Shown: piece by piece, positions 1 through 64,000 of the stretch
Numbering within the stretch: position 1 is the first letter of the stretch
How the letters are laid out: every line of letters begins with the position of its first letter
Origin: Planosporangium thailandense
Lineage (GTDB): Bacteria > Actinomycetota > Actinomycetes > Mycobacteriales > Micromonosporaceae
NCBI RefSeq assembly: GCF_011947195.1
Contig: NZ_JAATVY010000026.1
Coordinates: forward strand, 1-64,000
Length of the DNA: 64,000 nucleotides
Direction of reading: 5' to 3'
Notes under the pieces: model-generated
Databases searched by the model: none
Told to the model about the DNA's origin: nothing
The model's input: the letters and a program-made list of their open reading frames with translations, nothing else
Made by a program: the position numbers and the translations under genes

Positions 1-15
1 GACGGCCCGACACGA

Positions 16-47
16 AAAAGAGGGGCCCCGCGCGGAGCCCCTCTTTT
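16..47. terminator. Perfect 11-bp hairpin terminator with A/T flanks
   Basis: Arms 16-26 and 37-47 are perfect inverted repeats (AAAAGAGGGGC / GCCCCTCTTTT) around a 10-nt loop. The run of T on one side and A on the other makes this a bidirectional Rho-independent terminator. It lies downstream of the minus-strand gene ending at 120 and probably also serves a gene left of the window. Confidence 0.85.
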
Positions 48-119
48 CGTTCACCAACCGATCGTGGAAATCGGCGACGGTGACGGACGAGACGGGTTAG
101 GCGAGCTCGATCGCGTCGT

Positions 120-890
120 TTACCGCGTAGCGGGGAACAGCGACAACAAACTGGTGGTGCTGGCGGCGACCCGCTGCCGCGGAATGCGTACGGTCAACGG
201 CTGCTGCGGGCTTTCGGCCTGCTCCGTGGCGACGACCGCCTCGGCGGCGAGGCTGGTCTTCGCGGCCACCGCGATGTCGGCGTCCCGCCAGGCGGCACGT
301 TCAGCGACCGAAGCCTGCCGGTACGCGTGCAGCAGGTGATCGCGGACGGCGAGGAGCAGCAGCGTCTCCAGTTCCACCGGGTGGCGACCGGGGTCGAACC
401 CGTTGCGGCCCGCGACGATGTCCGCCAGCTGTTGGGCCGACAGCTCACCGCGGCGGTAGGCCCCCCGCGCCGCCCGCTGCAGGAAGGCCAGTCGCTCGGA
501 CCGTTCCTCCTCGTCGGGTTCGGTGTCAGCGGTGGCGAACGCGGCGGCTCGCAGCGCCCGGTTCGCGGCTGCGTCGGCGGCTTCAAAGGCCTGCCATGCC
601 TTCTGAGTGGCGGCGTCGGCGGCGACCCAGGCGGCGTGGCGGCGCTGTGCGGTTTTCGCAGCGCTGGCGGCGGCCACGGCAAGCTCTTCCGCGCACCTGC
701 GCCGCGCCTCGTTGCGGGCGTGGCGCAGCTTTGCCGCGCTGGCGCGTACCCGTGCCAGCAGGAAGCGTTCCCGCCAGCCGGGAGCGAACATCATCGCGAA
801 CCCGATTGCGGCCAGGGCGATGAGGACGGCCCAGACACCTAGGGCGTCGCGGACACCTGTGATGAGACTGTGCTGCGCAGTTTCGAGCAT
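120..890 (-). CDS. Hypothetical membrane-anchored Ala/Arg-rich helical protein
   Basis: No family recognised. The 256-residue protein has one hydrophobic segment near the N terminus (about residues 17-36, ending FAMMFAPGW). A long Ala/Arg/Glu-rich stretch follows (about 45-130) that should be continuous helix or coiled coil, then a mixed region and a Ser/Thr-rich tail. The charged residues after the membrane segment suggest a cytoplasmic body. The ATG at 890 has GAGG about 5 nt upstream. Codon use matches the neighbours, and the hairpin at 16-47 lies downstream. It stands alone, and nothing nearby points to a role. Confidence 0.7.
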   Translation of the reverse strand: MLETAQHSLITGVRDALGVWAVLIALAAIGFAMMFAPGWRERFLLARVRASAAKLRHARNEARRRCAEELAVAAASAAKTAQRRHAAWVAADAATQKAWQAFEAADAAANRALRAAAFATADTEPDEEERSERLAFLQRAARGAYRRGELSAQQLADIVAGRNGFDPGRHPVELETLLLLAVRDHLLHAYRQASVAERAAWRDADIAVAAKTSLAAEAVVATEQAESPQQPLTVRIPRQRVAASTTSLLSLFPATR

Positions 891-1051
891 GGGGACCTCG
901 CCGAAGTCGTCGTACCGGACGGGAAAGGGGCGCCGCTGAGCGACGGCGGCGCGAGCTGCCAGAGAGGTAGCTGACCGGATTGCGGCGGTCGGGGCGGGCG
1001 TCTGGTAGCGGCCAGCGGGTGCGTGGCCGCCGGGTCGGGACGGGCCGCCGA

Positions 1052-1549
1052 CTAAACCGTGAGGAATGGCGGGGCGCGGGGCCCACGTGGCGTGCGGGAC
1101 ACGCCGGTGAGCGACGCGACGTCACTGTCGACGGCGGCCGCCCCTGGCGGGATGTCCACGCCTGTTTGATCGGCGGAGACGCCCGCCGGGGCGACGTTTG
1201 TACGGTCGCCGGTGAGGGACACGAGCGCGGTCGTCGTGCCGGCCCCGGTGATGAAGTGGACCTTGCCGGTGTCGTTGTGCCCGTTGGACGTTGACCGGTC
1301 GACTGCTGGCATGCCAGCGGTGGTCAGATCGGTAGCATGCGTGCGGGTGGGCGCGATGCCGCCGGCACGGGTGACCCTCGTGCTGGTGGAACTGACAGCC
1401 GGACCCGCATGGCCGCGGGCGTGTCCATTGTGGTGGGCCGGTGCCAGACTGCTTCCCGCGCCAGCGGTCACGGTCAGCATCGTCAGGCCGGCGATCAGGG
1501 GACGCAGCCGTCGCGATCCCCACCACCGGCGAAGATGCGAGACGACCAC
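1052..1549 (-). CDS. Hypothetical secreted Thr/Ala-rich protein (doubtful gene)
   Basis: A 165-codon frame from GTG at 1549. The N terminus is basic (RRWWGSRRLRP), then hydrophobic (about residues 18-36), resembling a signal peptide or anchor. The rest is low-complexity Thr/Ala/Gly/His sequence with no recognisable domain. There is no Shine-Dalgarno sequence, but TACATT lies on the minus strand at 1561-1556, six nt before the start, which would fit a leaderless transcript. Third-position GC is lower than in neighbouring genes, and an overlapping plus-strand frame is open too, so this may not be a gene. Confidence 0.4.
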   Translation of the reverse strand: MVVSHLRRWWGSRRLRPLIAGLTMLTVTAGAGSSLAPAHHNGHARGHAGPAVSSTSTRVTRAGGIAPTRTHATDLTTAGMPAVDRSTSNGHNDTGKVHFITGAGTTTALVSLTGDRTNVAPAGVSADQTGVDIPPGAAAVDSDVASLTGVSRTPRGPRAPPFLTV

Positions 1550-1634
1550 GTATCTAATGTATCGAAACCTGTGTACCGGTGTGCAACCCGTACTCGGCGG
1601 TAGTCGTCTACGTCATATGAACGACGGCGCCGCG

Positions 1635-2633
1635 TCAGCTCCGGGTGAGCGCGGCGCGCGCCACCGGGAAGTTGAAGTACGTGTCAGGGTACGGCTCGTG
1701 GCTGAGGGAGTAGTGCCACCACTCTTCGGCGTAGTTCTTGAAGCCGGCGTTGCCCATGAGCTGCTTGAGTAGGAGCCGGTTGGTCATCTGCTGGCCGGTG
1801 ACCCGTGGGTCGAGCGTGTGTGTCAGCGAGTCGAAGCAGTCGAAGCCCGTACCCATGTCGATGCTGTTGTCCGGGAAGCGCTGGGCCTGCGGCGCGGTGC
1901 AGGGCAACAGGTTCTCGCCCGGAACGTACGCGCGCTGCGCACGCGCGGGCAGAGCGACGAGGGTGAGATCCATTGTGCTGCCCCGGCTGTGTGCGGTCGG
2001 GCCGGCGATGTACCCCTGGTCGAACAGCACGGACTTGTCGAGCGTCGGGTAGAACTCGGCCTTCATCTTCTGGTCCTCGAGGCGCTTGCCCCAGTTGATG
2101 AAGTCGTCTACCGCCCGCTGCGGCCGGTAGCAGTCGTAGACCTTGAGGCTGTAACCCTTGGCGCGGGCGGCGGTCTGCACCTGGTGCAGCGCTTCGGCCG
2201 CCTGCCGGGTCAGGATGCACATCGGCTCCAGGTACCCGACCACGGGCCGGCCGACGAAGTTGTGCGGGGTGGCGTACCGGATGTCCTGCAGGATCGTCGG
2301 ATCCACATCGGACAGCGCGACGAGACCGGCTGGGGCGTGCACGTCGACGCTGGGCTCCGGCGCGGCGGTGGGGCTCGTGGTCGGGGTGCCGGTGGGCGTG
2401 GGCGAGGCGGTCGCGGAGGCGGTGGCCGGCATCTTGGAGAAGGTGGCTGTCGGGGCGGACGTCGGTTTGCCGCAGGCGGTGACCAGGGTGGTGGTAACCG
2501 CCGCGGCGGCCAGCAGGGTGCCCAGGGCACGCCCCGTCGTGGGCCGTGCGGCGCGGACGGGTACCTCGCGGCGGTCAGCGGCCGACAGGTCGCTGCGGCC
2601 GCCGCGCCGCCAGGTGCGGGGAAGAACCGACAT
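1635..2633 (-). CDS. VanX-like D-Ala-D-Ala dipeptidase, lipoprotein (peptidase M15D)
   Basis: Zinc D-alanyl-D-alanine dipeptidase family. Family residues are all visible: Arg170 in YDCYRP, zinc ligands His215 and Asp222 in HSRGSTMDL, and Glu304-WW-His307. Before the catalytic domain (about 97-332) lies a hydrophobic segment ending LVTAC, with Cys54 as the lipobox cysteine, and a Pro/Thr/Ser-rich linker (55-96). The protein should therefore act outside the membrane, unlike cytoplasmic VanX of resistance operons. No vanH, vanA, vanS or vanR gene is nearby, so peptidoglycan recycling or a wall-modifying role is more likely than glycopeptide resistance. The region before the signal is long (about 34 residues), so the start is uncertain. 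Confidence 0.88.
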   Translation of the reverse strand: MSVLPRTWRRGGRSDLSAADRREVPVRAARPTTGRALGTLLAAAAVTTTLVTACGKPTSAPTATFSKMPATASATASPTPTGTPTTSPTAAPEPSVDVHAPAGLVALSDVDPTILQDIRYATPHNFVGRPVVGYLEPMCILTRQAAEALHQVQTAARAKGYSLKVYDCYRPQRAVDDFINWGKRLEDQKMKAEFYPTLDKSVLFDQGYIAGPTAHSRGSTMDLTLVALPARAQRAYVPGENLLPCTAPQAQRFPDNSIDMGTGFDCFDSLTHTLDPRVTGQQMTNRLLLKQLMGNAGFKNYAEEWWHYSLSHEPYPDTYFNFPVARAALTRS

Positions 2634-2714
2634 GCCGCGTGTCTACCACGTTGCGCATCCGTACCACTACGGTGCGCCCCGCATACATGGTGTTTCTCAT
2701 GCCGCCGGGATGGA

Positions 2715-2752
2715 AACAGTTCGGCCCCGGCGGGTGCCGGGGCCGAACTGTT
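2715..2752. terminator. Perfect 17-bp hairpin terminator of the purine permease gene
   Basis: Arms 2715-2731 and 2736-2752 are perfectly complementary over 17 bp around a GGGT loop. The hairpin lies about 40 bp after the stop of the minus-strand permease gene (2792) and before the start of the dipeptidase gene (2633), so it should separate the two transcripts. There is no long U tract, as is common in actinomycetes. Confidence 0.85.
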
Positions 2753-2791
2753 CCGGAGTGGTGTGAAACGCGTGGTGTGAAAGACGGCGCC

Positions 2792-4273
2792 TCAGTGCAC
2801 GCCGGTGATCGCTTTCACGAGGTTGATGCCGAAGTAGATCACGAACGCGGCCGAGACCGCCCACATCAGCGGGTGGATCTGGCGGGCCTTGCCCTGCAGC
2901 ACCCGGATGACCACCCAGCTGACGAAGCCGGCGCCGATGCCGTTGGTGATCGAGTACGTGAACGGCATGAGCACCATGGTCAGGAACGCCGGGATCGCGA
3001 TACCGATGTCGGTGAAGTCGATCTCGCGTACCTGCCGGATCATGAGCGCGCCCACGACCACCAGGGCCGGGCCGGCCGCCTCGCTCGGCACCAGCGACAC
3101 CAGCGGGGTCAGCAGCAGCGCCACCAGGAACAGCACGCCGGTGACGACGCTCGACAGGCCGGTACGGGCGCCGTCGGCGATACCCGACGACGACTCCACG
3201 TACGTCGTCGCCGACGAGGCGCTGGCGCCACCGCCGGCCACGGCCGCGATGCCGTCAACGAACAGCACCTTGCCCAGCCGCGGCATGTCGTCGCCCTCGG
3301 GAGTGGCCAGGCCGGCCTGCCGGGCGAGGCCGACGGTGGTGCCCATGACGTCGAAGAAGTCGGCGAGCACGAGGGTGAACACGAGCAGGACCGCGGTCAC
3401 CACGCCGACGTGCGCGAACGCGCCGAACGACACCTTGCCGACCAGGTGCAGGTCGGGCCCCTGGAACAGTGGGTGCGGCAGGGTCGGCACGTTGAGCTGC
3501 CAGCCATTGGGGTTGGGCTTCCCGTTGATCATCGCCGGTCCCGGCTTCGCCGCCGCGTTGATGATCGCGGCGAGCACGGTGCTCACGACGATGCCGATCA
3601 GGATGCCGCCGCGGACCTTGCGGGCGACCAGAAACGCGATGAGCAGCAGGCTGACGATGAAGACCACCGTGGGCCAGCCGCGCAGGGTGCCGTCGGCGCC
3701 GAGCTGGACGGGGGGCCCGGACGGGGCCCGGCGGACCAGCCCGCCGTCAACGAAGCCGATCAGCGCGATGAACAGGCCGATACCGGCGGCGATGGCCGCC
3801 TTGAGCTCGGCCGGGATGGCGCGGAAGACGGCCTGCCGGAAGCCCGTGACGACCAGCAGGGTGATCAGCAGACCTTCGATGACGACCAGGCCCATCGCCT
3901 CGGGCCAGCTCATCTGGGACGCGACGCCGAACGCGACGAAGGCGTTGAGGCCGAGTCCGGTGGCGAGGGCGAACGGCACCCGGCCGAGGAGGCCCATCAG
4001 GATGGTCATGACGGCGGCGACCAGCGCGGTCACCCCGGCGACCGGGTGGATGCCCAGGAAGTGGCCGTTCTTGTCCGGCACCGTACCGATGATCAGGGGG
4101 TTGAGTACGACGATGTACGCCATCGTCGCGAACGTGGTCAGGCCGGCGAAGATCTCCCGCTTGACGGTCGAGCCGCGCCGGCTGATCTCGAAGAAGCGGT
4201 CGATCGCGTTCCCGCCGGTGGCGGGTTCAGGGCTTTGTGCGGAGGATCGCGGATCCTCGGTAGTCACGCTCAT
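2792..4273 (-). CDS. NCS2 family purine (xanthine/guanine/hypoxanthine) permease, AzgA-like
   Basis: Proton-coupled nucleobase permease of the AzgA/GhxP branch of NCS2. The 493-residue product has 12-14 hydrophobic segments. It carries the family N-terminal signature (REIFAGLTTFATMAYI...NP) and the FALATGLGLNAFVAF segment. A second conserved region near residues 330-350 (SSATTYVESSSGIADGARTG) carries the conserved acidic residue of the substrate site. I start at ATG 4273 because it has GGAG about 11 nt upstream and the family alignment begins soon after; the frame is open 48 codons further upstream. The gene stands alone between its terminator and an unusually structured leader (4336-4436). 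Substrate preference among purines cannot be read from sequence. Confidence 0.93.
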   Translation of the reverse strand: MSVTTEDPRSSAQSPEPATGGNAIDRFFEISRRGSTVKREIFAGLTTFATMAYIVVLNPLIIGTVPDKNGHFLGIHPVAGVTALVAAVMTILMGLLGRVPFALATGLGLNAFVAFGVASQMSWPEAMGLVVIEGLLITLLVVTGFRQAVFRAIPAELKAAIAAGIGLFIALIGFVDGGLVRRAPSGPPVQLGADGTLRGWPTVVFIVSLLLIAFLVARKVRGGILIGIVVSTVLAAIINAAAKPGPAMINGKPNPNGWQLNVPTLPHPLFQGPDLHLVGKVSFGAFAHVGVVTAVLLVFTLVLADFFDVMGTTVGLARQAGLATPEGDDMPRLGKVLFVDGIAAVAGGGASASSATTYVESSSGIADGARTGLSSVVTGVLFLVALLLTPLVSLVPSEAAGPALVVVGALMIRQVREIDFTDIGIAIPAFLTMVLMPFTYSITNGIGAGFVSWVVIRVLQGKARQIHPLMWAVSAAFVIYFGINLVKAITGVH

Positions 4274-4335
4274 GGCGTGGCTTGCTCCATTCCGGGTTCG
4301 TTCGTCGGTGGTAAGCCGATCGGGTGGCTGGGGGT

Positions 4336-4436
4336 AGCCGTCCCGATGCGGTTGGCCCGGAGAACGTCGGGACGGCTCACGCGGCGTGGTTGTCCCACGC
4401 AGCGCATGCGGAGCCACCCCACCTCGGGGCGGCTCC
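4336..4436 (-). promoter_or_regulatory. Structured 5' leader of the purine permease: three consecutive hairpins
   Basis: On the minus strand, 62-163 nt before the permease start, three hairpins follow each other. They are 4436-4410 (GGAGCC/GGCTCC, one mismatch, then CCCC/GGGG), 4400-4384 (GCGTGG/CCACGC, 5-nt loop) and 4377-4336 (a perfect 11-bp AGCCGTCCCGA/TCGGGACGGCT stem with a 20-nt loop). Purine permeases are often controlled by leader RNAs. I cannot match this one to a known riboswitch class; it could also be an attenuator or a protein-binding site. A possible -10 (TAAAGT, minus strand at about 4450-4445) would place it inside the transcript. Confidence 0.5.
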
Positions 4437-4670
4437 AGGCACTACTTTAGCGGCGTGAATGGCCGGCTTGACCTGGGCCGATGGGCCAAATCCTCCGAGT
4501 GATCTTGATAACGGGCCGAATGTGCGAGGCCGGACATCCCGCGCGCTGTCGGGTCGGACATCCGCGCGCGGGACCAGTCACACTGAAGTGCCCGCGCGCG
4601 GGCGGGCACCGTCGGTCCGGGCGGGAGAACGCGAGCGGAAGCGCGAGACGATCGGAGCTGATCGGCGACC
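4437..4670 (+). other. Divergent intergenic region with a GC hairpin in front of the SDR gene
   Basis: About 230 bp between the permease leader and the SDR start. It holds a hairpin with arms 4588-4595 and 4602-4609 (GTGCCCGC/GCGGGCAC) and several CGCGCG-rich runs. GGAG in cGGAGctg precedes ATG 4671. I see no convincing promoter hexamers for the SDR. Confidence 0.35.
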
Positions 4671-5477
4671 ATGAGCGACATGAGGCCCGACGAGTCCGTA
4701 GCCGGCGTGCGGGTACTGATCACGGGAGCGACCAGCGGGCTGGGGCGCGCGATGGCCGAGGCGCTCGCCGACGGCGGGGCGCGGGTGGTCATCACCGGGC
4801 GCGACGAGTCCCGGGCCGGCCACGCCGCTGAGCAGGTCGACGCCGGCCGGGGGCTGGTCAGCGGCGTAGGCATGGACGTCCGCGACGAGCGCTCGGTGGC
4901 CGACGGCGTCGAACGGACCTTCGGCCTCCTCGGCGGGCTGGACGTGCTGGTCAACAACGCGGGCATCGGCATGCGTACCGTCGACCCGGAGTTCCTGACC
5001 CGGCCGCGTGGTTTCTGGGAGGTCACGCCCGACGGGTTCCGGGACGTGGTCGACACCAACCTCACCGGGTACTTCCTGGTCGCCCGCGCGGTCGTGTCCG
5101 CGTTCCTGGCCACCGGCGCCGGCCGCATCGTCAACATCTCGCTCAACAAGGAGACGATGGTCCGCAAGGGCTTCGCGCCGTACGGGCCGTCCCGGGCCGG
5201 AGCCGAGGCGCTGTCCCGCGTCATGGCCGCCGATCTGCGCGACCACGGGGTGTGGGTCAACGTGCTCCTGCCCGGCGGGGCCACCCGTACCGGCATGGTC
5301 CCGGCCGGCGTGCCGGCCGAGGTCCGGGAGCGGATGCTCGACGCCTCGGTCATGGCCGCGCCGATCCGGTGGCTGTGCTCACCGGCGGCTGAGGGGGTCA
5401 CCGACGAGCGCATCGTGGCCCGTGACTTCGACGAATGGCTGCGCGTCCGCCGTACCGACGGATCCGAGCGACGGTAG
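4671..5477 (+). CDS. SDR family oxidoreductase with degenerate active site
   Basis: Classical short-chain dehydrogenase/reductase fold of 268 residues. The NAD(P)-binding motif TGATSGLG (18-25), the D-V pair (69-70) and NNAG (95-98) are intact. The catalytic part is not: Tyr171 is present in YGPSR, but the position four later is Arg175 instead of Lys, and the position 13 before the Tyr is Leu158 (NISL) instead of Ser. It may therefore bind nucleotide without normal dehydrogenase chemistry, or use an altered mechanism. It sits upstream of the glycosyltransferase/amidotransferase group on the same strand, separated by about 170 bp, so it may take part in sugar modification, but a separate role is equally possible. 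Confidence 0.85.
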   Translation: MSDMRPDESVAGVRVLITGATSGLGRAMAEALADGGARVVITGRDESRAGHAAEQVDAGRGLVSGVGMDVRDERSVADGVERTFGLLGGLDVLVNNAGIGMRTVDPEFLTRPRGFWEVTPDGFRDVVDTNLTGYFLVARAVVSAFLATGAGRIVNISLNKETMVRKGFAPYGPSRAGAEALSRVMAADLRDHGVWVNVLLPGGATRTGMVPAGVPAEVRERMLDASVMAAPIRWLCSPAAEGVTDERIVARDFDEWLRVRRTDGSERR

Positions 5478-5645
5478 CGCCGCGGCCGGCGAGCCGGCGG
5501 CGGACCCCGCGCGCCCCGGCGGCGCGGACGGTGGCCTACCCGTGACGTGCCCGCGAGTTTATCCACCGGCGAAGGGGTACTGCCGCTTCACCGGCCGAGG
5601 GTCACGCCGGATGTCCGTGCCTTGAGCAAGGCGAAAGGGGTACGC

Positions 5646-6575
5646 GTGGGTGCCGCAGCACAACCGGACGGCTCGGTCGGAGCGCGCGGCCGGGCTCACC
5701 GGACCGGGCGGCAGGCACCACGATGGCAGGCATCGGGACGGGCGGCGGCACGGCGGGAGCAGCCGGCCGGGTTCGACGGCGGCAAGCGCAACGTCCTCGG
5801 TGTACTCGTCGACGCGCTCGATTACGACGCGGCGACCGAGAAAGTGGTGAGCGCGGCCCGCGAGCGTCGCCCGTTCGCCCTGACCGCGCTGGCCGTGCAC
5901 GGTGTGATGACCGGCGTGGCGGACCCCGTACACAACGCCCGGTTGAACGCCTTCGACGTGGTGGCGCCGGACGGGCAGCCGGTGCGCTGGGCCTTGAACC
6001 TGCTGCACGGCGCCAGACTCCGCGACTGGGTGAGCGGCCCCGACCTGGTGTTACGGGTGCTGCGGCGGATGGCCGACGAGGGGCTGCCGATCTACCTCTA
6101 CGGGTCCACGCCCGAGACCCTGGCCGCGTTGTCGTCGGCGCTGACCCGGATGTTCCCCGGCCTGCGGATCGCCGGCGCGGAACCGTCGAAGTTCCGCGTG
6201 GCGCGGGCCGGCGAGGACAGGGCGATCGCCGAACGGATCAGCCGGTCGCAGGCCCGCCTGGTCCTGGTCGGGCTCGGCTGCCCCCGCCAGGAGATCTTCG
6301 TTCACGCGATGCGGTCCCGGCTCGACATGCCACTGATGGCCGTGGGCGCCGCGTTCGACTACCACGCCGGCCGCGTCCGCCGGCCGCCCCGCTGGATGCA
6401 GCGGTACGGCCTGGCGTGGCTGTGGCGGCTGATGCTCGAACCCAGGCGCCTGTGGCGCCGGTACCTGGTGCTCAACCCGATGTATCTCGCCCGGCTCGCC
6501 GCGCAGAAAGCGGGCCTGTGGAACCCGGACGCCCCACCGCCGACGTACCGACGGGCGGACGTCTTCGCAGTGTGA
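5646..6575 (+). CDS. WecG/TagA/CpsF family glycosyltransferase
   Basis: GT26-family enzyme that transfers an N-acetylaminosugar to a polyprenyl-linked acceptor at the inner membrane face. Visible family features are VLVDALDYDAA at the N-terminal side, APDGQPVRWA, the YGSTPETL strand-loop and GLGCPRQE with the conserved P-Q-E. A basic C terminus (RRPPRWMQRYGLAWLWRLMLEP) fits membrane association. I chose GTG 5646 (AAAGGGG 6 nt upstream, 309 residues); the frame is open back to ATG 5547, but that stretch looks non-coding. It precedes an AsnB amidotransferase and an initiating sugar transferase, forming a small surface-glycan set. Confidence 0.88.
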   Translation: MGAAAQPDGSVGARGRAHRTGRQAPRWQASGRAAARREQPAGFDGGKRNVLGVLVDALDYDAATEKVVSAARERRPFALTALAVHGVMTGVADPVHNARLNAFDVVAPDGQPVRWALNLLHGARLRDWVSGPDLVLRVLRRMADEGLPIYLYGSTPETLAALSSALTRMFPGLRIAGAEPSKFRVARAGEDRAIAERISRSQARLVLVGLGCPRQEIFVHAMRSRLDMPLMAVGAAFDYHAGRVRRPPRWMQRYGLAWLWRLMLEPRRLWRRYLVLNPMYLARLAAQKAGLWNPDAPPPTYRRADVFAV

Positions 6576-6662
6576 CCTTGTGACAGCGATCGGCTCGGTA
6601 CGCGAACCAGGCGGATGGACTGGCCGGTAGCGCCGGCCACCATACCGACGAGCAGAGGCCCT

Positions 6663-8549
6663 ATGTGCGGAATCACCGGGATAGTCACTGACCGCGACGC
6701 TCAACCCGTGGACGTCCACCGGCTGCAGACGATGTGCCGGAGCCTGCGCCACCGCGGACCCGACGACGCGGGGATCCACGTGGGCGACGGGGTGGGGCTG
6801 GCGATGCGGCGGCTGGCCGTCATCGACGTCGCGGGCGGCCGGCAACCGGTGGGGAACGAGGACGGCACCGTGCACGCGGTGTTCAACGGCGAGATCTACA
6901 ACCACCGGCGGCTGCGCCGGGAACTGGCCCGCCGGGGGCACACCTTCGCCTCCGACAGCGACTCGGAGGTCATTCCACACCTGTACGAGGAGTGCGGTCC
7001 GGACTTCGTGGCCCGGCTGGAGGGCATGTTCGCGATCGCGCTCTGGGACGACGTGCGGCGGCGGCTCGTACTCGCCCGCGACCGGGTCGGCGTCAAGCCG
7101 CTCTACTACGCCGCGCACGACGGCGGGCTGGTGTTCGGCTCGGAGATCAAGGCGATCCTCGCGGCCGGCGTGAAGACCACCCTCGACGTCCAGGCGCTCA
7201 GCTCGTACCTGTCATTGATGTACATACCGGGACCCCGGAGCGTGTACGCGCAGGTCCGCAAGCTCGAGCCGGGCACCGTCCTCCTGTGGCGCGACGGCGC
7301 CCACCGCTTGCGCCGGTACTGGGACCTGGCCGAGGTGTCGCGGCGCGACGACCTGTCGGCCCGGCAGGCCCGGGAGATGCTGCGCGGCCTGCTGGTGGAC
7401 AGCGTCGGCGCGCAGTTGGACGCCGATGTGCCGCTCGGGTTCTTCCTCAGCGGCGGTATGGACTCCGGCAGCGTGGTGGCGGCCGCCCGTGCGGCGCGCC
7501 CTGATGCGCCGCTGAAGACGTTCACGGTCGGTTTCGCCGACCGGACCTACGACGAGCGGAGCGCGGCGGCGCTGGTCGCGCGCCGCTTCCGTACCGAGCA
7601 CGTCGAACTGGCGGTCGAGCCTCGACCCGAGGACGTGGTCGACCGGATCCTGCCCAGCTTCGACGAGCCGTTCGCCGACCCGTCGGCGGTGCCCACGTAC
7701 TACCTGTGCGCGCTGGCGCGCCAGCACGTCACGGTGGCGGTGAGCGGCGACGGGGGTGATGAGCTGTTCGCCGGATACCTGACGTACAAGGCGGACAAGC
7801 TCGCGCGCTACTACCGCGGCCTGCCGCCGGCCGTCACGTCCCGGCTGGTGCCGGCGCTGCTGCGCCGGCTGCCGGCGTCGGACGCCCGGCTGAGCTTCGG
7901 CTTCAAGGCCCGCCGGTTCGTCGACAACGCCCTCGAGGACCCCGGCCGGCGGCACTACCTGTGGCGGGTGGTCTGGCGGGAGGCGCACAAGGCCGAGCTT
8001 CTCCAGCCCGACGTCTGCGCCGAGGTCGTCGACGCGTACGAGACGTACGAGCCGCACTACCTGCGCGGGGCGTCGTTCGATCCGCTGACCCGCTTCCAGT
8101 ACGCCGATGCCTGTGTGTACCTGGTCGAGGACGTGTTGGCCAAGGCCGACCGGTTGAGCATGGCGCACGCGTTGGAGGTGCGGGTGCCGTTGCTGGCGAC
8201 GCCGCTCGTGGAGTTCGCCTTCTCCCTGCCCGGCCGGCTCAAGATGCCCGGGTACCGGCCGAAGCACCTGCTGCGGCAGGCCATGACGGGCGTGCTGCCC
8301 CCGGCGATAACCACGATGAGCAAGAAGGGGTTCAACGCGCCCCTGCCCCGCTGGCTCAAACAGGTGTTCCGCCCGCTGGTCGACGAGTACCTGAGCAAGG
8401 AGACGGTGCAGCGGCAGGGGTACTTCCGGTTCGACCGCGTGGACGAGATCGTCCGACGCCACATGAGCGGCGTCGCCGAGCACAGTCGGGAGATCTGGAC
8501 TTTGTTGATGTTCAGCATGTGGGCGGAACAGGAGAAGATGTACCGCTAG
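6663..8549 (+). CDS. asnB: Asparagine synthase (glutamine-hydrolysing) family amidotransferase
   Basis: Two-domain AsnB of 628 residues. The Ntn glutaminase domain (about 1-200) begins MCGI, with Cys2 as nucleophile after Met removal, and contains RGPDD and FNGEIYN. The synthetase domain has the pyrophosphatase loop SGGMDS (263-268) and GDGGDELFAGY. The start at ATG 6663 is fixed by the need for an N-terminal Cys; AGG lies upstream. Family members make asparagine or, in glycan clusters, amidate uronic acids. Its position between a WecG-like glycosyltransferase and a sugar-phosphate transferase favours the glycan role here, but free asparagine synthesis cannot be excluded. Confidence 0.92.
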   Translation: MCGITGIVTDRDAQPVDVHRLQTMCRSLRHRGPDDAGIHVGDGVGLAMRRLAVIDVAGGRQPVGNEDGTVHAVFNGEIYNHRRLRRELARRGHTFASDSDSEVIPHLYEECGPDFVARLEGMFAIALWDDVRRRLVLARDRVGVKPLYYAAHDGGLVFGSEIKAILAAGVKTTLDVQALSSYLSLMYIPGPRSVYAQVRKLEPGTVLLWRDGAHRLRRYWDLAEVSRRDDLSARQAREMLRGLLVDSVGAQLDADVPLGFFLSGGMDSGSVVAAARAARPDAPLKTFTVGFADRTYDERSAAALVARRFRTEHVELAVEPRPEDVVDRILPSFDEPFADPSAVPTYYLCALARQHVTVAVSGDGGDELFAGYLTYKADKLARYYRGLPPAVTSRLVPALLRRLPASDARLSFGFKARRFVDNALEDPGRRHYLWRVVWREAHKAELLQPDVCAEVVDAYETYEPHYLRGASFDPLTRFQYADACVYLVEDVLAKADRLSMAHALEVRVPLLATPLVEFAFSLPGRLKMPGYRPKHLLRQAMTGVLPPAITTMSKKGFNAPLPRWLKQVFRPLVDEYLSKETVQRQGYFRFDRVDEIVRRHMSGVAEHSREIWTLLMFSMWAEQEKMYR

Positions 8550-8587
8550 CCTCTCGGCCCGCCCCCCGCCGGCCACCGCGTCCGCGC

Positions 8588-8619
8588 CACCGCGCCACCG
8601 CGTCACCGCGTCACCGCGT
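8588..8619 (+). repeat. 8-bp tandem repeat, four units, before the sugar transferase gene
   Basis: The unit CACCGCGY occurs four times with an exact 8-bp period, and a related copy lies just upstream (8574-8580). It sits about 55 bp before the sugar transferase GTG, in the 125-bp gap after asnB. Eight-base units are not a multiple of three and could vary in number by slippage. Confidence 0.7.
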
Positions 8620-8674
8620 CGCACTTGGTCCGCACAGCCGCTCACCACCGCAGCGGTTTCGGGAGGTACAGACC

Positions 8675-9790
8675 GTGAACTATGTGCTGTTTCTGGGATC
8701 GCTCGTGCTGGCGCTGGCGCTGGCCCGGCTGGTGCGGTCCGCGGATGATCCCGACGCCTTCGGGCGCACGTGCCGACGCGCCTGGCTGTCGAGCGCGGCG
8801 GTGGCGTCGGCGACGTGGTGGTGGCTGTACGTCAACCGCTGGGCCACCTGGTACGGAGCCCTGCTCGCAGTCGCCGGCGGCCTGACCGGCGCGGTGGTCG
8901 CGTCTGCGGTCGGCCGGGGCTTCGTCGAGAACAACGCCGCGCCGTCGGCCGCCGTACGGGAGACGGTCCTGGCCTACCACCTCTCCGGCGATCTGAAGTA
9001 CCCGCGCCCGCCCCGCCCGAAGCGGGCCTTCGATGTCGTCGGCGCCCTGGTCGGCCTCGTGGTCACGCTGCCTTTGTGGCTGGTCATCGCGGTGCTGGTC
9101 TGGATCGAGGAGCCCGGTCCGATCTTCTTCATCAAGAACTCGGTGGGCCAGGGCGGCGTGACGTTCCGCCAGGTGAAGTTCCGCAGTATGAGGTTCGGCG
9201 CCGAGCGGCTGACCGGCCCGGTGGCCTCACCCGCCGGCGACCCGCGCACGCTCGTGATCGGCCGGCTGCTGCGCCGCTGGCACCTCGACGAGCTACCCGA
9301 ACTGATCAACGTCCTGGCGGGGACCATGAGCCTGGTCGGTCCGCGGCCGCTGCGCACCGTCCTGGTGGAGGGCAACCTGGCCGAGGTGCCGGGCTTCGCC
9401 GAGCGGCACACGGTGAAGCCGGGGATCGCGTGCACCGCCCAGATCGAGAAGTACCACATCGCGCCGGCCGAGCGGCTGGCCAAGGACCTCGCGTACATCA
9501 GGAACATGAGCATCGGCCTCGACCTCAGGCTGCTCGCCCGCGCCGTGAGCACGACGCTGCGCGGTGAGCGGCACCGGGGCCAGCCCGGCGATGTCGACGG
9601 GCGGCGGGCGCGCGGCGCGGTTCCCTGGTCGACGGGGCCGGTCGGGCACGGCCGGGGGATCGTGCCGGGCTGGAAAGGGCGGCCGACGCGGCCGGCGACC
9701 CGGTCCGAGCCCGGGCGCCGACCCGGTCGGCCGGCCCGGACGAGCCCGGCCGCGCCGACGAGAACCCTGCGTACGGGCGGACGCGACTGA
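8675..9790 (+). CDS. Polyprenyl-phosphate sugar-1-phosphate transferase (initiating glycosyltransferase)
   Basis: Bacterial sugar transferase family (PglC/WcaJ catalytic core), starting glycan assembly by moving a sugar-1-phosphate to undecaprenyl phosphate. Two hydrophobic segments lie at about 4-20 and 40-78. The core begins KRAFD (116-120) with a re-entrant helix, and continues through VKFRSM (167-172), the catalytic pair Asp205-Glu206 in HLDELPEL, and SLVGPRPL (219-226). A 70-residue Arg/Pro/Gly-rich tail after the core has no recognisable domain. GTG 8675 is chosen because GGGAGG lies 8 nt upstream; the open frame extends far upstream over asnB and is not real there. It would start the glycan that the neighbouring GT26 enzyme extends. 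Confidence 0.9.
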   Translation: MNYVLFLGSLVLALALARLVRSADDPDAFGRTCRRAWLSSAAVASATWWWLYVNRWATWYGALLAVAGGLTGAVVASAVGRGFVENNAAPSAAVRETVLAYHLSGDLKYPRPPRPKRAFDVVGALVGLVVTLPLWLVIAVLVWIEEPGPIFFIKNSVGQGGVTFRQVKFRSMRFGAERLTGPVASPAGDPRTLVIGRLLRRWHLDELPELINVLAGTMSLVGPRPLRTVLVEGNLAEVPGFAERHTVKPGIACTAQIEKYHIAPAERLAKDLAYIRNMSIGLDLRLLARAVSTTLRGERHRGQPGDVDGRRARGAVPWSTGPVGHGRGIVPGWKGRPTRPATRSEPGRRPGRPARTSPAAPTRTLRTGGRD

Positions 9791-9830
9791 CGGCGTGACA
9801 AACCGGCCTGCTGCCACGAGAGTGAGGGTC

Positions 9831-10583
9831 GTGAATGTCGAGAGCCCGGAGCAGCGGCTGCCCGGCGGGTTCGTCACGGAGGTCGTCCGCGTCGGCGACA
9901 CGGTGCGCCGGCAGCCGGCGGGGAACGCGGAGTTCGTCCGGCGGCTGCTGCGCCACTTCGAACGGCACCGCTGGCCTCATGCGCCGCGGTTCCTCGGCGT
10001 CGATGCCCAGGGCCGCGAGATCCTCACCTTCATCGACGGCTTCGTGGCCTGGCGGGAGGGCGACCAGCCGCCGGCGGTGCGGTGCGCGGACAGCCTGGCC
10101 CGGGTGGCGCGGCTGGTCCGCGAGTTCCACGACCTGACGGCCGGCACCGACCTGGCCGGCGACCGGGAAGTGGTCTGCCACAACGACCTGTCGCCGAAGA
10201 ACACCGTCTACCGTGACCTGGGCGCCGGGCTGCGTCCGGTCGCCTTGATCGACTGGGACGTCGCCGCGCCGGGGGACCGCGTCCAGGACGTCGCCCACGT
10301 GTGCTGGCAGTACCTGAACCTGGGGCCCGACGTCGCGGACACGGCGGAGTCGGCGCGGCTCGTGCGGCTGATCGCCGACGCGTACGGGCTGGCGGACCGG
10401 TCGAGCCTGGTGGACGCGATCCTGTGGTGGCAGGACCGGTGCTGGCGCGGTATCGAGGCCGCCGCGGCGGCCGGTGAGCCGGCGATGATCCGGCTGCGTG
10501 ACCTCGGCGTCACCCGGCGCGTGCGGCTCGCGTACCGATGGACCGCCGACAACCGTGCGCACCTGGGACGGGCGCTCGATTAA
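9831..10583 (+). CDS. APH-fold phosphotransferase (aminoglycoside phosphotransferase family)
   Basis: Protein-kinase-like small-molecule phosphotransferase. The catalytic loop CHNDLSPKN (H-x-D-x4-N type) and the metal-binding segment LIDWD are present. The N-terminal lobe is short, with few recognisable nucleotide-binding features. Length is about 250 residues. GTG codons at 9795, 9822 and 9831 are all possible starts; none has an ideal Shine-Dalgarno sequence. Its place directly after the sugar transferase (40 bp) suggests a sugar or choline-type substrate, but the family is too broad to name it. Resistance to aminoglycosides should not be assumed. Confidence 0.8.
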   Translation: MNVESPEQRLPGGFVTEVVRVGDTVRRQPAGNAEFVRRLLRHFERHRWPHAPRFLGVDAQGREILTFIDGFVAWREGDQPPAVRCADSLARVARLVREFHDLTAGTDLAGDREVVCHNDLSPKNTVYRDLGAGLRPVALIDWDVAAPGDRVQDVAHVCWQYLNLGPDVADTAESARLVRLIADAYGLADRSSLVDAILWWQDRCWRGIEAAAAAGEPAMIRLRDLGVTRRVRLAYRWTADNRAHLGRALD

Positions 10584-10592
10584 CATGGTTCG

Positions 10593-10901
10593 GTGCCCAT
10601 CCAGGTGACCGACGTGCCCGAGCGGGAACGGTTCGAAGCCCGCGACAGCGATGCCGACGACGCGCTCGCCGGGTTCCTGACCTACCAGGTCACGGGTGCT
10701 GTCATCGCCGTCACCCACCTGGATGTCTCGCCCGGCTACGACGGCAGCGGCGTCGACGACGCGTTGGCGCGCGCCGCGATGGACGACGCGCGGGCCCGTC
10801 GCCGTACCGTGGTGCCGATCGGCCCGTTCCTGGTCGACTGGGTGGCCAGGCATCCGGAGTATCGTTCGATCGTCGCGCCCGGCACGAAGAAGATCAAGTA
10901 A
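10593..10901 (+). CDS. GNAT-like small N-acetyltransferase (YidJ/Gtn10 type)
   Basis: 102-residue protein resembling the short GNAT-like acetyltransferases. It has a beta-rich N-terminal half (FLTYQVTGAVIAVTHLDVSP), then GYDGSGVDDALARAAMDDARAR, the acetyl-CoA pyrophosphate-binding loop and helix, and a WVARHPEY segment near the end. The GTG start at 10593 is 9 bp after the APH-fold gene, so the two are probably cotranscribed. These small enzymes are widespread and their substrates are mostly unknown. Confidence 0.8.
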   Translation: MPIQVTDVPERERFEARDSDADDALAGFLTYQVTGAVIAVTHLDVSPGYDGSGVDDALARAAMDDARARRRTVVPIGPFLVDWVARHPEYRSIVAPGTKKIK

Positions 10902-11055
10902 GGTGCTGCGACGGTACGGCGCGCCCGCGTCGTGCCATCGGGGTGACACGGGAGAGGACGCCGCGCACCGGGACGCGGAATCGCAACGGCGGCGTCGTCG
11001 TTGACACACCGGGCGACTTGTGCTTGGGCTCCCGCTTCCTGTCATACCTGGCGGC

Positions 11056-11061
11056 TAGGCT
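11056..11061 (+). promoter_or_regulatory. Possible -10 element (TAGGCT) upstream of the topoisomerase operon
   Basis: TAGGCT, a common actinomycete -10 form, lies 78 bp before the TTG start. No good -35 is correctly spaced. A consensus-like TTGACA at 11001-11006 is too far upstream to pair with it and has no clear -10 of its own. The assignment is weak. Confidence 0.3.
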
Positions 11062-11139
11062 CGCTGGGACGCCCACGGGATTGCCCGCTCGTCTCGACGG
11101 CAGGCACCCCGACACGCCACGATCTGGGAGTACGACTCG

Positions 11140-13197
11140 TTGACTGCGCAGCCCGAGACCCTGTACAGGGCCGACGATCTCACACACCTCGAGGGCCTGG
11201 ACGCTGTCCGTAAGCGCCCCGGCATGTACATCGGTTCGACCGACAGCCGTGGTGTGGGTCACCTCCTCAACGAGATCCTCGACAACTCCACCGACGAGGG
11301 TGTCGCCGGGCACGCCACCCGCATCGAGGTCACGCTGCACGCGGACGGCTCCGTGCAGGTCGACGACGACGGGCGCGGCATCCCGACCGACACCCACGCG
11401 AGGTCGGGGATGTCGGGCGTCGAACTGGTGCTGACCCGACTGCACGCCGGCGGCAAGTTCGGCGGCTCCGGCTACAAGACCTCCGGCGGCCTGCACGGCG
11501 TCGGCGCGTCGGCGGTGAACGCCCTGTCCCGCCGGTTCGACGTGACCGTGCGGCGCAACGGCAAGGTCCACCAGATGTCGTTCCAGCACGGCGTCCCCGG
11601 CGTCTTCGACGGCCCCGGCCCGACGGCGCGGTTCACCCCGCAGCCCGGGCTGCGGGTGGCCGGCAAGATGAAGCGCGGCGAGTCGACCGGCACCTCCACC
11701 CGGTACTGGTACGACGCGCGCTACTTCGAGGCCGGCGCGGTCCTGGACATCGAGGGCGTGCGTACCAAGCTGCGCAACACCGCGTTCCTGGTTCCCGGCG
11801 TCACCTACGTGCTGCGCGACGCCACCCAGGGCGCGATCAACACCGAGACGTTCGTCTTCCCGCACGGGCTGGTCGACATGGTCGACTTCCTGTCGCCGGC
11901 CGGGGAGAAGGCCGTCTCCGGCACGCTTCTGATCACTGGTGAGGGCACCTACAAGGAGAACGCCGCCGACGAGAACGGCGTCATGCAGTCCAACGTGGAG
12001 CGGCGCGCCGAGGTCGAGGTCGCGCTCCGCTGGGGGACCGGCTACGAGCGGACGGTGGAGTGCTTCACCAACACCATCCGCAACATGCACGGCGGCACCC
12101 ATCGCAAGGGCTTCGAGCGGGCCGTGGTGCGTGCCCTGACCGACGCCATCAAGAACAGCCGGGGCCTGCTCAAGCCGAAGGAGGAGCCGCCGGTCCTCGA
12201 CGACGTCCTCGAGGGCATGACGGCGGTCATCCACGTGCGGATCCCCGAGCCGCAGTTCACCTCCCAGACCAAGGACGAGCTGTCGACCGCGCCGGTCACC
12301 AAGGTGGTCCAGACGGTTGTCGAGCAGCACATCAAGGCCTGGGTGGACGACCGCAAGACCAAGGCCGAGGCGCGTACGGTCCTGCAGAAGATCGTCGACG
12401 CGGCCCGGGTGCGGCTGACGCAGAAGCAGCAGAAGGACGCCGCCCGGCGCAAGACCGCCCTGGAGGGCGCGTCGATGCCGGCGAAGCTGGTCGACTGCCG
12501 GGCGACCGGCGTCGACCGCAGCGAACTGTTCATCGTGGAGGGCGACAGCGCGCTCGGCACCGCCCGCCTGGCGCGGTCGTCGGAGTACCAGGCGCTGCTG
12601 CCGATCCGAGGGAAGATCCTCAACGTCCAGAAGGCGAACCTGAAGCAGGTTCTCGACAACGCGGAGTGCTCGGCGATCATCCAGGTGCTCGGCGCGGGCT
12701 CCGGGCGCACCTTCGACGCGGGGGCGATGCGGTACGGCCGGGTGCTCATCATGGCGGACGCCGACGTGGACGGCTCCCACATCCGGACGCTGCTGATCAC
12801 CCTGTTCGCCAAGTACATGCGCCCGGTGATCGAGGCCGGCCGGCTGTACGCGGCCGTGCCGCCCCTGCACAAGATCACCACCAAGGGGCGCAACCCGGAG
12901 ACCGTCTACACCTACACCCAGGCCGAGATGGTGAGCACCGTCGCCCGCCTGGAGCGGGCCGGCAAGCAGGTCGTCACCCCGATCCCGCGGTTCAAGGGTC
13001 TCGGCGAGATGGACGCGGGCGAGCTGTGGGACACCACGATGAACCCCGCCACCCGCGCCGTCCGCCGGATCACGCTCGACGATGTCGAGGCGGCGGAGGA
13101 GGTGCTCGAACTGCTCATGGGCGAGAAGGTCGAGCCCCGCAAGAACTGGCTCATCGAATCGGCCAGCCGCGTCGACCAGGAGACCATCGACGCCTGA
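11140..13197 (+). CDS. parE: DNA topoisomerase IV subunit B / GyrB-like ATPase subunit
   Basis: Type IIA topoisomerase ATPase subunit of 685 residues. The GHKL ATPase domain shows NEILDNSTDE, DDDGRGIP and SGGLHGVGAS. The transducer domain follows, and the TOPRIM domain has EGDSALGTA and MADADVDGSH, with the metal-binding acidic residues. The C-terminal FKGLGEMDAGELW is conserved. Start is TTG 11140 with GGGAG 9 nt upstream. The next gene encodes the ParC/GyrA-like subunit, so the pair forms a heterotetramer. The chromosomal gyrase genes normally lie next to dnaA and recF, which are absent here; this pair therefore looks like the second enzyme (topoisomerase IV type) known in actinomycetes. 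ParE versus GyrB naming rests on that context. Confidence 0.93.
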   Translation: MTAQPETLYRADDLTHLEGLDAVRKRPGMYIGSTDSRGVGHLLNEILDNSTDEGVAGHATRIEVTLHADGSVQVDDDGRGIPTDTHARSGMSGVELVLTRLHAGGKFGGSGYKTSGGLHGVGASAVNALSRRFDVTVRRNGKVHQMSFQHGVPGVFDGPGPTARFTPQPGLRVAGKMKRGESTGTSTRYWYDARYFEAGAVLDIEGVRTKLRNTAFLVPGVTYVLRDATQGAINTETFVFPHGLVDMVDFLSPAGEKAVSGTLLITGEGTYKENAADENGVMQSNVERRAEVEVALRWGTGYERTVECFTNTIRNMHGGTHRKGFERAVVRALTDAIKNSRGLLKPKEEPPVLDDVLEGMTAVIHVRIPEPQFTSQTKDELSTAPVTKVVQTVVEQHIKAWVDDRKTKAEARTVLQKIVDAARVRLTQKQQKDAARRKTALEGASMPAKLVDCRATGVDRSELFIVEGDSALGTARLARSSEYQALLPIRGKILNVQKANLKQVLDNAECSAIIQVLGAGSGRTFDAGAMRYGRVLIMADADVDGSHIRTLLITLFAKYMRPVIEAGRLYAAVPPLHKITTKGRNPETVYTYTQAEMVSTVARLERAGKQVVTPIPRFKGLGEMDAGELWDTTMNPATRAVRRITLDDVEAAEEVLELLMGEKVEPRKNWLIESASRVDQETIDA

Positions 13198-13255
13198 GCG
13201 TCGCGCCCGGCCACGAAAGACGTAGATCGCGAATGACAGAAGAGAGCGCTGAGTA

Positions 13256-15742
13256 ATGGCACGCCGCAACGGCACGCAGCCGAAGGTCGACCTGTCCGCC
13301 TTCGATCAGGCGGGGGCGCGGGTCATGGACCACTCCCTGCAGGACGAGGTGTCGAACTCCTACCTGGAGTACGCGTACTCGGTCATCCACTCCCGGGCGC
13401 TGCCGGACGCGCGCGACGGCCTCAAGCCGGTGCACCGCCGCATCCTGTTCTCGATGAGCGAGAACGGCTACCGTCCCGACCGCGGCTACGTCAAGTCCGC
13501 TCGCGTCGTCGGTGACGTGATGGGTAAGTACCACCCGCACGGCGACTCCGCGATCTACGACGCGATGGTCCGGCTCGCTCAGGACTTCTCCCTGAACGTG
13601 CCGTTGATCGACGGCCACGGCAACTTCGGGTCCCCCGACGACGGCCCGGCCGCGAGCCGGTACACCGAAGCGCGCATGTCGCCGGAGGCGATGCTGCTCG
13701 TCGGCGAGCTGGGCGAGGAGACCGTCGAGTTCCGGCCCAACTACGACGGCTCGCTGGAAGAGCCGTCCGTGCTGCCCGCGGCGTTCCCCAACCTGCTCGT
13801 CAACGGCACCTCCGGCATCGCCGTCGGCATGGCGACGAACATGATCCCGCACAACCTCGGCGAGGTCGTCACGGCCGCCCGGTGGCTGATCACCCACCCC
13901 AACGCGACGCTCGACAAGCTCATGGAGTTCGTCCCCGGCCCGGACCTGCCGACCGGTGGCCTGCTGCTGGGGCTCGACGAGGTGCGCAAGGCGTACGAGA
14001 CGGGCCGCGGCGTCGTGCGGATGCGGGGCAAGGTCGAGATCGGGCCGTTGCCGGGCAGCCGGGGCCGGCAGGCGATCACCGTGACGGAGCTTCCGTACGG
14101 CGTCGGCGCGGAGAAGGTCATCGCCGCGATCACCAACGAGGTCAACAAGACCAAGCGGCTGTCCGGCATCGCCGACGTCAAGGACCTGACCGACCGGGAG
14201 AACGGCACCCGTCTCGTCGTCGAGTGCAAGGTCGGGGTCAACCCGCAGGCGCTGCTCGCGGACCTCTACCGGCTCACGCCGCTGGAGCAGTCGTTCGGCA
14301 TCAACAACCTCGTGCTCGTCGAGGGGCAGCCGCAGACCCTCGGGCTCAAGGAACTCCTCGAGGTGTTCCTCGCCCACCGATACGACGTGGTGACCCGGCG
14401 GACGACCTTCCGGCGTCGCAAGCGGCAGGAGCGCCTCCACCTGGTCGACGGCCTGCTGATCGCGCTGCTCGACATCGACAAGGTGGTCCGACTGATCCGC
14501 GCCAGCGAGAACGCCCAGGCCGCCAAGGACGGGCTGATGCGCGAGTTCACGCTGTCGGAGATCCAGGCCACCTACATCCTCGACACCCCGCTGCGCCGGC
14601 TGACCAAGTACGACCGGCTGGAGCTGGAGACCGAACAGGAGAAGCTGCGCAACGAGATCGCGGAGCTGTCGCGGATCCTCGACGACGAGTCGGTTCTCAA
14701 GAAGGTCGTCTCCGACGAACTCGCGAAGGTCGCCAAGGAGTTCGCCACGCCGCGACGGACCACGCTCATCGACGGTGACCTGAAGGAGGTGCTGGCCGCG
14801 TCCGCGCCGGCCGGGCCCCTCGAAGTCGCCGACGACCCGTGCCAGGTGATCCTGTCGTCGAGCGGCCTGGTCGCCCGGACCGCCGCCGAGTCCGAGGAGG
14901 CGACCGAGGGGCGCCGCCGCAACGGCCGGACCAAGCACGACGCCATCCGGGCGGTCGTCCACACCACGGCCCGCGGGCAGGTGCTCGTGGTGACGAGCAC
15001 CGGGCGGGCGTTCAAGGTCGACGTGCTGCCGCTGCCGGTACTGCCGGAGCAGGCCGGCACGGTGTCGCTGCGGGGCGGCATGTCGGCCAGCGAGCTGGTG
15101 CCGCTGGAGCCGGGGGAGCGGGTCGTCGGCCTGGCGCCGCTCGGTGCGCAGGCCGCCGGATCACCGGGGCTGGCGCTGGGCACCCGGCAGGGCGTGGTGA
15201 AGGTGACGGCGCCGGAGTGGCCGGTGCGCTCCGACGAGTTCGAGGTGATCGGGCTCAAGGACGGCGACGAGGTGGTGGGCGCGGTCTGGCTCACCGACGG
15301 TGCCGAGACCCTCACGTTCATCTCGTCCGACTCGTCGTTGCTGCGGTTCGCCGCGAAACTGGTCCGGCCGCAGGGCCTCAAGGGCGGCGGGATGGCCGGC
15401 ATCAACCTCGGCGCCGAGGCGGAGGTCGTCTTCTTCGGCGCGGTGCGCACCGACGACGCCGAACACGGCGAGCCGATGGTGATCACCTCGACCGGCCAGA
15501 GCGTGAAGGTCACGCCGTTCGTGGAGTACCCGGCCAAGGGCCGGGCCACGGGCGGGGTCCGTTCCCACCGCTTCCTCAAGGGCGAGGTCGGCCTCGCCGT
15601 GGCCTGGGTCGGGCCGCGACCGGCGGGCGCGACCGACACCGGTGACCCGGTCGAGCTGCCACCGGTCGACTACCGCCGTGACGGCTCCGGCATGGCCGCC
15701 GCGTCCCCGGATGTCGTGGGCCGCCTCATCGAGCGCGGCTGA
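13256..15742 (+). CDS. parC: DNA topoisomerase IV subunit A / GyrA-like cleavage subunit
   Basis: Breakage-reunion subunit of 828 residues. The winged-helix domain contains the catalytic Tyr136 in AASRYTEAR, which forms the DNA-phosphotyrosine link. The quinolone region is GDSAIYD, with Ser98 and Asp102 at the two usual resistance positions, so it looks wild type. A coiled-coil arm (about 370-490) and a C-terminal beta-pinwheel (about 520-800) follow. I do not see the GyrA-box (QRRGGKG), which fits a decatenase rather than a supercoiling gyrase. The gene begins 58 bp after the ATPase subunit, forming an operon ended by the hairpin at 15764-15814. Confidence 0.93.
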
Positions 15743-15763
15743 CCTGCGCCGCCGACAGTGGGC

Positions 15764-15814
15764 CCCGGGGGCCGAGGTGATGATCTGACCTGGTCGTCGC
15801 CCCCGGCCCCCGGG
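15764..15814 (+). terminator. Terminator hairpin after the topoisomerase operon
   Basis: An 11-bp perfect stem (CCCGGGGGCCG at 15764-15774 and CGGCCCCCGGG at 15804-15814) with a 29-nt loop is followed by cgtttctgt. It lies 22 bp after the stop at 15742. Confidence 0.65.
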
Positions 15815-15932
15815 CGTTTCTGTGATCCCTCGGCAAGCGCCGTGCCGACCACGGCGCGCAGCCGCACCGGCCGGCGGAAAGTGTCGGTGGTCGTCGATAG
15901 CGTCCATAGTGACCGTCGACGGAGGGAACCCC

Positions 15933-16457
15933 ATGAACGCCACCGGGACCGCGATCACCGGCGAGCGCGCCGACCTGCTCGAGGTGTTGGCCAAGCACCG
16001 CTTCTTCCTGCGGCACACCGTGCGGGACCTCACCGACGAGCAGGCCGCCCAGCGCACCACCGTGAGCGAGCTGTGCCTCGGTGGGATCGTCAAGCACGTG
16101 GCGGACGCCGAGCGGATGTGGGCGAACTTCATCCTCGAGGGCCCGCTGGCGATGCCGTCCTGGACCGACCCTTCGGTTGTCGAGCGCTATGCGGACGGCT
16201 TCCGGATGCTCCCCGGGGAGACCCTCGCGGGGCTGCTCGAAGGGTACGACGCCGTGGCCCGGCGCACCGACGACCTGGTGCGGACGCTGCCGGACCTCGA
16301 CGCCGCCCAGCCGTTGCCGGAGGCGCCGTGGTTCGAGCCCGGTGCACGCTGGTCGGCGCGGCGGGTCCTGTTGCACATCATCGCCGAAACGGCGCAGCAC
16401 GCCGGGCACGCCGACATCATCCGCGAAGCTCTCGACGGGGCGAAATCGATGGGCTGA
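15933..16457 (+). CDS. DinB family protein (DUF664-like)
   Basis: 174-residue four-helix DinB/DUF664-type protein. The three expected metal-ligand histidines are visible: KHVADAER in the second helix region and HIIAETAQHAGH near the C terminus. Members in actinobacteria include mycothiol- or bacillithiol-dependent transferases, but most, like this one, have no known substrate. ATG 15933 is preceded by GGAGGG 6 nt upstream. A possible -10 (CATAGT) lies just before it. The gene is monocistronic, between the topoisomerase terminator and the convergent DUF2267 gene. Confidence 0.88.
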   Translation: MNATGTAITGERADLLEVLAKHRFFLRHTVRDLTDEQAAQRTTVSELCLGGIVKHVADAERMWANFILEGPLAMPSWTDPSVVERYADGFRMLPGETLAGLLEGYDAVARRTDDLVRTLPDLDAAQPLPEAPWFEPGARWSARRVLLHIIAETAQHAGHADIIREALDGAKSMG

Positions 16458-16546
16458 GGACTGCCGGATCTCCCGGCGCAGCCGTGGGCCTCCACCACCC
16501 ACGGGGAGAGGTCCCGTCCCGGCCGAACCTGGTCGGGCGGGATCGG

Positions 16547-17359
16547 TTACGGCTGCGTCACCAGGGTCCGGTACTCCTGCGGAAGCTGTGCGGTGGTGTC
16601 CCGGAACTCCTTCTCGCCCACCACCTCGCGTAGCGTGGCCATCACCGCTTGGGCGTGCGCAAGCGCGTCCTTCCGTGAGGTGCCTTCGAGCCGCGTGATC
16701 TCGTTGAGGAACTCGTCGAAGGTGAGCGGCAGCGCCCGGCCCTCGCTGCGGGCCAGGCCGCGGTCGAGCGCGGGGTACAGGTCACGGGGCAGGAAAGCCC
16801 GCAGGTCGTTGATCTGTCCGGCGCTGACCCGGACCGCCAGCTCTTCGAGCACGGACTCCAGCGCCTTGCGGGCGTTGTCGCGGTCGAGTCCGGTATGGTC
16901 GGCCACGCGGTTGACGATCTCGTCGAGCGGCCACGGCCTCCCGGCGTACGCGCGCACCTCCGGTCCCGGCCGGGGCGGCGCCTGCACCTCGGCCGCCTCC
17001 AGCAGCGGCCCGAAGTCCTTGGGCAGCTGCGAGCCCATGTCGAAGAATTCCTTGGGCCCCAGCGACGTCCAGAGTGCCGAGAGCACAGCGCGGGCCACCC
17101 GCTCGGCGGTCTCCCGACCTCCGCCCGTCCGCTCCTCGACGCGGCGGAGGAAGTCGTCCAGCCCGAAGGTGGCGGTCGGGCCCTCGCGCTGCAGGCACGG
17201 CCGTAGCTCCTGGGGAAGCCGTGGGGCCAGATCTTCCAGTTCGCCCTTTGAGACGCGCTGCGAGAGCGTTTTCAGCGTGAAGCAGGTGATGTCCGCGGCC
17301 CGACCGGGTGGGATGTCGGTCAGTTGCTCGACCGTGGTGAGGAAACCTTGATAGTCCAT
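16547..17359 (-). CDS. Tandem DUF2267 protein
   Basis: 270-residue protein made of two DUF2267 units (about 1-125 and 145-268). Each starts with a short acidic helix (MDYQGFL, WPLDEIV) and contains repeated LPxxLxP(x)L elements such as APRLPQELRP and RAFLPRDLYP. Each ends in a KEF-x2-x3-LP element (PKEFFDMGSQLP, EKEFRDTTAQLP). The function of DUF2267 is unknown; members are small helical proteins, often stress-associated in actinobacteria. ATG 17359 has AGGAGG about 6 nt upstream. A single-unit relative lies in this window at 30397-30783. The two units within this protein are clearly diverged, so the duplication is old. Confidence 0.9.
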   Translation of the reverse strand: MDYQGFLTTVEQLTDIPPGRAADITCFTLKTLSQRVSKGELEDLAPRLPQELRPCLQREGPTATFGLDDFLRRVEERTGGGRETAERVARAVLSALWTSLGPKEFFDMGSQLPKDFGPLLEAAEVQAPPRPGPEVRAYAGRPWPLDEIVNRVADHTGLDRDNARKALESVLEELAVRVSAGQINDLRAFLPRDLYPALDRGLARSEGRALPLTFDEFLNEITRLEGTSRKDALAHAQAVMATLREVVGEKEFRDTTAQLPQEYRTLVTQP

Positions 17360-17724
17360 TGCCGGTCCTCCTGACTGCCGGCCGTGTCCTAGGGTCCAAT
17401 CTAGGTGCAGCCCGGTGACGGGCTTCGTCGGCCTCGTACGCCCCGGTTGTGACGGCCGGGACAGGTGACGGGGGACGTGGCTGCGGTGCGCCGCCAGCGA
17501 TCGGCGCGGGTGCGCCGCCAGCGATCGGCGAGTCGCCGGCGTGCGAACCCGGAGGAGATGGGGGAGCCGACCGGAAAGCCGCCCCGGCAGCCGGTTTCCC
17601 GTACGCCTGAGCCGATCGTGGCGGCCGACGTTGACGCCCACGGCACTGGTGGTCGCTGACGCCACGCTACCGACGACGGTGGATGGCACGGTCCTGACTG
17701 GCGGTCGGTGTCCCGCCCTGGAAT
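17360..17724. other. Gene-poor stretch between DUF2267 and Clp_N genes
   Basis: About 365 bp without a convincing gene. A 64-codon plus-strand frame (17465-17659) is Arg-rich, has no Shine-Dalgarno sequence and mainly translates a repeat, so I do not call it. The region should hold the DUF2267 promoter, but no clear hexamers stand out. Confidence 0.4.
17486..17530 (+). repeat. 24-bp-spaced direct repeat, two copies of 21 bp
   Basis: Two identical 21-bp copies at 17486-17506 and 17510-17530 (GTGCGCCGCC, then AGCGATCGGCG), separated by 3 bp. They contain the short palindrome GCGATCGG/C. They lie about 200 bp upstream of the Clp_N operators. Confidence 0.75.
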
Positions 17725-17771
17725 CGTCAACTATGGGTTGACGCGATGGCATCGTCAACCTATGGTTGACG
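17725..17771 (+). promoter_or_regulatory. Twin palindromic operator overlapping a sigma-70-type promoter
   Basis: Two near-identical palindromes lie at 17725-17743 (CGTCAAC-TATGG-GTTGACG, perfect 7-bp arms) and 17753-17771 (CGTCAACC-TAT-GGTTGACG, perfect 8-bp arms), with centres 28 bp apart. Their halves form a promoter: -35 TTGACG at 17738-17743, a 17-bp spacer, and -10 TATGGT at 17761-17766. The expected transcription start is at 17773, the A of the gene's ATG, so the mRNA is probably leaderless. The encoded protein has a helix-turn-helix, so autoregulation is likely (inference). Confidence 0.85.
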
Positions 17772-17772
17772 C

Positions 17773-18483
17773 ATGGCCGAACCAGTACGCGCAACCCACG
17801 CCGTCCGCCTCGACGACCTGATCGAGGCGATCAAGAAGGTGCACGCCGACCCGCTCGAGCAGCTCTCCGACGCGGTCATCGCCGCCGACCACCTCGGGGA
17901 GGTCGCCGACCATCTCATCGGACACTTCGTCGACCAGGCCCGGCGGGCGGGCGCGTCGTGGACCGACATCGGTCGCAGCATGGGGGTGAGCAAGCAGGCC
18001 GCCCAGAAGCGCTTCGTGCCCAAGGCGTCCGATCTGGATCCGCAGGAGGGATTCAGCCGCTTCACCCCGCGAGCCCGCAAGGTGGTGATCGCGGCGCAGA
18101 GCGAGGCGCGCGCCGCCGGCAATGCCGAGATCCGCGTCGAGCACCTGGTGCTCGGTCTGATCGGCGAGCCCGAGGGGCTCGCTGCGAAGGCGATCGTCGG
18201 ACAGGGGATACCGCTGGAACGGGTGCGCGAGGTGGCGACGAAGACCCTGCCGGCCCCCACCGACAAGGTCCCCGATCTCGTCCCGTTCGACGGGCGGGCG
18301 AAGAAGGCCCTGGAGTTGACGTTCCGGCAGGCCCTACGGCTGGGGCACAACTACGTCGGCACCGAGCACATCCTGCTCGCCCTGCTGGAACTGGAGGACG
18401 GCACCGGAGTGCTCGGGGGTCTCGGCGTCGATCCTGCCCGGGCCGAGGCCGACATCGCCGCCGCGCTCGCGTCGCTGTCCTGA
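17773..18483 (+). CDS. HTH-Clp_N fusion protein (Clp adaptor-like N-domain without ATPase)
   Basis: 236-residue protein. The N-terminal part contains a helix-turn-helix (about residues 60-81, ASWTDIGRSMGVSKQAAQKR). It is followed by two repeats of the ClpA/ClpC N-terminal domain (about 94-160 and 171-233), seen as FTPRARKVVIAAQSEA...EHLVLGLI and FDGRAKKALELTFRQAL...GTEHILLALLE. There is no AAA+ module. In Clp ATPases this domain binds substrates and adaptors, so the protein may sense damaged or arginine-phosphorylated proteins, or compete for Clp partners, while binding DNA. ATG 17773 is set by the protein start; there is no Shine-Dalgarno sequence and the promoter at 17738-17766 predicts a leaderless start. 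Confidence 0.9.
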   Translation: MAEPVRATHAVRLDDLIEAIKKVHADPLEQLSDAVIAADHLGEVADHLIGHFVDQARRAGASWTDIGRSMGVSKQAAQKRFVPKASDLDPQEGFSRFTPRARKVVIAAQSEARAAGNAEIRVEHLVLGLIGEPEGLAAKAIVGQGIPLERVREVATKTLPAPTDKVPDLVPFDGRAKKALELTFRQALRLGHNYVGTEHILLALLELEDGTGVLGGLGVDPARAEADIAAALASLS

Positions 18484-18496
18484 ATTGTGCTCCACA

Positions 18497-18531
18497 CCGG
18501 GCTGCGTGGAACCTGACTCCACGCGGCCCGG
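18497..18531. terminator. 14-bp hairpin terminator between convergent genes
   Basis: Arms 18497-18510 and 18518-18531 pair over 14 bp with one G-T wobble around a 7-nt loop. The hairpin lies 13 bp after the Clp_N gene and 60 bp after the end of the convergent lipoprotein gene, so it can serve both. Confidence 0.8.
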
Positions 18532-18590
18532 CCGGAGCGTGTCCGGCCGCAACGGCGAGGTCCGGTATTGCGGGAGGGTCCTGATAGGAC

Positions 18591-19058
18591 CTAATCCCAG
18601 CCGGAGATCCGCCACTCGTTGCCGGTCTTGGTCAGCCGGAGCGTCTTGCCGTCGGTGGCGTGGAAGGCGGCGAGCGAACGTACCGCGCTGCTGCGCGGCG
18701 CCGGGCTGCCCTTCACCCGGACCGTCACCGTCTTGTACGTCTTGACGTCCCGCGTATAGACCAGGGCGTCGGTCTTGCCCTTGTAGACGACGTGGCCGAC
18801 GCTGACGTGCTGGAGCTCCCTCAGCTCACTCACGGGTATCCCGCCCAGCCGCTGGCGCAGTGTCGCCGGGCAGTCGCCGAGCTGCCGCCGCAGGTTGTCG
18901 GTGAACAGCTGGCAGGCGGCGGAGTAGTTTTCGTCGCCGAGATCGTGGAAGTAGTTCTCGGCCGGCCCGGCGGCGTAGCTGTTACTGCGGGAGCAGCCGG
19001 TCGCGGCCAGCACGGTCACGGTCATCGCCACCGGCAGTGCCAGGGTCGTTCGTCGCAT
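18591..19058 (-). CDS. Hypothetical lipoprotein
   Basis: 155 residues with a lipoprotein signal: basic start (MRRTT), hydrophobic core, then LAATGC with Cys22 as lipobox cysteine. The mature part has a helical start (AENYFHDLGDENYSAACQLFT) with two more cysteines (about Cys49 and Cys63). A beta-rich half with VTVRVKG and a C-terminal NEWRISGWD follows. This resembles NTF2/DUF4878-type lipoproteins, in which a helix and a curved sheet form a pocket, but I cannot assign the family firmly. It is monocistronic, with a terminator hairpin at 18497-18531. Confidence 0.78.
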   Translation of the reverse strand: MRRTTLALPVAMTVTVLAATGCSRSNSYAAGPAENYFHDLGDENYSAACQLFTDNLRRQLGDCPATLRQRLGGIPVSELRELQHVSVGHVVYKGKTDALVYTRDVKTYKTVTVRVKGSPAPRSSAVRSLAAFHATDGKTLRLTKTGNEWRISGWD

Positions 19059-19272
19059 CGCCGCCGGTCCTCGTGGTCGGTGTCGGGCCCAACGCGCATG
19101 TCCCGCTGCGCCCGGTGCGACGCGACCGGAGCGGATACCACCGTGGAGGCCGCGCGGCGTACCGGCCGGCGCAGCAGTGGACAGGCCGCCTAAGAGTAGC
19201 GGTGTTCCGCCAGCCCGCCAGGTGGCTGTGAACGACGGCCGCGATGCGGCTGCGAACGATGGCCGCGATGCT

Positions 19273-20523
19273 CTAGAAGCTGGCCCGCGGGGCGCCCCTG
19301 CCCGGATCGATCCTGGCCGTACCCTTGGCGTTCGGCCGCACGTCGAAGTCGAAGATCTCGGTCGGGATGTACACGGTCGCGCACGAGTTGGGGATGTCCA
19401 CCACCCCGGAAAAGCGCCCCTCGATCGGGGCCGCGCCCAGCAACAGGTAGACCTGCTCCGGGGTGTACCCGAACCTGGTCAGATAGTCGATGGCGTGCAG
19501 GCAGGCCCGCTTGTACGCCAACTGCGAGTCCAGGTAACGCTGCTCACCCTCCGGCGTCACGGACAGGCCGGAGAAGGCCAACCACTGGCAGTACCGCGGA
19601 TCGGTGTTGCCCGGCAGGAAGATGGTGTTCTCCGATACGCCGTACCTGTTCATACCGTCCTTGATCAGGTCCATGTGGAAGTCGATGTACCCGCTCATCT
19701 CGATGGCGCCGCAGAAGGTGATCTCACCGTCGCCCTGCGAGAAGTGGAGGTCGCCCACGGAGAACTTCGCGCCGGGCACGTAGACCGGATAGAAGGCCCG
19801 CGTTCCCTTCGTAAGATTCTTGATGTCCTGGTTTCCGCCGTTCTCCCGGGGCGGCGCGGTGCGTGCCGCCTCCCGCGCCACTCGGTCGAACTCGTCGCCG
19901 GACAGCGTGCCGAGGATCGCGTCGCGGGGTTCCGGCGGCAACGCGAGCGGAGGCACCCGATCGGGATCGGTCGCGATCAGCCTGGCTTCCCGCTCGTTCC
20001 ACCTGGCCAGCAGATCGGCCGACGGCGCTGTCCCCATGAGCCCCGAGTGGATCATCCCGGTGAACGTGACGCCCGGGACGTGCCGCGACGTCGCCTGCTG
20101 CCCGCGGAAGTCCCAGACCGCCTTGTAGGCGTCGGGGAACTCGTCGGTCAGGAACCCGCCGCCGTTGCGCTTCGCGAAGATCCCCGTGTACCCCCAGCCC
20201 ATGCCGGCGAGCGGGCCGGAGTCCTCCGCCATCGGGCCGACGTCGAGGATGTCGACGATGAGCAGGTCGCCCGGTTCGGCGCCGTCGACGGCGAACGGCC
20301 CGCTGAGCGCATGCACGATGGACAGCGGGGCGTCCCGCACGTCCTCGGCCGAGTCGTCGTTGCGCATCCATCCGTCGAACCACTCGCGGCAGTGCACCCG
20401 GAACGTCTGACCGGGTCGGACGGTGGCGACCGGCGGGATGTCGGGATGCCACCTGTTGTGGCCGACCTTCTCCTGGTCGGTGAACTTACGCGTCGGATCC
20501 AGCCGGAACAGTACCTCGGGCAT
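19273..20523 (-). CDS. fmdA: Formamidase / acetamidase
   Basis: FmdA_AmdA family amide hydrolase, 416 residues, the usual length. It hydrolyses formamide or acetamide to ammonia and the acid. Conserved stretches include HNRWHPDIPP, GDLLIVDILD, GMIHSGLMGT, GDLHFSQGDGEITFCGAIEM and the C-terminal NSCATVYIP. The upstream gene on the same strand encodes an FmdB-type zinc ribbon 48 bp away, the typical fmdB-fmdA arrangement. ATG 20523 has a GGAAGGG element upstream. No amide transporter or regulator is adjacent. Formamide against acetamide preference cannot be decided from the sequence. Confidence 0.94.
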   Translation of the reverse strand: MPEVLFRLDPTRKFTDQEKVGHNRWHPDIPPVATVRPGQTFRVHCREWFDGWMRNDDSAEDVRDAPLSIVHALSGPFAVDGAEPGDLLIVDILDVGPMAEDSGPLAGMGWGYTGIFAKRNGGGFLTDEFPDAYKAVWDFRGQQATSRHVPGVTFTGMIHSGLMGTAPSADLLARWNEREARLIATDPDRVPPLALPPEPRDAILGTLSGDEFDRVAREAARTAPPRENGGNQDIKNLTKGTRAFYPVYVPGAKFSVGDLHFSQGDGEITFCGAIEMSGYIDFHMDLIKDGMNRYGVSENTIFLPGNTDPRYCQWLAFSGLSVTPEGEQRYLDSQLAYKRACLHAIDYLTRFGYTPEQVYLLLGAAPIEGRFSGVVDIPNSCATVYIPTEIFDFDVRPNAKGTARIDPGRGAPRASF

Positions 20524-20571
20524 CGCGGTGTCCCTTCCGGAGCGACGCGGTGGGAGTGGGGGGAGGTCTCG

Positions 20572-20856
20572 TCAGGGGCGGGGCAGGCGAGCCAGCGCCG
20601 GGCTGGCCTGACGACGCCGCGCCGGTCGCGGCCGCGGGGGAACGCTCGTCACCACCTCGGGTGTTTCCGCGCTGCGCTCGGTCCGGTCGATCGCGGCGGC
20701 CAGCGACTGCGGCGTACGTGTGAGCAGGGGCGCGGAGAACACCCTGGCGGCGTCCGCCCCGCACGCGGAGCAGGTGACCCGCGCGGCCGCCGCGCCGATC
20801 GGGAACCGGACCTCGAAGTCGCCGTCGCGTGGACAGCGGTACTCGTACGTCGCCAC
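20572..20856 (-). CDS. fmdB: FmdB family zinc ribbon protein
   Basis: 94-residue protein beginning VATYEYRCPRDGDFEVR, the FmdB start, with a second cysteine pair CSAC. Together they give a zinc ribbon within the first 40 residues. The remaining half is a Pro/Arg-rich tail without known domain. FmdB proteins are regulators or accessory factors for amidase genes. I start at GTG 20856 from the family N terminus; the open frame upstream over the divergent gene is not coding. It is cotranscribed with the amidase gene that follows. One of the usual four cysteines appears replaced (CPRDGD in place of CxxC), so metal binding may be incomplete. Confidence 0.85.
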   Translation of the reverse strand: MATYEYRCPRDGDFEVRFPIGAAAARVTCSACGADAARVFSAPLLTRTPQSLAAAIDRTERSAETPEVVTSVPPRPRPARRRQASPALARLPRP

Positions 20857-20949
20857 CGGCAGGGTGCTTTCCCGGTCCGGCCCGGCTAAACCAGGGGCCG
20901 CCCTCGGCGCGCTGATTGGCGATTGCCCGTTCTGGGCACCACCCGGAGC

Positions 20950-21927
20950 GTGAATCCCGTCGACCGGACCATGCGGAGGATCGACAGCGCCCAGCGCCGT
21001 TCGGGCCTCGTGGCCTTCGCGTACGCGGTGTTCAAGAAGTTCGGCGACGACCAGGCCGGCAACCTGGCCGCGTTGCTCGCGTACTACGCGTTCGTGTCGA
21101 TTTTCCCGCTGTTGCTGGCCTTCACGACCGTCCTCGGGTACCTGCTCAGAGACAATCCGTACCTGCAACAGCGGTTGGTGCACTCCGCGCTGGTGGAGTT
21201 TCCGGTCATCGGCGATCAGATCAGGACCGCCGGGCTGCGCGGGCACTGGTACGTGCTGGTGACCAGCGTGCTCGTCAGCGTCTGGGGCGCGCAGGGTGTC
21301 GCCACGGCCGCCCAGAACGCCTTCAACGGCCTGTGGAGCGTGCCGTACGCGCGGCGGCCCGGCTTCCCGGCCTCGCTGGCGCGCAGCTTCGGCCTGCTCG
21401 GCGTGATGGGGCTGGCCGTGCTCGTCACCGGCCTGCTGTCGGGCGTGGGCGGTGGCACCGGCTCGATCGGCGTGCTGCTGCGGATCGCGGCGTTCGCCGT
21501 CTCGGCGGTGTTCAACATCGGTATCTTCCTTCTCGGGTTCCGGCTGGCCACGGCGCCGGAGGTGCGCTTCCGTGACCTGGCGGCCGGCGCGGTCTTCTCG
21601 GCCGTCGTCTGGCAGGCGCTGCTGGCCATCGGCACCGTGCTGGTGGCCCACCAGATACGCCATCAGCAGGCGCTGTACGGCACGTTCGGGGTCGTGCTCG
21701 GCCTGCTCGCGTGGCTGCACCTGCAGGCGCGGCTCATGCTGTACGCGGTGGAGGTCGACGTGGTGCGCGCCCGCCACCTGTGGCCGCGCAGCGTGGTCGC
21801 GCCGCCGCTGACCCGCGCCGACCGGGCGGCCTACCGGGCGTACGCGGAGAGCACCCGGCGCCGGCCGGCCGACGAGCAGGACGTGGAGGTCCACTTCGCC
21901 GGCGACGCCCCGACGGACGTGGGGTGA
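20950..21927 (+). CDS. YihY/BrkB family inner membrane protein
   Basis: Polytopic membrane protein of about 325 residues with six hydrophobic segments. It has the family signatures LAYYAFVSIFPLLLAF near the N terminus and the charged cytoplasmic loop before FRDLAAGAVFSAVVWQ. The family was once called ribonuclease BN by mistake; members are now regarded as envelope or transport proteins of unsettled function. The C-terminal 50 residues are cytoplasmic and charged. Possible starts are TTG 20923, GTG 20950 (GGAG close upstream) and ATG 20971; the choice is not firm. The gene is divergent from fmdB. Confidence 0.9.
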   Translation: MNPVDRTMRRIDSAQRRSGLVAFAYAVFKKFGDDQAGNLAALLAYYAFVSIFPLLLAFTTVLGYLLRDNPYLQQRLVHSALVEFPVIGDQIRTAGLRGHWYVLVTSVLVSVWGAQGVATAAQNAFNGLWSVPYARRPGFPASLARSFGLLGVMGLAVLVTGLLSGVGGGTGSIGVLLRIAAFAVSAVFNIGIFLLGFRLATAPEVRFRDLAAGAVFSAVVWQALLAIGTVLVAHQIRHQQALYGTFGVVLGLLAWLHLQARLMLYAVEVDVVRARHLWPRSVVAPPLTRADRAAYRAYAESTRRRPADEQDVEVHFAGDAPTDVG

Positions 21928-22005
21928 TCCCCCCGCCGTCCGTCGTGGTTTCAGCCGGCGGTGGCGGGTAGGTGCCGACCGACGACGAGGAAACCGGGGG
22001 TCGTC

Positions 22006-22395
22006 ATGACCCAGAAGAAGGCCGGCGTACGCACCGGTGAGGCCACCTCGAAGACCCTGAAGTACGCCCAGGTGGTCAACTCACCTGACGAGATACCCGA
22101 CGAGCCCGGCAAGAGCCTGGTCACCACGAACCACGAGGTGATCCGGAAGTGGGCGGAGGAGCGCGGAGCGGTCCCCGCCACCGTCGCCGGCACCGAACAC
22201 GAAGGCCGCCCCGGCGTGCTGAGGTTCGACTTCCCGCCGCTCGGCGCCGACGACCGGCTCCGCCAGGTCGGTTGGGACGGGTGGTTCGGCACCTTCGACG
22301 GCCGCGGCCTCAAATTCATCTTCCAGGAGAAGCTTGCGAACGGCCGGCAGAGCAACTTCTTCCGGCTGGAGAACCCGGAACGGGAGGACGCCTGA
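22006..22395 (+). CDS. Hypothetical protein (129 aa)
   Basis: Family not recognised. A small soluble protein without signal or membrane segment. The N-terminal half is mixed-charge (KYAQVVNSPDEIPDEPGKSLVTTNHEVIRKWAEERGA). The second half is beta-like with many aromatics (LRQVGWDGWFGTFDGRGLKFIFQEK...NFFRLENPE). Such a compact sheet with exposed Trp/Phe could bind a ligand or partner, but this is only a structural guess. ATG 22006 has GGGGGT about 5 nt upstream; GTG 21961 is an alternative in-frame start. It is monocistronic, ending 65 bp before the convergent cyclase gene. Confidence 0.75.
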   Translation: MTQKKAGVRTGEATSKTLKYAQVVNSPDEIPDEPGKSLVTTNHEVIRKWAEERGAVPATVAGTEHEGRPGVLRFDFPPLGADDRLRQVGWDGWFGTFDGRGLKFIFQEKLANGRQSNFFRLENPEREDA

Positions 22396-22460
22396 TCGCG
22401 GTGCTGTCCGCGTCCGCGTGATCCCGCCCCGGGTTTTCCCGAGGTGCCGCAGGCACCCGG

Positions 22461-23993
22461 TCAGGCGCGCGATGCGATGGGCGCGGCGGTGACGGTGCGG
22501 TTGCGGCCGGCTTCCTTGGCGGCGTACAGGGCCCGGTCGGTGGCGAGCGTGAGGTCGTCGGGCGTGTCGACGTGGTCGGGGAGCAGCGCCCCACCGACCG
22601 AGACCGTCACGTTGATGAGTGTCTGTGCGTCAACCGCCATGGGCGTGTTGGCCATGCAGCGGCGGATGCGTTCGGCGACGTCGGCGAGGTCCGCGTCGTT
22701 GACCTGCGGCAGGAGAACTGCGAACTCTTCGCCGCCGTAGCGGGCGACGATGTCGCCGGGTCGCACCACGGCCTTCAGCCGGTGCGCGACCTCGCACAGG
22801 ACCCGGTCGCCGCCGTGGTGACCGTGGGTGTCGTTGACGTGTTTGAAGTGGTCGACGTCGAGCAGGAGCAGGCCGAGCGACGCATTCTGGCGGCGGGCGC
22901 GGGCGGTTTCGGTGTCGAGTGCCTGCTGGAGGAACCGTCGGGTGCGCAGGCCGGTGAGGGCGTCGGTGATGGCCATGTGGCGCTGCGCCTGGATCAGGAC
23001 GGCCATGCGGGCGATGACCAGCAGGAAGAGGGCGATGCAGCCGGTGGTCACCAGCGGGAGGAACGTCGGCGCGTGGCGCAGGTACTGCACGAGCTCCGCG
23101 GTCGGGGCCAGCACGGCGGCGACGGCGAGCACCAGCAGCCGGCCGGCGGTGGCGTCCGGACCGGCGGCCGGCGAGGGCTCCGCCACGCGGGTCATGGAGG
23201 CGTGCAGGCCGGAGGCGCCCATCAGCGCGTAGCACAGCATCCACCCCGCGTCGGTCCAGCTGCCGTCGAAGTAGGTGCCGAGCAGGGTCTGCACGCCGTA
23301 CACGGTGTCGGTCAGCAGGCTCGCGGCCAGGCCGGCGGAGAGTAGCCAGAACGCCGTGGTGCGGACGCCGGCGCCGAGCACGAGCCGGGCGGCGACCGCG
23401 AGCAGGAGCAGGTCTCCGAGCGGGTACGCGACCGCCGCCGCCCGGTCGAGCGGAGTGAGGTCGGTCGCGAGCGCCGATGGGCTGATCAGGTAGATCCACG
23501 ACAGCAGCGCCGCGCTGACGGTGATGATGGTGGCGTCGATGATGCTCGGGGCGTCCCAGCCGGGGGTCCGGCGGCGGACCATCAGCATCAGGCCCACGGC
23601 CTGCACCGGGAATGCGGCCAGCAGGAGCGGGTCGGCGGCGGTGACGCTGGCGTCGCTGTGCAGGAGCAGGTGGATCACGTCGTACGTGATCTCGCCGGCG
23701 GCGGTGAACGCCTGCCCGGCCGCGATCACCAGCCAGGGCGTGCGTGCGGGTGGCCGGTGCCGCCGTACGCCGAGCAGGAACGCCGCGACGGACCCGCAGA
23801 CGACCACGCCGTACGTGATCGTCTGCAACGAGGCGCCGACCGGCCCGGCCAGGGGCACCAGGTAGTAGACCCCGGCCAACACCACGACGGAGGCGATGAA
23901 CCCGGCCCAGGCCGGCGGCCGGCGCCACCCGGACAGCATCGACGGCCCGGCCACGGTGGTGGCGTCGCGGGCCGGCAGTTCACTCGTGGTCAT
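22461..23993 (-). CDS. Membrane-bound diguanylate cyclase (GGDEF)
   Basis: 510-residue protein with about nine hydrophobic segments (residues 30-345) followed by a complete GGDEF domain (about 350-505). The active-site loop is RYGGEEF. RPGD five residues before it is the RxxD inhibitory I-site, so product feedback by c-di-GMP is expected. Substrate-site residues (DVDHFKHVNDTHGH) are present. The membrane part has no recognised sensor family. c-di-GMP controls development in actinomycetes. ATG 23993 is the family-consistent start. The gene is divergent from a STAS gene, with 266 bp between them. No EAL or HD-GYP phosphodiesterase is in the window. Confidence 0.93.
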   Translation of the reverse strand: MTTSELPARDATTVAGPSMLSGWRRPPAWAGFIASVVVLAGVYYLVPLAGPVGASLQTITYGVVVCGSVAAFLLGVRRHRPPARTPWLVIAAGQAFTAAGEITYDVIHLLLHSDASVTAADPLLLAAFPVQAVGLMLMVRRRTPGWDAPSIIDATIITVSAALLSWIYLISPSALATDLTPLDRAAAVAYPLGDLLLLAVAARLVLGAGVRTTAFWLLSAGLAASLLTDTVYGVQTLLGTYFDGSWTDAGWMLCYALMGASGLHASMTRVAEPSPAAGPDATAGRLLVLAVAAVLAPTAELVQYLRHAPTFLPLVTTGCIALFLLVIARMAVLIQAQRHMAITDALTGLRTRRFLQQALDTETARARRQNASLGLLLLDVDHFKHVNDTHGHHGGDRVLCEVAHRLKAVVRPGDIVARYGGEEFAVLLPQVNDADLADVAERIRRCMANTPMAVDAQTLINVTVSVGGALLPDHVDTPDDLTLATDRALYAAKEAGRNRTVTAAPIASRA

Positions 23994-24259
23994 CGGCCCT
24001 CACCTGAGCGTACGAATACCGTTGTCGACGATTACGAGGCTGAGGCGCCACCGGTGCGGCTCGGTTGCGCCGGCAGAGCGAGCAGGTCAGGATCGCTCGG
24101 CAGATACCGCACGAACTGCGATCGCGGAACCGTACGAACGGCTGGATCTTATGCCTGAATGTCCCAATAGGGACCAACCGTTTCTTTTCGTTACGTCTAC
24201 GGCGGCCGGGCTGAACGGCGTCGCCTGGTAACTGAGTGGTGTGCAGGGGAGACGGAAAA

Positions 24260-24781
24260 GTGGATGTTCTGGTCACCGACGATCGGGTGAACGGTGCGAC
24301 GGTCGTCGCCCTGGTCGGGCAGCTCGACCTCGATACCGCCCCGCTGCTGTACGCCACGTTCGAACGGCTGCGCGCCCGGTCGGTCACCCGCGTCGTCGTC
24401 GACCTCGGCGCGCTGACCTACTGCGACTCCACCGGGCTGTCGGCTCTCGCGCTCGCCAGCAACCACTGCGTCGAAGCCGGCGGGTACCTGCGGCTGGCCG
24501 TGCTGAACCCCTTCGTTCTGCAACTGGTGACCGCCCTCGGCATCGCGCGGACCGTGCCCATCTACCGCACCGTCGACGCGGCCCTCGCCGGCGACCTGGA
24601 TGGCCTCGTCGCCGTATCGTGCAGGCAGAGCCCCTGGACAGTGCCGAGCCAGCCGGGCATACCGAACCGGCGGCTCGCGGTGGCGTCGACCGGGCGTGGC
24701 GCGCCAGCACGCCCGAATGTCGCACCGCACGCCCGGAGGCCGGTGCCGGCGCCAGCGGTATCGGCTGCCGGCTGGCGCTGA
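24260..24781 (+). CDS. STAS domain anti-sigma factor antagonist with basic C-terminal tail
   Basis: The first about 108 residues form a SpoIIAA-like STAS domain, with the phosphorylation segment CDSTGLSAL (Ser57 as the likely site). Such proteins release sigma factors by binding their anti-sigma kinase when unphosphorylated. A further about 65 residues rich in Arg, Pro and Ala have no known domain; they are unusual for the family and may be disordered. GTG 24260 has GGGGAG about 9 nt upstream. The gene stands between the two GGDEF genes, and no kinase (RsbW type) or sigma factor is adjacent. Confidence 0.9.
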   Translation: MDVLVTDDRVNGATVVALVGQLDLDTAPLLYATFERLRARSVTRVVVDLGALTYCDSTGLSALALASNHCVEAGGYLRLAVLNPFVLQLVTALGIARTVPIYRTVDAALAGDLDGLVAVSCRQSPWTVPSQPGIPNRRLAVASTGRGAPARPNVAPHARRPVPAPAVSAAGWR

Positions 24782-24889
24782 CGGGCACCGCTCCCACCCA
24801 CCGCTCCGCCGCCGACGTCTTTGCCTCAAGTCGTCCCGCACCGCGCCGATCCTGCGTCCGGCCGTCGTGCGACGTGGGGAGGTGAACGG

Positions 24890-26356
24890 GTGGCGTCAGA
24901 TCAACCGGTGATCCGGCCGCGGTGGATCCACGCCGGCTGGCCGACGGCTGTCCTCGTCTTCGCCACCGCGTACGTTCTCCTGCCCGGCCTGGCGCGCGAC
25001 TGCGTCTTCCTGCTCGGCAACCTGCTGCCCATCGCCGCGATCGTCACCAGCCTGCGGATCTACCCGCTGACCTACCGCCTGCCGTGGTACCTGGCCGGCA
25101 CCGGCGTCACCCTGATGACCGTGCCGAACGTGGTGTGGATCATCCAGGTGGACCTCCTGGGTCGGGCGAGTGCGACGCCGTGGGGGTACGTCGCGCTCGC
25201 CTGCGGGCATCTCACCCTGCTCAGCGGCAGCGTCGCCATCGTCCTGCGCCACGCGCCGACCGACCCCGGCGGTGTCATGCACGCCGCCCTGGTCGGCCTC
25301 GGCCTGTCCGGTCCCATCTGGCAGGTGCTGGTGCGCCCCGGGCTGGTTGCCGCGGGCGTTCCACCACTGCGCCGGGGCGCGCTGCTGATCATCGTCGTGG
25401 CGCTCATGACCCTGCTGGGCACGCTGCTGCGGGTCCTGAAGACGACGGTCAAGGCGAGGGCCAACCTCTACTTCTTCATCCTGGCCATGGCCGGCGGTAT
25501 GGCCGCGGTCGTCGCGATGGCACTCACGGCAGGCCCGCACCGGACGACCGCGACACTGCTGGCCGAATCGCTGTGGTTCACCGCGTACTTCGGCTGCGCG
25601 GCGGCTGCCCTCCATCCGTCCGTCGTCGACCTGACCACGCCGGACGGCGTACACCCCGACGACCTGTCCGCCCGCCGGATGCTCAGTACCGCCGCCGTGC
25701 TCAGCATGCCCGCGTTGACCGCGGGCGTCACTCTCGCCGTCGGCGGCTCGCCGGACGTGCTGATGCTGATCGTCAGCACGCTGGTGTGCATTCCCCTCCT
25801 GCTGGTCCGGTTCTGGAACCTGGCCGTGCGGCGGATGAAGGCCGAGCAGGCCCTGGCCCACCAGGCCAGTCACGACGAGCTGACGGGCCTGCCCAACCGC
25901 CGCACCCTGCTGGAGGAGGTCGACGCGGCGATGCGGCGGCTGCGCGCCGGAGCGCTTCCGTCCGTCGGCGTCCTCTTCTGCGACCTCGATGGATTCAAGC
26001 CGATCAACGACACTCTCGGGCACCAGGCCGGCGACGATGTCCTGCGCGTGGTCGGGCACAGGCTGCGGCAGTGCGTGCGCGGCGCGGACGTCGTCGGGCG
26101 CTTCGGCGGCGACGAGTTCCTCGTCGTGTGCGGCGGGGTCGACGAGCGCGAGGTCGGTGACCCCGCCGAACGGATCCGGCGGAGCCTGAGCGAGCCCGTC
26201 CGGGTACGGGGAGAGGCGTGCGTCGTCGGGGCGAGCGTCGGGGTGGCCGTCACGACCGGGGACGACGCCGCGTCCGGCGAAGCCCTGATCGCGCGGGCCG
26301 ACCAGGCGATGTACGCGATCAAGCAGTCCAGGGGCGGGGCGCGTCGGGCCGCGTGA
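24890..26356 (+). CDS. Membrane-bound diguanylate cyclase (GGDEF), second copy
   Basis: 488 residues: about nine hydrophobic segments (about 15-320) and a C-terminal GGDEF domain (about 325-485). The active loop is GRFGGDEF, with RGAD five residues before it as the RxxD I-site and DLDGFKPINDTLGH at the substrate site, so activity and feedback control are both expected. The membrane region differs in sequence from that of the cyclase at 22461-23993, so the two are not recent duplicates. GTG 24890 has GGGAGG about 7 nt upstream. It follows the STAS gene by 108 bp on the same strand. Confidence 0.93.
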   Translation: MASDQPVIRPRWIHAGWPTAVLVFATAYVLLPGLARDCVFLLGNLLPIAAIVTSLRIYPLTYRLPWYLAGTGVTLMTVPNVVWIIQVDLLGRASATPWGYVALACGHLTLLSGSVAIVLRHAPTDPGGVMHAALVGLGLSGPIWQVLVRPGLVAAGVPPLRRGALLIIVVALMTLLGTLLRVLKTTVKARANLYFFILAMAGGMAAVVAMALTAGPHRTTATLLAESLWFTAYFGCAAAALHPSVVDLTTPDGVHPDDLSARRMLSTAAVLSMPALTAGVTLAVGGSPDVLMLIVSTLVCIPLLLVRFWNLAVRRMKAEQALAHQASHDELTGLPNRRTLLEEVDAAMRRLRAGALPSVGVLFCDLDGFKPINDTLGHQAGDDVLRVVGHRLRQCVRGADVVGRFGGDEFLVVCGGVDEREVGDPAERIRRSLSEPVRVRGEACVVGASVGVAVTTGDDAASGEALIARADQAMYAIKQSRGGARRAA

Positions 26357-26443
26357 CACCGTCGCGCGCGAATCCGTGACCGACGTTGATATGGTCGGCG
26401 CGGGCCAAGCGGCCATTGACATTCCGCTGCGCTGGGAGCCGAC

Positions 26444-27103
26444 GTGATCGAGGAGGTCCTTCCCGAGGATGTCCGGTCGGCCGAGGCGTTCGACGACCTC
26501 GGCCCCGCGCCGCTGTTCGCCGAGGAGGCCGCGCAGCTGGAGCGCGCGGTCGACAAGCGGCGTGCGGAGTTCGCGACCGTTCGCGCGTGCGCCCGGCGGG
26601 CGCTCGGCGAGCTCGGACTCCCGCCGGTCGCGCTGCCGCGTGGTGAGCGTGGGGCGCCCCGCTGGCCGGACGGGATCGTCGGCAGCATGACCCACTGCAC
26701 CGGCTACCGGGCCAGCGCCGTGGCCTGGGCGGCGAAGGTGCCGACGATCGGTATCGACGCCGAGCCGGCGCTGCCGCTTCCCGGCCGCGTTCTCGGCATG
26801 GTGAGCCTGCCGCAGGAACGCGTGATGCTGACGGCACTGGCCGCCGCCGCACCGGCGGTGTGCTGGGACCGGCTGCTGTTCTGCGCGAAAGAAGCGGTGT
26901 ACAAGGCCTGGTTTCCGCTCGCTCGGCGCTGGCTGGGCTTCGAGGACGCGCTGATCGAGATCGATCCGGGCGGTGTGTTCAGCGTCCGGCTGCTGGTACC
27001 CGGACCCAGACTCGCGGACGGCGAGGTGACCGGGTTCGCCGGCCGCTGGCTGACGCGTGACGGCCTGCTGCTCGCGGCGGTCGCGTCGTGCGCCGTCGGC
27101 TGA
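26444..27103 (+). CDS. 4'-phosphopantetheinyl transferase (EntD/Sfp superfamily)
   Basis: Transfers the phosphopantetheine arm of CoA to carrier-protein serines. The 219-residue length and motifs fit the EntD-like class: GSMTHCTGY, IGIDAEP (metal-binding Asp and Glu) and WDRLLFCAKEAVYKAW (metal-binding Glu and catalytic Lys). GTG 26444 has GGGAG about 6 nt upstream. The gene is not inside a biosynthetic cluster; the nearest carrier proteins are the free ACP and the fused ACP of the lipid operon 26 kb away, which it could activate. Enzymes of this class usually serve several clusters per genome. Confidence 0.93.
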   Translation: MIEEVLPEDVRSAEAFDDLGPAPLFAEEAAQLERAVDKRRAEFATVRACARRALGELGLPPVALPRGERGAPRWPDGIVGSMTHCTGYRASAVAWAAKVPTIGIDAEPALPLPGRVLGMVSLPQERVMLTALAAAAPAVCWDRLLFCAKEAVYKAWFPLARRWLGFEDALIEIDPGGVFSVRLLVPGPRLADGEVTGFAGRWLTRDGLLLAAVASCAVG

Positions 27104-27226
27104 CCCCGCTTTCCGTCTATTAGGGACGTTCGAGGGCCGATCTCGTTGCCCGGCCGTGGTTCGGTCCCGGTGACCGACCGGTTGCGCGCTATCGCATCCG
27201 GTCTTCTCCAGGGGTGGGGGAGTGCC

Positions 27227-27232
27227 TAGGCT
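27227..27232 (+). promoter_or_regulatory. -10 element (TAGGCT) suggesting a leaderless start
   Basis: TAGGCT ends exactly six nt before ATG 27239, which places the expected transcript start on the A of the start codon. GGGGGAG at 27216-27222 is too far upstream (about 16 nt) to be a normal ribosome site. No clear -35 is seen. Confidence 0.45.
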
Positions 27233-27238
27233 GTGCCG

Positions 27239-28027
27239 ATGCGCCGTGACGTCGACGCCGACCACAGCGATCCGGTTGACAGCGAGGTCGACAGCCACGG
27301 CCCCGCCGACGCCGGCCCGGCGCCGGACCGCTGCGGGTGGCCGGCCCGCCACCGGCACCGGCGCAGGCACGCCAGCCCCCGGCCCGCTCGGGCCGGGCTC
27401 AGGCTGGTCGCGGTGGCGCTGTCAGCCGTCACCGTTGCCCTCGCCATCGGCGGGACCGCGATCACCGTCGCGAAGCCCGGCGGTCCGGCGGTGGCCACGG
27501 CCGCCACCCGCGAGCTTCTGATCGTCACGCAGCCGGGTCCGGCGACCGACGGCGGCCCGGCGCCGTCGGCGAACGCGCGGGCGAGTTCGCCGCGCCGGCC
27601 GGTGGTCGGGCTGAACCGGGCCGCGATGGACAACGCAATCGTCATCATCGAGGTCGGCCGGGAGCTGAACCTTCCCAGGCGCGCCCTGGTCGTGGCGGTC
27701 GCGACGGCGCTGCAGGAGACCGGGCTGCGCAACCTGGCCAACATGACCGTGCCCGAGTCGCTGAGCCATCCGCACCAGGGCGTGTACCACAACTTCGACT
27801 CGGTGGGCCTGTTCCAACAGCGGCCGAGCCAGGGCTGGGGAACCGTCGCGGAGCTGATGGACCCGCCGACGGCCACCCGGCTGTTCTACCGCCGGCTTCT
27901 GGCGGTCCCCGGTTGGCAGACGATGAGCATCAGCGACGCCGCCCAGGCGGTGCAGCGCTCCGCGTTTCCCGGCGCCTACGACAAGCAGCGGGTACGCGCG
28001 CAGCAGATCGTCGACGCCGTCACCTGA
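27239..28027 (+). CDS. Membrane-anchored lysozyme-like domain protein
   Basis: 262 residues: an Arg/His-rich cytoplasmic start, one hydrophobic segment (about 52-78), a Pro/Ala/Ser linker, and an extracellular domain (about 120-262). The domain carries VAVATALQETGLRNL and FDSVGLFQQRPSQGWG, a pattern common in actinobacterial secreted proteins with a lysozyme/transglycosylase-like fold, where the Glu after Gln is the candidate catalytic residue. The likely target is peptidoglycan. It is followed by a convergent gene 23 bp away. ATG 27239 is preferred over GTG 27233 because of the -10 spacing. Enzymatic activity is not proven by the sequence. Confidence 0.82.
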   Translation: MRRDVDADHSDPVDSEVDSHGPADAGPAPDRCGWPARHRHRRRHASPRPARAGLRLVAVALSAVTVALAIGGTAITVAKPGGPAVATAATRELLIVTQPGPATDGGPAPSANARASSPRRPVVGLNRAAMDNAIVIIEVGRELNLPRRALVVAVATALQETGLRNLANMTVPESLSHPHQGVYHNFDSVGLFQQRPSQGWGTVAELMDPPTATRLFYRRLLAVPGWQTMSISDAAQAVQRSAFPGAYDKQRVRAQQIVDAVT

Positions 28028-28050
28028 CCACCGCTGGACCCGGCCGGCCG

Positions 28051-28758
28051 TCAGCGGCCCAGCCGATCGACCACCCCGCGCCACGCGCGAGCGGCCGACC
28101 CGCGTGACGTCCGGCGCGCACGCCGCCGCTTCAGTACGACCACTGCCGCCCCGGTGGCGACCACGCCAGCCCCGACGGCGGCCCACCACCCGGTACGCCG
28201 GCGCACGCCATCGCTGATCCGTACCCGCGCCGGATTCGCTCGGGCGCTGCCGACGGCGGTCGTGACCGCGGCGTACGTCGCACGTGGTGCGGCCGTGCTC
28301 TCAGCCCGTACGTCGTGCCGCCGCCGCGCCGCCAGGGTTACCGCCCGCAGGTCCAATCTGATGCTCTCGACCATCCGCTCGGGCGTGATGGAGCCGATCC
28401 GGCGCAGCCGCCCGGCGCCGAGCAGCGCCACTCCGGCAGCCGTGGCGAACAGCGCGACGGTCACCACGAGCGCCGCGGCCCAGACCGGCAGTACCGTGGC
28501 GAGCAGCGCGGCCACCGCCGTCAGCAGCGCGGCGATGCCGTAGAGAACCGTGACCCCGGCCGCGCCGAACAGGGCCGCACCCGTGCCCGCGCTGCGGGCC
28601 TTCGGTCGCAGCTCCGCCCAGCCGGCCCGCGATTCGGCGCGAATCAACCGGCCCGCCTGCGTGAGTACGGTACGGGCAAGCGCGGCCGTGGAGGCTGCGC
28701 GCCGCGTGGTACGACCACCGGTCCCGCCCACCCGGCCGGTGTCGACAGCAGTGTTCAC
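28051..28758 (-). CDS. Holin-X (phage holin superfamily, DUF1469-like) membrane protein
   Basis: 235 residues. An N-terminal helical part (LARTVLTQAGRLIRAESRAGWAELRPKARSAG) leads to a hairpin of two hydrophobic segments (about 58-82 and 88-115), the pattern of the actinobacterial Holin-X family. A third hydrophobic stretch (about 192-210) precedes a basic tail. Despite the name, these are chromosomal proteins unlinked to phage lysis genes, and none are seen here. Function is unknown. The ATG at 28758 is followed by a Gly/Arg-rich start. The gene is convergent with the lysozyme-like gene. Confidence 0.85.
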   Translation of the reverse strand: MNTAVDTGRVGGTGGRTTRRAASTAALARTVLTQAGRLIRAESRAGWAELRPKARSAGTGAALFGAAGVTVLYGIAALLTAVAALLATVLPVWAAALVVTVALFATAAGVALLGAGRLRRIGSITPERMVESIRLDLRAVTLAARRRHDVRAESTAAPRATYAAVTTAVGSARANPARVRISDGVRRRTGWWAAVGAGVVATGAAVVVLKRRRARRTSRGSAARAWRGVVDRLGR

Positions 28759-28814
28759 GTTTCATGGATGCCCATCTCGGCCATCCGGCAATCGCGGGAC
28801 CTCGGCCGCCCTGC

Positions 28815-29198
28815 TCAGCCCGGATCCACCACCGGGTGCGTGGCCGGCAGCAGGTCCAGCGCGTCCGCCCGGGCAGCCCCGTCGACGCTTCCGAATATCC
28901 GCAGCCGGGATATCAGCCCGCGGGCCCGAAGCGCCTCGGATACCGGGTGGGTGGGGGCTGCCAGGCGGAGCTCGATCCCGGCGGTCGTGGCCGCCCGGTC
29001 ACATGCGTCGAGCATCGCCAAGCCGGCGGAGTCGCACGTTTCCAGCCCGGCGAGGTCCATGACCAGGACCGGCCGCTCGCCGGCGAGCAGCCACGCCACT
29101 TCCGGCTCGACGGTGAGCACCGTGGCCGCACACAGCTTGCCGGTCAGGGCGAGTACGGCGACGCCGCGCACCTCGTACCTCGACCACGTCAACTCCAT
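28815..29198 (-). CDS. STAS domain anti-sigma factor antagonist
   Basis: 127-residue single STAS domain with the phosphorylation segment TCDSAGLAML (Ser57). It is likely an anti-anti-sigma factor or a switch protein for a partner kinase. ATG 29198 starts the family-consistent frame. It is divergent from another STAS gene, with only 66 bp between the starts, and a third STAS gene follows that one. The sequences differ strongly (about 25-30% by eye), so they are not recent copies. No kinase or sigma factor is nearby. Confidence 0.9.
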   Translation of the reverse strand: MELTWSRYEVRGVAVLALTGKLCAATVLTVEPEVAWLLAGERPVLVMDLAGLETCDSAGLAMLDACDRAATTAGIELRLAAPTHPVSEALRARGLISRLRIFGSVDGAARADALDLLPATHPVVDPG

Positions 29199-29264
29199 TC
29201 CTCAGCGTTACCCAGCGGACCGGCGCGTCGCACATGGTCGCTGGCTATTGACAGTTCGTGATAC

Positions 29265-29603
29265 ATGGGTGCGATCTGTTCCGTCCGCGGCGATCGCGCC
29301 GTACCGTGGCGCCCCAGCACTGTGCGCTGGCTGGTCGAGGTACGGGGAGAGATAGGCGCCGAGGCTTCCGGCCGGATACGCGATGCGCTCGTCCACGCCG
29401 CGACCAGGGTGATGCCGACGCGGATCGTTCTCGACCTGCTGCACGTGGCCTTCATCGACTCGACCGGAATCGAAGCGATCGTCGCCGGTCGCACCGTCGC
29501 GAGCCGGATGGCCGTCGGATTCGTGCTGCGACAGCCCAACGGCGTCGTCGCCCACCAGCTTCGCCGCATCGGCCTCCTCGACACGCTGATGGCCGATCGG
29601 TAG
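29265..29603 (+). CDS. STAS domain protein
   Basis: 112 residues with the STAS core LVEVRGEIGAEASGRIRDAL and the phosphorylation segment FIDSTGIEAI (Ser66). ATG 29265 has no strong Shine-Dalgarno sequence, and the first about 18 residues (MGAICSVRGDRAVPWRPS) precede the normal family start, so a downstream start is possible. It is divergent from the STAS gene at 28815-29198 and followed by another at 29762, forming a group of three in 1.35 kb. Confidence 0.85.
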   Translation: MGAICSVRGDRAVPWRPSTVRWLVEVRGEIGAEASGRIRDALVHAATRVMPTRIVLDLLHVAFIDSTGIEAIVAGRTVASRMAVGFVLRQPNGVVAHQLRRIGLLDTLMADR

Positions 29604-29761
29604 TTTTCCGGCCACTGTCCGGGTCCACGTCACGTCTCCGCATCGACTGCGCGACCTGCCTGTTCGCCGGCCGGCGCCGGCGTTGTGGCGACCCGCGCGG
29701 TCCGGATCGGTCATCCGGATATGGACTGCCCGTCGTTCGGCAGGGCTATGATGGCCGAACT

Positions 29762-30145
29762 ATGGACACCGACGCCGCTGCCCAGGGGAAGCCGACTCTG
29801 CAGATCGGAGTCGAGCCGGTCGGGCGTGGCGAGGTCACCGTGTCGGTGCGCGGTGAGCTCGACTGCGCGACCAACGGCCAGCTTCGCGCTGCGCTGACCG
29901 AGCTGCTCAACCGCGGTGGGCTCACCGCCATCGGCCTCGACCTCCGTGGTCTGGAGTTCATCGACTCCACCGGAATCGGCACCCTCGTCGTGGCGCAGCG
30001 TATCTGTCGCGAGATGGGTGTCCGGCTGCGCCTGACCGCTGTCAACGCGTTCGCGGCGCGTGTTCTCGGCGTGGTCGGCGTCGATGCCGCGCTCGGGCTT
30101 CCGGCGACCGCCACTGACGCAGCCGCTCTCGTCGGGGCCGACTAG
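29762..30145 (+). CDS. STAS domain anti-sigma factor antagonist
   Basis: 127 residues, the closest of the four to SpoIIAA/RsbV: VTVSVRGELDCATNGQLRAAL and FIDSTGIGTLV with Ser69 as the expected phosphorylation site. TATGAT at 29747-29752 lies 9 nt before ATG 29762 and would give a transcript starting 2-3 nt before the codon; no Shine-Dalgarno sequence is seen. The frame stays open upstream to 29258, overlapping the previous STAS gene in another frame, which is not coding. About 160 bp separates it from the preceding STAS gene. Confidence 0.92.
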   Translation: MDTDAAAQGKPTLQIGVEPVGRGEVTVSVRGELDCATNGQLRAALTELLNRGGLTAIGLDLRGLEFIDSTGIGTLVVAQRICREMGVRLRLTAVNAFAARVLGVVGVDAALGLPATATDAAALVGAD

Positions 30146-30396
30146 GGCGGGTCCCCGGGCCGCACCGTTTCTGACACAGGCCCTACGCGCCGTTTAGTCG
30201 ACCGATCACGGGGCAGAGGTCACGAGCGTTCATTCCGGCGCGGCGTGGGAGGCTGGAACGGCCGGACCGGCTCCGGACCGGTGACCTCCTCTATGGACAG
30301 TACGGCGCGGAACGTGCTGCTCGCCGCCCGGCGCAGAGCGCGTAGCGTCAGCGGTACGGCCGGCGCGCCGTCCCCGACGTACGGGCAGCCGCGCGG

Positions 30397-30783
30397 TCAG
30401 CGCTGCCGGTGGGAGAGGTCCATCAGGTCGCCGAACTCCCGCGGGAGTTGCGACATGACGTCCCGGAACTCCTTGTGCCCGACGGCGTCGTGCATGGCCT
30501 GCAGGACCGAGCCGATGCCCCGTTCGGCGATGGCGCGCGGGACGCCGGCCCGGCCGGCGACCCGGTCCACGAACTCGTCCAGGGGGAAGTCGGGCGCCGG
30601 CTCCTGACCCTTGATCAGTAAGGCCCGGAACTGGTCGGGCAGGTGGGCGGGCAGATCGTCCGCCTCGCCGGCGGTGAGCCGCTCGGCCAGCGTGCGTAGC
30701 GTCGCCTCGGTCAGAGCCCTGGCCTGATCCTCGGGAACGCCCGCGCGCTCCGCTACCTTGTCGATGAACGCCAACTCCGCCAT
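30397..30783 (-). CDS. Single DUF2267 protein
   Basis: 128 residues forming one DUF2267 unit: FIDKVAERAGVPEDQARALTEATLRTLAERLTAGEADDLPAHLP, then FPLDEFVDRVAGRAGV and the C-terminal GHKEFRDVMSQLPREF. It matches the half-units of the tandem DUF2267 protein at 16547-17359, especially the KEFRD-x3-QLP end. Function is unknown. ATG 30783 follows GGACGGGG. The 250-bp stretch between its end and the STAS gene at 30145 holds no gene that I can support. Confidence 0.9.
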   Translation of the reverse strand: MAELAFIDKVAERAGVPEDQARALTEATLRTLAERLTAGEADDLPAHLPDQFRALLIKGQEPAPDFPLDEFVDRVAGRAGVPRAIAERGIGSVLQAMHDAVGHKEFRDVMSQLPREFGDLMDLSHRQR

Positions 30784-30911
30784 GGTGACCGCCCCGTCCG
30801 GCGTCCTGTCGCGTCCTGTCCGAACCCGTCGTGTCCCGCCCGAAGCAGAGCCGTCTACCCGCGCGGCGCTGTCGCAAACCGGCTCGCGTACCCCGTGCGG
30901 TCAGCGGATGG

Positions 30912-31943
30912 TCACGATGAGCCGGCCATGAGTTGCCGGGTGACGTCGGCGCAGACGTTCGCGCCGTACGCCAGGCCCCGCGAGCCGTCGTAGCGGGCGA
31001 GGACGGAGAGGATCCACTTGTCCTGCACGGCGAGGCAGGCGACATGCCACTGGCCCTCGTCATAGATCAGGGTCCAGCCGTTCTTGATCGCGGTCGTACC
31101 CGCGACGTTGGCGGGGAGCGCGTCGACGATCCCGAAGCGGCCCTCGCCCCGGACCTGCCGCATCTGGTCGAGGATCCATGCCGTCCAGTTCGGGCCGGCG
31201 GCGCGGCCGTCGGCGACGCACAGGCCGAGACGGGTCGCATCGGCGGCCGTGATCTGGGTCTTGCTCCACCAGCCGTCGACCATCGTGGTGTTCGTGAGGC
31301 CGCACATGGAGATCATGCGGTCGACGACGTCGTCGCCGCCGTCGAGTCGGTAGATGTCCTCGGCCGCCTGGTCGTCGCTGTCGCGGATCATCGTGGTCAG
31401 CTCGTCGAGCCGCTGCTGGCTGGGTGCGTTGCCGGCGGCGGCCTGGCGGCGCAGGTAGTCGCTGGAGATCCAGATCTTGATCATCGACTCGGTGGTGCTG
31501 GTTTCGGTGGCGTCGTTCGCCGAACCACTGATGGCGCCGGTGGTGCGGTCCATGAGCGCCCAGGAGAAGAAGCCGTCGACGTTGACGTTCACCGGTCCGG
31601 CCGTGAGCCGGACGCCGGGGGTGGCCGTCGGGGACGGGGCGGCCGCCGATGGCGCGTCGGCCGCCGCGGACGTACCGACGCCCGCCGGTGTCTTCGCCGC
31701 CGCGTTCGCCGCCGACGAGGTGAGGTGGTACGCGGCCAGGATCGACGCCGTGGTGCTCAGGATGAGAAGGGCGGCCAGCGCGAACCGACCCGGACCCCGA
31801 CCGCGTCGGGGTCGTGCCGCGGGTGCCCCGCTGGCGGTGGGCGGGCTGACGGGGGCTGCCGCCGCCTGGGAGCGGTAGACGGTGCCACTGGTGGTGGGTG
31901 GGCGGTTCGTCCGCTGGGGGGTGTTACCGGTCTGCTCGTTCAC
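30912..31943 (-). CDS. Membrane-anchored class A beta-lactamase-like serine hydrolase
   Basis: 343 residues: a cytoplasmic Pro/Thr-rich start, one membrane segment (about 54-75), a Pro/Ala/Ser linker, and an extracellular beta-lactamase-fold domain (about 115-343). The three active-site motifs are present in variant form: Ser153-Met-Ile-Lys156 (SxxK), Ser189-Asp-Asp191 (SDN position) and Lys287-Asn-Gly289 (KTG position). I see no clear Glu equivalent to the deacylating residue of true class A enzymes, so penicillin hydrolysis is not expected; a peptidase or penicillin-binding role fits better. Related proteins are common in actinomycetes. It is monocistronic. Confidence 0.85.
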   Translation of the reverse strand: MNEQTGNTPQRTNRPPTTSGTVYRSQAAAAPVSPPTASGAPAARPRRGRGPGRFALAALLILSTTASILAAYHLTSSAANAAAKTPAGVGTSAAADAPSAAAPSPTATPGVRLTAGPVNVNVDGFFSWALMDRTTGAISGSANDATETSTTESMIKIWISSDYLRRQAAAGNAPSQQRLDELTTMIRDSDDQAAEDIYRLDGGDDVVDRMISMCGLTNTTMVDGWWSKTQITAADATRLGLCVADGRAAGPNWTAWILDQMRQVRGEGRFGIVDALPANVAGTTAIKNGWTLIYDEGQWHVACLAVQDKWILSVLARYDGSRGLAYGANVCADVTRQLMAGSS

Positions 31944-32165
31944 AGCTTGTGCTCTTTGCCGGGTCGTACGCGTGTTGCCACGTTTGAGAGGTATACCGGA
32001 AACCTATCCGGACCCTGTCAGGGTGCTGTTCGGAAGTTGTGAAAGTCTCGCGGCCGGCGGTCCACGGCTTACCAGACCTTTACGTTCGCTTTGCCGGATA
32101 CAAGCACCGCTCCGGCAGCGTTAGGGGACGTAGCCGTCCGGTACGACGTGGAGGAGTACCCACCG

Positions 32166-32609
32166 ATGAGACTGACCCGTAAGGCGTTCGCCGTCGGCGC
32201 GATCAGCGCCGGCCTGCTGGCCGCCGGCGCGACCGGCGCCTTCGCCGCCACCGCTGCCAGCCCCAGCCCGGCGGCATCGACCGGCGGCACCCACAAGACG
32301 GTGAACGAGCTCAAGCATCGGGCCGACCAGCGGCTGGACAAGCTGACCGCGCGGGCCAACGCGGCGCGGCAGCGGGTGGACGCCAACCAGAAGCTGACCG
32401 CCGCGCAGAAGGCGAAGCTCGACGCCGACCTCGACAAGCTCGTCACCGACGCCGCCACCGCCCGCCACCAGGTGGATGCGGTGACCGACCGGGTGGGCCT
32501 GAAGGCGGCCCGCGCGGCGCTGAGGACCGTCCAGGCCGACCGAAGGCAGCTGGTCGCGGACCGCAAGGCCGTGAACGCCGCGCGCCACGACCCGACCTCG
32601 GGCAGCTGA
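32166..32609 (+). CDS. Secreted small coiled-coil protein
   Basis: 147 residues. The signal peptide is clear: MRLTRK, hydrophobic core, cleavage likely after GAFAA (about 28). The mature part is highly charged and helical (ELKHRADQRLDKLTARANAARQRVDANQKL...), with regular Ala/Leu/Arg heptads from about 45 to 140. No family recognised; similar Lys/Arg/Asp-rich secreted helical proteins are frequent in actinomycetes. ATG 32166 has GGAGGAGT about 7 nt upstream, a strong site. The hairpin at 32617-32641 ends the transcript. Confidence 0.85.
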   Translation: MRLTRKAFAVGAISAGLLAAGATGAFAATAASPSPAASTGGTHKTVNELKHRADQRLDKLTARANAARQRVDANQKLTAAQKAKLDADLDKLVTDAATARHQVDAVTDRVGLKAARAALRTVQADRRQLVADRKAVNAARHDPTSGS

Positions 32610-32616
32610 ACCGACC

Positions 32617-32641
32617 GGCCCGGCGCCAGGCGCGCCGGGCC
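32617..32641 (+). terminator. 10-bp hairpin terminator
   Basis: Arms 32617-32626 and 32632-32641 (GGCCCGGCGC/GCGCCGGGCC) are perfectly paired with a 5-nt loop, 8 bp after the stop of the secreted coiled-coil gene. It separates that gene from the two-component system. Confidence 0.75.
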
Positions 32642-32719
32642 CGTTGCCACCCTCGTGACCGGCGGCTCGTACATTTTCCAAACCTTGCCCTGATCCGCCG
32701 TTGAGATCCGCGGGGCATC

Positions 32720-33427
32720 ATGGGCGGCGTGACCGAGCACGCCGCTGCCAAAGGCCTTGTCCTCGTCGTCGAGGATGAACGGCCGATCGCCGACCTGGTC
32801 CGGCTCTACCTGACGCGTGAGGGTTTCGGCGTGCACGTGGAGCACGACGGAACGGCGGGCCTGGCGGCGGCGCGCCGGCTGCGGCCGGTGGCGTGCGTCC
32901 TCGACATCGCCCTGCCCGGTACGGACGGCACCGACGTGTGCCGGCGCCTGCGCGAGTCGGGCGACTGGACCCCGGTCATCTTCCTCACCGCCCGTGACGA
33001 CGAGATCGACCGGATCCTCGGCCTGGAGCTCGGCGGCGACGACTACGTCACCAAGCCGTTCAGCCCGAGGGAGCTGGTCGCCCGGGTCAAGGCCCTGCTG
33101 CGGCGGGCCGCGGGGCCACCCGAGACCGACCGGGTACGCCGGCTCGGACCGGTCACCCTCGACCCGGGCCGGCGGCTGGCGCTCGTCGACGACGCGCCGG
33201 TCACGCTGACGCCGACCGAGTTCGCCCTGCTGGAGCACCTGATGGCCCGGCCGGGGCGGGTGTTCAGCAGGGAGGAGCTGCTCGCGTCGGTCTGGGGGTA
33301 CGCGGCAGCCGCCGGCACCCGTACCGTCGACGTGCACGTCGCCCAGCTGCGCGGCAAGCTCGGCCCGGCGGCGGCGCTGATCCGGACGGTCCGTGGGGCC
33401 GGCTACACGGCCGACGAGGTCCGATGA
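32720..33427 (+). CDS. OmpR-family response regulator
   Basis: 235 residues. The receiver domain (about 12-125) has the acidic pair EDE (18-20), the phosphoacceptor Asp62 in VLDIALPG, and Lys near KPFSPREL. The C-terminal winged helix (about 140-233) has LTPTEFALLEHLM and VDVHVAQLRGKL. It is partnered with the kinase gene, which starts at 33424 with a 4-bp ATGA overlap, so translation is coupled. Starts at ATG 32720 or GTG 32729 are both possible. Target genes are unknown; the neighbouring secreted coiled-coil gene is a candidate by position only. Confidence 0.94.
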   Translation: MGGVTEHAAAKGLVLVVEDERPIADLVRLYLTREGFGVHVEHDGTAGLAAARRLRPVACVLDIALPGTDGTDVCRRLRESGDWTPVIFLTARDDEIDRILGLELGGDDYVTKPFSPRELVARVKALLRRAAGPPETDRVRRLGPVTLDPGRRLALVDDAPVTLTPTEFALLEHLMARPGRVFSREELLASVWGYAAAAGTRTVDVHVAQLRGKLGPAAALIRTVRGAGYTADEVR

Positions 33428-34782
33428 TCCGTACCTTCACCGCCCGGTCGATCCTGGTCACCTGTGCCACGGCCGTGGTGTCCGTGATCGTGACGGCGGC
33501 GGTGGCGCTGCCGGTCGCCGTCACCGCGGCCAACCGCCAGGCGCGTCAGGGCCTGCACGACAAGGCGATTCTCACCGGTGACGTGCTGGCGACCGCCAGG
33601 CCGGCCGAGCGCGAGACCCTGGTGCGCCGCCTGCGCGGGCAGGGCATCGAGGTGTACATGATCCGCCGCGGCGTACCCGATCAGCCGGGTCTGCCGGCGC
33701 CCGTCGTCAACCAGGTGGCGGCCGGTGTCGGGGTGGACGGGCGGGCGGTGGTCGGGGGACACGCCGTCCTGGTGGCCGGGCGCCCGCTGGCCACCGCCGG
33801 CAACGGGGTCGTGCTGACCCGGGCGGTCACCGGTGCGGCCGCGCTGGTCCTGCGGAACCTGTGGCTCGCGCTCGCGGCCGGTCTGGCCGCCGGACTCGTC
33901 GCCGGCGCCCTGCTCGCCCGGCTGGTGGCTACCCCGGTCCGGAACGCGGCCGCGGCCGCCGCCCGGCTGCGCGCCGGAGACCGGACGGTCCGGCTGGCCG
34001 TCCGGCCGCCGACCGAGGTGGCCGAGCTGGCCGAGTCGTTCAACCGGCTCGCCGCGGCCCTGGCCACGAGCGAGGGGCGCCAGCGGGACTTCCTGCTGTC
34101 GGTCTCCCACGAGCTGCGCACGCCGCTGACGACGATCCGCGGGTACGCGGAGGCGCTCGCCGACGGCGTCGTCGGCGCGGAGGGTGCGCCGAAGGCGGGC
34201 CGGACCGTCCTCGATGAGGCCGACCGGCTGGACCGGCTCGTGTCGGACCTGCTCGTGCTGGCGCGGCTGGAGGCGGCCGACCTGCCGGTCGAGCTGATGC
34301 CGGTCGATCTGGCCGACCTGATCGGCTCGGCGGCCGAGGCGTGGGGTGGTCGCTGCGCCCCGGTCGGCGTGGTGCTGCGTACCGAGCTTCCGGGCACACC
34401 CGTCACGGCGCGCACCGATCCGGGACGGGTGCGCCAGGTCGTGGACGGCCTGTGCGAGAACGCGCTGCGGGTGGTCCCGGCCGGCGCCCCGCTGGTGCTC
34501 GCGGTCCGGGCCGAGCCGGCCGGGGGAGTGGTCGAGGTGCGCGACGGCGGCCCGGGTTTCACCGACGACGATCTCGCCGTGGCGTTCGAGCGGGGCGCCC
34601 TATACCAGCGGTACCGCGGGGTGCGCACGGTCGGCAGCGGACTGGGGCTGGCGCTGGCCGCACGGCTGGTGCGCCGGCTCGGCGGCACGATCGAGGCGGG
34701 CCACGCGCCGGAGGGCGGCGCCCGCTTCACCGTGGTCCTGCCGTACGAGACCGGTGCCTGGTCCGACCAGACCGGTGCCTAG
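33424..34782 (+). CDS. Sensor histidine kinase
   Basis: 452 residues. Two membrane segments (about 9-33 and 143-167) flank a short extracellular domain of about 110 residues of no recognised type. A HAMP-like linker follows, then the dimerisation helix with His229 in VSHELRTPL, and a catalytic domain with the N box (CENALRV), G1 (DGGPGFTD) and G2 (GSGLGLA). The N box reads CENAL with a weaker-than-usual start, but the Asn is present. The C-terminal end lies in a 21-bp tandem repeat (34747-34809) and its stop codon shares CTAG with the stop of the convergent LysR gene. Confidence 0.94.
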   Translation: MIRTFTARSILVTCATAVVSVIVTAAVALPVAVTAANRQARQGLHDKAILTGDVLATARPAERETLVRRLRGQGIEVYMIRRGVPDQPGLPAPVVNQVAAGVGVDGRAVVGGHAVLVAGRPLATAGNGVVLTRAVTGAAALVLRNLWLALAAGLAAGLVAGALLARLVATPVRNAAAAAARLRAGDRTVRLAVRPPTEVAELAESFNRLAAALATSEGRQRDFLLSVSHELRTPLTTIRGYAEALADGVVGAEGAPKAGRTVLDEADRLDRLVSDLLVLARLEAADLPVELMPVDLADLIGSAAEAWGGRCAPVGVVLRTELPGTPVTARTDPGRVRQVVDGLCENALRVVPAGAPLVLAVRAEPAGGVVEVRDGGPGFTDDDLAVAFERGALYQRYRGVRTVGSGLGLALAARLVRRLGGTIEAGHAPEGGARFTVVLPYETGAWSDQTGA

Positions 34783-34809
34783 TCCGACGAGACCGGTGCC
34801 TCGTCGGAC
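34747..34809. repeat. Three-unit 21-bp tandem repeat spanning the ends of two convergent genes
   Basis: Three copies, 34747-34767, 34768-34788 and 34789-34809, share GAGACCGGTGCCT and (G/A/C)GTCCGAC with a few substitutions. The period is 21 bp, i.e. 7 codons. The kinase stop (TAG 34780-34782) and the LysR stop (34779-34781, complement) fall in the middle copy. The repeat encodes the last residues of both proteins. Confidence 0.9.
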
Positions 34810-35705
34810 GCCCCGGGGGAGACGGTGGCGCGGGCGAACGACGCCGCGAGGGGAGTGAGCCGGCCGGGTAGCCAGACCGCCCGCAGGTCGCGCCCGAGGT
34901 CGAGGCCGGCCACCGGGACCTCGACCAGCGTGCCGGCGGGTACGTCGGCGGCGACCGCGAGCCGGCTGAGGACGGTGCCGCCCACCTCCGCGCGTACGGC
35001 CGCTTTGAGCGCCTCGGTCGAGGTCAGGACCCCGAGCGGCGCGGCCGGGGTCAGGCCGAGCCCGGCCAGGGCCCGTTCATAGGTACGCCGGGTGCCCGAC
35101 TCCGGCTCCCGTAGCAGCAGCGGCGTTCGGGCGAGCGTCGCTGCCGGCAACGGCTCGTCCAGCCGCGCCCACGGGTGGCGCGGGGCGACCACCACGACGA
35201 GTTCGTCGCGGGCGATTCGCCGTACCCGCAGCCCGGTGACGTCGAGCGGGCCCTCGATGAAGCCGACGTCGGCTTCGTGACCGCGCACCCGGGTGAGCAC
35301 CTCGTCGGAGTTGACCACGGACAGTGCGACGGTCAGGTCGCCCGCGCCCGGCAGCAGGGCGGGCAGCACGTACTCGGCGATCGTGTAGCTGGCCGCGACG
35401 CGCACCTCCTGCCGTTCCGCCGCCTGGAGCGCGGCCGCCTCGGCGGCCACCGCGTCGAGGGCGGTGAGCGCCTGCCGCGCGAGGCCGACCAGGCGCTGTG
35501 CGGCCGGGGTCGGCCGGGAGCCCTGCGGTGTGCGCACGAGCAGGGTGAGACCGAGGCGCCGTTCGAGCCGGTGCAACGCCTCGCTGGCCGACGGCTGGGC
35601 GATGCGGGCGGCCCGCGCGGCGGCGGAGACGCTGCCGGTGTCGACGGTGTCGACCAGCAGTCGCAGTGCGGTCAGGTCGGCGGCGGCGAGCCGGGGTGGT
35701 GCCAT
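34779..35705 (-). CDS. LysR-family transcriptional regulator
   Basis: 308 residues. The N-terminal winged helix (about 10-68) has SVSAAARAARIAQPSASEALHRLERRLGLTLL, and the effector domain (about 95-300) has VRVAASYTIAEYVLPALLP. It is divergent from the YeiH-like transporter gene with a 52-bp gap, the classic LysR arrangement in which the regulator controls both genes. Relatives beside YeiH sense sulfite or other sulfur compounds, which is only an analogy here. The start is ATG 35705, six nt after a TAGGGT hexamer, and there is no Shine-Dalgarno sequence. Its last 10 residues come from the tandem repeat shared with the kinase. Confidence 0.93.
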   Translation of the reverse strand: MAPPRLAAADLTALRLLVDTVDTGSVSAAARAARIAQPSASEALHRLERRLGLTLLVRTPQGSRPTPAAQRLVGLARQALTALDAVAAEAAALQAAERQEVRVAASYTIAEYVLPALLPGAGDLTVALSVVNSDEVLTRVRGHEADVGFIEGPLDVTGLRVRRIARDELVVVVAPRHPWARLDEPLPAATLARTPLLLREPESGTRRTYERALAGLGLTPAAPLGVLTSTEALKAAVRAEVGGTVLSRLAVAADVPAGTLVEVPVAGLDLGRDLRAVWLPGRLTPLAASFARATVSPGASDEAPVSSD

Positions 35706-35757
35706 AGGTACACCCTATCGCGCCATATAACACTGCCCCGTATCCGAATCGTCCCGT
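35706..35757. promoter_or_regulatory. Divergent promoter and operator region of the LysR/YeiH pair
   Basis: 52 bp between the two starts. On the minus strand TAGGGT (35714-35709) ends six nt before ATG 35705, suggesting a leaderless regulator mRNA. On the plus strand TATAAC (35726-35731) is a possible -10 for the transporter. An ATAT-centred A/T-rich element (about 35724-35731) could be part of the LysR site; no clean T-N11-A dyad can be fixed by eye. Confidence 0.5.
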
Positions 35758-36831
35758 GTGTCAGAAACTGGGCTCGTGACAACCTCCGTCCCCACCCGTC
35801 CGACCATGACCTTCCACGCACCGGTACGCGCGCGTCCGGTCCGGCGCCTCCTGCCGGGGCTGGCGATCGCCGCCGTGATCGGCTGCCTGGCGACCGGGAT
35901 CGGGCGCCTACTGCCCGTCGTCGGCGCTCCGGTGATCGCGATCGCGCTCGGTGCGCTGGCCGGACGGTGGGCACGGGGCGCCGGATGGGCGGTGGCCGCC
36001 GGTAGCCGGCTCGCCGGCCGGTACGTCCTGCAGGCCGCGATCGTCGTGTTCGGCGCCGGCCTGTCGCTGACCTCGGTGCTCCGGGTCGGCGTCGCCTCGC
36101 TGCCGGTCATGCTCGGCACGCTCGCCGCGTGCGGGGTCATGGCGCTGGTCGCGGGCCGACTGCTGCGCGTGGACGACGACCTGCGGCTGCTCATCGGCGC
36201 GGGCACCGGCATCTGCGGCGCGTCGGCGATCGGCGCGGTGGCACCGGTGATCGGCGCGGGCGAGGCCGCCGTCGGGTACGCGATGTCGACGATCTTCGTC
36301 TTCAACGTGGCCGCGGTGATTGTTTTCCCCGTCGTCGGTCATCTGCTCGGCTTGAGCGCGCACGGCTTCGGGCTGTGGGCCGGCACCGCGATCAACGACA
36401 CGTCGAGCGTGACGGCCGCCGGGTACGCGTACGGCCCGGCCGCTGGCGACTACGCGATCGTGGTGAAGCTCTGCCGCTCCCTGATGATCATCCCGGTGGT
36501 CCTGGCCGTCTCGGTGCTGCGCCACCGGCGCGGCACGGCGGGGACGCATGCCGCCGGACGGCCGCCGGTCCGCCGCCTGGTACCGCCGTTTCTGTTGCTG
36601 TTCCTGCTGGCCGCGCTCGCGAACACGGTCGGTGCGGTGCCCCACGACGCCCACGCCGCGCTCGGCTTCACGGCCACCCTCGGCGTCGCGGTGGCCATGG
36701 CGGGTGTGGGGCTGGACCTGCGGCTGGCCGAACTGCGGCGGGCCGGCGTCCGGCCGCTGCTGCTGGGGGTGGTGCTGTCGGTGACGGTCGCGCTGACCGG
36801 GCTCGGGCTGCAGGCGGTCACCGGCCGGTGA
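35758..36831 (+). CDS. YeiH/UPF0324 family putative sulfate or small-ion exporter
   Basis: 357-residue membrane protein with about ten hydrophobic segments. It carries the YeiH signatures GAGTGICGASAIGAVAPVI and GTAINDTSSVTAAGYAYG. Family members are called putative sulfate exporters, but the substrate has not been firmly shown. GTG 35758 gives a charged 30-residue start; GTG 35776 and ATG 35806 are possible later starts, as none has a good Shine-Dalgarno sequence. It should be controlled by the divergent LysR gene. Its end lies in a palindrome and 21-bp repeat (36816-36864). Confidence 0.9.
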   Translation: MSETGLVTTSVPTRPTMTFHAPVRARPVRRLLPGLAIAAVIGCLATGIGRLLPVVGAPVIAIALGALAGRWARGAGWAVAAGSRLAGRYVLQAAIVVFGAGLSLTSVLRVGVASLPVMLGTLAACGVMALVAGRLLRVDDDLRLLIGAGTGICGASAIGAVAPVIGAGEAAVGYAMSTIFVFNVAAVIVFPVVGHLLGLSAHGFGLWAGTAINDTSSVTAAGYAYGPAAGDYAIVVKLCRSLMIIPVVLAVSVLRHRRGTAGTHAAGRPPVRRLVPPFLLLFLLAALANTVGAVPHDAHAALGFTATLGVAVAMAGVGLDLRLAELRRAGVRPLLLGVVLSVTVALTGLGLQAVTGR

Positions 36832-36864
36832 CCGGTCGCCACCAGCCGGTGATCGGTCGCCACC
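36816..36864 (+). repeat. 18-bp palindrome plus a two-unit 21-bp tandem repeat at the end of the YeiH gene
   Basis: GGTCACCGG/CCGGTGACC at 36816-36833 is a perfect 18-bp palindrome covering the stop codon. A 20-bp segment at 36824-36843 recurs at 36845-36864 with one change, so the period is 21 bp, the same as the repeat at 34747-34809. It lies between the YeiH and DUF1501 genes, which converge, and may help termination. Confidence 0.75.
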
Positions 36865-36876
36865 GCTCGACAGAGG

Positions 36877-38115
36877 TCAGAGCAGCAGGCCGTTGACCTG
36901 GCCGGACCAGCCGTCCAGGATCCGCGCCGGGTCCGTGCCGAGCACGCCGTCGAGCAGCGTCGCGTACACATCCCGGAAGTCGGTGGTGAACTTCAGGTCG
37001 CCGTCGTCGAGGTCGGTCAGGCTGGGCTGGGCGCCGTAGAGCCCGCCACGTACGGGGGTGCCGAGCACGAACAGGTCCGACGCCGTGCCGTGGTCGGTGC
37101 CCTGCGAGGCGTTGGCGCGAACGCGACGACCGAACTCCGAGTAGATCGCCACCACGACGTCGCGTCCGGCCTCACTGCGGCCCATCCGCTCGACGAACTC
37201 CGTGACGGCGGCGTCCAGCTCGGTGAGCTGCTGCTGCTGAGCTTCCTTCTCGTCGGCGTGCAGGTCGAACCCGCCGAGCGACACCGAGAAGACGCGGGTG
37301 GCCACCCCCGCCTCGACACAGCGGGCGACGAGGTCGAACTGCGCGGCCACGGGGCTGCGCGGAGCGGCACTCGCGGGCTTGGGCGCGGCCTTCCCGCTGG
37401 CCGCCGCGCTGCCGCCCGGCGCCGGGGTCGGCGGCAGGTGGGTGACCATGGCGTCGACCTCGACCAGGTCGGCGTACGCGCGGGCGGCGCGGGCCTGCAG
37501 CGGCGGCTCGCCGGGCGCGGTCCGGCCGAACCCGGCGGGCACCGCGGTCGTCGCGTTCGACCGGGGTGGGACGGCCGCGCCGGCCGTCGTCGCACCGGCC
37601 AGCACGGGCGGCAGCACCGGTTCGAAGGAGACCGCGTGGCGCGGGTCGCCCCCGGTGGCGTCCAGCCAGCGGCCGAGCCAGCCGGTCGAACCGGGGTGGT
37701 CGGGCTGTCCGGTCTGCCAGATGTCCATCGAGCGGAAGTGGCTGTGTTCGGGCTTGGGGTAGCCGACGCCGCGAACGATCGCCAGCCGGCCGGCGTCGTA
37801 GAGCCGCTTGAAGCCCGTCATTCCGGGGTTCAGACCGAGGGAGTTGTCGAGACGGAGCACCTCCTCCGGCTTGTAGGCCAGCTCCGGGCGGGCGGTGTGG
37901 TAGGCCGGGTCGGCGTACGGGATGACGGTGTTGAGCCCGTCGTTGCCGCCGTACAGCGTCACCAGCACCAGGGTCCGCGTGTCCGGGTCCGACGGTCGGT
38001 CGCCGGCCGTGGCGAGGATGTCGTGGAGTGTGTACGCGGTGGCGCCGGCCGCGAGAGCCGCTCCACCGACGACTCCGCTGGCGATGAGGAACCGGCGACG
38101 GGTGAGCGTGTCCAT
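36877..38115 (-). CDS. DUF1501 family secreted protein (Tat signal)
   Basis: 412 residues starting with a twin-arginine signal (TRRRFLIASG, then a hydrophobic core), so it should be exported folded. Family features are VTLYGGNDGLNTVIPY, HSHFRSMDIWQTGQ and the late YSEFGRRVRANAS...DHGTASDLFVLG. The DUF1501 fold resembles sulfatase/alkaline phosphatase proteins, but no activity is established. It lies 11 bp after the DUF1800 gene on the same strand, the usual operon order, and the two products are thought to act together. A Ser/Ala/Pro-rich insertion lies at about 230-255. ATG 38115 has GGAG about 7 nt upstream. Confidence 0.92.
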   Translation of the reverse strand: MDTLTRRRFLIASGVVGGAALAAGATAYTLHDILATAGDRPSDPDTRTLVLVTLYGGNDGLNTVIPYADPAYHTARPELAYKPEEVLRLDNSLGLNPGMTGFKRLYDAGRLAIVRGVGYPKPEHSHFRSMDIWQTGQPDHPGSTGWLGRWLDATGGDPRHAVSFEPVLPPVLAGATTAGAAVPPRSNATTAVPAGFGRTAPGEPPLQARAARAYADLVEVDAMVTHLPPTPAPGGSAAASGKAAPKPASAAPRSPVAAQFDLVARCVEAGVATRVFSVSLGGFDLHADEKEAQQQQLTELDAAVTEFVERMGRSEAGRDVVVAIYSEFGRRVRANASQGTDHGTASDLFVLGTPVRGGLYGAQPSLTDLDDGDLKFTTDFRDVYATLLDGVLGTDPARILDGWSGQVNGLLL

Positions 38116-38126
38116 GGCGTGTCTCC

Positions 38127-39443
38127 TCACATCACCGCGTACTCGGGGCTGGCCAGGCCCAGCGCGATCAACTGCCGGACGTTGCCGGCCGACTTGGCCA
38201 GCACCGCCCGCGTACGGTCGGTGAACGCGTCGACCACGAGCAGCCGGGCGAGCGCCTCCGGGCGCTGTGCCGCCGGCACCGCGGCCAGCGCGGCGATCGT
38301 GGCGGGCGCGGCCTGTGCGGCGAGAGCGTCGGCCATCCGCAGCTTCACCTGGATGGCCGAGGTGGTCAGCCAGGCGGCCCCGGAGGGCCACCCGCCGACG
38401 TTCGGCGGCGCGAACGGCACCTGCCCGAGCTGTTCGAGGTCCTGCAGGAGCTGGCGCTGCTGCTTGTCGGACAGTGCGCGCGGGCGGATGCCCAGCTGGC
38501 GCATGGCGCCGACGGCCCATTCCACGGGTTGTTTGACCAGCTGCCCGCGCGTGTCGGCGAACGCGGGATCGGTGAGTAGTGCCCGCAGCAGGTCGGTGAT
38601 GTTGCGCCGCGCGCGGTAGGCCGCCGCCAGCCGGCTCCGCACGTCGTCGGGCAGCGGCTGCGCGGAGGCGTACCGCAGCCATAGCCGCGCGGTGAGGAAC
38701 TCCGCGTTCACCGGCTGCGCGAGCAGGATGTCGGCGAAGCCGTCGGCGTCGAACGATCCGGTACGTCCGAGGATCGTCTTCACCCCGCCGTCGTGGCGCT
38801 TGGGGTCGAACATGGACTTCTGGAGCGCGCGGCTCATGCCCCACCCGGTGAGCGCGCGGGCACCCTCCCGTACGTCGGTCTCGGTGTAGTTGCCGATGCC
38901 GAGGGTGAACAGCTCCATCAGCTCGCGCGCGAGGTTCTCGTTGGGTGCGGTGTTGGCGTTGGTCTGCCCGTCCAGCCAAATGATGAGCGCCGGGTCGCGC
39001 AGCATCGCTTTCACCAGCACCCCGAAGTCGCCGCCGCCGAGCCGGCGCAGCGTCTGCTGCTGGAGCACCATCAGGCCGGCGTCGCGGACCTTCTCCACGG
39101 AGGTCGCCCAGTGCCCGTGCCAGAAGAAGGTCAGCTTCTCGGGTAGCTGGTGGTCGGCCTGCGTCATGCGGTCCAGCCACCACAGCGTCGCGGTCCGCTG
39201 CTGGTCGAGCACCTGTTGGCGGGCCCGCTGGATCTTGGCGGGGTCACCGGTGGCGGGGACCGCGGGTACGAAGGGGAGGGTGGGTGCCGGGGTACGGGCG
39301 GCTCCGGCGTCGTCACCCGCCGGAGCGAGCAGCGCGGCGACGGTGGCGTCGACGCCTACGCGCTCGGCGCGGTCGACCTCGTCGGCGCGCGGACCGAAGG
39401 TGGCGCGGCGCAGCACATGTGCAACTTCCGCACGGGTGGTCAT
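38127..39443 (-). CDS. DUF1800 family protein
   Basis: 438 residues matching DUF1800: LRRATFGPRADEVDRA at the start, FFWHGHWATSVEKV, NENLARELMELFTLGIGNY and the C-terminal VGGWPSG. Function is unknown; the gene is nearly always followed by DUF1501, as here. I see no signal peptide, unlike the Tat-exported partner, which raises the question of how the pair acts together. ATG 39443 is chosen because the family alignment starts there; the open frame upstream is intergenic. The next gene upstream is divergent (feoA). Confidence 0.92.
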   Translation of the reverse strand: MTTRAEVAHVLRRATFGPRADEVDRAERVGVDATVAALLAPAGDDAGAARTPAPTLPFVPAVPATGDPAKIQRARQQVLDQQRTATLWWLDRMTQADHQLPEKLTFFWHGHWATSVEKVRDAGLMVLQQQTLRRLGGGDFGVLVKAMLRDPALIIWLDGQTNANTAPNENLARELMELFTLGIGNYTETDVREGARALTGWGMSRALQKSMFDPKRHDGGVKTILGRTGSFDADGFADILLAQPVNAEFLTARLWLRYASAQPLPDDVRSRLAAAYRARRNITDLLRALLTDPAFADTRGQLVKQPVEWAVGAMRQLGIRPRALSDKQQRQLLQDLEQLGQVPFAPPNVGGWPSGAAWLTTSAIQVKLRMADALAAQAAPATIAALAAVPAAQRPEALARLLVVDAFTDRTRAVLAKSAGNVRQLIALGLASPEYAVM

Positions 39444-39698
39444 GAGCGAATCGTAGAGCGACGATGTCCGAGAAAGGTAACGACCCTGTTCAGTGCCTGT
39501 CAGTAGGTGACCGGCGCCGGGCGGTGACGGGTACGGGCGGTCGCTGTGGGTAACCCGTTCGCTGGGCGGCCGGGGTGGCCCGTCCGTGTCATCCTGAGCT
39601 GGGAATCGCGACCCGGATTGTCCGACCCGGATCGTCCGGCCCACAGATGACGGAACGTGATCTGAAGAACTGAACACGGCGCGCGGCGCCGCTCGATG
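39444..39698. other. Divergent intergenic region between DUF1800 and feoA
   Basis: About 255 bp left of the iron box. It should hold the DUF1800 promoter. A degenerate direct repeat ACCCGGAT(T/C)GTC(C/G)G lies at about 39611-39636. No gene is supported. Confidence 0.35.
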
Positions 39699-39717
39699 TT
39701 AGGTTAGGTTTACCTAC
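39699..39717 (+). promoter_or_regulatory. IdeR/DtxR-type iron box upstream of feoABC
   Basis: TTAGGTTAGGTTTACCTAC matches the 19-bp DtxR/IdeR consensus (TWAGGTTAGSCTAACCTWA) at most positions. It lies 23 bp before the feoA ATG, a position suited to repression by the iron-loaded regulator. It is the only such element I see in the window. Confidence 0.88.
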
Positions 39718-39739
39718 CATCACGTCGCGGGGAGTAGGC

Positions 39740-39973
39740 ATGGACCTTCGGGACTGCCGACCGGCCGACCGGGCACGCCTGAACCGGATCGAGGGCGACC
39801 GCCAGCAGCGTCGCCGGCTCATGGAGCTGGGCTTCGTGCCCGGTCAGATCCTGCGGGTCCTCGGCCGTGGCGCCACCGGCGGCCTGCTGCTGGCCGTCGG
39901 AGACGCGCGCATCGCCGTCGACGTGGAGACCTGCCGGGCGCTGCGCGTCGACCTGATCCGCGCGGCCGCGTGA
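39740..39973 (+). CDS. feoA: FeoA ferrous iron transport accessory protein
   Basis: 77-residue SH3-like FeoA. RRRLMELGFVPGQILRVLGRGATGGLLLAVGDARIAV is the conserved core. FeoA is a cytoplasmic partner of the FeoB transporter. ATG 39740 has GGGGAG about 6 nt upstream, and an iron box stands just before it, so expression should rise under iron limitation. The stop codon TGA overlaps the ATG of feoB (TGATG), so the genes are translationally coupled. Confidence 0.94.
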   Translation: MDLRDCRPADRARLNRIEGDRQQRRRLMELGFVPGQILRVLGRGATGGLLLAVGDARIAVDVETCRALRVDLIRAAA

Positions 39974-42243
39974 TGGCGGCCCGCCCGGTGACGAGCCCGA
40001 CCACGCGCAGGATTCCCTCCCCCCAGCCGACCCGTCCCGCACCCTGCTGCGAGCCGGTTACCGACGGCCCCGTCGGGGAGGTCGACCCCGCCCGCCACGA
40101 CGCCCGGGTCGCGCTCGTGGGCAACCCCAACGTCGGCAAGTCCACGCTGTTCAACGCGGTCACCGGCGCCCGCCAGCACGTCGGCAACTGGCCTGGCAAG
40201 ACCGTACACGTCGCCACCGGCACCTGGCGGCTGGGCGACCGCGCCGTCGAGGTCGTCGACCTGCCCGGCACGTACAGCCTGCTGCCGCAGTCCCCCGACG
40301 AGGAGCTGACCCGCGACCTGCTGGTGGACCGGGGGCTCGCCGGCCGCCCGGACCTCGCCGTCGTCGTGGTCGACGCGTCGAACCTGGCCCGCAACCTGTA
40401 CCTGCTCGCCCAGGTCCTGGAGGCCGGCGTGCCGGTCGTGGTGGCGCTGACCATGGTCGACGTGGCCGCCGGGCGCGGCATCGACGTCGATGCCGAGGCG
40501 TTGGGGCGGGCGGTCGGCGTACCGGTCGTGCCCGTCGTACCCCGGCAGCGCCGCGGCTGCGGTGAGCTCGCGGCGGAGGTGGCCCACGCGCTGTCGCACG
40601 CGGCGGCCCACGGGCGGGCGGACGCCGCCGCGCACGGCGTCGACCTGGGGCAACCGGTCGAGGCCGTCGTCGCCGACCTCGGCGTGCTGATCGCGGCGAC
40701 GCCGGCCGTCGCCGAGCGGTTCCCCGCCCGCTGGCTCGCGCTCGAGCTGCTGACCGAAGGCCCCGGCGCCGCCCACCTCGCCGACCTGGCCGGCACCGAG
40801 GCGATCCACGCTGCGGTACCGGTGGCGCGGCGGCGCCTGATCGAGGCCGCTCCGGGCGACGAGCCGGCTCTCCCGGGCGACGATCTTTTCGACGACGACG
40901 CCGAGACGGTCGTCGCGGAGCGGCGCTACGCCTGGGTACACGGCGTCGTGGCGGCCTCCGTGCGGCGCGCCGGCGAGGACATCGTCACCTGGTCGGACCG
41001 CATCGACCGGGTGCTGACCTCCCGCCTGCTGGGGCTGCCGGTCTTCCTGCTGGTCATGTGGGGCGTCTTCGAAGCCACCACCCGGGTCGCCGCACCGCTG
41101 CAGAGCGGGCTGCAGTCGCTGCTGGACGGACCCGTCGGCAGCGGCGTCGGCTGGCTGCTCACCCGCGTGGGCATCGGCACCGACGGCTGGGTCGGCGGGC
41201 TCGTACTCAACGGCCTCGTCGCGGGCGTCGGTCAGCTGCTGACCTTCGTGCCGCTCATGGCCATCATGTTCGTGCTCCTCGCCCTGCTCGAGGACTCCGG
41301 GTACATGGCGCGGGCGGCGTTCGTGGTCGACCGGTTCATGCGGCTCATCGGCCTGCCCGGCCGGGCGTTCCTGCCCCTCATCGTCGGCTTCGGCTGCAAC
41401 GTGCCGGCGATCGCCGGCACCCGCATCCTGTCCGACACCCGGCAACGGTTGCTGACCAGCCTGCTCGTCCCGTACGTCACCTGCAGCGCGCGGTTGACGG
41501 TGTACGTGCTGCTCGCCAACGTCTTCTTCGGCAGCTCCGCCGGCACGGCCGTGTTCGCCATGTACGTGTTGTCGATCGCGCTCATCATCCTGATCGGCCT
41601 CGGCCTGCGCCGGACGCTGTTCCGCGGACACACGCGGGAGCCCCTGGTGCTGGAGCTACCGGCGTACCGGCGGCCCACAGCGCGCGTGGTGGGCCTGCAG
41701 ACGTGGCAGAAGCTGGCCGGGTTCCTCAAGACCGCCGGCGGCATCATCGTCCTCACCGTCACCGCCGTGTGGCTGCTGTCGTCGATCCCGGTACGCGGCG
41801 GCGCGGGGACGCCCGGACACACCCCGGTCGAACAGAGCCTGTTCGGGGCCACGGCGCGGACGATCGCGCCCGCGTTCGCCCCGGCCGGGTACGGCGACTG
41901 GCACGCGAGCGCGGCGCTGATGACGGGCTTCGTCGCCAAGGAGGCCGTGGTGGCGACGTTCGCGCAGACGTACAGCGCGGCCGAGCCGTCCGACGTGCAC
42001 CGGGCCGGACAGCTGGGGCCGCAACTGGTCGCCACGTTCACCCACACCTCCGGCGGGCACACCGCCGTGGCCGTACTGGCCTTCATGGTGTTCCTGCTCG
42101 CGTACACGCCGTGCATGGCCACGGTCGCCGCGCAGCGCGCCGAGATCGGCACCCGGTGGACCCTCGTCGGTATGGGGATCCAGCTGGCCGTGGCGTGGCT
42201 GTTGTCGGTACTCGTCTTCCAGGTGGGGAGCCTGCTGTGGTGA
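39973..42243 (+). CDS. feoB: FeoB ferrous iron transporter
   Basis: 756 residues. The N-terminal G domain has G1 GNPNVGKS (50-57), a switch region and G3 DLPGTYSL. The G4 position reads TMVD instead of NxxD, a known variation in some FeoB. The helical region follows, and then the transmembrane part has about eight segments with the Cys-containing conserved motifs GFGCNVPAIAGTR and VPYVTCSARLTVYVL. It imports Fe(II) powered by nucleotide hydrolysis. ATG 39973 overlaps the feoA stop; a GTG one codon earlier is possible. Expression is tied to the iron box. Confidence 0.95.
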   Translation: MAARPVTSPTTRRIPSPQPTRPAPCCEPVTDGPVGEVDPARHDARVALVGNPNVGKSTLFNAVTGARQHVGNWPGKTVHVATGTWRLGDRAVEVVDLPGTYSLLPQSPDEELTRDLLVDRGLAGRPDLAVVVVDASNLARNLYLLAQVLEAGVPVVVALTMVDVAAGRGIDVDAEALGRAVGVPVVPVVPRQRRGCGELAAEVAHALSHAAAHGRADAAAHGVDLGQPVEAVVADLGVLIAATPAVAERFPARWLALELLTEGPGAAHLADLAGTEAIHAAVPVARRRLIEAAPGDEPALPGDDLFDDDAETVVAERRYAWVHGVVAASVRRAGEDIVTWSDRIDRVLTSRLLGLPVFLLVMWGVFEATTRVAAPLQSGLQSLLDGPVGSGVGWLLTRVGIGTDGWVGGLVLNGLVAGVGQLLTFVPLMAIMFVLLALLEDSGYMARAAFVVDRFMRLIGLPGRAFLPLIVGFGCNVPAIAGTRILSDTRQRLLTSLLVPYVTCSARLTVYVLLANVFFGSSAGTAVFAMYVLSIALIILIGLGLRRTLFRGHTREPLVLELPAYRRPTARVVGLQTWQKLAGFLKTAGGIIVLTVTAVWLLSSIPVRGGAGTPGHTPVEQSLFGATARTIAPAFAPAGYGDWHASAALMTGFVAKEAVVATFAQTYSAAEPSDVHRAGQLGPQLVATFTHTSGGHTAVAVLAFMVFLLAYTPCMATVAAQRAEIGTRWTLVGMGIQLAVAWLLSVLVFQVGSLLW

Positions 42244-42548
42244 ACGGGCGAGGGGCCAGCCCGCTCCGTCAGGTGCTGCGTGAGATCCGGTCGGCCGACA
42301 GCGTGAGCCTCGACGAGGTGGCGCGGAACGTCGGCGTGAGCCGCGGTGAGGTCGACGCCATGGTCGACTACTGGGTGCGTCGGGGACAGCTGACGGTCGA
42401 GGAGATCGGCCGGGGCTGCCCCGGCGGCGGGTGCGGTAGCTGCCCGTCCGGCAACGGCGACGCGCCCGGCTGCGGAAGCCCGACCACCGGCGGCCCGGTC
42501 CTGCTCGCCATCACCATCCCCACCCGGCGCGGCCCCGAGGCGGGCTGA
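42240..42548 (+). CDS. feoC: FeoC-like winged-helix protein with four cysteines
   Basis: 102 residues. The first 60 form a winged helix like FeoC (LRQVLREIRSADSVSLDEVARNVGVSRGEVDAMVDYWVRRGQL). Cys60, Cys65, Cys68 and Cys78 follow in a Gly-rich loop, suited to an iron-sulfur cluster that could report iron or oxygen to FeoB. GTG 42240 overlaps the feoB stop (GTGA, 4 bp), so the three genes form one coupled operon. The C-terminal 25 residues are beta-like (GPVLLAITIP). The assignment rests on position, size and cysteine pattern. Confidence 0.85.
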   Translation: MNGRGASPLRQVLREIRSADSVSLDEVARNVGVSRGEVDAMVDYWVRRGQLTVEEIGRGCPGGGCGSCPSGNGDAPGCGSPTTGGPVLLAITIPTRRGPEAG

Positions 42549-42566
42549 CGCGACCGGCCCGCCGAA

Positions 42567-43334
42567 TCAGGCCCACTGGTCGATCGCGAGCTTGCCGACC
42601 AGCACGGTCACCACCGCCAGCAGCACCAGCCGGACGAAGCCCGATCCGCGCTTCAACGCGGTCGCCGCCCCGAGCCGGGCGCCGGCGACGTTGAACACGG
42701 CCATGCCCAGCCCGGTCAGCCACAGCACGTGCCCCTGGGTGGCGAACACGGCGAGCGCGCCGAAGTTGGTGCCGGCGTTGATGACCTTGGCCATGGCCGA
42801 GCTGTGCACGAAGTCCTGGCCGAGCACGCCGATGAAGGTGAAGATCAGGAAGGTGCCGGTGCCGGGGCCCAGGATGCCGTCGTAGAAGGCGATGACGACG
42901 CCGGCGAGCACCAGCGCGATCGCCCGCCGCCGGGCCTGCTGGTCCAGCTCCGCCTGGAGCGTGCCGAACTGCGGCCGGAACACGACGAACAGCGCGACCG
43001 CCAGCAACATCACCATGATGACGGGCCGCAGGTACGACGTCGGTACCGCCGAGGCCGACAGCGCGCCGAGCCCGGCGCACACCACCGCGAGCCCCGCCGC
43101 CGGGCCGAGCGTGCGCCAGTCCAGCTTGGTGCGCCGGGCGTACGTCACCGCGGCGGTCGTCGTACCGGTGATGGAGGCGAGCTTGTTGGTGCCCAGCGCG
43201 GCGGCCACCGGGACGTTGGGCGCGGCCAGCAGCAGCGCGGGCAGTTGCACCAGGCCGCCGCCGCCGGCGACCGCGTCGATCCAGCCTGCGACGCCCGCAG
43301 CGGCGAACAGCAGAAGCAGGTGTTGCACACTCAC
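42567..43334 (-). CDS. TSUP family (TauE/SafE) membrane exporter
   Basis: 255 residues with seven to eight hydrophobic segments and the TSUP signatures DAVAGGGGLVQLPALLL and GTNKLASITGTTTAA in the first repeat, and FYDGILGPGTGTF in the second. Family members move sulfite, sulfoacetate or other organosulfur anions; the substrate here is unknown. GTG 43334 has GGGAG 5 nt upstream; an earlier GTG at 43352 is possible. The gene is convergent with feoC, with 18 bp between them. A second sulfur-related candidate, YeiH, is 6 kb away, but nothing links them. Confidence 0.92.
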   Translation of the reverse strand: MSVQHLLLLFAAAGVAGWIDAVAGGGGLVQLPALLLAAPNVPVAAALGTNKLASITGTTTAAVTYARRTKLDWRTLGPAAGLAVVCAGLGALSASAVPTSYLRPVIMVMLLAVALFVVFRPQFGTLQAELDQQARRRAIALVLAGVVIAFYDGILGPGTGTFLIFTFIGVLGQDFVHSSAMAKVINAGTNFGALAVFATQGHVLWLTGLGMAVFNVAGARLGAATALKRGSGFVRLVLLAVVTVLVGKLAIDQWA

Positions 43335-43436
43335 AGGCACTCCCAGCGGCACGGGCGGCGGATCTCGTGAAGCACCGTAACGGGCGAGTGGCCGTGCGTT
43401 CGTTTCAGGCCGGGCGCGTGTCGGCCTCCGCTCAGG

Positions 43437-44933
43437 TCAGGCGGTGCGGGTGCCGCCGGCGCGGCCCCGCCGCGCCGCGGCGGAGCCGGGCGACAGGTGC
43501 CCGCCGTAGCTGGCCGGACCCGGTTGCCGGCGCCGCCGGGCCGGCCCGGCAACCGCGTACCGGGTGTGAACCGCGGACTGGCCGGCGCCGCGCGGGCGCG
43601 GCGTGGATTCGACGACCGCGACGGTAGCGGCTGCCGGATGCGCCGCCACGGCCGCGTCCGCCGCGGCGGTCACGGAGCCGGCCGGCAGCGCGCCCGCACC
43701 CGTCGTGGCCGGAACGGTCGCGGACGCCGTCGCGCCCAACCGGGCCAGCAGCACCGCCGCTGCCGCGCAGACGGCCAGGCACACCGCTCCGGCGAACACC
43801 AGGGCCGTACGCGGACCGAGGCGCTCGGACAGCCAGCCGAGCAGCGGCGCGCCCGCCATTCCGGACAGCGACCCGACGATCGACATCGCCGACACGACCC
43901 GGCCGCGCATGTCCTCGCGGGTGTCCAGCTGCACGCGCGCCGCGACGGTCGTGTCGATCGTGATCGCGGCGGCCGCGATCGGCACCAGGACGACGGCGAA
44001 CGACAGCAGGTTCGGGACCAGCCCGGAGACCAGCTGCAGCGCGCTGGCCACCGTGCCCGCCACCAGCAGCAGCCGGTGGGACAGCTGCGCCCGCTGGGCG
44101 GTGACGAGCGCGCCGAGGATGGTTCCGGCGGCGAACACCGTGGACAGCAGTCCGTACCCGGCGCCGCCCGAGTGCAGCGGCCCGGCGCTCATGGCCGCCA
44201 TCGTGACCTGGTAGTTGCGCCCGAGGCAGCCGAGCGCCAGCGACAGGGCGAGCGTGACCAGGACGACCGGTTGGCGCAGCAGGTAGGAGAACCCGGCTCG
44301 GACGCCGCGTTCGGCTGCCGGGGCGTCCGAGGCGCCGGCGAGCGGGTGCCACTCGTGCGGGCGCATCAGCAGCAGCGCGGCGACGACGGCGAGGAAGCTC
44401 AGGGCGTTGCCGGCGAACAGCGCGCCCGGGCCGGCCGCGGCGACCAGCACACCGCCGAGGCTCATCCCGACGATCCGGCCGGTCGAGTTGATCAGTGAGC
44501 CGAGGGCCAGCGCGTTGCCCAGCGACTTCGGTCCGACCACCATCGTGCCGAAGCGGCCGAGCGCCGGGCCGTCGACCGCCGATGTCACGCCGGCGAGCAG
44601 GGAGATCAGGTACACCGGCCACACGGCGTGGGAGCCGGAGAACACGACGAACGCGAGCGCGCCGGCCAGCGAGGCGTGGACGAGCTGGCTGACCACCAGC
44701 AGCGGCCGCGGCCGGATCCGGTCGGCCAGCGCGCCGGCGTACGGGCCCAGCAGGAGGACGGGCAGGGACTGCAGCAGAACGCCGAAGCCCATCTTCGTCG
44801 CGGAGCCGGTGGACTGCAGCAGGTACCAGTTGACGCCGAGCACCTGCATCCAGGTGCCGATGATGGAGATCAGATCGGCCGTTGCCCACAGGCGGTAGTT
44901 GTACTGACGCAGCGCTCCGAACATCGGTCGCAC
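43437..44933 (-). CDS. MFS transporter (DHA3/enterobactin-exporter-like)
   Basis: About 498 residues with twelve hydrophobic segments. The N-terminal half starts YNYRLWATADLISIIGTWMQVLGVNWYLL, typical of MFS-3 efflux proteins, and includes the loop-2/3 motif GALADRIRPRPLL. A 90-residue C-terminal tail rich in Ala, Thr, Arg and Gly (about 405-498) follows the last segment and has no recognised domain. GTG 44933 has GGGGG about 8 nt upstream; ATG 44924 is the alternative. The substrate is unknown; efflux of small hydrophobic compounds or siderophores is common in this class. It is monocistronic. Confidence 0.9.
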   Translation of the reverse strand: MRPMFGALRQYNYRLWATADLISIIGTWMQVLGVNWYLLQSTGSATKMGFGVLLQSLPVLLLGPYAGALADRIRPRPLLVVSQLVHASLAGALAFVVFSGSHAVWPVYLISLLAGVTSAVDGPALGRFGTMVVGPKSLGNALALGSLINSTGRIVGMSLGGVLVAAAGPGALFAGNALSFLAVVAALLLMRPHEWHPLAGASDAPAAERGVRAGFSYLLRQPVVLVTLALSLALGCLGRNYQVTMAAMSAGPLHSGGAGYGLLSTVFAAGTILGALVTAQRAQLSHRLLLVAGTVASALQLVSGLVPNLLSFAVVLVPIAAAAITIDTTVAARVQLDTREDMRGRVVSAMSIVGSLSGMAGAPLLGWLSERLGPRTALVFAGAVCLAVCAAAAVLLARLGATASATVPATTGAGALPAGSVTAAADAAVAAHPAAATVAVVESTPRPRGAGQSAVHTRYAVAGPARRRRQPGPASYGGHLSPGSAAARRGRAGGTRTA

Positions 44934-45495
44934 GCGGAAGCCCCCAAGGTGTCGCGGTCGTACCGCGATCACTGATCGGAGCGGGCGTGCGCCGGGCACG
45001 AGGCGCGCCCGGACCGGTCCCGGCTCGCACCCGTACGGCATCCGATGCGGGCCGGTAGGGGTTCAGGCGTTACTGCGGTACAGCGGTGTGTTGCGTGCCC
45101 ACTTTGTCACCGTTCCGGGCGCTCTCGGCCCGGTCCGGGACTTGTTCGACTGGTCGTCGGCGCAGTTCCGTGCGCCAGGCAGCGGGCGCGCGACGATCAG
45201 CGCGTCCGCGTTGGGCCAATCTTCGCCGTGGGCTCTGCGTTTTCGTGCTGCTAATGCCTAATCGTCCGTTTTTCCTAACCGGACAGCCGAACCGCAGCAG
45301 GATGATCTGCCGGACGCCGTGAGCGGGATCCGGCCGAACACACGTGAACGTCTCGGCCGGCCGTCGACGCGACCGCGCAGCAGATTCGCGATGCCGGTCC
45401 CCGGCAGCCCGCGGCTGCCGGGGACCTTCGTCGGGTGCCGTGGGGCCTCGGCGCGGCCGGGCCCCACATGCGCTATCTACCTCGTGCTACCTCGG
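44934..45495. other. Gene-poor region between the MFS gene and the Cys/His protein gene
   Basis: About 560 bp with no convincing gene; the short plus-strand frames here lack Shine-Dalgarno sequences. The middle part (about 45240-45290) is locally A/T-rich, with the repeated words GCTAATGCCTAATC and TTTTTCCTAACC. The only strong element is the hairpin at 45396-45426. Confidence 0.4.
45396..45426. terminator. Perfect 14-bp hairpin terminator
   Basis: Arms 45396-45409 and 45413-45426 (GGTCCCCGGCAGCC/GGCTGCCGGGGACC) are perfect with a 3-nt loop. It lies 70 bp downstream of the minus-strand Cys/His-rich gene (ends 45496) and should end its transcript. Confidence 0.8.
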
Positions 45496-45936
45496 TCACC
45501 ACCAGGCGCCGCCGTCACCGCCGGTGTTCTCGCCGCCCCCGGGGCCACCGGTCTCCTGGCCGCCCCCGGGGCCACCGGTCTCCTGGCCGCCCTCGCCGGG
45601 GTGCCGGTACCCGTGATGGTGGTGGTGCTGCATGCAACAGCAGCAGCACTCGTGCTCTTCGGGCTCTGACGTACCGGGAGCACCTGGAGCGCCGGTCGCG
45701 CCCGGAGCGCCGGGAGCGCCTGGGGTGCCGGGCGCACCGGCGCCGCCGCCCGGGCTTGTTGTGTGGTGGGGCCCGGGCGACGTGGTCATACCCGGTACGG
45801 TCGTCGGGCTGGGGACCGTCGTCGTGGTGGGCGTCGGCGACGGTACGGCGTCGGCCGCCGCCACGCCGACCCCGCCGCCGAGAGCCATGGCGGTCGCCGC
45901 CACGGTGGTCACGACGACGCGCCTGATCGGCTTCAT
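45496..45936 (-). CDS. Secreted collagen-like protein with Cys5-His5 cluster
   Basis: 146 residues; family not recognised. The order is: signal peptide (MKPIRRVVV..., cleavage likely near AAADA, about 30); a Pro/Thr/Ser-rich stretch (31-62); collagen-like G-x-P triplets (about 66-89: GAP, GTP, GAP, GAP, GAT, GAP, GAP); an acidic EPEEHE; five consecutive cysteines (97-101); MQ; five consecutive histidines (104-108); GYRH; then a Gly-rich tail with two 9-residue units (GGGQETGGP) and a final WW. The Cys/His block in an exposed protein suggests metal binding or disulfide cross-linking, but nothing is proven. ATG 45936 has AGGAGG about 6 nt upstream, a strong site, so the gene is likely real. It is monocistronic. 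Confidence 0.85.
   Translation of the reverse strand: MKPIRRVVVTTVAATAMALGGGVGVAAADAVPSPTPTTTTVPSPTTVPGMTTSPGPHHTTSPGGGAGAPGTPGAPGAPGATGAPGAPGTSEPEEHECCCCCMQHHHHHGYRHPGEGGQETGGPGGGQETGGPGGGENTGGDGGAWW
45544..45597 (-). repeat. 27-bp tandem repeat inside the Cys5-His5 gene
   Basis: Two units of 27 bp, 45544-45570 and 45571-45597, identical over the first 22 bp and encoding the 9-residue GGGQETGGP-type repeat; a decayed third unit lies just to the left. Because 27 is a multiple of 3, unit number can change without a frameshift. Confidence 0.8.
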
Positions 45937-46073
45937 GCCGAACCTCCTGCGATATTCAGCTGTCATCCGGTGGTCGGCACCACCGGCCATCCACCCCCCA
46001 GGTTGCTCGCGGTCCCCTGAGTAAACGCTGAAGATCGACCGGGTCAGAACGTGTCGCTCGAGCCGGCGTCGCC

Positions 46074-46113
46074 GCCGCCCGGCCGCGGGTTCACGCCGGA
46101 GCGGCCGGGCGGC
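46074..46113. terminator. Perfect 13-bp hairpin terminator
   Basis: Arms 46074-46086 and 46101-46113 (GCCGCCCGGCCGC/GCGGCCGGGCGGC) are perfect around a 14-nt loop. It lies 14 bp after the stop of the minus-strand TPM-domain gene (46128). Confidence 0.75.
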
Positions 46114-46127
46114 CCGTAGCCGGGGCC

Positions 46128-46745
46128 CTAGGACCGGCGGGCCCGGCGGGAGCGCCGGGTGATCCCCACGATCGCGACGACCACCGCGACCACGAGCAGG
46201 AGGCAGAACAATCCTCCGACCAGGCCGCCGCCCGACGAGCGGGCGGTCCGGTGCGCCGGCGGTCGGGCGCCCGCGGCGGGACCGTTGCGCACGGCCGTAC
46301 GCATGGAGTCCAGCGCCGCGACGGTGGCCGCCGTGTAGTCGTGGTTGGCGCGGTAGGAGGTGGCGAACGACTGCGTGGCCTGCTGCGCTTCGGACTGGCT
46401 GACCCGCGATCTGGGCCCGGTACGGATCGCGAGGTGCTGCGACTGGGTGTTGACCGCGATCACGATCGCGGTCGGGATGGTCACCTTCGACTGCGCCTCC
46501 CGATCGAACGCGGCCTTGTCGTCGGCGAACTTCGTGGTGGTGTAGACGGCGACCGGGTCGGGCAGCGAGGCCGCCTCGTTCTGTACCCGGGTGGCATCCA
46601 GCACCTGCGAGTCGTCGTGGATGGCGACGGTCGCGGCCCCCGCGGGGGCCGCCGTCAGCAGCACCGAGGCGAGGGCCGTGGCCACCGTTACGACAACCGC
46701 GCCGAAGCGTCGGCGACGCCGCGTCTGCGCCGTCAGCATGATCAT
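46128..46745 (-). CDS. TPM-domain secreted/membrane protein
   Basis: 205 residues. A signal peptide (basic MIMLTAQTRRRRR, hydrophobic core, APAGA) is followed by a TPM (TLP18.3/Psb32/MOLO-1) domain, about 40-150: IHDDSQVLDATRVQNEAASLPDPVAVYTTTKF...IVIAVNTQSQHLAIRTG. A linker, a C-terminal membrane segment (about 174-196) and a basic end (RRSRRARRS) complete it, so the domain should face outside. The function of TPM proteins is unsettled, and phosphatase activity has been reported for plant members. ATG 46745 or the third Met (46739) is the start. It ends at the hairpin 46074-46113. Confidence 0.82.
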   Translation of the reverse strand: MIMLTAQTRRRRRFGAVVVTVATALASVLLTAAPAGAATVAIHDDSQVLDATRVQNEAASLPDPVAVYTTTKFADDKAAFDREAQSKVTIPTAIVIAVNTQSQHLAIRTGPRSRVSQSEAQQATQSFATSYRANHDYTAATVAALDSMRTAVRNGPAAGARPPAHRTARSSGGGLVGGLFCLLLVVAVVVAIVGITRRSRRARRS

Positions 46746-46859
46746 GCATCTCCCGTACTCGTCACCCGCCGGATACCGGCGGCCGCCATCGAGTGTGTAC
46801 GCCGGTTACAAGTCGGTACCCGCGGGCGCGGCGGTCACGCGGACGGTCGGCGATCGCGA

Positions 46860-47522
46860 TCAGTAGTCGACGTTCTCGTCGGCCGGGCCGAACACGAAGA
46901 GGCGATCCAGCACCGGTCGCGGATCGCCGGACCAGTCGAGCGAGGCCACCTGCCGCCGGCTGCGCCGGCCCATCAACAGCCGTCCAAGGGTGAACGCGTC
47001 GCAGCGCAGGGCGACGGCAGGCTCGCCGGCGCCGAGAACGTGCTCGTCGCCGTCGGTCACGGTGAGTCGGACCGACGGTGCGTCGGAACCGGGCCAGGAG
47101 CGTCCCAGGTTCCCGAGCACCTGATCGACCACCCACGCGGTCTCCGTCGGGGTGGGCGCCGGGAGGTGGAGCGCGCCCCGGATGTCGTGCTCATGGCTCC
47201 ACACGTCGACCCCGAGGCGGAACGATCCGTCGCCGTCCAGCCGTTCGTCCAGGTCGGGGCCGCGGGTGGCCCACTCGGCGACCACGTCGGCGAGGCTGCG
47301 TTCGCGCCGTTCGGCAACGGTGCGCTCGCCCCAGTCCGCCAGCGGCAGTCCCTGCCGGCCGTCGAGGACATCGGCGCAGACTCCGGCGAGGTGTGCGTAG
47401 GCGTCCTTGACGCTCCAGCCGGGAAGGGCCGGCAGATCACGCGCGGCGGTGACTTCGTCGAGGCCGGCGGCCAGGTCGAGCAGGCGGCGACGGGAGCGGG
47501 CGTACACCTCGCGGGTCGGCAT
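46860..47522 (-). CDS. Maleylpyruvate isomerase family mycothiol-dependent protein
   Basis: 220 residues with an N-terminal DinB-like (MDMPI) domain and C-terminal SCP2-like part. WSVKDAYAHLAGV gives the first metal histidine and WSHEHDIRGAL the second and third. The family includes mycothiol-dependent maleylpyruvate isomerases and many proteins of unknown substrate. No aromatic-degradation genes are nearby, so a specific reaction cannot be named. ATG 47522 is the family-consistent start. The gene is followed on the same strand by the TPM gene about 115 bp downstream. Confidence 0.9.
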   Translation of the reverse strand: MPTREVYARSRRRLLDLAAGLDEVTAARDLPALPGWSVKDAYAHLAGVCADVLDGRQGLPLADWGERTVAERRERSLADVVAEWATRGPDLDERLDGDGSFRLGVDVWSHEHDIRGALHLPAPTPTETAWVVDQVLGNLGRSWPGSDAPSVRLTVTDGDEHVLGAGEPAVALRCDAFTLGRLLMGRRSRRQVASLDWSGDPRPVLDRLFVFGPADENVDY

Positions 47523-47560
47523 GGTCGCAGGCTAGCAACCGGGCCACCGGGACGTGTCGG

Positions 47561-48838
47561 TCACGGCGTCGTGTTGGTGGTCACCCAGTCGGGATGGGCC
47601 GCGATGAAGGTGTCGAGGGTGTCGTCACGGGTCGCCTGGAACATCTGGCGGGTGGTGTCGGTGAGGATCTCGAAGGACTGGCCGTCGATGAGCTGGGTGC
47701 TGGCCCGGCCTCCGTTGGTCTTGACCATGGTGATGGCGGCCGGGTCGATGCCCTTCAGCATGAAGATCCAGTCCGCCAGGGAGACCCCGTTGCCGTCGAA
47801 GGTGACCGCGCTGCCCAGCGCCCGCATGGTCCGATCGGTGGTCAGCGGGTCGGAGACCAGCCCGGTACGGGAGACCTTCTTGACCAGGGCGGCGATGAGC
47901 TGCTGCTGGTGACGCTGCCGGCCGTAGTCCGCGTCGGGTATCAGCTCGCGTTGACGCACGTAGTCGAGGGCCTGCCAGCCGGTGAAGGACTGGCAGCCGA
48001 CGTGGTAGACCTGCGGTCGCACCCCGGGGACCGGCACCGGCCTGCCGTCCGGCGGCGGTTGCAGGTACGGCACCGCCGGTCGACCGGAGGCGTCCCGACC
48101 CACGTGTACCGACGTGGTCTCCTCGTCGACGCACAGGTCCACGCCGCCGACCGCGTCGACCACCGACCGCAGACCGTCGAAGTTGACGATCGCGCCGGCG
48201 TCGAAGCCGATGCCGGTGAGCTGCTTGATGGTCAGGGCCAGCAGTTGGAACCCGTCGGAGCGGCTGCGGTTGCCGGGGAAGCCGAACCCGTACGCGAACG
48301 CGGCGTTGATCTTCTCGGTTCCGCCCCGGTACCCGGCCCGCGGATAGGCGGGGATCTGCACCCGGCTGTCGCGGGGGATCGAGATGAGGTACGCGTGGTC
48401 GTGGCTGGCCGGGATGTGCACGATGATGATCGAGTCCGACCGGGCGCCGCCCTTCGGGTCGTCGGCGCGCTCGTCGATACCCATCAACAGCAGGTTGAGC
48501 GGGCCGTCGATCTGGGTGTGCGGGAGCGGCGCGCTGGCCGGCCGGGGCACGGCGGCCGCGCCCAACAGGCTCGTCTGGTGCACGGTGCCGAGGTACCGGG
48601 AGACCACGAACCTGCCACCGACCAGCGTGGCCGCGCTGCTCAGGATCAGCAGCGTCCCGACCACCACGAGCGCCCAGGCCCACCGGGGGTCGCGCCGCGG
48701 TCGTCCGGCCTTGACGCGAGGACCGCCGACCGGCCGGCGATCGGGTCGTCGCTTGCCGGCCGATCCGCGCGCCGCCGTCGGACCGTCGGCCTTTCGCGTA
48801 CCGGCGGCCTTTCGGCGACGCCCGAACACCCCTCGCAT
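47561..48838 (-). CDS. LCP family (LytR-CpsA-Psr) cell wall ligase
   Basis: 425 residues: a strongly basic cytoplasmic start of about 55 residues, one membrane segment (about 56-78), and an extracellular LCP domain. The LCP signatures are LLLMGIDERADDP, DSIIIVHI, LISIPRDSRV and INAAFAYG, with the Arg/Asp residues that bind polyprenyl-pyrophosphate. In actinobacteria these proteins attach arabinogalactan or other glycans to peptidoglycan. It could act on the glycan of the 4.6-10.6 kb group, but that is only an inference. ATG 48838 follows GGCGGGAA; an upstream GTG is possible. It is downstream of ppa. Confidence 0.92.
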   Translation of the reverse strand: MRGVFGRRRKAAGTRKADGPTAARGSAGKRRPDRRPVGGPRVKAGRPRRDPRWAWALVVVGTLLILSSAATLVGGRFVVSRYLGTVHQTSLLGAAAVPRPASAPLPHTQIDGPLNLLLMGIDERADDPKGGARSDSIIIVHIPASHDHAYLISIPRDSRVQIPAYPRAGYRGGTEKINAAFAYGFGFPGNRSRSDGFQLLALTIKQLTGIGFDAGAIVNFDGLRSVVDAVGGVDLCVDEETTSVHVGRDASGRPAVPYLQPPPDGRPVPVPGVRPQVYHVGCQSFTGWQALDYVRQRELIPDADYGRQRHQQQLIAALVKKVSRTGLVSDPLTTDRTMRALGSAVTFDGNGVSLADWIFMLKGIDPAAITMVKTNGGRASTQLIDGQSFEILTDTTRQMFQATRDDTLDTFIAAHPDWVTTNTTP

Positions 48839-48980
48839 ACCCGGTTCCCGCCTTTCACGGACGCGCCAGTCCTGACATCCCATGGGTGGGCGCCTGGCTC
48901 GCGCGGTGGGCGACGTGCGGTGGTGACGGACACGGGTCGCCGGGTACAGCCGAGCCCGGGCGGGTGCGTCATGCCCCGGA

Positions 48981-49011
48981 CGGCGGCGTTCGAACCTGCG
49001 ACACGCCGCCG
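48981..49011. terminator. 9-bp hairpin downstream of the pyrophosphatase gene
   Basis: Arms 48981-48989 and 49003-49011 (CGGCGGCGT/ACGCCGCCG) are perfect around a 13-nt loop, 28 bp after the ppa stop. The loop contains the word GTTCGAAC, which also occurs in tRNA T-loops, but no tRNA fold exists here. Confidence 0.6.
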
Positions 49012-49038
49012 GGCAGGAGGGGCCCACCGGGCCCGCCG

Positions 49039-49554
49039 CTACCAGGCGGACGAGGCGTCGGAGCCGCCCGTCGTCGCGGCGCGTAGCCGCTGCCGCGACC
49101 GCTTGATCTCCGCCTCGGCCTCGGCCCGCCCGACCCAGTTCGCGCCCTCGACGCTCTTGCCGGGCTCGAGGTCCTTGTAGACCTCGAAGAAGTGCTGGAT
49201 CTCCAACCGGTCGAAGTGCGGCAGGTCGTCGATGTCGCGCAGGTGGCACTCGCGTGGGTCGCCGGCCGGCACGCACAGCACCTTGGCGTCGTCGCCCTTC
49301 TCGTCGCGCATGTGGTACATCCCGATGGCGCGGCAACGGATCTGGCAGCCGGAGAAGGTCGGTTCCCGTACGAGTACCAGCGCGTCAAGAGGCGAGTCGT
49401 CGTCACCGAGCGTGCCCTCGACGTACCCGTAGTCGGTCGGGTACTGGGTCGCCGTGAACAGCGTCCGGGCCAGCCGGATCCGCTTGGTCGCCTGATCGAC
49501 TTCGTACTTGTTCCGCTGCCCCTTGGGGATCTCGACCGTCACGTCGAACTCCAT
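49039..49554 (-). CDS. ppa: Inorganic pyrophosphatase with altered signature
   Basis: 171-residue family I soluble pyrophosphatase. [33 protein letters not shown] and [20 protein letters not shown] are conserved. The metal signature, normally D-G-D-P-L-D, reads Asp52-Asp53-Ser54-Pro55-Leu56-Asp57. The third position, equivalent to E. coli Asp67 (the residue that helps activate the nucleophilic water), is therefore Ser. Activity may be reduced or metal use changed. The start at ATG 49554 is fixed by family alignment and by GGGAGGAG about 7 nt upstream; the open frame extends another 22 codons. It lies upstream of the LCP gene on the same strand, and a second ppa elsewhere in the genome cannot be excluded. 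Confidence 0.93.
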
Positions 49555-49848
49555 CGTCGGCTCCTCCCGCTCGTCGGTGGCGGTCACGAGCTCGGCCGCT
49601 TCGCGGGTACGGGGGGGCACGGCGCGTGCGGAGGGCAGTATCGATCATGGTGTCGGGTGGCGCCCGGCCTTCTTCAACCCTAGACCGGCCGGCCGGACGT
49701 CATGGGCGGAGGGGACGGCCCGTGGAGCGGCGTCCGGGCAGCCGTTAGTCCTAACCCGACGGGGTGGTGCGAGATCGCCTCGGCGCGTCTGCGCGGCCGG
49801 CGCCGCGCGCGCTCCTAGGGTCAACTCCGGCGACGATCGGAGGTAGTC

Positions 49849-50040
49849 ATGGGGGAGTCGAGGCGGCCGACCGAGGTGGCGTGGGTGTTCCGGCCAGGCC
49901 CGTCGCAGCAGAACGCGCGGGCGCTGTCCGGCAAGGCGATCTACGGGGTAGGCCCGCTCGGCGAAGACGGTCGGGTCGAGGTTGTCTTGCAGGACGGCAC
50001 CCGCGTCCGTGCCGCGCCCGCGGAGGTCGTCGCGGAGTAG
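49849..50040 (+). CDS. Small hypothetical protein (63 aa)
   Basis: No family recognised. A soluble 63-residue protein with a short basic start (MGESRRPTEVAWVF) and an alternating hydrophobic/polar second half (KAIYGVGPLGEDGRVEVVLQDGTRVRAAPAEVV), suggesting two or three beta strands. ATG 49849 has GGAGGT 5 nt upstream, a strong site, and the hairpin at 50048-50081 follows directly, so the small gene is probably real. It is divergent from ppa with about 290 bp between the starts. Confidence 0.75.
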   Translation: MGESRRPTEVAWVFRPGPSQQNARALSGKAIYGVGPLGEDGRVEVVLQDGTRVRAAPAEVVAE

Positions 50041-50047
50041 GCACGCT

Positions 50048-50081
50048 GGCCACAGGGCGCTACGGTCGGCGCCCTGTGGCC
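50048..50081 (+). terminator. Perfect 13-bp hairpin terminator
   Basis: Arms 50048-50060 and 50069-50081 (GGCCACAGGGCGC/GCGCCCTGTGGCC) are perfect around an 8-nt loop and are followed by gttctc, 8 bp after the stop of the small gene. Confidence 0.85.
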
Positions 50082-50380
50082 GTTCTCATCGGCGTACGCG
50101 TTTCGCGTACCCGGGCGACCGTTCCATTACCGTGACGTGGCTGCCGACGGCCTCGCCACTGTGGACCGGATCGCGGCGGGTGGCGTGAAGCCCACGGCCG
50201 ACGGCCCGGCCCCGGCCGACGGCCCGGCCCGCTCTGCCGGTGGAGATCAGGAAGGCGCGGTTCGCCTGCTGAGTTGGCCGTTGGATGTGGACCTCCGCCC
50301 GTTCGCCTGATTGATCCGCTCCGTTGTCCTGGTCATGATCGCCAAACCCCGGCGTACGCCGGTGACCAGGGAGGAGCGTC
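50082..50380 (+). promoter_or_regulatory. Regulatory region of the FAAL lipid operon
   Basis: About 300 bp without a gene. It contains a short palindrome GTACGCG-TTT-CGCGTAC at 50094-50110, a two-unit 18-bp tandem repeat at 50196-50230 (GGCCGACGGCCCGGCCCC), and a possible promoter: -35 TTGATC at 50311-50316, 17-bp spacer, -10 CATGAT at 50334-50339. That would give a leader of about 35 nt before ATG 50381. The promoter match is moderate. Confidence 0.5.
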
Positions 50381-51970
50381 ATGCGGGACCCGTGGTGGGT
50401 GGCCGACGTGGTGTCGTCGTACGGCGACCCGGCGGCCCAGCACACCGATCGGCCCGCCCACACCTACCTGCGCGGCAACGGTACGGCCGTGACGCTGAGC
50501 CGGGCGCAACTGCACAAGCTGGTCAGCCACCGCGCCGGGGCGTTCGCCGCGCGGGGTGTCACCGCCGGTGACCGGGTGGCGCTGATCGCCGGCGAGCCCG
50601 AGGCGTTCATGCCGACGTTCCTGGCGCTGCTCTGGCTCGGTGCGGTGCCCGTGCCGCTGCCGCCGCCACCCGCGCTGGGGCGCCGCGACGCGTGGCGCTG
50701 TGGCATCGACGAGTCGCTCGGGCTGGTACGGCCCCGGCTCGTCTGCGGCCCGGCCGGGACGCTCGACCTGCTGGAGGCGGGGACAACGGCCGTCGCCGTC
50801 GAGGATCTCGCCGAAGCCGAAGCGGATGTCGACGCCTACCCGGCCCCGGTGCCGCTGCCGCCCGACGCGCCCGCGTACGCGCAGTTCACCAGCGGCAGCA
50901 CGGGCCGGCCGCGGGCCGTCCTCGCCACCCGCCGGTCGCTGGCCGCCAACTGCGCGGCCATCACCGCCGGCATCGCGCTGGACGGCGACCGCGACGTGGG
51001 CGTGTGCTGGCTGCCACTGCACCACGACATGGGCCTGGTCGGGTTCGGCTGCGCCGCGATGACGGCCGGGGTACCCGTGGTCTTCCTGCCGACCGCGACG
51101 TTCCTGCGCGACCCCGGCGTCTGGATGCGCACCGTGTCGGCGTACCGCGGCACGGTGACGTTCGGGCCGACCTTCGCGTACGGGCTGGCCGCCCGGCGGG
51201 CGCGGCCCGACGACGTCGGCTCGATGGACCTGTCGTGCGTCCGCGTCCTCGGCTGCGGAGCGGAACCGATCAACGCCGCGACCCTCGAGCGGTTCCTCGC
51301 CGCGTACGCCCCGGCCGGGCTCGACGCGGCCGCGCTGACCCCCTGTTACGGCCTGGCCGAGGCGACCCTGGCGGTGAGCTTCGCCCGCGGCCTGCGTACC
51401 GCCGAGGACGGGACGGTCGACTGCGGCCGACCTGTGCCCGGGCACGAGGTGGCCGTTGTCGACGCCTCCGGCGCTCCGGCGGCACCCGGCGCGGTCGGGG
51501 AGGTCTGGGTACGGGGCCCGTCGGTCGCGGGCGGGTATTTCGGCGAGTCGGCGCCTGAGACGTTCGGCCCGGACGGCTGGCTGCGCACCGGCGACCTCGG
51601 CTACCTCGACGGTGGCAGCCTCTACCTCACCGGTCGCGCCAAGGACCTGCTGGTCGTCCGCGGTGCCAACACCGACCCGCAGCGCGTGGAGTGGGCGGCG
51701 GCCACCGTCCCGGGGGTGCGCGAAGGTGGGGTCGTCGCGTTCACCCGGCCGGGCGCCGACACCGAGGAGGTGGTGGTCGTCGTCGAGTGCGCCCCGAACG
51801 CGCCCGAAGGCATCCCCGACGCGGTACGCGCCGCGGTGGCGGAACCGCTCGGCCTCTCCGTGACCGACGTCGTACGCGTGCGGCCCGGCACCGTGCCGAA
51901 GACGACCTCGGGCAAGCCGCGCCGGCAGGAGACTCGCCGGCGCTACCTCGCCGGGGAGCTGGTGCGCTGA
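50381..51970 (+). CDS. Fatty acyl-AMP ligase (FAAL-like)
   Basis: 529-residue acyl-adenylate enzyme. The phosphate loop is TSGSTGRPRA (170-179), the A5-type motif PCYGLAEATL (321-330), then TGD (403-405) and GRAKDLLVVRG (418-428). The GCGAEPI segment and the form of the GRAKDLL region resemble FAALs, which load fatty acids onto carrier proteins rather than CoA. The catalytic Lys of the C-terminal lobe lies in TSGKPRRQETR. ATG 50381 has GGGAGGAG about 4 nt upstream. Its stop overlaps the ATG of the next gene (TGATG). Predicted role: activate a free fatty acid and transfer it to the ACP two genes downstream. FAAL against CoA-ligase is inferred from motifs and context. Confidence 0.9.
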   Translation: MRDPWWVADVVSSYGDPAAQHTDRPAHTYLRGNGTAVTLSRAQLHKLVSHRAGAFAARGVTAGDRVALIAGEPEAFMPTFLALLWLGAVPVPLPPPPALGRRDAWRCGIDESLGLVRPRLVCGPAGTLDLLEAGTTAVAVEDLAEAEADVDAYPAPVPLPPDAPAYAQFTSGSTGRPRAVLATRRSLAANCAAITAGIALDGDRDVGVCWLPLHHDMGLVGFGCAAMTAGVPVVFLPTATFLRDPGVWMRTVSAYRGTVTFGPTFAYGLAARRARPDDVGSMDLSCVRVLGCGAEPINAATLERFLAAYAPAGLDAAALTPCYGLAEATLAVSFARGLRTAEDGTVDCGRPVPGHEVAVVDASGAPAAPGAVGEVWVRGPSVAGGYFGESAPETFGPDGWLRTGDLGYLDGGSLYLTGRAKDLLVVRGANTDPQRVEWAAATVPGVREGGVVAFTRPGADTEEVVVVVECAPNAPEGIPDAVRAAVAEPLGLSVTDVVRVRPGTVPKTTSGKPRRQETRRRYLAGELVR

Positions 51971-52824
51971 TGTCGGACAAGGCCGAGGTCGCCGTCAGCT
52001 ACGACGTCGACAACGAGTTCTTCCGGCTGTGGCTGGACCGGCGGATGAACTACACGTGCGCCGTGTTCGACGACACCGACGACCTGGACGCCGCGCAGGT
52101 GGCCAAGCTGGATGTGCTCTACCGGTACGGCCACGTCCGCCCGGATTCGCGGGTACTCGACATCGGCTGCGGCTGGGGCGCGAACCTGGAGTACCTGGCC
52201 GTCGACCGCGGCGTACGCGAGGCGCACGGCATCACGCTGTCGGAGGCGCAGCACGCCGAGATCGTGCGCCGCAACCTGCCCGGTGTGACCGCGTCCTGTG
52301 TGGACTACCGCGACTACGTTCCGCCGGTGCGCTTCGACACCATCATGTCCATCTGCATGATCGAGCACGTCTGCACCCCGCAGCAGGCGCGCGCAGGTGA
52401 AGCCGTCGCCCGGTACCGCGACTACTTCCGGCGGGCCTGGGAGTGGAGCCGGCCGGGCGCCCACTTCGCGCTCCAGTGCATTCTGCGCAACCGGGCGCCC
52501 CGGCTGGCCGCCGACATCCGCGAGATCGGCTGGGTCACGTACCAGATCTTCCCCGGCGGCATCACGCCCCGGATGGAGGACATCGTGCAGGCGGTCAACC
52601 CGTACTGGGAGATCGTCGAGGTGCGCACCCGGCGCGAGGACTACCGGCGGACCTGCGAGCACTGGCGCAGCCGGCTGCGCGGGCACGCCGACGAGATCCG
52701 GCGTCGCTGGGGCGATCACCTGTTGGCTGACTACGACCGGTACCTGACCGCCTGCATCCGGGCGTTCGAGATGCACTACCAGTCGCTGGCGCAGTGGTCG
52801 CTGCGCCGCATCGATGAGATCTAG
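51970..52824 (+). CDS. Cyclopropane-fatty-acid-synthase family methyltransferase
   Basis: 284 residues. The SAM-binding motif is VLDIGCGWGANLE (62-74), preceded by the family start YDVDNEFFRLWLDRRMNYTC, which resembles mycolic-acid and cyclopropane synthases. These enzymes add a methylene or methyl to a double bond of an acyl chain, in mycobacteria on acyl-ACP substrates. Here the next genes are an ACP and a desaturase, so a desaturated acyl-ACP is the likely substrate, giving a cyclopropane or mid-chain methyl group. Which product forms cannot be read from sequence. It overlaps the ligase gene by one base. Confidence 0.9.
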   Translation: MSDKAEVAVSYDVDNEFFRLWLDRRMNYTCAVFDDTDDLDAAQVAKLDVLYRYGHVRPDSRVLDIGCGWGANLEYLAVDRGVREAHGITLSEAQHAEIVRRNLPGVTASCVDYRDYVPPVRFDTIMSICMIEHVCTPQQARAGEAVARYRDYFRRAWEWSRPGAHFALQCILRNRAPRLAADIREIGWVTYQIFPGGITPRMEDIVQAVNPYWEIVEVRTRREDYRRTCEHWRSRLRGHADEIRRRWGDHLLADYDRYLTACIRAFEMHYQSLAQWSLRRIDEI

Positions 52825-52831
52825 GAGTGCC

Positions 52832-53083
52832 GTGTCCACCGAAGAACTGCTCGCGCTGATCAGGACGGGAATCGCCGACGTGACCGGGCGGCCCGCTCCG
52901 GCGCTGGACATCGACACCGGGATCGAGGCGCTCGGGCTGGACTCGTTGCAGACCCTGGAGCTGGTCTCGTGGGCCGAGGAGCGGCTGGCGATCCGGGTGC
53001 CCGACGAGGAGCTGGCGACGGTACGCAGCATCGGCGACCTCACCGGAGCGCTGTCCGCCCGGCTGCCCGGGGAGCCCCGGTGA
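52832..53083 (+). CDS. Acyl carrier protein
   Basis: 83-residue free ACP with the phosphopantetheine attachment motif GLDSLQTLEL (Ser in LDSL, about residue 36). GTG 52832 has AGGAG 5 nt upstream; an in-frame ATG at 52814 overlaps the methyltransferase end and is less likely. The stop codon overlaps the desaturase GTG by 4 bp (GTGA). It most likely carries the acyl chain made by the adenylating enzyme through desaturation and methylation. A phosphopantetheinyl transferase gene at 26444 could activate it. Confidence 0.93.
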   Translation: MSTEELLALIRTGIADVTGRPAPALDIDTGIEALGLDSLQTLELVSWAEERLAIRVPDEELATVRSIGDLTGALSARLPGEPR

Positions 53084-53919
53084 CCAGCCGGGCACTGCGG
53101 GAGGCGTTCCACCGCGAGTACCTGACGTTCTTCGAACGGGCCGAGCGAACCCGCCGCTGGAACGTCTTCACCGACGTCGACTGGGATCAGCTGGCCGGGC
53201 ACCAGCCCGATCCCCGGCTGACGCTGTGTGCGGAGACGTTCTGCGGCGTGGAGATGTACCTGCCCGACTACCTCCGCGCCCACCTCGAGCTGATGCGCGG
53301 CGACTACGGCCGGGCCTGGTTCGCGGCCAACTGGGGCTACGAGGAGGCCAAGCACTCGCTCGTGCTGCGCGAGTACCTGCGGCGCAGTGGCGCGCGCGGC
53401 GACGACGAGCTGCACGACTACACCGAGGCGGTGTTGGCGCGCACCTGGCAGGCCCCGTACGACGACGGCCGCCGCATGACCATCTACGGCGCGCTGCAGG
53501 AGATGACGACGTTTGTCATCTACCGCAAGCAGCGCGGTTGGGCCGGGCAGCTCGGCGACCCGGTGCTGCCGGAGATCTACCGGCTGATCGGCCGGGACGA
53601 GATGGCGCACTCCAGGTTCTATCTGAAGATGATCGAGCTGCACCTAGCGGAGGACCGCGACGGCACCCTCGCCGACCTCGCCTTCGTACTGCGTACCTTC
53701 CGGATGCCGGCGGAGGACCTGCTGCCCGACTACGACAGCCGCATCGAGGTGATGCGCGCGGCCGGCGTCGACCGCGGCGTGTTCCTGGCCGAGGTCGTGC
53801 TGCCGCTGCTCAAGGAGCTGGGGTTGACCCGCCACGATCTGCCGCGGGTACCGGCCGAGGCGGTCACCGAGATCCCCGGCCCGCCCGGGCTGCTGACACA
53901 GGCCGGCGCGAAGCGATGA
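53080..53919 (+). CDS. Di-iron acyl-ACP desaturase
   Basis: 279 residues of the ferritin-like acyl-ACP desaturase family (DesA type). The iron ligands are complete: Glu58, Glu89 with His92 (EEAKH), Glu141, and Glu174 with His177 (DEMAH), in the order of the plant stearoyl-ACP desaturase. It should introduce a cis double bond into an ACP-bound acyl chain using O2 and reduced ferredoxin. GTG 53080 overlaps the ACP stop and the gene ends within the ATG of the KS fusion (ATGA), so the operon is fully coupled. No ferredoxin gene is nearby. Confidence 0.92.
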   Translation: MTSRALREAFHREYLTFFERAERTRRWNVFTDVDWDQLAGHQPDPRLTLCAETFCGVEMYLPDYLRAHLELMRGDYGRAWFAANWGYEEAKHSLVLREYLRRSGARGDDELHDYTEAVLARTWQAPYDDGRRMTIYGALQEMTTFVIYRKQRGWAGQLGDPVLPEIYRLIGRDEMAHSRFYLKMIELHLAEDRDGTLADLAFVLRTFRMPAEDLLPDYDSRIEVMRAAGVDRGVFLAEVVLPLLKELGLTRHDLPRVPAEAVTEIPGPPGLLTQAGAKR

Positions 53920-56840
53920 GCGAGCGCAGCGAACCCATCGCCGTCGTCGGCATGGCCTGCCGGTTCCCCGGCGGCGAGGACCTCGACGGGTACTGGGACC
54001 TCATCCGCACCGGGCGGGTGGCGACGGCACCCGTGTCGCCGGACCGATGGCGGCACGGCTGGCTGCACGATGCGGATGACCTGCGCGCCGCCGACTTCGC
54101 GTACACCGACGTCGTCGCCCACCTGGCGGACGTCGACAGCTTCGCGGCGCAGCGGTACGCGCTCGCACCCCGCCGGATCGAGGTCACCGACCCGCAGCAC
54201 CGCCTGCTGGTCACGCTGACCGACGACGCGCTGCGCGACGCCGGCCTCGGCGCGATCCCGCGAGACCGTACCGGCGTCTACGTCGGCGCGTCCGTCAGCG
54301 AGTACAAGGATCTGCTGACCAGCCGGATCCGGGCCCGGCAGATGGCCGCCGGCGAGTTCGGCGCGCCGCTCGACGCCGACGCGGCCCGGGCGGCGGTCGA
54401 TGGCGTGGCGCCGCCGCGCGCGTACACGATCCCCGGCACCCTGCTCAACATGGCGGCCGCGACCGTCAGCGCGGTGTTCGACTTCAGCGGCCCGAGCTTC
54501 GTCGTCGACGCCGCGTGCGCGTCCGCGCTCGTGGCGCTGCACGAGGCGGTGGTGCACCTGCGCGCCGGCGAGTGCGACCTCGCGGTCGCCGGCGGCGTCT
54601 ACCTCAACCTCGTACCGGACAACCTCATCGGGTTCTCGCGCATCGGTGCGGTGTCGCGGGCCGGCGTGTGCCGGCCGTTCGACCGGCGGGCCGACGGGTT
54701 CGTGCTCGGCGAGGGCGCCGGCGTGGTCGTCCTCAAGCGCCTCGCCGACGCTCTCCGCGACGGCGACCGGCCGTACGCGGTGATCCGAGGTACCGGCTGC
54801 GCCAACGACGGACGGGCCGAGGGCCCGATGACGCCCCGACTGGAAGGACAGGTCACATGCCTGCGGCGGGCGTACCGCGACGCCGCCGTCGACCCGGCCG
54901 CGGTCGGCTTCGTCGAGTGCCACGGCACCGCCACCCCGGCCGGTGACGCGGTCGAACTCGCGGCCCTGCGCGAGGTGTTCGGCGCGGGCGGCGCGACCGA
55001 GGTCTCCTCGGTGAAGGCCAACATCGGCCACACCATGTCGGCCGCCGGCATCGCGGGCCTGATCAAGGCCGTGCTGGTGCTGCGGCACGCGACCGTGCCG
55101 CCGCAGGTGGGCTGCGACGAGCCGGACCCGATGCTGGGGTCGCTGCGGGTGTCGGACACCGCCCGGCCGTGGGCGCGGAACCCCGGTGCGCCCCGGCGGG
55201 CCGGGGTCAGCTCGTTCGGCTTCGGCGGCACCAACGTCCACGTGGTGCTGGAGGAGGCGCCCGGCGCCCCGCACCCGGTCACGTCGTCCCCGCGGGATGG
55301 CCAGGCCACCCGGTATTGGGCGGTCCGCCGGGGGAGCGCGCCGGCGAGCCCCGACGTCCGGGGTGAGCCGGCGGGCTCGTCGGTGCCGGCGCCCACCGCC
55401 GACGCGCTGATGGCGGCGATCGCGAGCGCCGGGGCGTACCCCGAGGACTCGCTGCGGCCCGACCAGGCCCTGGTCGACGACCTCGGCTTCGACTCGCTGA
55501 TGCTGCTCGAACTCGAGGAGCACCTGGCGAAGGCGTACCCGGGTCTCGACCGGCTGCCGGACGAACTGCTGCAGCGCACCACGACCATCGCGGAGGTCGC
55601 CGCCTGGCTGGACCGGCACGCCGGCCCGCCGGTGGCGCACACCGAGCCGCTGGTCGATGACCGGTTGCCCGAGTTGGCGGCGCTCGGCGACCGGCTGTCG
55701 CTCGCCGAGCGGCTGGGCGTGCCCAACCCGTACTTCGTCGCCCATGACGGTGCGTTGGGCGCGACGACCGTCGTCGACGGCGCGGAGCTGATCGACTTCT
55801 CCGGCTACGACTATCTGGGCCTGGCCACCGACCCCGCCGTGGTGGCCGCCGCCGCCGAAGCCGTCGCGCGCTACGGGACCTCGGTGTCGGCCAGCCGCGT
55901 CGCCTCGGGCGAGCGTCCCCTGCACCGCGACCTGGAGGCGGAGATCGCGGACCTGCTCGGCGCCGAGGCCGCGCTGACGATGGTCAGCGGCCACGCCACG
56001 AACGTCGGCGTGCTGGGGCATCTGCTGCGCCCGGGTGATCTCGCCCTGCACGACGCGCTCGCCCACGACAGCATCCTGCAGGGGATCCGGCTGTCGGGGG
56101 CGTCGCGCCGACCGTTCCCGCACAACGACCTGGCCGCGCTCGACCGGCTGTTGACCGACCTTGCGCCGCGCCATCGGCGGGTCGTCGTCGCCGTCGAGGG
56201 CGTGTACAGCATGGACGGCGACCTCGCCGACCTGCCCGCCCTGGTGGAGCTGCGCCGCCGCCACGGCTTCCTGCTCTATGTCGACGAGGCGCACAGCGTC
56301 GGCGTGCTCGGCGCGACCGGTCGGGGCGCCGGCGAGCACTGGGACGTCGCGGCGTCCGATGTGGACATCTGGATGGGTACGCTGTCGAAGGCCCTCGCCA
56401 GCTGCGGCGGGTACGTCGCGGGCGAGGCCCGGCTCATCGAGTACCTGCGGTACACCACCCCCGGTTTCGTCTACAGCGTCGGCCTTCCGCCGGCGGCAGG
56501 CGCGGCGGCCCTGGCCGCGCTCCGCCGCCTGCGGGCCGAGCCCGGGCGGGTGGCCCGGCTGACCGCCAACACCGCGCTCTTCCGGCGCCTCGCGGCCGAG
56601 GCCGGGCTGGCCGTCGGGTCCGGCACGGCCCCGGTCGTGCCGGTCCTCACGGGCGGTTCGTCCGGCGCGCTGCTGCTGGCCGACCGGATGCGCCGGCGCG
56701 GGGTCAACGTGCAGCCGATCCTGTACCCGGCCGTCGAGGACTCCGCGGCGCGGCTGCGCTTCTTCATCAACGCCAGCCACACCCCGCAACAGCTCGAGGA
56801 CACGGTCGCGGCGCTGGCCGCCGAGGTCGCGAGCCTGTGA
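53916..56840 (+). CDS. Ketosynthase-ACP-alpha-oxoamine synthase fusion
   Basis: 974 residues in three parts. A PKS-type ketosynthase (about 5-445) has the catalytic Cys201 in DAACASAL, His336 in ECHGTAT and His372 in NIGH. An ACP (about 495-570) has LGFDSLML with Ser527. A PLP-dependent alpha-oxoamine synthase (about 585-970) has DEAHSVGVLG (790-799) and the Schiff-base Lys825 in GTLSKAL, like 8-amino-7-oxononanoate and 5-aminolevulinate synthases and serine palmitoyltransferase. There is no acyltransferase domain, so any malonyl unit must come in trans. Alpha-oxoamine synthases join an acyl thioester to an amino acid with loss of CO2. Here the acyl chain would come from the attached ACP. The ATG overlaps the desaturase stop. 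The amino acid is unknown. Confidence 0.93.
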   Translation: MSERSEPIAVVGMACRFPGGEDLDGYWDLIRTGRVATAPVSPDRWRHGWLHDADDLRAADFAYTDVVAHLADVDSFAAQRYALAPRRIEVTDPQHRLLVTLTDDALRDAGLGAIPRDRTGVYVGASVSEYKDLLTSRIRARQMAAGEFGAPLDADAARAAVDGVAPPRAYTIPGTLLNMAAATVSAVFDFSGPSFVVDAACASALVALHEAVVHLRAGECDLAVAGGVYLNLVPDNLIGFSRIGAVSRAGVCRPFDRRADGFVLGEGAGVVVLKRLADALRDGDRPYAVIRGTGCANDGRAEGPMTPRLEGQVTCLRRAYRDAAVDPAAVGFVECHGTATPAGDAVELAALREVFGAGGATEVSSVKANIGHTMSAAGIAGLIKAVLVLRHATVPPQVGCDEPDPMLGSLRVSDTARPWARNPGAPRRAGVSSFGFGGTNVHVVLEEAPGAPHPVTSSPRDGQATRYWAVRRGSAPASPDVRGEPAGSSVPAPTADALMAAIASAGAYPEDSLRPDQALVDDLGFDSLMLLELEEHLAKAYPGLDRLPDELLQRTTTIAEVAAWLDRHAGPPVAHTEPLVDDRLPELAALGDRLSLAERLGVPNPYFVAHDGALGATTVVDGAELIDFSGYDYLGLATDPAVVAAAAEAVARYGTSVSASRVASGERPLHRDLEAEIADLLGAEAALTMVSGHATNVGVLGHLLRPGDLALHDALAHDSILQGIRLSGASRRPFPHNDLAALDRLLTDLAPRHRRVVVAVEGVYSMDGDLADLPALVELRRRHGFLLYVDEAHSVGVLGATGRGAGEHWDVAASDVDIWMGTLSKALASCGGYVAGEARLIEYLRYTTPGFVYSVGLPPAAGAAALAALRRLRAEPGRVARLTANTALFRRLAAEAGLAVGSGTAPVVPVLTGGSSGALLLADRMRRRGVNVQPILYPAVEDSAARLRFFINASHTPQQLEDTVAALAAEVASL

Positions 56841-56908
56841 CGTTGAACGGCGTGGATTGAACGGTGTCATCGCCGGGTATCCAGTGACTGTCGCAACGGG
56901 ACGGCCGG

Positions 56909-57892
56909 ATGAGGGCGGTGATGTCGATGAGCGCGGTCGCGGCCGAAGCCGTTGCTGCCGGCGCCGTCACGGTGGGTACCGTCGCGGTGGTCGCGCACCG
57001 CGGGAAGAAGCTCGGTGGCGGGCTCGACGAGCTGCGCACGCTGGTCAGCGGGTACGGCGTCGACCGGATCGTCTGGTACGAGGTCGCCAAGAGCGCGAAG
57101 GCGCCCAAGAAGGCGCGCAAGGCGCTCAAGCAGGGCGCGGAGCTGGTCTTCGTGTGGGGCGGCGACGGGATGGTCCAGCGCTGCGCCGACGCGCTGGCCG
57201 GTTCGGGCGCCACGCTGGCCATCGTGCCCGCCGGCACGGCCAACATGCTCGCGTCCAACCTCGGTATCCCGCGTGACCTGGCCGCTGCCGTGCGGATCGG
57301 GTTCGAGGGCCGGCGCCGCGCCCTCGACCTGGGAAAGGTCAACGGCGAGCACTTCGCGGTTATGGCCGGCGCCGGTTTCGACGGCGCGCTCATCCGCGAC
57401 GCCGACCGGTCGCTCAAGGACAGGGCCGGCCGGCTGGCGTACGTGTGGACCGCGCTCAGGCACGTGCGCGACGATCCGGTACGGGCCAGGATCCGCGTCG
57501 ACGGGACAACGTGGTTCGACGGCAAGGCGAGCTGCGTCCTGTTGGGCAACGTGGGCACCATCACCGGTGGCATCCGGGCGTTCGACGACGCGCGCCTCGA
57601 CGACGGTTGGCTCGAGGTAGGGGTCGCCACGGCACGGGGCGCGGTGCAGTGGGCCCGTACCCTCGGGCGGATGGTCGCCGGCCGGACCGCGCGGTCACCG
57701 CTGGTGCGCATCACCCGCGCGAAGGCGGTCGACGTGAAGCTGCGTAAACCGATGACGTACGAGCTGGACGGCGGGGCGCGCGGGCCGACCACGCGGCTGA
57801 AGGTACGGATCAGACCTGCCGCGATCACCGTGTGCGTGCCCGCGGACCGGTACGGGCATGGTTCCGCCGCCGTGCCTTCCACCCGATCCTGA
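56909..57892 (+). CDS. Diacylglycerol/sphingosine kinase-family lipid kinase
   Basis: 327 residues of the DAGK_cat family. The nucleotide-binding loop is GGDGM (84-88) in place of GGDGT, followed by PAGTANMLASNLGIP (107-121), and a C-terminal beta domain with YELDGG. A weak hydrophobic N terminus (about 8-30) may help membrane contact. The family phosphorylates lipid hydroxyl groups (diacylglycerol, sphingosine, ceramide). It starts 68 bp after the KS-AOS gene on the same strand, so an amino-alcohol lipid product is a natural substrate, but the same family occurs outside such clusters. ATG 56909 is the first of three close Met codons. The gap before it holds a TTGAACGGYGT direct repeat (56843-56867). 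Confidence 0.88.
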   Translation: MRAVMSMSAVAAEAVAAGAVTVGTVAVVAHRGKKLGGGLDELRTLVSGYGVDRIVWYEVAKSAKAPKKARKALKQGAELVFVWGGDGMVQRCADALAGSGATLAIVPAGTANMLASNLGIPRDLAAAVRIGFEGRRRALDLGKVNGEHFAVMAGAGFDGALIRDADRSLKDRAGRLAYVWTALRHVRDDPVRARIRVDGTTWFDGKASCVLLGNVGTITGGIRAFDDARLDDGWLEVGVATARGAVQWARTLGRMVAGRTARSPLVRITRAKAVDVKLRKPMTYELDGGARGPTTRLKVRIRPAAITVCVPADRYGHGSAAVPSTRS

Positions 57893-57915
57893 CGGGTCAT
57901 CGAGCGGTACCCCGC

Positions 57916-58584
57916 TCAGGGCCGGCGCCGGTACCCGTCGTGCGCGTGCGCGGCGGCGGACCGGTCGAGCAGCACCGCGACGTCCTCGTCGGTGGTGGGG
58001 CTGAAGTCGTCGTAGAACTGGCCGACCGCGTGGAACTGGAGCGGCTGCAGCACACACACGACCTCGTCGGCCACGTCCGACATCGCCTCCACCGCCGAGG
58101 GCGGCGCCACCGGTACGGCCAGCACGACGCGGTCAGCGCCCTGTTCGCGGGCAACCTGGCAGGCCACCCGCGCGGTCGCGCCGGTCGCGATGCCGTCGTC
58201 GACGACGACGGCGGTCCGGCCGGACAGGTCGGTGCGCCGCCGGTCGCCCCGCAGGCGCTCGACGCGCTCGGCCAGCTCGGTCCGGGCGGTCTCGGCAGCG
58301 GCGGCCAGCTCCGCGGCCTGGATCTGGGCGGCCTGTATCACCGCCGAGTTGACGATCATGGCGCCGTCCTCGCCCACGGCGCCCATCGCGAGCTCCGGCT
58401 GCCACGGCACGCCGACCTTTCGTACGACGATCACGTCGAGCGGCGCGTCCAGGGCGTGCGCCACCTCGAACGCGACGGGTACTCCGCCGCGGGGCAGCCC
58501 CAGGACCACGACGTCCTCGGCGCGAAGATGCGCCAGTCTGAGCGCCAGTTGACGTCCCGCATCGACTCGGTCCCGGAAAATCAC
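57916..58584 (-). CDS. Phosphoribosyltransferase family protein
   Basis: 222 residues of the type I PRTase fold. The PRPP-binding motif is VVVDDGIATGATA, and the N-terminal part has FRDRVDAGRQLALRL and LGLPRGGVPVAFEVA. Such stand-alone actinobacterial enzymes are often found with stress genes, and the acceptor base is unknown. GTG 58584 is supported by AGAGGA 5 nt upstream; the open frame runs 37 codons further upstream. It converges with the lipid kinase gene (23 bp between stops), so it is not part of the lipid operon. Confidence 0.88.
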   Translation of the reverse strand: MIFRDRVDAGRQLALRLAHLRAEDVVVLGLPRGGVPVAFEVAHALDAPLDVIVVRKVGVPWQPELAMGAVGEDGAMIVNSAVIQAAQIQAAELAAAAETARTELAERVERLRGDRRRTDLSGRTAVVVDDGIATGATARVACQVAREQGADRVVLAVPVAPPSAVEAMSDVADEVVCVLQPLQFHAVGQFYDDFSPTTDEDVAVLLDRSAAAHAHDGYRRRP

Positions 58585-58727
58585 GTCGGTCCTCTCACCC
58601 GGAGCGGTTCCTTCCAGCCTGCGGGCAGGCCATGGGGCCGCGCAGGGCAGAAAGTCCCGTAAACCGGCCCGGCGACCGGTGACTACCGGCCGCAACCGCC
58701 CGCCCGAGCGTTCGCCATCATGTCCGG

Positions 58728-59258
58728 ATGCGTATCGAACTCCTCCGGGCCGCCGACCCCGCCGACTCCGCCGACCCCGCCGCCCCGGCCGTCGCCGACC
58801 AGCTCGCGGACGTGCTCGTCGACTGCGTCGCCGGTGGGGCCAGCGTCGGATTCCTGGCGCCGCTCGGTCACGAGGAGGCCCGCTCCTGGTGGCGCGCCGT
58901 GCTGCCGGACCCGGACACGCTGACCTGGGTGGCCCGCGACGACCGGGACCGCGTCATCGGCACGGTCCGGCTGGTGCTCGCGACCCAGTCGAACGGCGGC
59001 CACCGGGCGGAGGTGTCCAAGCTGCTGGTACACCGCGACGCCCGGGGACGCGGCTGCGCCACGGCGCTGATGACGGCGCTCGAGGACACCGCGCAGCGGC
59101 TCGGGCGTACCGTCCTGGTGCTCGACACGCAGACCGGCAGCCCGGCCGAACGCCTCTACGAGCGCCTGGGGTGGCAGCGGGTCGGCGTGGTCGACGACTA
59201 CGCCGCGACCCCGGACGGGCGGCTGGATCCGACCACCATCATGACCAAGCGGCTTTGA
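58728..59258 (+). CDS. GNAT family N-acetyltransferase
   Basis: 176 residues. The acetyl-CoA motif is HRDARGRGCATALM, preceded by VARDDRDRVIGTVRLVLA and followed by the C-terminal strand RLYERLGWQRVGVV. The substrate is unknown. A Pro/Ala/Asp-rich stretch at about 10-22 (DPADSADPAAPA) comes from short DNA repeats of GCCGACCCC type. ATG 58728 is the start. It ends 5 bp before the convergent kinase gene. Confidence 0.9.
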   Translation: MRIELLRAADPADSADPAAPAVADQLADVLVDCVAGGASVGFLAPLGHEEARSWWRAVLPDPDTLTWVARDDRDRVIGTVRLVLATQSNGGHRAEVSKLLVHRDARGRGCATALMTALEDTAQRLGRTVLVLDTQTGSPAERLYERLGWQRVGVVDDYAATPDGRLDPTTIMTKRL

Positions 59259-59263
59259 CGCCG

Positions 59264-60406
59264 TCATCCGCGGCGCCGGCCCGGCCGCGCCGCCTCGGTC
59301 GGGTGGGCCGCCCAGGACGGGGGCTGCGCCGGGGCGCGGTGCCTGCCCGCGGACGTCGCGGCGTCGGCGCTGACGTCGCGGGTGGGGCCCCGGTGCTTCG
59401 GCGAAGCCGGACCGCTCTCCCCGGCGCGGTCTTCCCCGGCGCGGTTTTCCACCGCGCGGCTTTCCCGGGCGCGGTTTTCCACCGCGCGGCTTTCCCGGGC
59501 GCGGCTTTCCCCGGCCGGGCGGGGATCCGGGACCCTGGGCACACCGACCGGCGGCACGTACACGCGCGCGTCGACCGCCTCGGCCAGCACGAGCGCGGCG
59601 AGCGCGCTGGTGGGGCGCTCCTCCGGGTCGTCGGTCAGGCACCGGGCGCACAGATCCGCGGCCTCGGGCGCGAGTCCGTCGATCGGCGGCAGCGGATCGG
59701 GCCGGCTGTTGCGGTGGGCGTAGTACAGCGCGGTCGGCGTGTCCGCCGGCCACGGCAGCCGACCGGTCAGGCACTGGTACAGCAGCACACCGACGGCGTA
59801 CATGTCGGTGGCGGGCGTCGCGGGGGCGCCGTCGAGGCGTTCGGGGGCCAGGTACGCCGGTGTGCCCAGCACCGTGCCCTCCGGTAGCTGGTCACGCTGT
59901 CCGGCGGCGGTCGCGATACCGAAGTCGAGGACCTTCACCCCGGACGGCGTGAGCATGATGTTGGCCGGCTTGATGTCGCGGTGCACGATGCCCCGCCCGT
60001 GCGCGGCGGCGAGCGCCGCGCTGACCTCAGCGCAGACCCGCACCGCGATGTCCCAGACCATGGGCCCGGTCGTCAGGTGCTCGGCCAGGGTGGCGCCGTG
60101 CACGAGCTCCATCACGATGTACGGCGCCTGCCGGCCCTGGGCCAGCTCGGGAAGGGCGGCCATCCCGACGTCGTAGACGCCGGCCACGTTGGGGTGGATG
60201 AGCTGCGCGGCGGACCGGGCCTCGGTACGCGCCTGCTCGTCGCAGTCCCGGTCGGCGGACCGGTCCGGGTTGAGGAGCTTGACCGCGACGGGCCGGGCGA
60301 GCACCTGGTCGAACCCTCGCCACACCTCCGACATACCGCCGACGCCGATGCGCTGTTCGAGCCGGTACCGCCCGCCCAGTATCCGCACCTGCCGCTCCTT
60401 GCCCAC
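59264..60406 (-). CDS. Soluble Ser/Thr protein kinase (PknB-like) with pentapeptide-repeat tail
   Basis: 380 residues. The kinase domain (about 12-270) is complete: GVGGMSEV loop, Lys43, catalytic HRDIKPAN (Asp144), DFG 161-163, and the GTPAYLAPE activation segment. There is no transmembrane segment or PASTA domain, so it should be cytosolic. The tail contains six 5-residue units (ESRAR, ESRAV, ENRAR, ESRAV, ENRAG, EDRAG), coded by 15-bp and 30-bp DNA repeats, then an Ala/Pro/Arg-rich end. The tail may be a phosphorylated or partner-binding region; this is inferred. ATG 60406 is the start. It is convergent with the GNAT gene. Confidence 0.93.
   Translation of the reverse strand: MGKERQVRILGGRYRLEQRIGVGGMSEVWRGFDQVLARPVAVKLLNPDRSADRDCDEQARTEARSAAQLIHPNVAGVYDVGMAALPELAQGRQAPYIVMELVHGATLAEHLTTGPMVWDIAVRVCAEVSAALAAAHGRGIVHRDIKPANIMLTPSGVKVLDFGIATAAGQRDQLPEGTVLGTPAYLAPERLDGAPATPATDMYAVGVLLYQCLTGRLPWPADTPTALYYAHRNSRPDPLPPIDGLAPEAADLCARCLTDDPEERPTSALAALVLAEAVDARVYVPPVGVPRVPDPRPAGESRARESRAVENRARESRAVENRAGEDRAGESGPASPKHRGPTRDVSADAATSAGRHRAPAQPPSWAAHPTEAARPGRRRG
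59441..59500 (-). repeat. Two exact 30-bp tandem repeats in the kinase tail
   Basis: 59441-59470 and 59471-59500 are identical 30-bp units, each built from two similar 15-bp halves; further 15-bp half-units flank them from about 59410 to 59517. They encode the (E-x-R-A-x) pentapeptide repeat. Exact identity suggests recent expansion by slippage or unequal crossover. Confidence 0.9.
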
Positions 60407-60575
60407 CGCGTCTCGCCATCGCGTCGTGTCCCGGCCGTGTACCCCGGTGGCGGACCGGACAAACAGCGTGGATGGCTCTGGACCGGGGAGGTTCGACGCG
60501 GGGTAGTCGGCCGGTCACGCATGTCGACCAGGTGGTCGGGTAGCGCGACGCAATGACGGCAACGACGTTGAGTCC

Positions 60576-61228
60576 GTGCACGATCCGGAGATTCCCGGCT
60601 TCGGGACGACGACCCGCAACTACAGCATCTCCTGCGCGCCCGGGCGTGACTACTACCGGATCTCGGTCAAGCGGGAGGGGCTGCCGGGCGAGGCGCCGTA
60701 CGCCCCGCCCGGCCTGGCCTCCAATTACCTGCACGACGAGGTCGGTCCCGGCAGCGTCCTGCGGGTCAACGCCCGGCGGGCGATTTCGCCCTCGACGAGG
60801 AGAGTCACCGGCCGGTTGCGCTGCTCAGCGGCGGCGTCGGCCTGACGCCGTTGGTCTCCATGCTGGAGCACCTCGTCGAACGGGACCGCCGCCGGGAGAC
60901 GTGGTGGGTGCACGCCGCCCGCTGCGGACGTGACCAGGCGATGAAGCGGCACATCCGCGACCTGGCCGCGACCAGCAGCGCGGTCCACGCGTGCGTGTTC
61001 TACGAGAACCCGTTGCCCGAGGACGTGCCGGGCCGCGACTACGACCGGCCAGGGCGCATCACCATGGAATGGATCAAGGGTGCGCTACCCGTCGCCGACC
61101 TCGACTTCTACTTCTGCGGGCCGCGCGGCTTCATGCGCATGCTCGCCATCGGCCTGCGCGCCCTCGACGTGCCGGACGAGCGTATCCACCTGGAGTTCTT
61201 CGGCCCGGCAGAGGCGCTGTACGCCTGA
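60576..61228 (+). pseudogene. Frameshifted, N-terminally truncated FAD/NAD-binding oxidoreductase (flavohemoprotein/MOSC-reductase-like)
   Basis: Two overlapping reading frames join into one ferredoxin-NADP-reductase-like domain. The first (60576-) gives RNYSIS (FAD binding), YYRISVKREG and SNYLHDEVGPGSVLRVNA. The second, in another frame, resumes GDFALDEE...ALLSGGVGLTPLVSMLEHLV, HAARCGRDQAM, FYFCGPRGFM and ends EFFGPAEALYA. The break lies near 60767-60772, where AACGCCCGGCGGGC would restore the frame with one more C in the CCC run. The globin or MOSC part and the start of the FAD domain are missing, so the gene is decayed even if the single-base change were a sequencing error. The start codon is not meaningful. 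Confidence 0.82.
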
Positions 61229-61364
61229 TCGCCGCCCGATGCCGGTTCTCATGTTTCGCCGACCGCGGCGGGGGAACGAATGCACAGTGCAAAAGTTCCT
61301 CACGCCAAGTGAGACTGCGAATCGATGGGAACGAACCAACGGTAGCCGGGAGAAGGGGTAACCG

Positions 61365-62387
61365 ATGACCTCGAAGAACGGCGGACGGGTCGTAGTGATC
61401 ACCGGAGCGAGCGGCGGGATCGGCCGGGCGGCCGCGCGTCGGTTCGCCCGCCGCGGAGACCGCGTCGCCCTGCTCGCCCGCGGGGAGTCCGGCCTCGACG
61501 GCGCGGCCGACGACGTCCGGCGCGCCGGTGGCACCGCGCTGGCGGTGCCGGTGGACGTCGCGGAGTTCGACGAGGTGGACGCGGCGGCGGCGCGGGTGGA
61601 GCGGGAGTTGGGGCCGATCGACGTGTGGGTCAACGACGCGTTCACGTCGGTGTTCGCGCCGTTCACCGAGATCGAGCCGAAGGAGTTCAAGCGGGTCACG
61701 GAGGTGACCTACCTGGGGTACGTGTACGGAGCGAAGGCGGCGCTGTCGCGGATGCTGCCGCGTGACCACGGCACGATCGTGCAGGTGGGGTCGGCGCTGG
61801 CCTACCGGGGGATTCCGCTGCAGACGGCGTACTGCGGGGCCAAGCACGCGGTCCAGGGCTTCAACGAGGCGCTGCGCTGCGAACTGCTGCACAACCGCAG
61901 CCACGTGCGCACCACCATGGTCCAGATGCCGGCGGTCAACACCCCGCAGTTCGACTGGGTGCTGTCCCGGCTGCCCCGCCACGCCCAGCCGGTGCCGCCG
62001 ATCTACCAGCCGGAGGTCGCCGCGAAGGCCATCGTGTACGCGGCCGACCATCCGGGCCGGCGGGAGTACTGGGTGGGCGCCTCGACGGCGGCGACGTTGA
62101 TCGCGAACGCGGTCGCGCCGGGCCTGCTCGACCGGTACCTGGCCCGGACCGGCTTCACGTCCCAGCAGACGAGCCAGCCCCGCGATCCGCACCAGCCGGC
62201 GAACCTGTGGGAACCGGCCGACGACACCGGTGAGCCCGACTTCGGCGCCCACGGCGATTTCGACAAGCGGGCGCACGACCGCAGTGCCCAGCTGTGGGCG
62301 TCGCAGCACCACGCGCTGCTCGGCGTCGCCGGAGCCGTCGCCACCGCGGTGGGCGCCGGGCTGGCGCTGCGCAGTCGGCGATCGTAA
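61365..62387 (+). CDS. SDR family oxidoreductase with C-terminal hydrophobic segment
   Basis: 340 residues. TGASGGIG (14-21) binds NAD(P), and the catalytic Ser (VGSALAY) and Tyr-x3-Lys (AYCGAKHA) are intact. The NNAG motif is replaced by VNDAF. After the about 240-residue catalytic domain come a polar stretch (LARTGFTSQQTSQPRD...) and a short hydrophobic C-terminal segment (LLGVAGAVATAVGAGLAL) that may anchor it. The gene precedes a GH15 glycosidase, with a strong GGAGGAG site in between, so the two are probably cotranscribed. A ketone reductase role for the lipid cluster 4.5 kb upstream is conceivable but not supported by position. Confidence 0.9.
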   Translation: MTSKNGGRVVVITGASGGIGRAAARRFARRGDRVALLARGESGLDGAADDVRRAGGTALAVPVDVAEFDEVDAAAARVERELGPIDVWVNDAFTSVFAPFTEIEPKEFKRVTEVTYLGYVYGAKAALSRMLPRDHGTIVQVGSALAYRGIPLQTAYCGAKHAVQGFNEALRCELLHNRSHVRTTMVQMPAVNTPQFDWVLSRLPRHAQPVPPIYQPEVAAKAIVYAADHPGRREYWVGASTAATLIANAVAPGLLDRYLARTGFTSQQTSQPRDPHQPANLWEPADDTGEPDFGAHGDFDKRAHDRSAQLWASQHHALLGVAGAVATAVGAGLALRSRRS

Positions 62388-62398
62388 CGGAGGAGTTC

Positions 62399-64000
62399 GT
62401 GGCCCTGCCCTTGGAGGACTACGCGTTCATCGGCGACCTGCACACCGGCGCGCTGGTCGGCCGGGACGGTTCGGTGGACTGGCTCTGCCTGCCCCGGTTC
62501 GACGCGGGCGCGTGCTTCGCCGCGCTGCTCGGCGGGCCGGAGCACGGGCGGTGGCGGATCGCCCCGGTTGCGGAGCGCCAGCGCGTGACCCGACGCTACC
62601 GGGACGACTCGCTGGTGCTGGAGACGACCTTCGAGGGACCGGACGGCACGGTGCGGGTGGTGGACTGCATGCCGCTGCGTGACGGGAATGCCACCCTCAT
62701 CCGCCGGGTGGAGGGCGTCTCCGGGCGGGTGTCGATGCGCAGCGAGCTGAACCTGCGCTTCGACTACGGCCACATCGTGCCGTGGATCCGGGGTGAGGGC
62801 CGGCGGCTGGTCGCGGTCGCCGGGCCGGACACCGTCGTGATCGACAGCGACGTCGAACTGGAGGTGCGCGACGAGGTCGTGTACGCGCGCTTCGAGGTCG
62901 CGCAGGGACAGGCGGTCGACCTCCGCCTGGGGTACGGCGCGCTCCAGGACGCGCTGCTGGACGTACCCGAGATCATTTTCCGGACCGAGCAGTGGTGGCG
63001 GCAGTGGGCCGGCGCCTGCCGCTACGACGGCCCGTACCGCGACGCCGTGGTCCGTTCGCTGATCACCCTGAAGGCGCTGGCGTACCAGCCCACCGGCGGG
63101 ATCGTCGCCGCGCCGACCACGTCGCTGCCCGAACAGCTCGGCGGCGTACGCAACTGGGACTACCGGTACTGCTGGCTCCGCGACGCCACGTACACCCTGC
63201 TCGTGCTGTTGCAGGCCGGCTACACCGACGAGGCGGCCGCGTGGCGGGAGTGGCTGCTGCGGGCGCTCGCCGGGCGCCCGGAGCAGATGCAGATCATGTA
63301 CGGCATCAACGGCGAGCGCCGGCTGTCGGAGTTCGAGCTGGCCTGGCTGCCCGGGTACCAGGGCGCGGCGCCGGTGCGCATCGGCAACGCCGCCAGCGGG
63401 CAGTTCCAGCTCGACGTGTACGGCGAACTGATGGATGCGCTGCATCAGGCCCGGCTGGCGGGGCTGCCGACCGACGCCGACGCCTGGCACGTGCAGCGGG
63501 TGCTGCTGGACTTCCTGGAGTCGAACTGGCGCGAGCCCGACGACGGCATCTGGGAGGCGCGCGGGCCGCGCCAGCACTTCACGTACTCGAAGGTCATGGC
63601 GTGGGCGGCGATGGACCGCGCGGTCAAGGGGGTTGAGCGGTTCGGCCTGGACGGGCCGGTGGACCGGTGGCGGCGCATCCGCACGGAGATCTTCGACGAG
63701 GTGTGCGACAAGGGCTTCGACGCCGCGCACGGCACCTTCACCCGCTACTACGGTTCACGGTCGCTGGACGCGGCGAACCTGCTGATGGCGCTGGTCGGGT
63801 TCCTGCCCGCCACCGACGACCGGATACGGGGGACCGTCGCGGCGATCGAGAAGGAACTGATGCGCGACGGTCTCGTCCAGCGCTACACCCAGGGCCACGA
63901 CACGGAGAAGGTGGACGGGTTGCCGCCGGGCGAGGGCTCGTTCCTGGCGTGCACGTTCTGGCTGGCCGACAACTACCTGCTGCAGGGCCGTACCGGCGAC
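62399..64000 (+). CDS. GH15 family glycosidase (glucoamylase/trehalase-like), partial at window end
   Basis: Open from GTG 62399 to the window edge: 534 codons, C terminus missing. It begins LEDYAFIGDLHTGALVGRDGSVDWLCLPRFD, the typical start of bacterial GH15 trehalase/glucoamylase-like proteins. The catalytic domain has RNWDYRYCWLRDAT (251-264), the probable catalytic acid Glu386 in IWEARGPRQHF, and Glu512 in PPGEGSFLACTFW near the edge. It hydrolyses alpha-glucosidic bonds; trehalase activity is known for some bacterial members. GGAGGAG lies about 3 nt before the GTG. It follows the SDR gene by 11 bp. Full length is normally about 600 residues, so about 70 are missing. Confidence 0.93.
   Translation, partial: MALPLEDYAFIGDLHTGALVGRDGSVDWLCLPRFDAGACFAALLGGPEHGRWRIAPVAERQRVTRRYRDDSLVLETTFEGPDGTVRVVDCMPLRDGNATLIRRVEGVSGRVSMRSELNLRFDYGHIVPWIRGEGRRLVAVAGPDTVVIDSDVELEVRDEVVYARFEVAQGQAVDLRLGYGALQDALLDVPEIIFRTEQWWRQWAGACRYDGPYRDAVVRSLITLKALAYQPTGGIVAAPTTSLPEQLGGVRNWDYRYCWLRDATYTLLVLLQAGYTDEAAAWREWLLRALAGRPEQMQIMYGINGERRLSEFELAWLPGYQGAAPVRIGNAASGQFQLDVYGELMDALHQARLAGLPTDADAWHVQRVLLDFLESNWREPDDGIWEARGPRQHFTYSKVMAWAAMDRAVKGVERFGLDGPVDRWRRIRTEIFDEVCDKGFDAAHGTFTRYYGSRSLDAANLLMALVGFLPATDDRIRGTVAAIEKELMRDGLVQRYTQGHDTEKVDGLPPGEGSFLACTFWLADNYLLQGRTGD

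Follow-up and report, generated by a model that had tools for sequence, protein, structure and literature searches.

The five genes at 50381–56840 of the window (the whole 64,000-nucleotide stretch of DNA that was analysed) appear to form one operon fit for the modification of a carrier-bound fatty acid and its offloading onto an amino acid by an alpha-oxoamine synthase (AOS). The reading that we favour, with a probability of about one half, is that the operon is a split and altered RedL-type synthase which is fed by a fatty-acid-editing cassette and ends in a 2-alkyl-4-ketopyrroline.

Layout of the operon and its insertion site

All five genes lie on the forward strand. They encode a fatty acyl-AMP ligase (FAAL, 529 aa, 50381–51970; assigned from Pfam, solved relatives and NCBIfam), a CMAS-type SAM methyltransferase (CMAS, 284 aa, 51970–52824; Pfam, solved relatives and residue alignment), a stand-alone acyl carrier protein (ACP1, 52832–53083; Pfam, with the GTG start picked by AGGAG spacing), a soluble diiron acyl-ACP desaturase (DES, 53080–53919; Pfam, solved relatives and Foldseek) and a KS-ACP-AOS fusion of 974 aa (53916–56840; Pfam, family models and an alignment of fusions). 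Read from the sequence, the FAAL/CMAS junction is a TGATG overlap, 7 nt separate the CMAS stop from ACP1 with AGGAG upstream of the ACP1 GTG, and the ACP1/DES and DES/fusion junctions are GTGA and ATGA overlaps, so the five overlapping or abutting genes of the initial annotation are borne out. Alignments also bear out its catalytic residues, both in the KS, ACP2 and AOS parts of the fusion and in the DES motifs. The five-gene order and tight junctions are kept in genome G710 (locus L106) at 70–88% identity depending on the part, and in G684 (L107), where the contig is cut inside CMAS, the four visible operon genes keep them too, which argues that the arrangement is not due to chance.

A lipid kinase of the YegS/DAGK type (56909–57892, forward strand; Pfam YegS_C and DAGK_cat) follows the fusion after 68 bp and had been given a possible role in the pathway, but this part of the claim is not supported. 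Kinase orthologues (74–80%) occur in all three operon-less genomes of the genus; in G002 and G003 the gene order is the same, with pyrophosphatase and phosphoribosyltransferase genes alongside, and in G001 the kinase lies at a contig end. Conversely, the operon loci of G710 and G684 (L106 and L107) gave no match to the kinase, which lies elsewhere in both genomes, in G710 about 0.6 Mb from the operon. As the genomes that lack the operon have the kinase in the same surroundings, it is a resident neighbour, and it was ruled out as a pathway member. On the other flank, the upstream boundary of the insertion site is marked by a small conserved ORF (49849–50040, forward strand), to which tblastn found matches in L208, L209 and L210, there too upstream of the kinase.

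By sequence, FAAL (Pfam AMP-binding, 3.5e-59) lies closer to the FAALs than to the acyl-CoA ligases. Among solved structures the top match, at 299.9 bits, is 3pbk, a fatty acyl-adenylate ligase; next come FadD23/28/32 and some loading domains, and 8weu (Fatty-acyl-CoA synthase) scores 118.7 bits. In NCBIfam the highest-scoring model is that of a FAAL subfamily, under its cut-off (404 of 600). Some solved relatives ranking between these merely carry acyl-CoA synthase names. ACP1 matches Pfam PP-binding (2.3e-14, on the frame from 52814). DES matches FA_desaturase_2 (4e-18, 65.8 bits against a cut-off of 22.7), its nearest solved sequences are acyl-ACP desaturases, and the residues that we take to be the iron ligands (E58, EExxH at 88–92, E141 and DExxH at 173–177) are common to the four homologues aligned. 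In Foldseek, with a structure model (pLDDT 75.3) used for the fold alone, the best 15 of 50 rows are acyl-ACP desaturases (TM 0.57–0.65 to the query), followed by R2-like oxidases. Family model, motifs and predicted fold all point to an acyl-ACP desaturase.

The fusion protein and the route it suggests

The fusion, delimited by Pfam and alignment, consists of a KS domain (residues 6–400, 53931–55115; Cys201, His336, His372), ACP2 (residues 497–565, 55404–55610; Ser527) and an AOS domain (Pfam part, residues 624–967, 55785–56816; PLP lysine 825), all on the forward strand. The Pfam matches are ketoacyl-synt (4.9e-69), Ketoacyl-synt_C (1.8e-36), PP-binding (3.2e-06) and Aminotran_1_2 (1.6e-48), and the five residues are invariant in the seven fusions aligned. 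Pfam and the alignment revealed no AT domain between KS and ACP2, an absence that the initial annotation had not mentioned, and by Pfam and family models neither the fusion nor the rest of the operon has a KR, DH or ER match. From the gene set, these domains and catalytic residues, their conservation and the AOS clade we infer the following route. FAAL would adenylate a free fatty acid and load it onto ACP1, where the desaturase would introduce a double bond and CMAS would then methylate it to give a cyclopropane or a methyl/methylene branch. The KS would take the edited chain and extend it by one malonyl unit held on ACP2, the malonyl group arriving in trans, most simply via FabD, because the fusion has no AT. 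As no KR is present, the extension would end as beta-ketoacyl-ACP2, which the AOS would join to an amino acid in a decarboxylative condensation. By analogy with RedL this amino acid may be glycine, and the released 1-amino-2,4-dione would then cyclise to a 2-(modified alkyl)-4-ketopyrroline, which might serve as an alkylpyrrole precursor. The host genome has two AT-family matches, one within a PKS and one a stand-alone FabD-like gene that adjoins FabH-, ACP- and FabF-like genes (Fab names assigned by reading and tblastn).

The initial annotation had proposed a sphingoid-like alpha-aminoketone. Its amino acid offloading by the AOS stands, as does the FAAL/ACP/desaturase/CMAS/KS-ACP-AOS operon with acyl editing, but the product is questionable because it gives the KS no function, and because both the order FAAL-ACP-KS-(AT missing)-ACP-AOS and the AOS clade resemble RedL. 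A beta-keto chain joined to an amino acid and yielding a 2-alkyl-4-ketopyrroline therefore seems likelier than a plain sphingoid-like aminoketone. Such an aminoketone (a 1-amino-2-ketone, or with serine a 2-amino-3-keto lipid) would result if the KS merely moved the unextended chain from ACP1 to ACP2, which we regard as rather unlikely. Malonyl supply is not obvious with no AT in the fusion, rhodobacterial SPTs work with an acyl-ACP synthetase and an ACP of their own, much like a FAAL-ACP-AOS trio (available text of PMC9386255), and a script classed 38 of 118 AOS rows as FAAL-ACP-AOS without KS (FAAL match at most 1.3 kb upstream), all of which would suit simple transfer. However, the KS keeps its Cys-His-His triad and is conserved as well as the AOS between the window and G710 (83% each), and two separate clades lack AT yet retain the KS (AT absence was scored with Pfam for L067, L118 and the window and with tblastn for the remaining rows). 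The AOS is also far under the equivalog cut-offs of all three serine palmitoyltransferase (SPT) models shown (288.7 of 640, 270.4 of 500 and 198 of 670 bits), a comparison made with family models alone, SPT sequences being outside the tree. An iterative KS drawing on host fatty acid reductases and dehydratase, with the chain repeatedly extended and reduced before release as a sphingoid-like base, seems improbable. Fusions with KR and DH domains do exist in an uncultured proteobacterium (L195) and a Myxococcales MAG (L140), and 25 of the 118 AOS rows were placed by the script downstream of long PKSs, about half of them RkpA-like, so that reduced chains may be normal for these same-clade AOSs; but the fusion and operon are without KR, DH or ER matches, and the loading of a ready fatty acid by FAAL makes iterative building unneeded.

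The AOS tree puts the window and both RedL proteins in one clade of 38 rows (UFBoot 100/SH-aLRT 99), with RedN, E. coli BioF and KBL outside it. Within the clade the window is not paired with RedL and the deep forks are weakly resolved. As the clade also takes in KS-less FAAL-ACP-AOS proteins and RkpG-type enzymes, membership proves neither a beta-keto substrate nor glycine. The window AOS is 53.5 and 49.2% identical to the RedL and 38.8 and 37.3% to the RedN sequences; at 72 columns separating RedL from RedN it agrees with RedL in 39, with RedN in 14 and with neither in 19, a count that says little about the amino acid because descent and specificity are mixed in it. The names RedL and RedN in L072 and L073, two prodiginine-like clusters, are our assignment from domain order and neighbours; the RedL-like order is A-ACP-KS-AT-ACP-AOS-SDR in L073 and alike in L072, with no SDR match. 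In a quick KS tree, in which the L072 KS is a flagged long branch, the window and RedL fall into different sets (28 and 35 rows, SH-aLRT 99 and 98), and since the window KS thus comes from another branch the likeness to RedL is one of order and AOS, not of whole-protein descent. Part of the found loci entered the trees: AOS matches of 320 aa or less and KS matches of 380 aa or less were dropped, L128 and L129 were removed as duplicates of L107 and L108, L059 and L135 are one sequence present twice, and the genes of L065, L168, L171 and L179 were placed by tblastn. A RedK-like reductase is absent from the operon, and none was recognised among the five L106 neighbours scanned.

A separable editing cassette and its methyltransferase

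Among 354 genomes of the family, the fusion clade occurs in four, the desaturase in four and both in three. In a whole-fusion search of 61 relatives none but the window, among the matches listed, spans KS and AOS; as KSs crowded these matches, ACP-AOS queries were used instead. Phytohabitans maris has the fusion with no cassette nearby, which counts against the cassette-fed RedL-type reading. In G542, DES, CMAS, ACP and two FAAL genes lie beside P450 and NRPS genes, related FAAL-ACP-CMAS sets elsewhere adjoin a P450, a KS or a gene annotated as AHL synthase, and a FAAL was close by in all seven plasmid records examined, of eight found, with a near relative of CMAS. The operon thus appears to join two separable modules, a FAAL-ACP-desaturase-CMAS cassette and the fusion, and the acyl editing already proposed (desaturation with methylation or cyclopropanation) is made more credible by the recurrence of FAAL, ACP and CMAS, in many cases together with a desaturase, next to other enzymes.

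CMAS matches its Pfam family strongly (1.7e-56, 192 bits against a cut-off of 27) and the alignment places Cys30, Glu132 and Tyr225, whose roles we assume to be as in the CFA/mycolate CMAS family. Gln169, however, replaces the His of all five solved CFA/mycolate methyltransferases shown, presumably the active-site His of the bicarbonate site, and the protein thus fits the family model of the cyclopropane synthases but not their active site, which makes cyclopropanation unsure. The initial annotation had not noted this Gln169, which recurs in the CMAS of L106, L107 and L220. Among 38 CMAS rows (20 fetched places were drawn from a longer match list) it is present in all 13 with a strong FAAL match (at least 184 bits) and also in 9 of the 23 with no FAAL match, one of these being L107 on its cut contig; two His-bearing rows have weak AMP-ligase matches nearby (75.5 and 84.7 bits). 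As Gln occurs in FAAL-less rows it is not diagnostic, and Gln169 was dropped as a marker of FAAL cassettes. A CMAS structure model (pLDDT 56.5) was left out of the evidence. The Gln-for-His change, and the CMAS-fold N-methyltransferase found among the weaker solved relatives (6gkv, 7.8e-10), would be compatible with a methyl group that goes to the ring or nitrogen of the end product in place of the acyl chain. We hold this to be very unlikely, as CMAS, FAAL and ACP adjoin such different partners (NRPS, P450, KS, annotated AHL synthase) that acyl-ACP is the likeliest shared substrate.

More tentatively, the cassette may be portable: it would edit the fatty acid on a carrier of its own and pass a cyclopropanated or methyl-branched chain to any neighbour (NRPS, KS, P450 or AHL synthase); here it would feed the AT-less fusion to give a new lipid class, 2-(cyclopropyl- or methyl-alkyl)-4-ketopyrrolines or pyrroles, of which a literature search covering few subscription papers found no description. 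If so, actinobacteria gain a lipid class, and the PKS-AOS offloading unit and the editing cassette could be combined like building blocks. The wide AOS family, for most of which no assigned product was found, would be opened to direct tests, including the FAAL-ACP-AOS group (mostly Planctomycetes), the KS-AT-ACP-AOS proteins by MMPL transporters (Streptomyces and kin) and the capsule-locus enzymes. A CMAS acting on acyl-ACP that a FAAL has loaded would, in addition, be of practical use in the preparation of branched or cyclopropane chains.

Comparison with known systems

In undecylprodiginine synthesis RedL makes one malonyl extension to yield 4-keto-2-undecylpyrroline (available text of PMC12654105 and PMC11188435). 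The window shares with it the order A/FAAL-ACP-KS-ACP-AOS and the AOS clade (100/99), and would likewise join an activated fatty acid to an amino acid with CO2 loss. It differs in having FAAL and ACP1 as separate genes, in lacking AT, in a KS of another lineage and in the desaturase and CMAS of its operon, and no prodiginine genes were recognised beside it. The KS-AT-ACP-AOS proteins of Streptomyces, Kutzneria, Micromonosporaceae, Mycobacteriaceae and others have AOS domains about 53–64% identical to that of the window and KS domains about 47–56% identical in most (37–39% in a Nocardia/Rhodococcus/Mycobacterium group), but unlike the window they keep AT. An MMPL transporter was present in the fetched locus for 13 of 27 of these rows, against none of eight other KS-ACP-AOS rows and not in the window (0 of 1).

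The RkpA/RkpG (WcbR/WcbT) capsule lipid genes (names assigned by us for L054 and L055) combine a PKS with a same-clade AOS, 53% identical in both loci, but as separate genes beside capsule genes, surroundings that the window lacks. The CFA/mycolate enzymes share with CMAS its family model and Cys30, Glu132 and Tyr225, and differ in having His where the window has Gln169; the window CMAS also has a dedicated ACP and FAAL alongside. The jamaicamide desaturase belongs to a different class from DES. In the jamaicamide starter unit, as proposed here, the chain is put on an ACP by a FAAL and modified by a desaturase ahead of the PKS, but that desaturase forms an alkyne and the available text of PMC11837247 mentions neither CMAS nor AOS. 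In AasR-AcpR-SPT, which makes sphingolipids in Rhodobacteria, an acyl-ACP synthetase and an ACP feed an AOS-family enzyme as in the window, whereas the available text of PMC9386255 names no KS, desaturase or methyltransferase and the window AOS misses the SPT cut-offs. The initial annotation did not recognise the combination of genes, and the same literature search (few subscription papers covered) found no description of the exact set; its core logic, on the other hand, is already known from RedL and AasR-AcpR-SPT.

Operon structure and distribution

The ORFs and junctions define a five-gene operon at 50381-56840 on the + strand (G000 assembly, 7.0 Mb in 114 contigs), and the overlapping or abutting arrangement described in the initial annotation is borne out there. 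Pfam and NCBIfam models assign the products as a FAAL, a CMAS-type methyltransferase, an ACP (ACP1), an FA_desaturase_2 protein (the diiron desaturase, DES) and a KS-ACP-AOS fusion in which AT, KR and TE models gave no match. The same annotation had taken the fusion residues to be intact, and an alignment of seven fusions shows no variation at the KS triad (Cys201, His336 and His372), at Ser527 of the ACP or at Lys825, the PLP lysine. In the CMAS, Gln169 stands where the solved CFA/mycolate enzymes shown have a His, which we take to bind bicarbonate. Gln169 occurs in all 13 CMAS rows that have a strong FAAL neighbour, as well as in 9 of the 23 that lack one (one of these on a cut contig), and is therefore neither proof of cyclopropanation nor a bar to it.

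An ACP-AOS query matched 21/394 genomes of the class sample (E 1e-75) and 32/354 of the family sample (E 1e-72), both counts including G000. DES is rarer in both, being found in the class sample in the own genome only (1/394) and in the family sample in four genomes of 354 (G000, G710, G684 and G542). Close relatives of the fusion (72-80% over the match) are present beyond G000 in three family genomes: G710 has all five genes in the same order, G684 shows four on a contig that begins within CMAS, and G746 has no match to FAAL, CMAS, ACP or DES in the 19 kb surrounding its fusion. Another AT-less fusion, from a different clade, is held by G509 (L118), and the same-genus genomes G001-G003 gave no ACP-AOS match (G003 being 86% complete). 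The operon is real and conserved, yet rare.

The lipid kinase and a probable insertion site

The lipid kinase that follows the operon had been proposed as a pathway member, a proposal that fails because the same neighbours occur without the operon in G002 and because the orthologue in G710 (6.04 Mb) lies far from the operon (5.42-5.43 Mb); the kinase is a neighbour, not an operon member. The gene order in G002 (L208) is pyrophosphatase, small conserved ORF, kinase, phosphoribosyltransferase. The gap between small ORF and kinase is empty in this genome (about 0.5 kb). It contains two called genes in G003 (L209, about 2.1 kb) and five in G001 (L210, about 4.7 kb), whose contig ends at the kinase, and in the window (50040-56909) it is filled by the five operon genes. 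From these differing contents, the gap looks like a variable site of the genus into which the operon was inserted.

A separable acyl-editing cassette

The G542 locus (L220) encodes a DES (52%), a CMAS (55%), an ACP, a short CMAS-like protein, two FAALs, a P450 and part of an NRPS, and G542 is absent from the AOS matches of the family sample (ACP-AOS query, 354 genomes). The short protein (L220:11109-11822, Pfam CMAS 2.2e-07) adjoins the full CMAS and is perhaps a second subunit. As G746 has the fusion but no cassette near it, and G542 a cassette but no AOS match, the two are separable modules.

Near CMAS relatives were also found on plasmids (eight records), with a FAAL match close by in 7/7 examined, a Vibrio cfa gene being left out. 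The Pseudonocardia alni and Thalassospira marina plasmids each carry desaturase, ACP, CMAS, P450, hydrolase and FAAL genes, and the Polaromonas plasmid FAAL, desaturase, ACP, CMAS, desaturase, KS and KS. Two Sphingobium plasmids have ACP, CMAS and FAAL, the preceding gene being annotated as an acyl-homoserine-lactone synthase in one and as hypothetical in the other; the Rhodococcus opacus and Tistrella mobilis records lack annotation, and genes called here place a FAAL near CMAS. The window DES did not match the desaturases present in these seven records, which we take for putative membrane-type enzymes. Three more genomes (L264-L266) have a run of genes resembling ACP, CMAS, P450 and FAAL, identified by tblastn for FAAL and CMAS and by reading for the other two. 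The ACP, CMAS, P450, FAAL cassette recurs in actinobacteria and Thalassospira (L264, L265, L266, L226, L227 and L231); most copies include a desaturase-like gene, and a PaaI thioesterase or hydrolase is frequent. The recurrence of all these gene sets beside varied partners makes acyl-ACP the likely common substrate of desaturase and CMAS.

AOS relatives and comparison with RedL

AOS trees were built quickly (118 rows) and carefully (46 rows including E. coli BioF and KBL). In both, the window AOS belongs to a clade (38 rows, 100/99, in the careful tree) that includes RedL, FAAL-ACP-AOS, KS-AT-ACP-AOS and RkpG-like proteins, with RedN, BioF and KBL outside; BioF and KBL carry a long-branch flag, the deeper forks within the clade are poorly resolved, and the window AOS and RedL are not paired. 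AT-less KS-ACP-AOS proteins fall into two separate clades. In L072 and L073, genes for a protein bearing a RedN-like AOS and for an adenylation-like protein precede A-ACP-KS-AT-ACP-AOS, to which L073 adds a fused SDR; this domain order and the neighbours, whose roles we presume, led us to assign both as prodiginine-like clusters.

Several other architectures were observed. An MMPL-family transporter match lies in the fetched locus of 13/27 KS-AT-ACP-AOS rows (L053, L058, L064, L109, L112, L116, L130, L131, L133, L142, L150, L169 and L206; checked with Pfam for L058 and L116), which suggests an exported lipid product. KS-less FAAL-ACP-AOS units, possible aminolipid makers, account for 38/118 rows (L132, L134, L136-L138 and others), mostly from Planctomycetes with some from cyanobacteria and others. 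At L113, L115, L116 and L066, KS-AT-ACP-AOS is accompanied by FabF-like KS, ACP-like and AMP-ligase-like genes (roles by reading) and by a gene that distantly matches the window DES (24-26%), so that this lineage may pair a diiron desaturase with a PKS-AOS. L195:3886-10206 and L140:48-5993 (start cut) are KS-AT-ACP-KR-DH-AOS fusions with KR and DH unusually placed behind the ACP.

Among the seven Aminotran_1_2 entries seen in Table 2 of PMC3870968 are A-CP-PLP2 (Blastopirellula marina), A-CP-KS-AT-PLP2 and CP-CP-PLP2 (Streptomyces griseoviridis) and KR-CP-PLP2, and KS-CP-PLP2 was not found among those seven. RkpA/WcbR PKSs are placed in polysaccharide loci (PMC3908369, PMC4245539), and a cyanobacterial SPT-like AOS is described as yielding no sphingoid base (PMC8895605), which calls for caution in naming AOSs SPT. 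A term search of the FAAL review PMC11837247 gave no occurrence of cyclopropa, oxoamine, RedL or prodig.

RedL is reported to convert dodecanoic acid to 4-keto-2-undecylpyrroline (PMC12654105), by a route in which the ACP-bound chain is lengthened into a beta-keto thioester and condenses with glycine with loss of CO2 before cyclization (PMC11188435). On the likeliest reading, the operon follows a RedL-like logic that would comprise chain extension, amino-acid condensation and, presumably, ring closure. As this logic would here operate without an AT, malonyl on the fusion's own ACP (ACP2) would have to be supplied from outside, with FabD as the putative server; the AT family is matched twice in the G000 genome, once inside a PKS and once by a FabD-like gene. 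The operon's logic is already known from RedL; its novelty lies in the form, which is split, lacks an AT and is coupled to an acyl-editing cassette.
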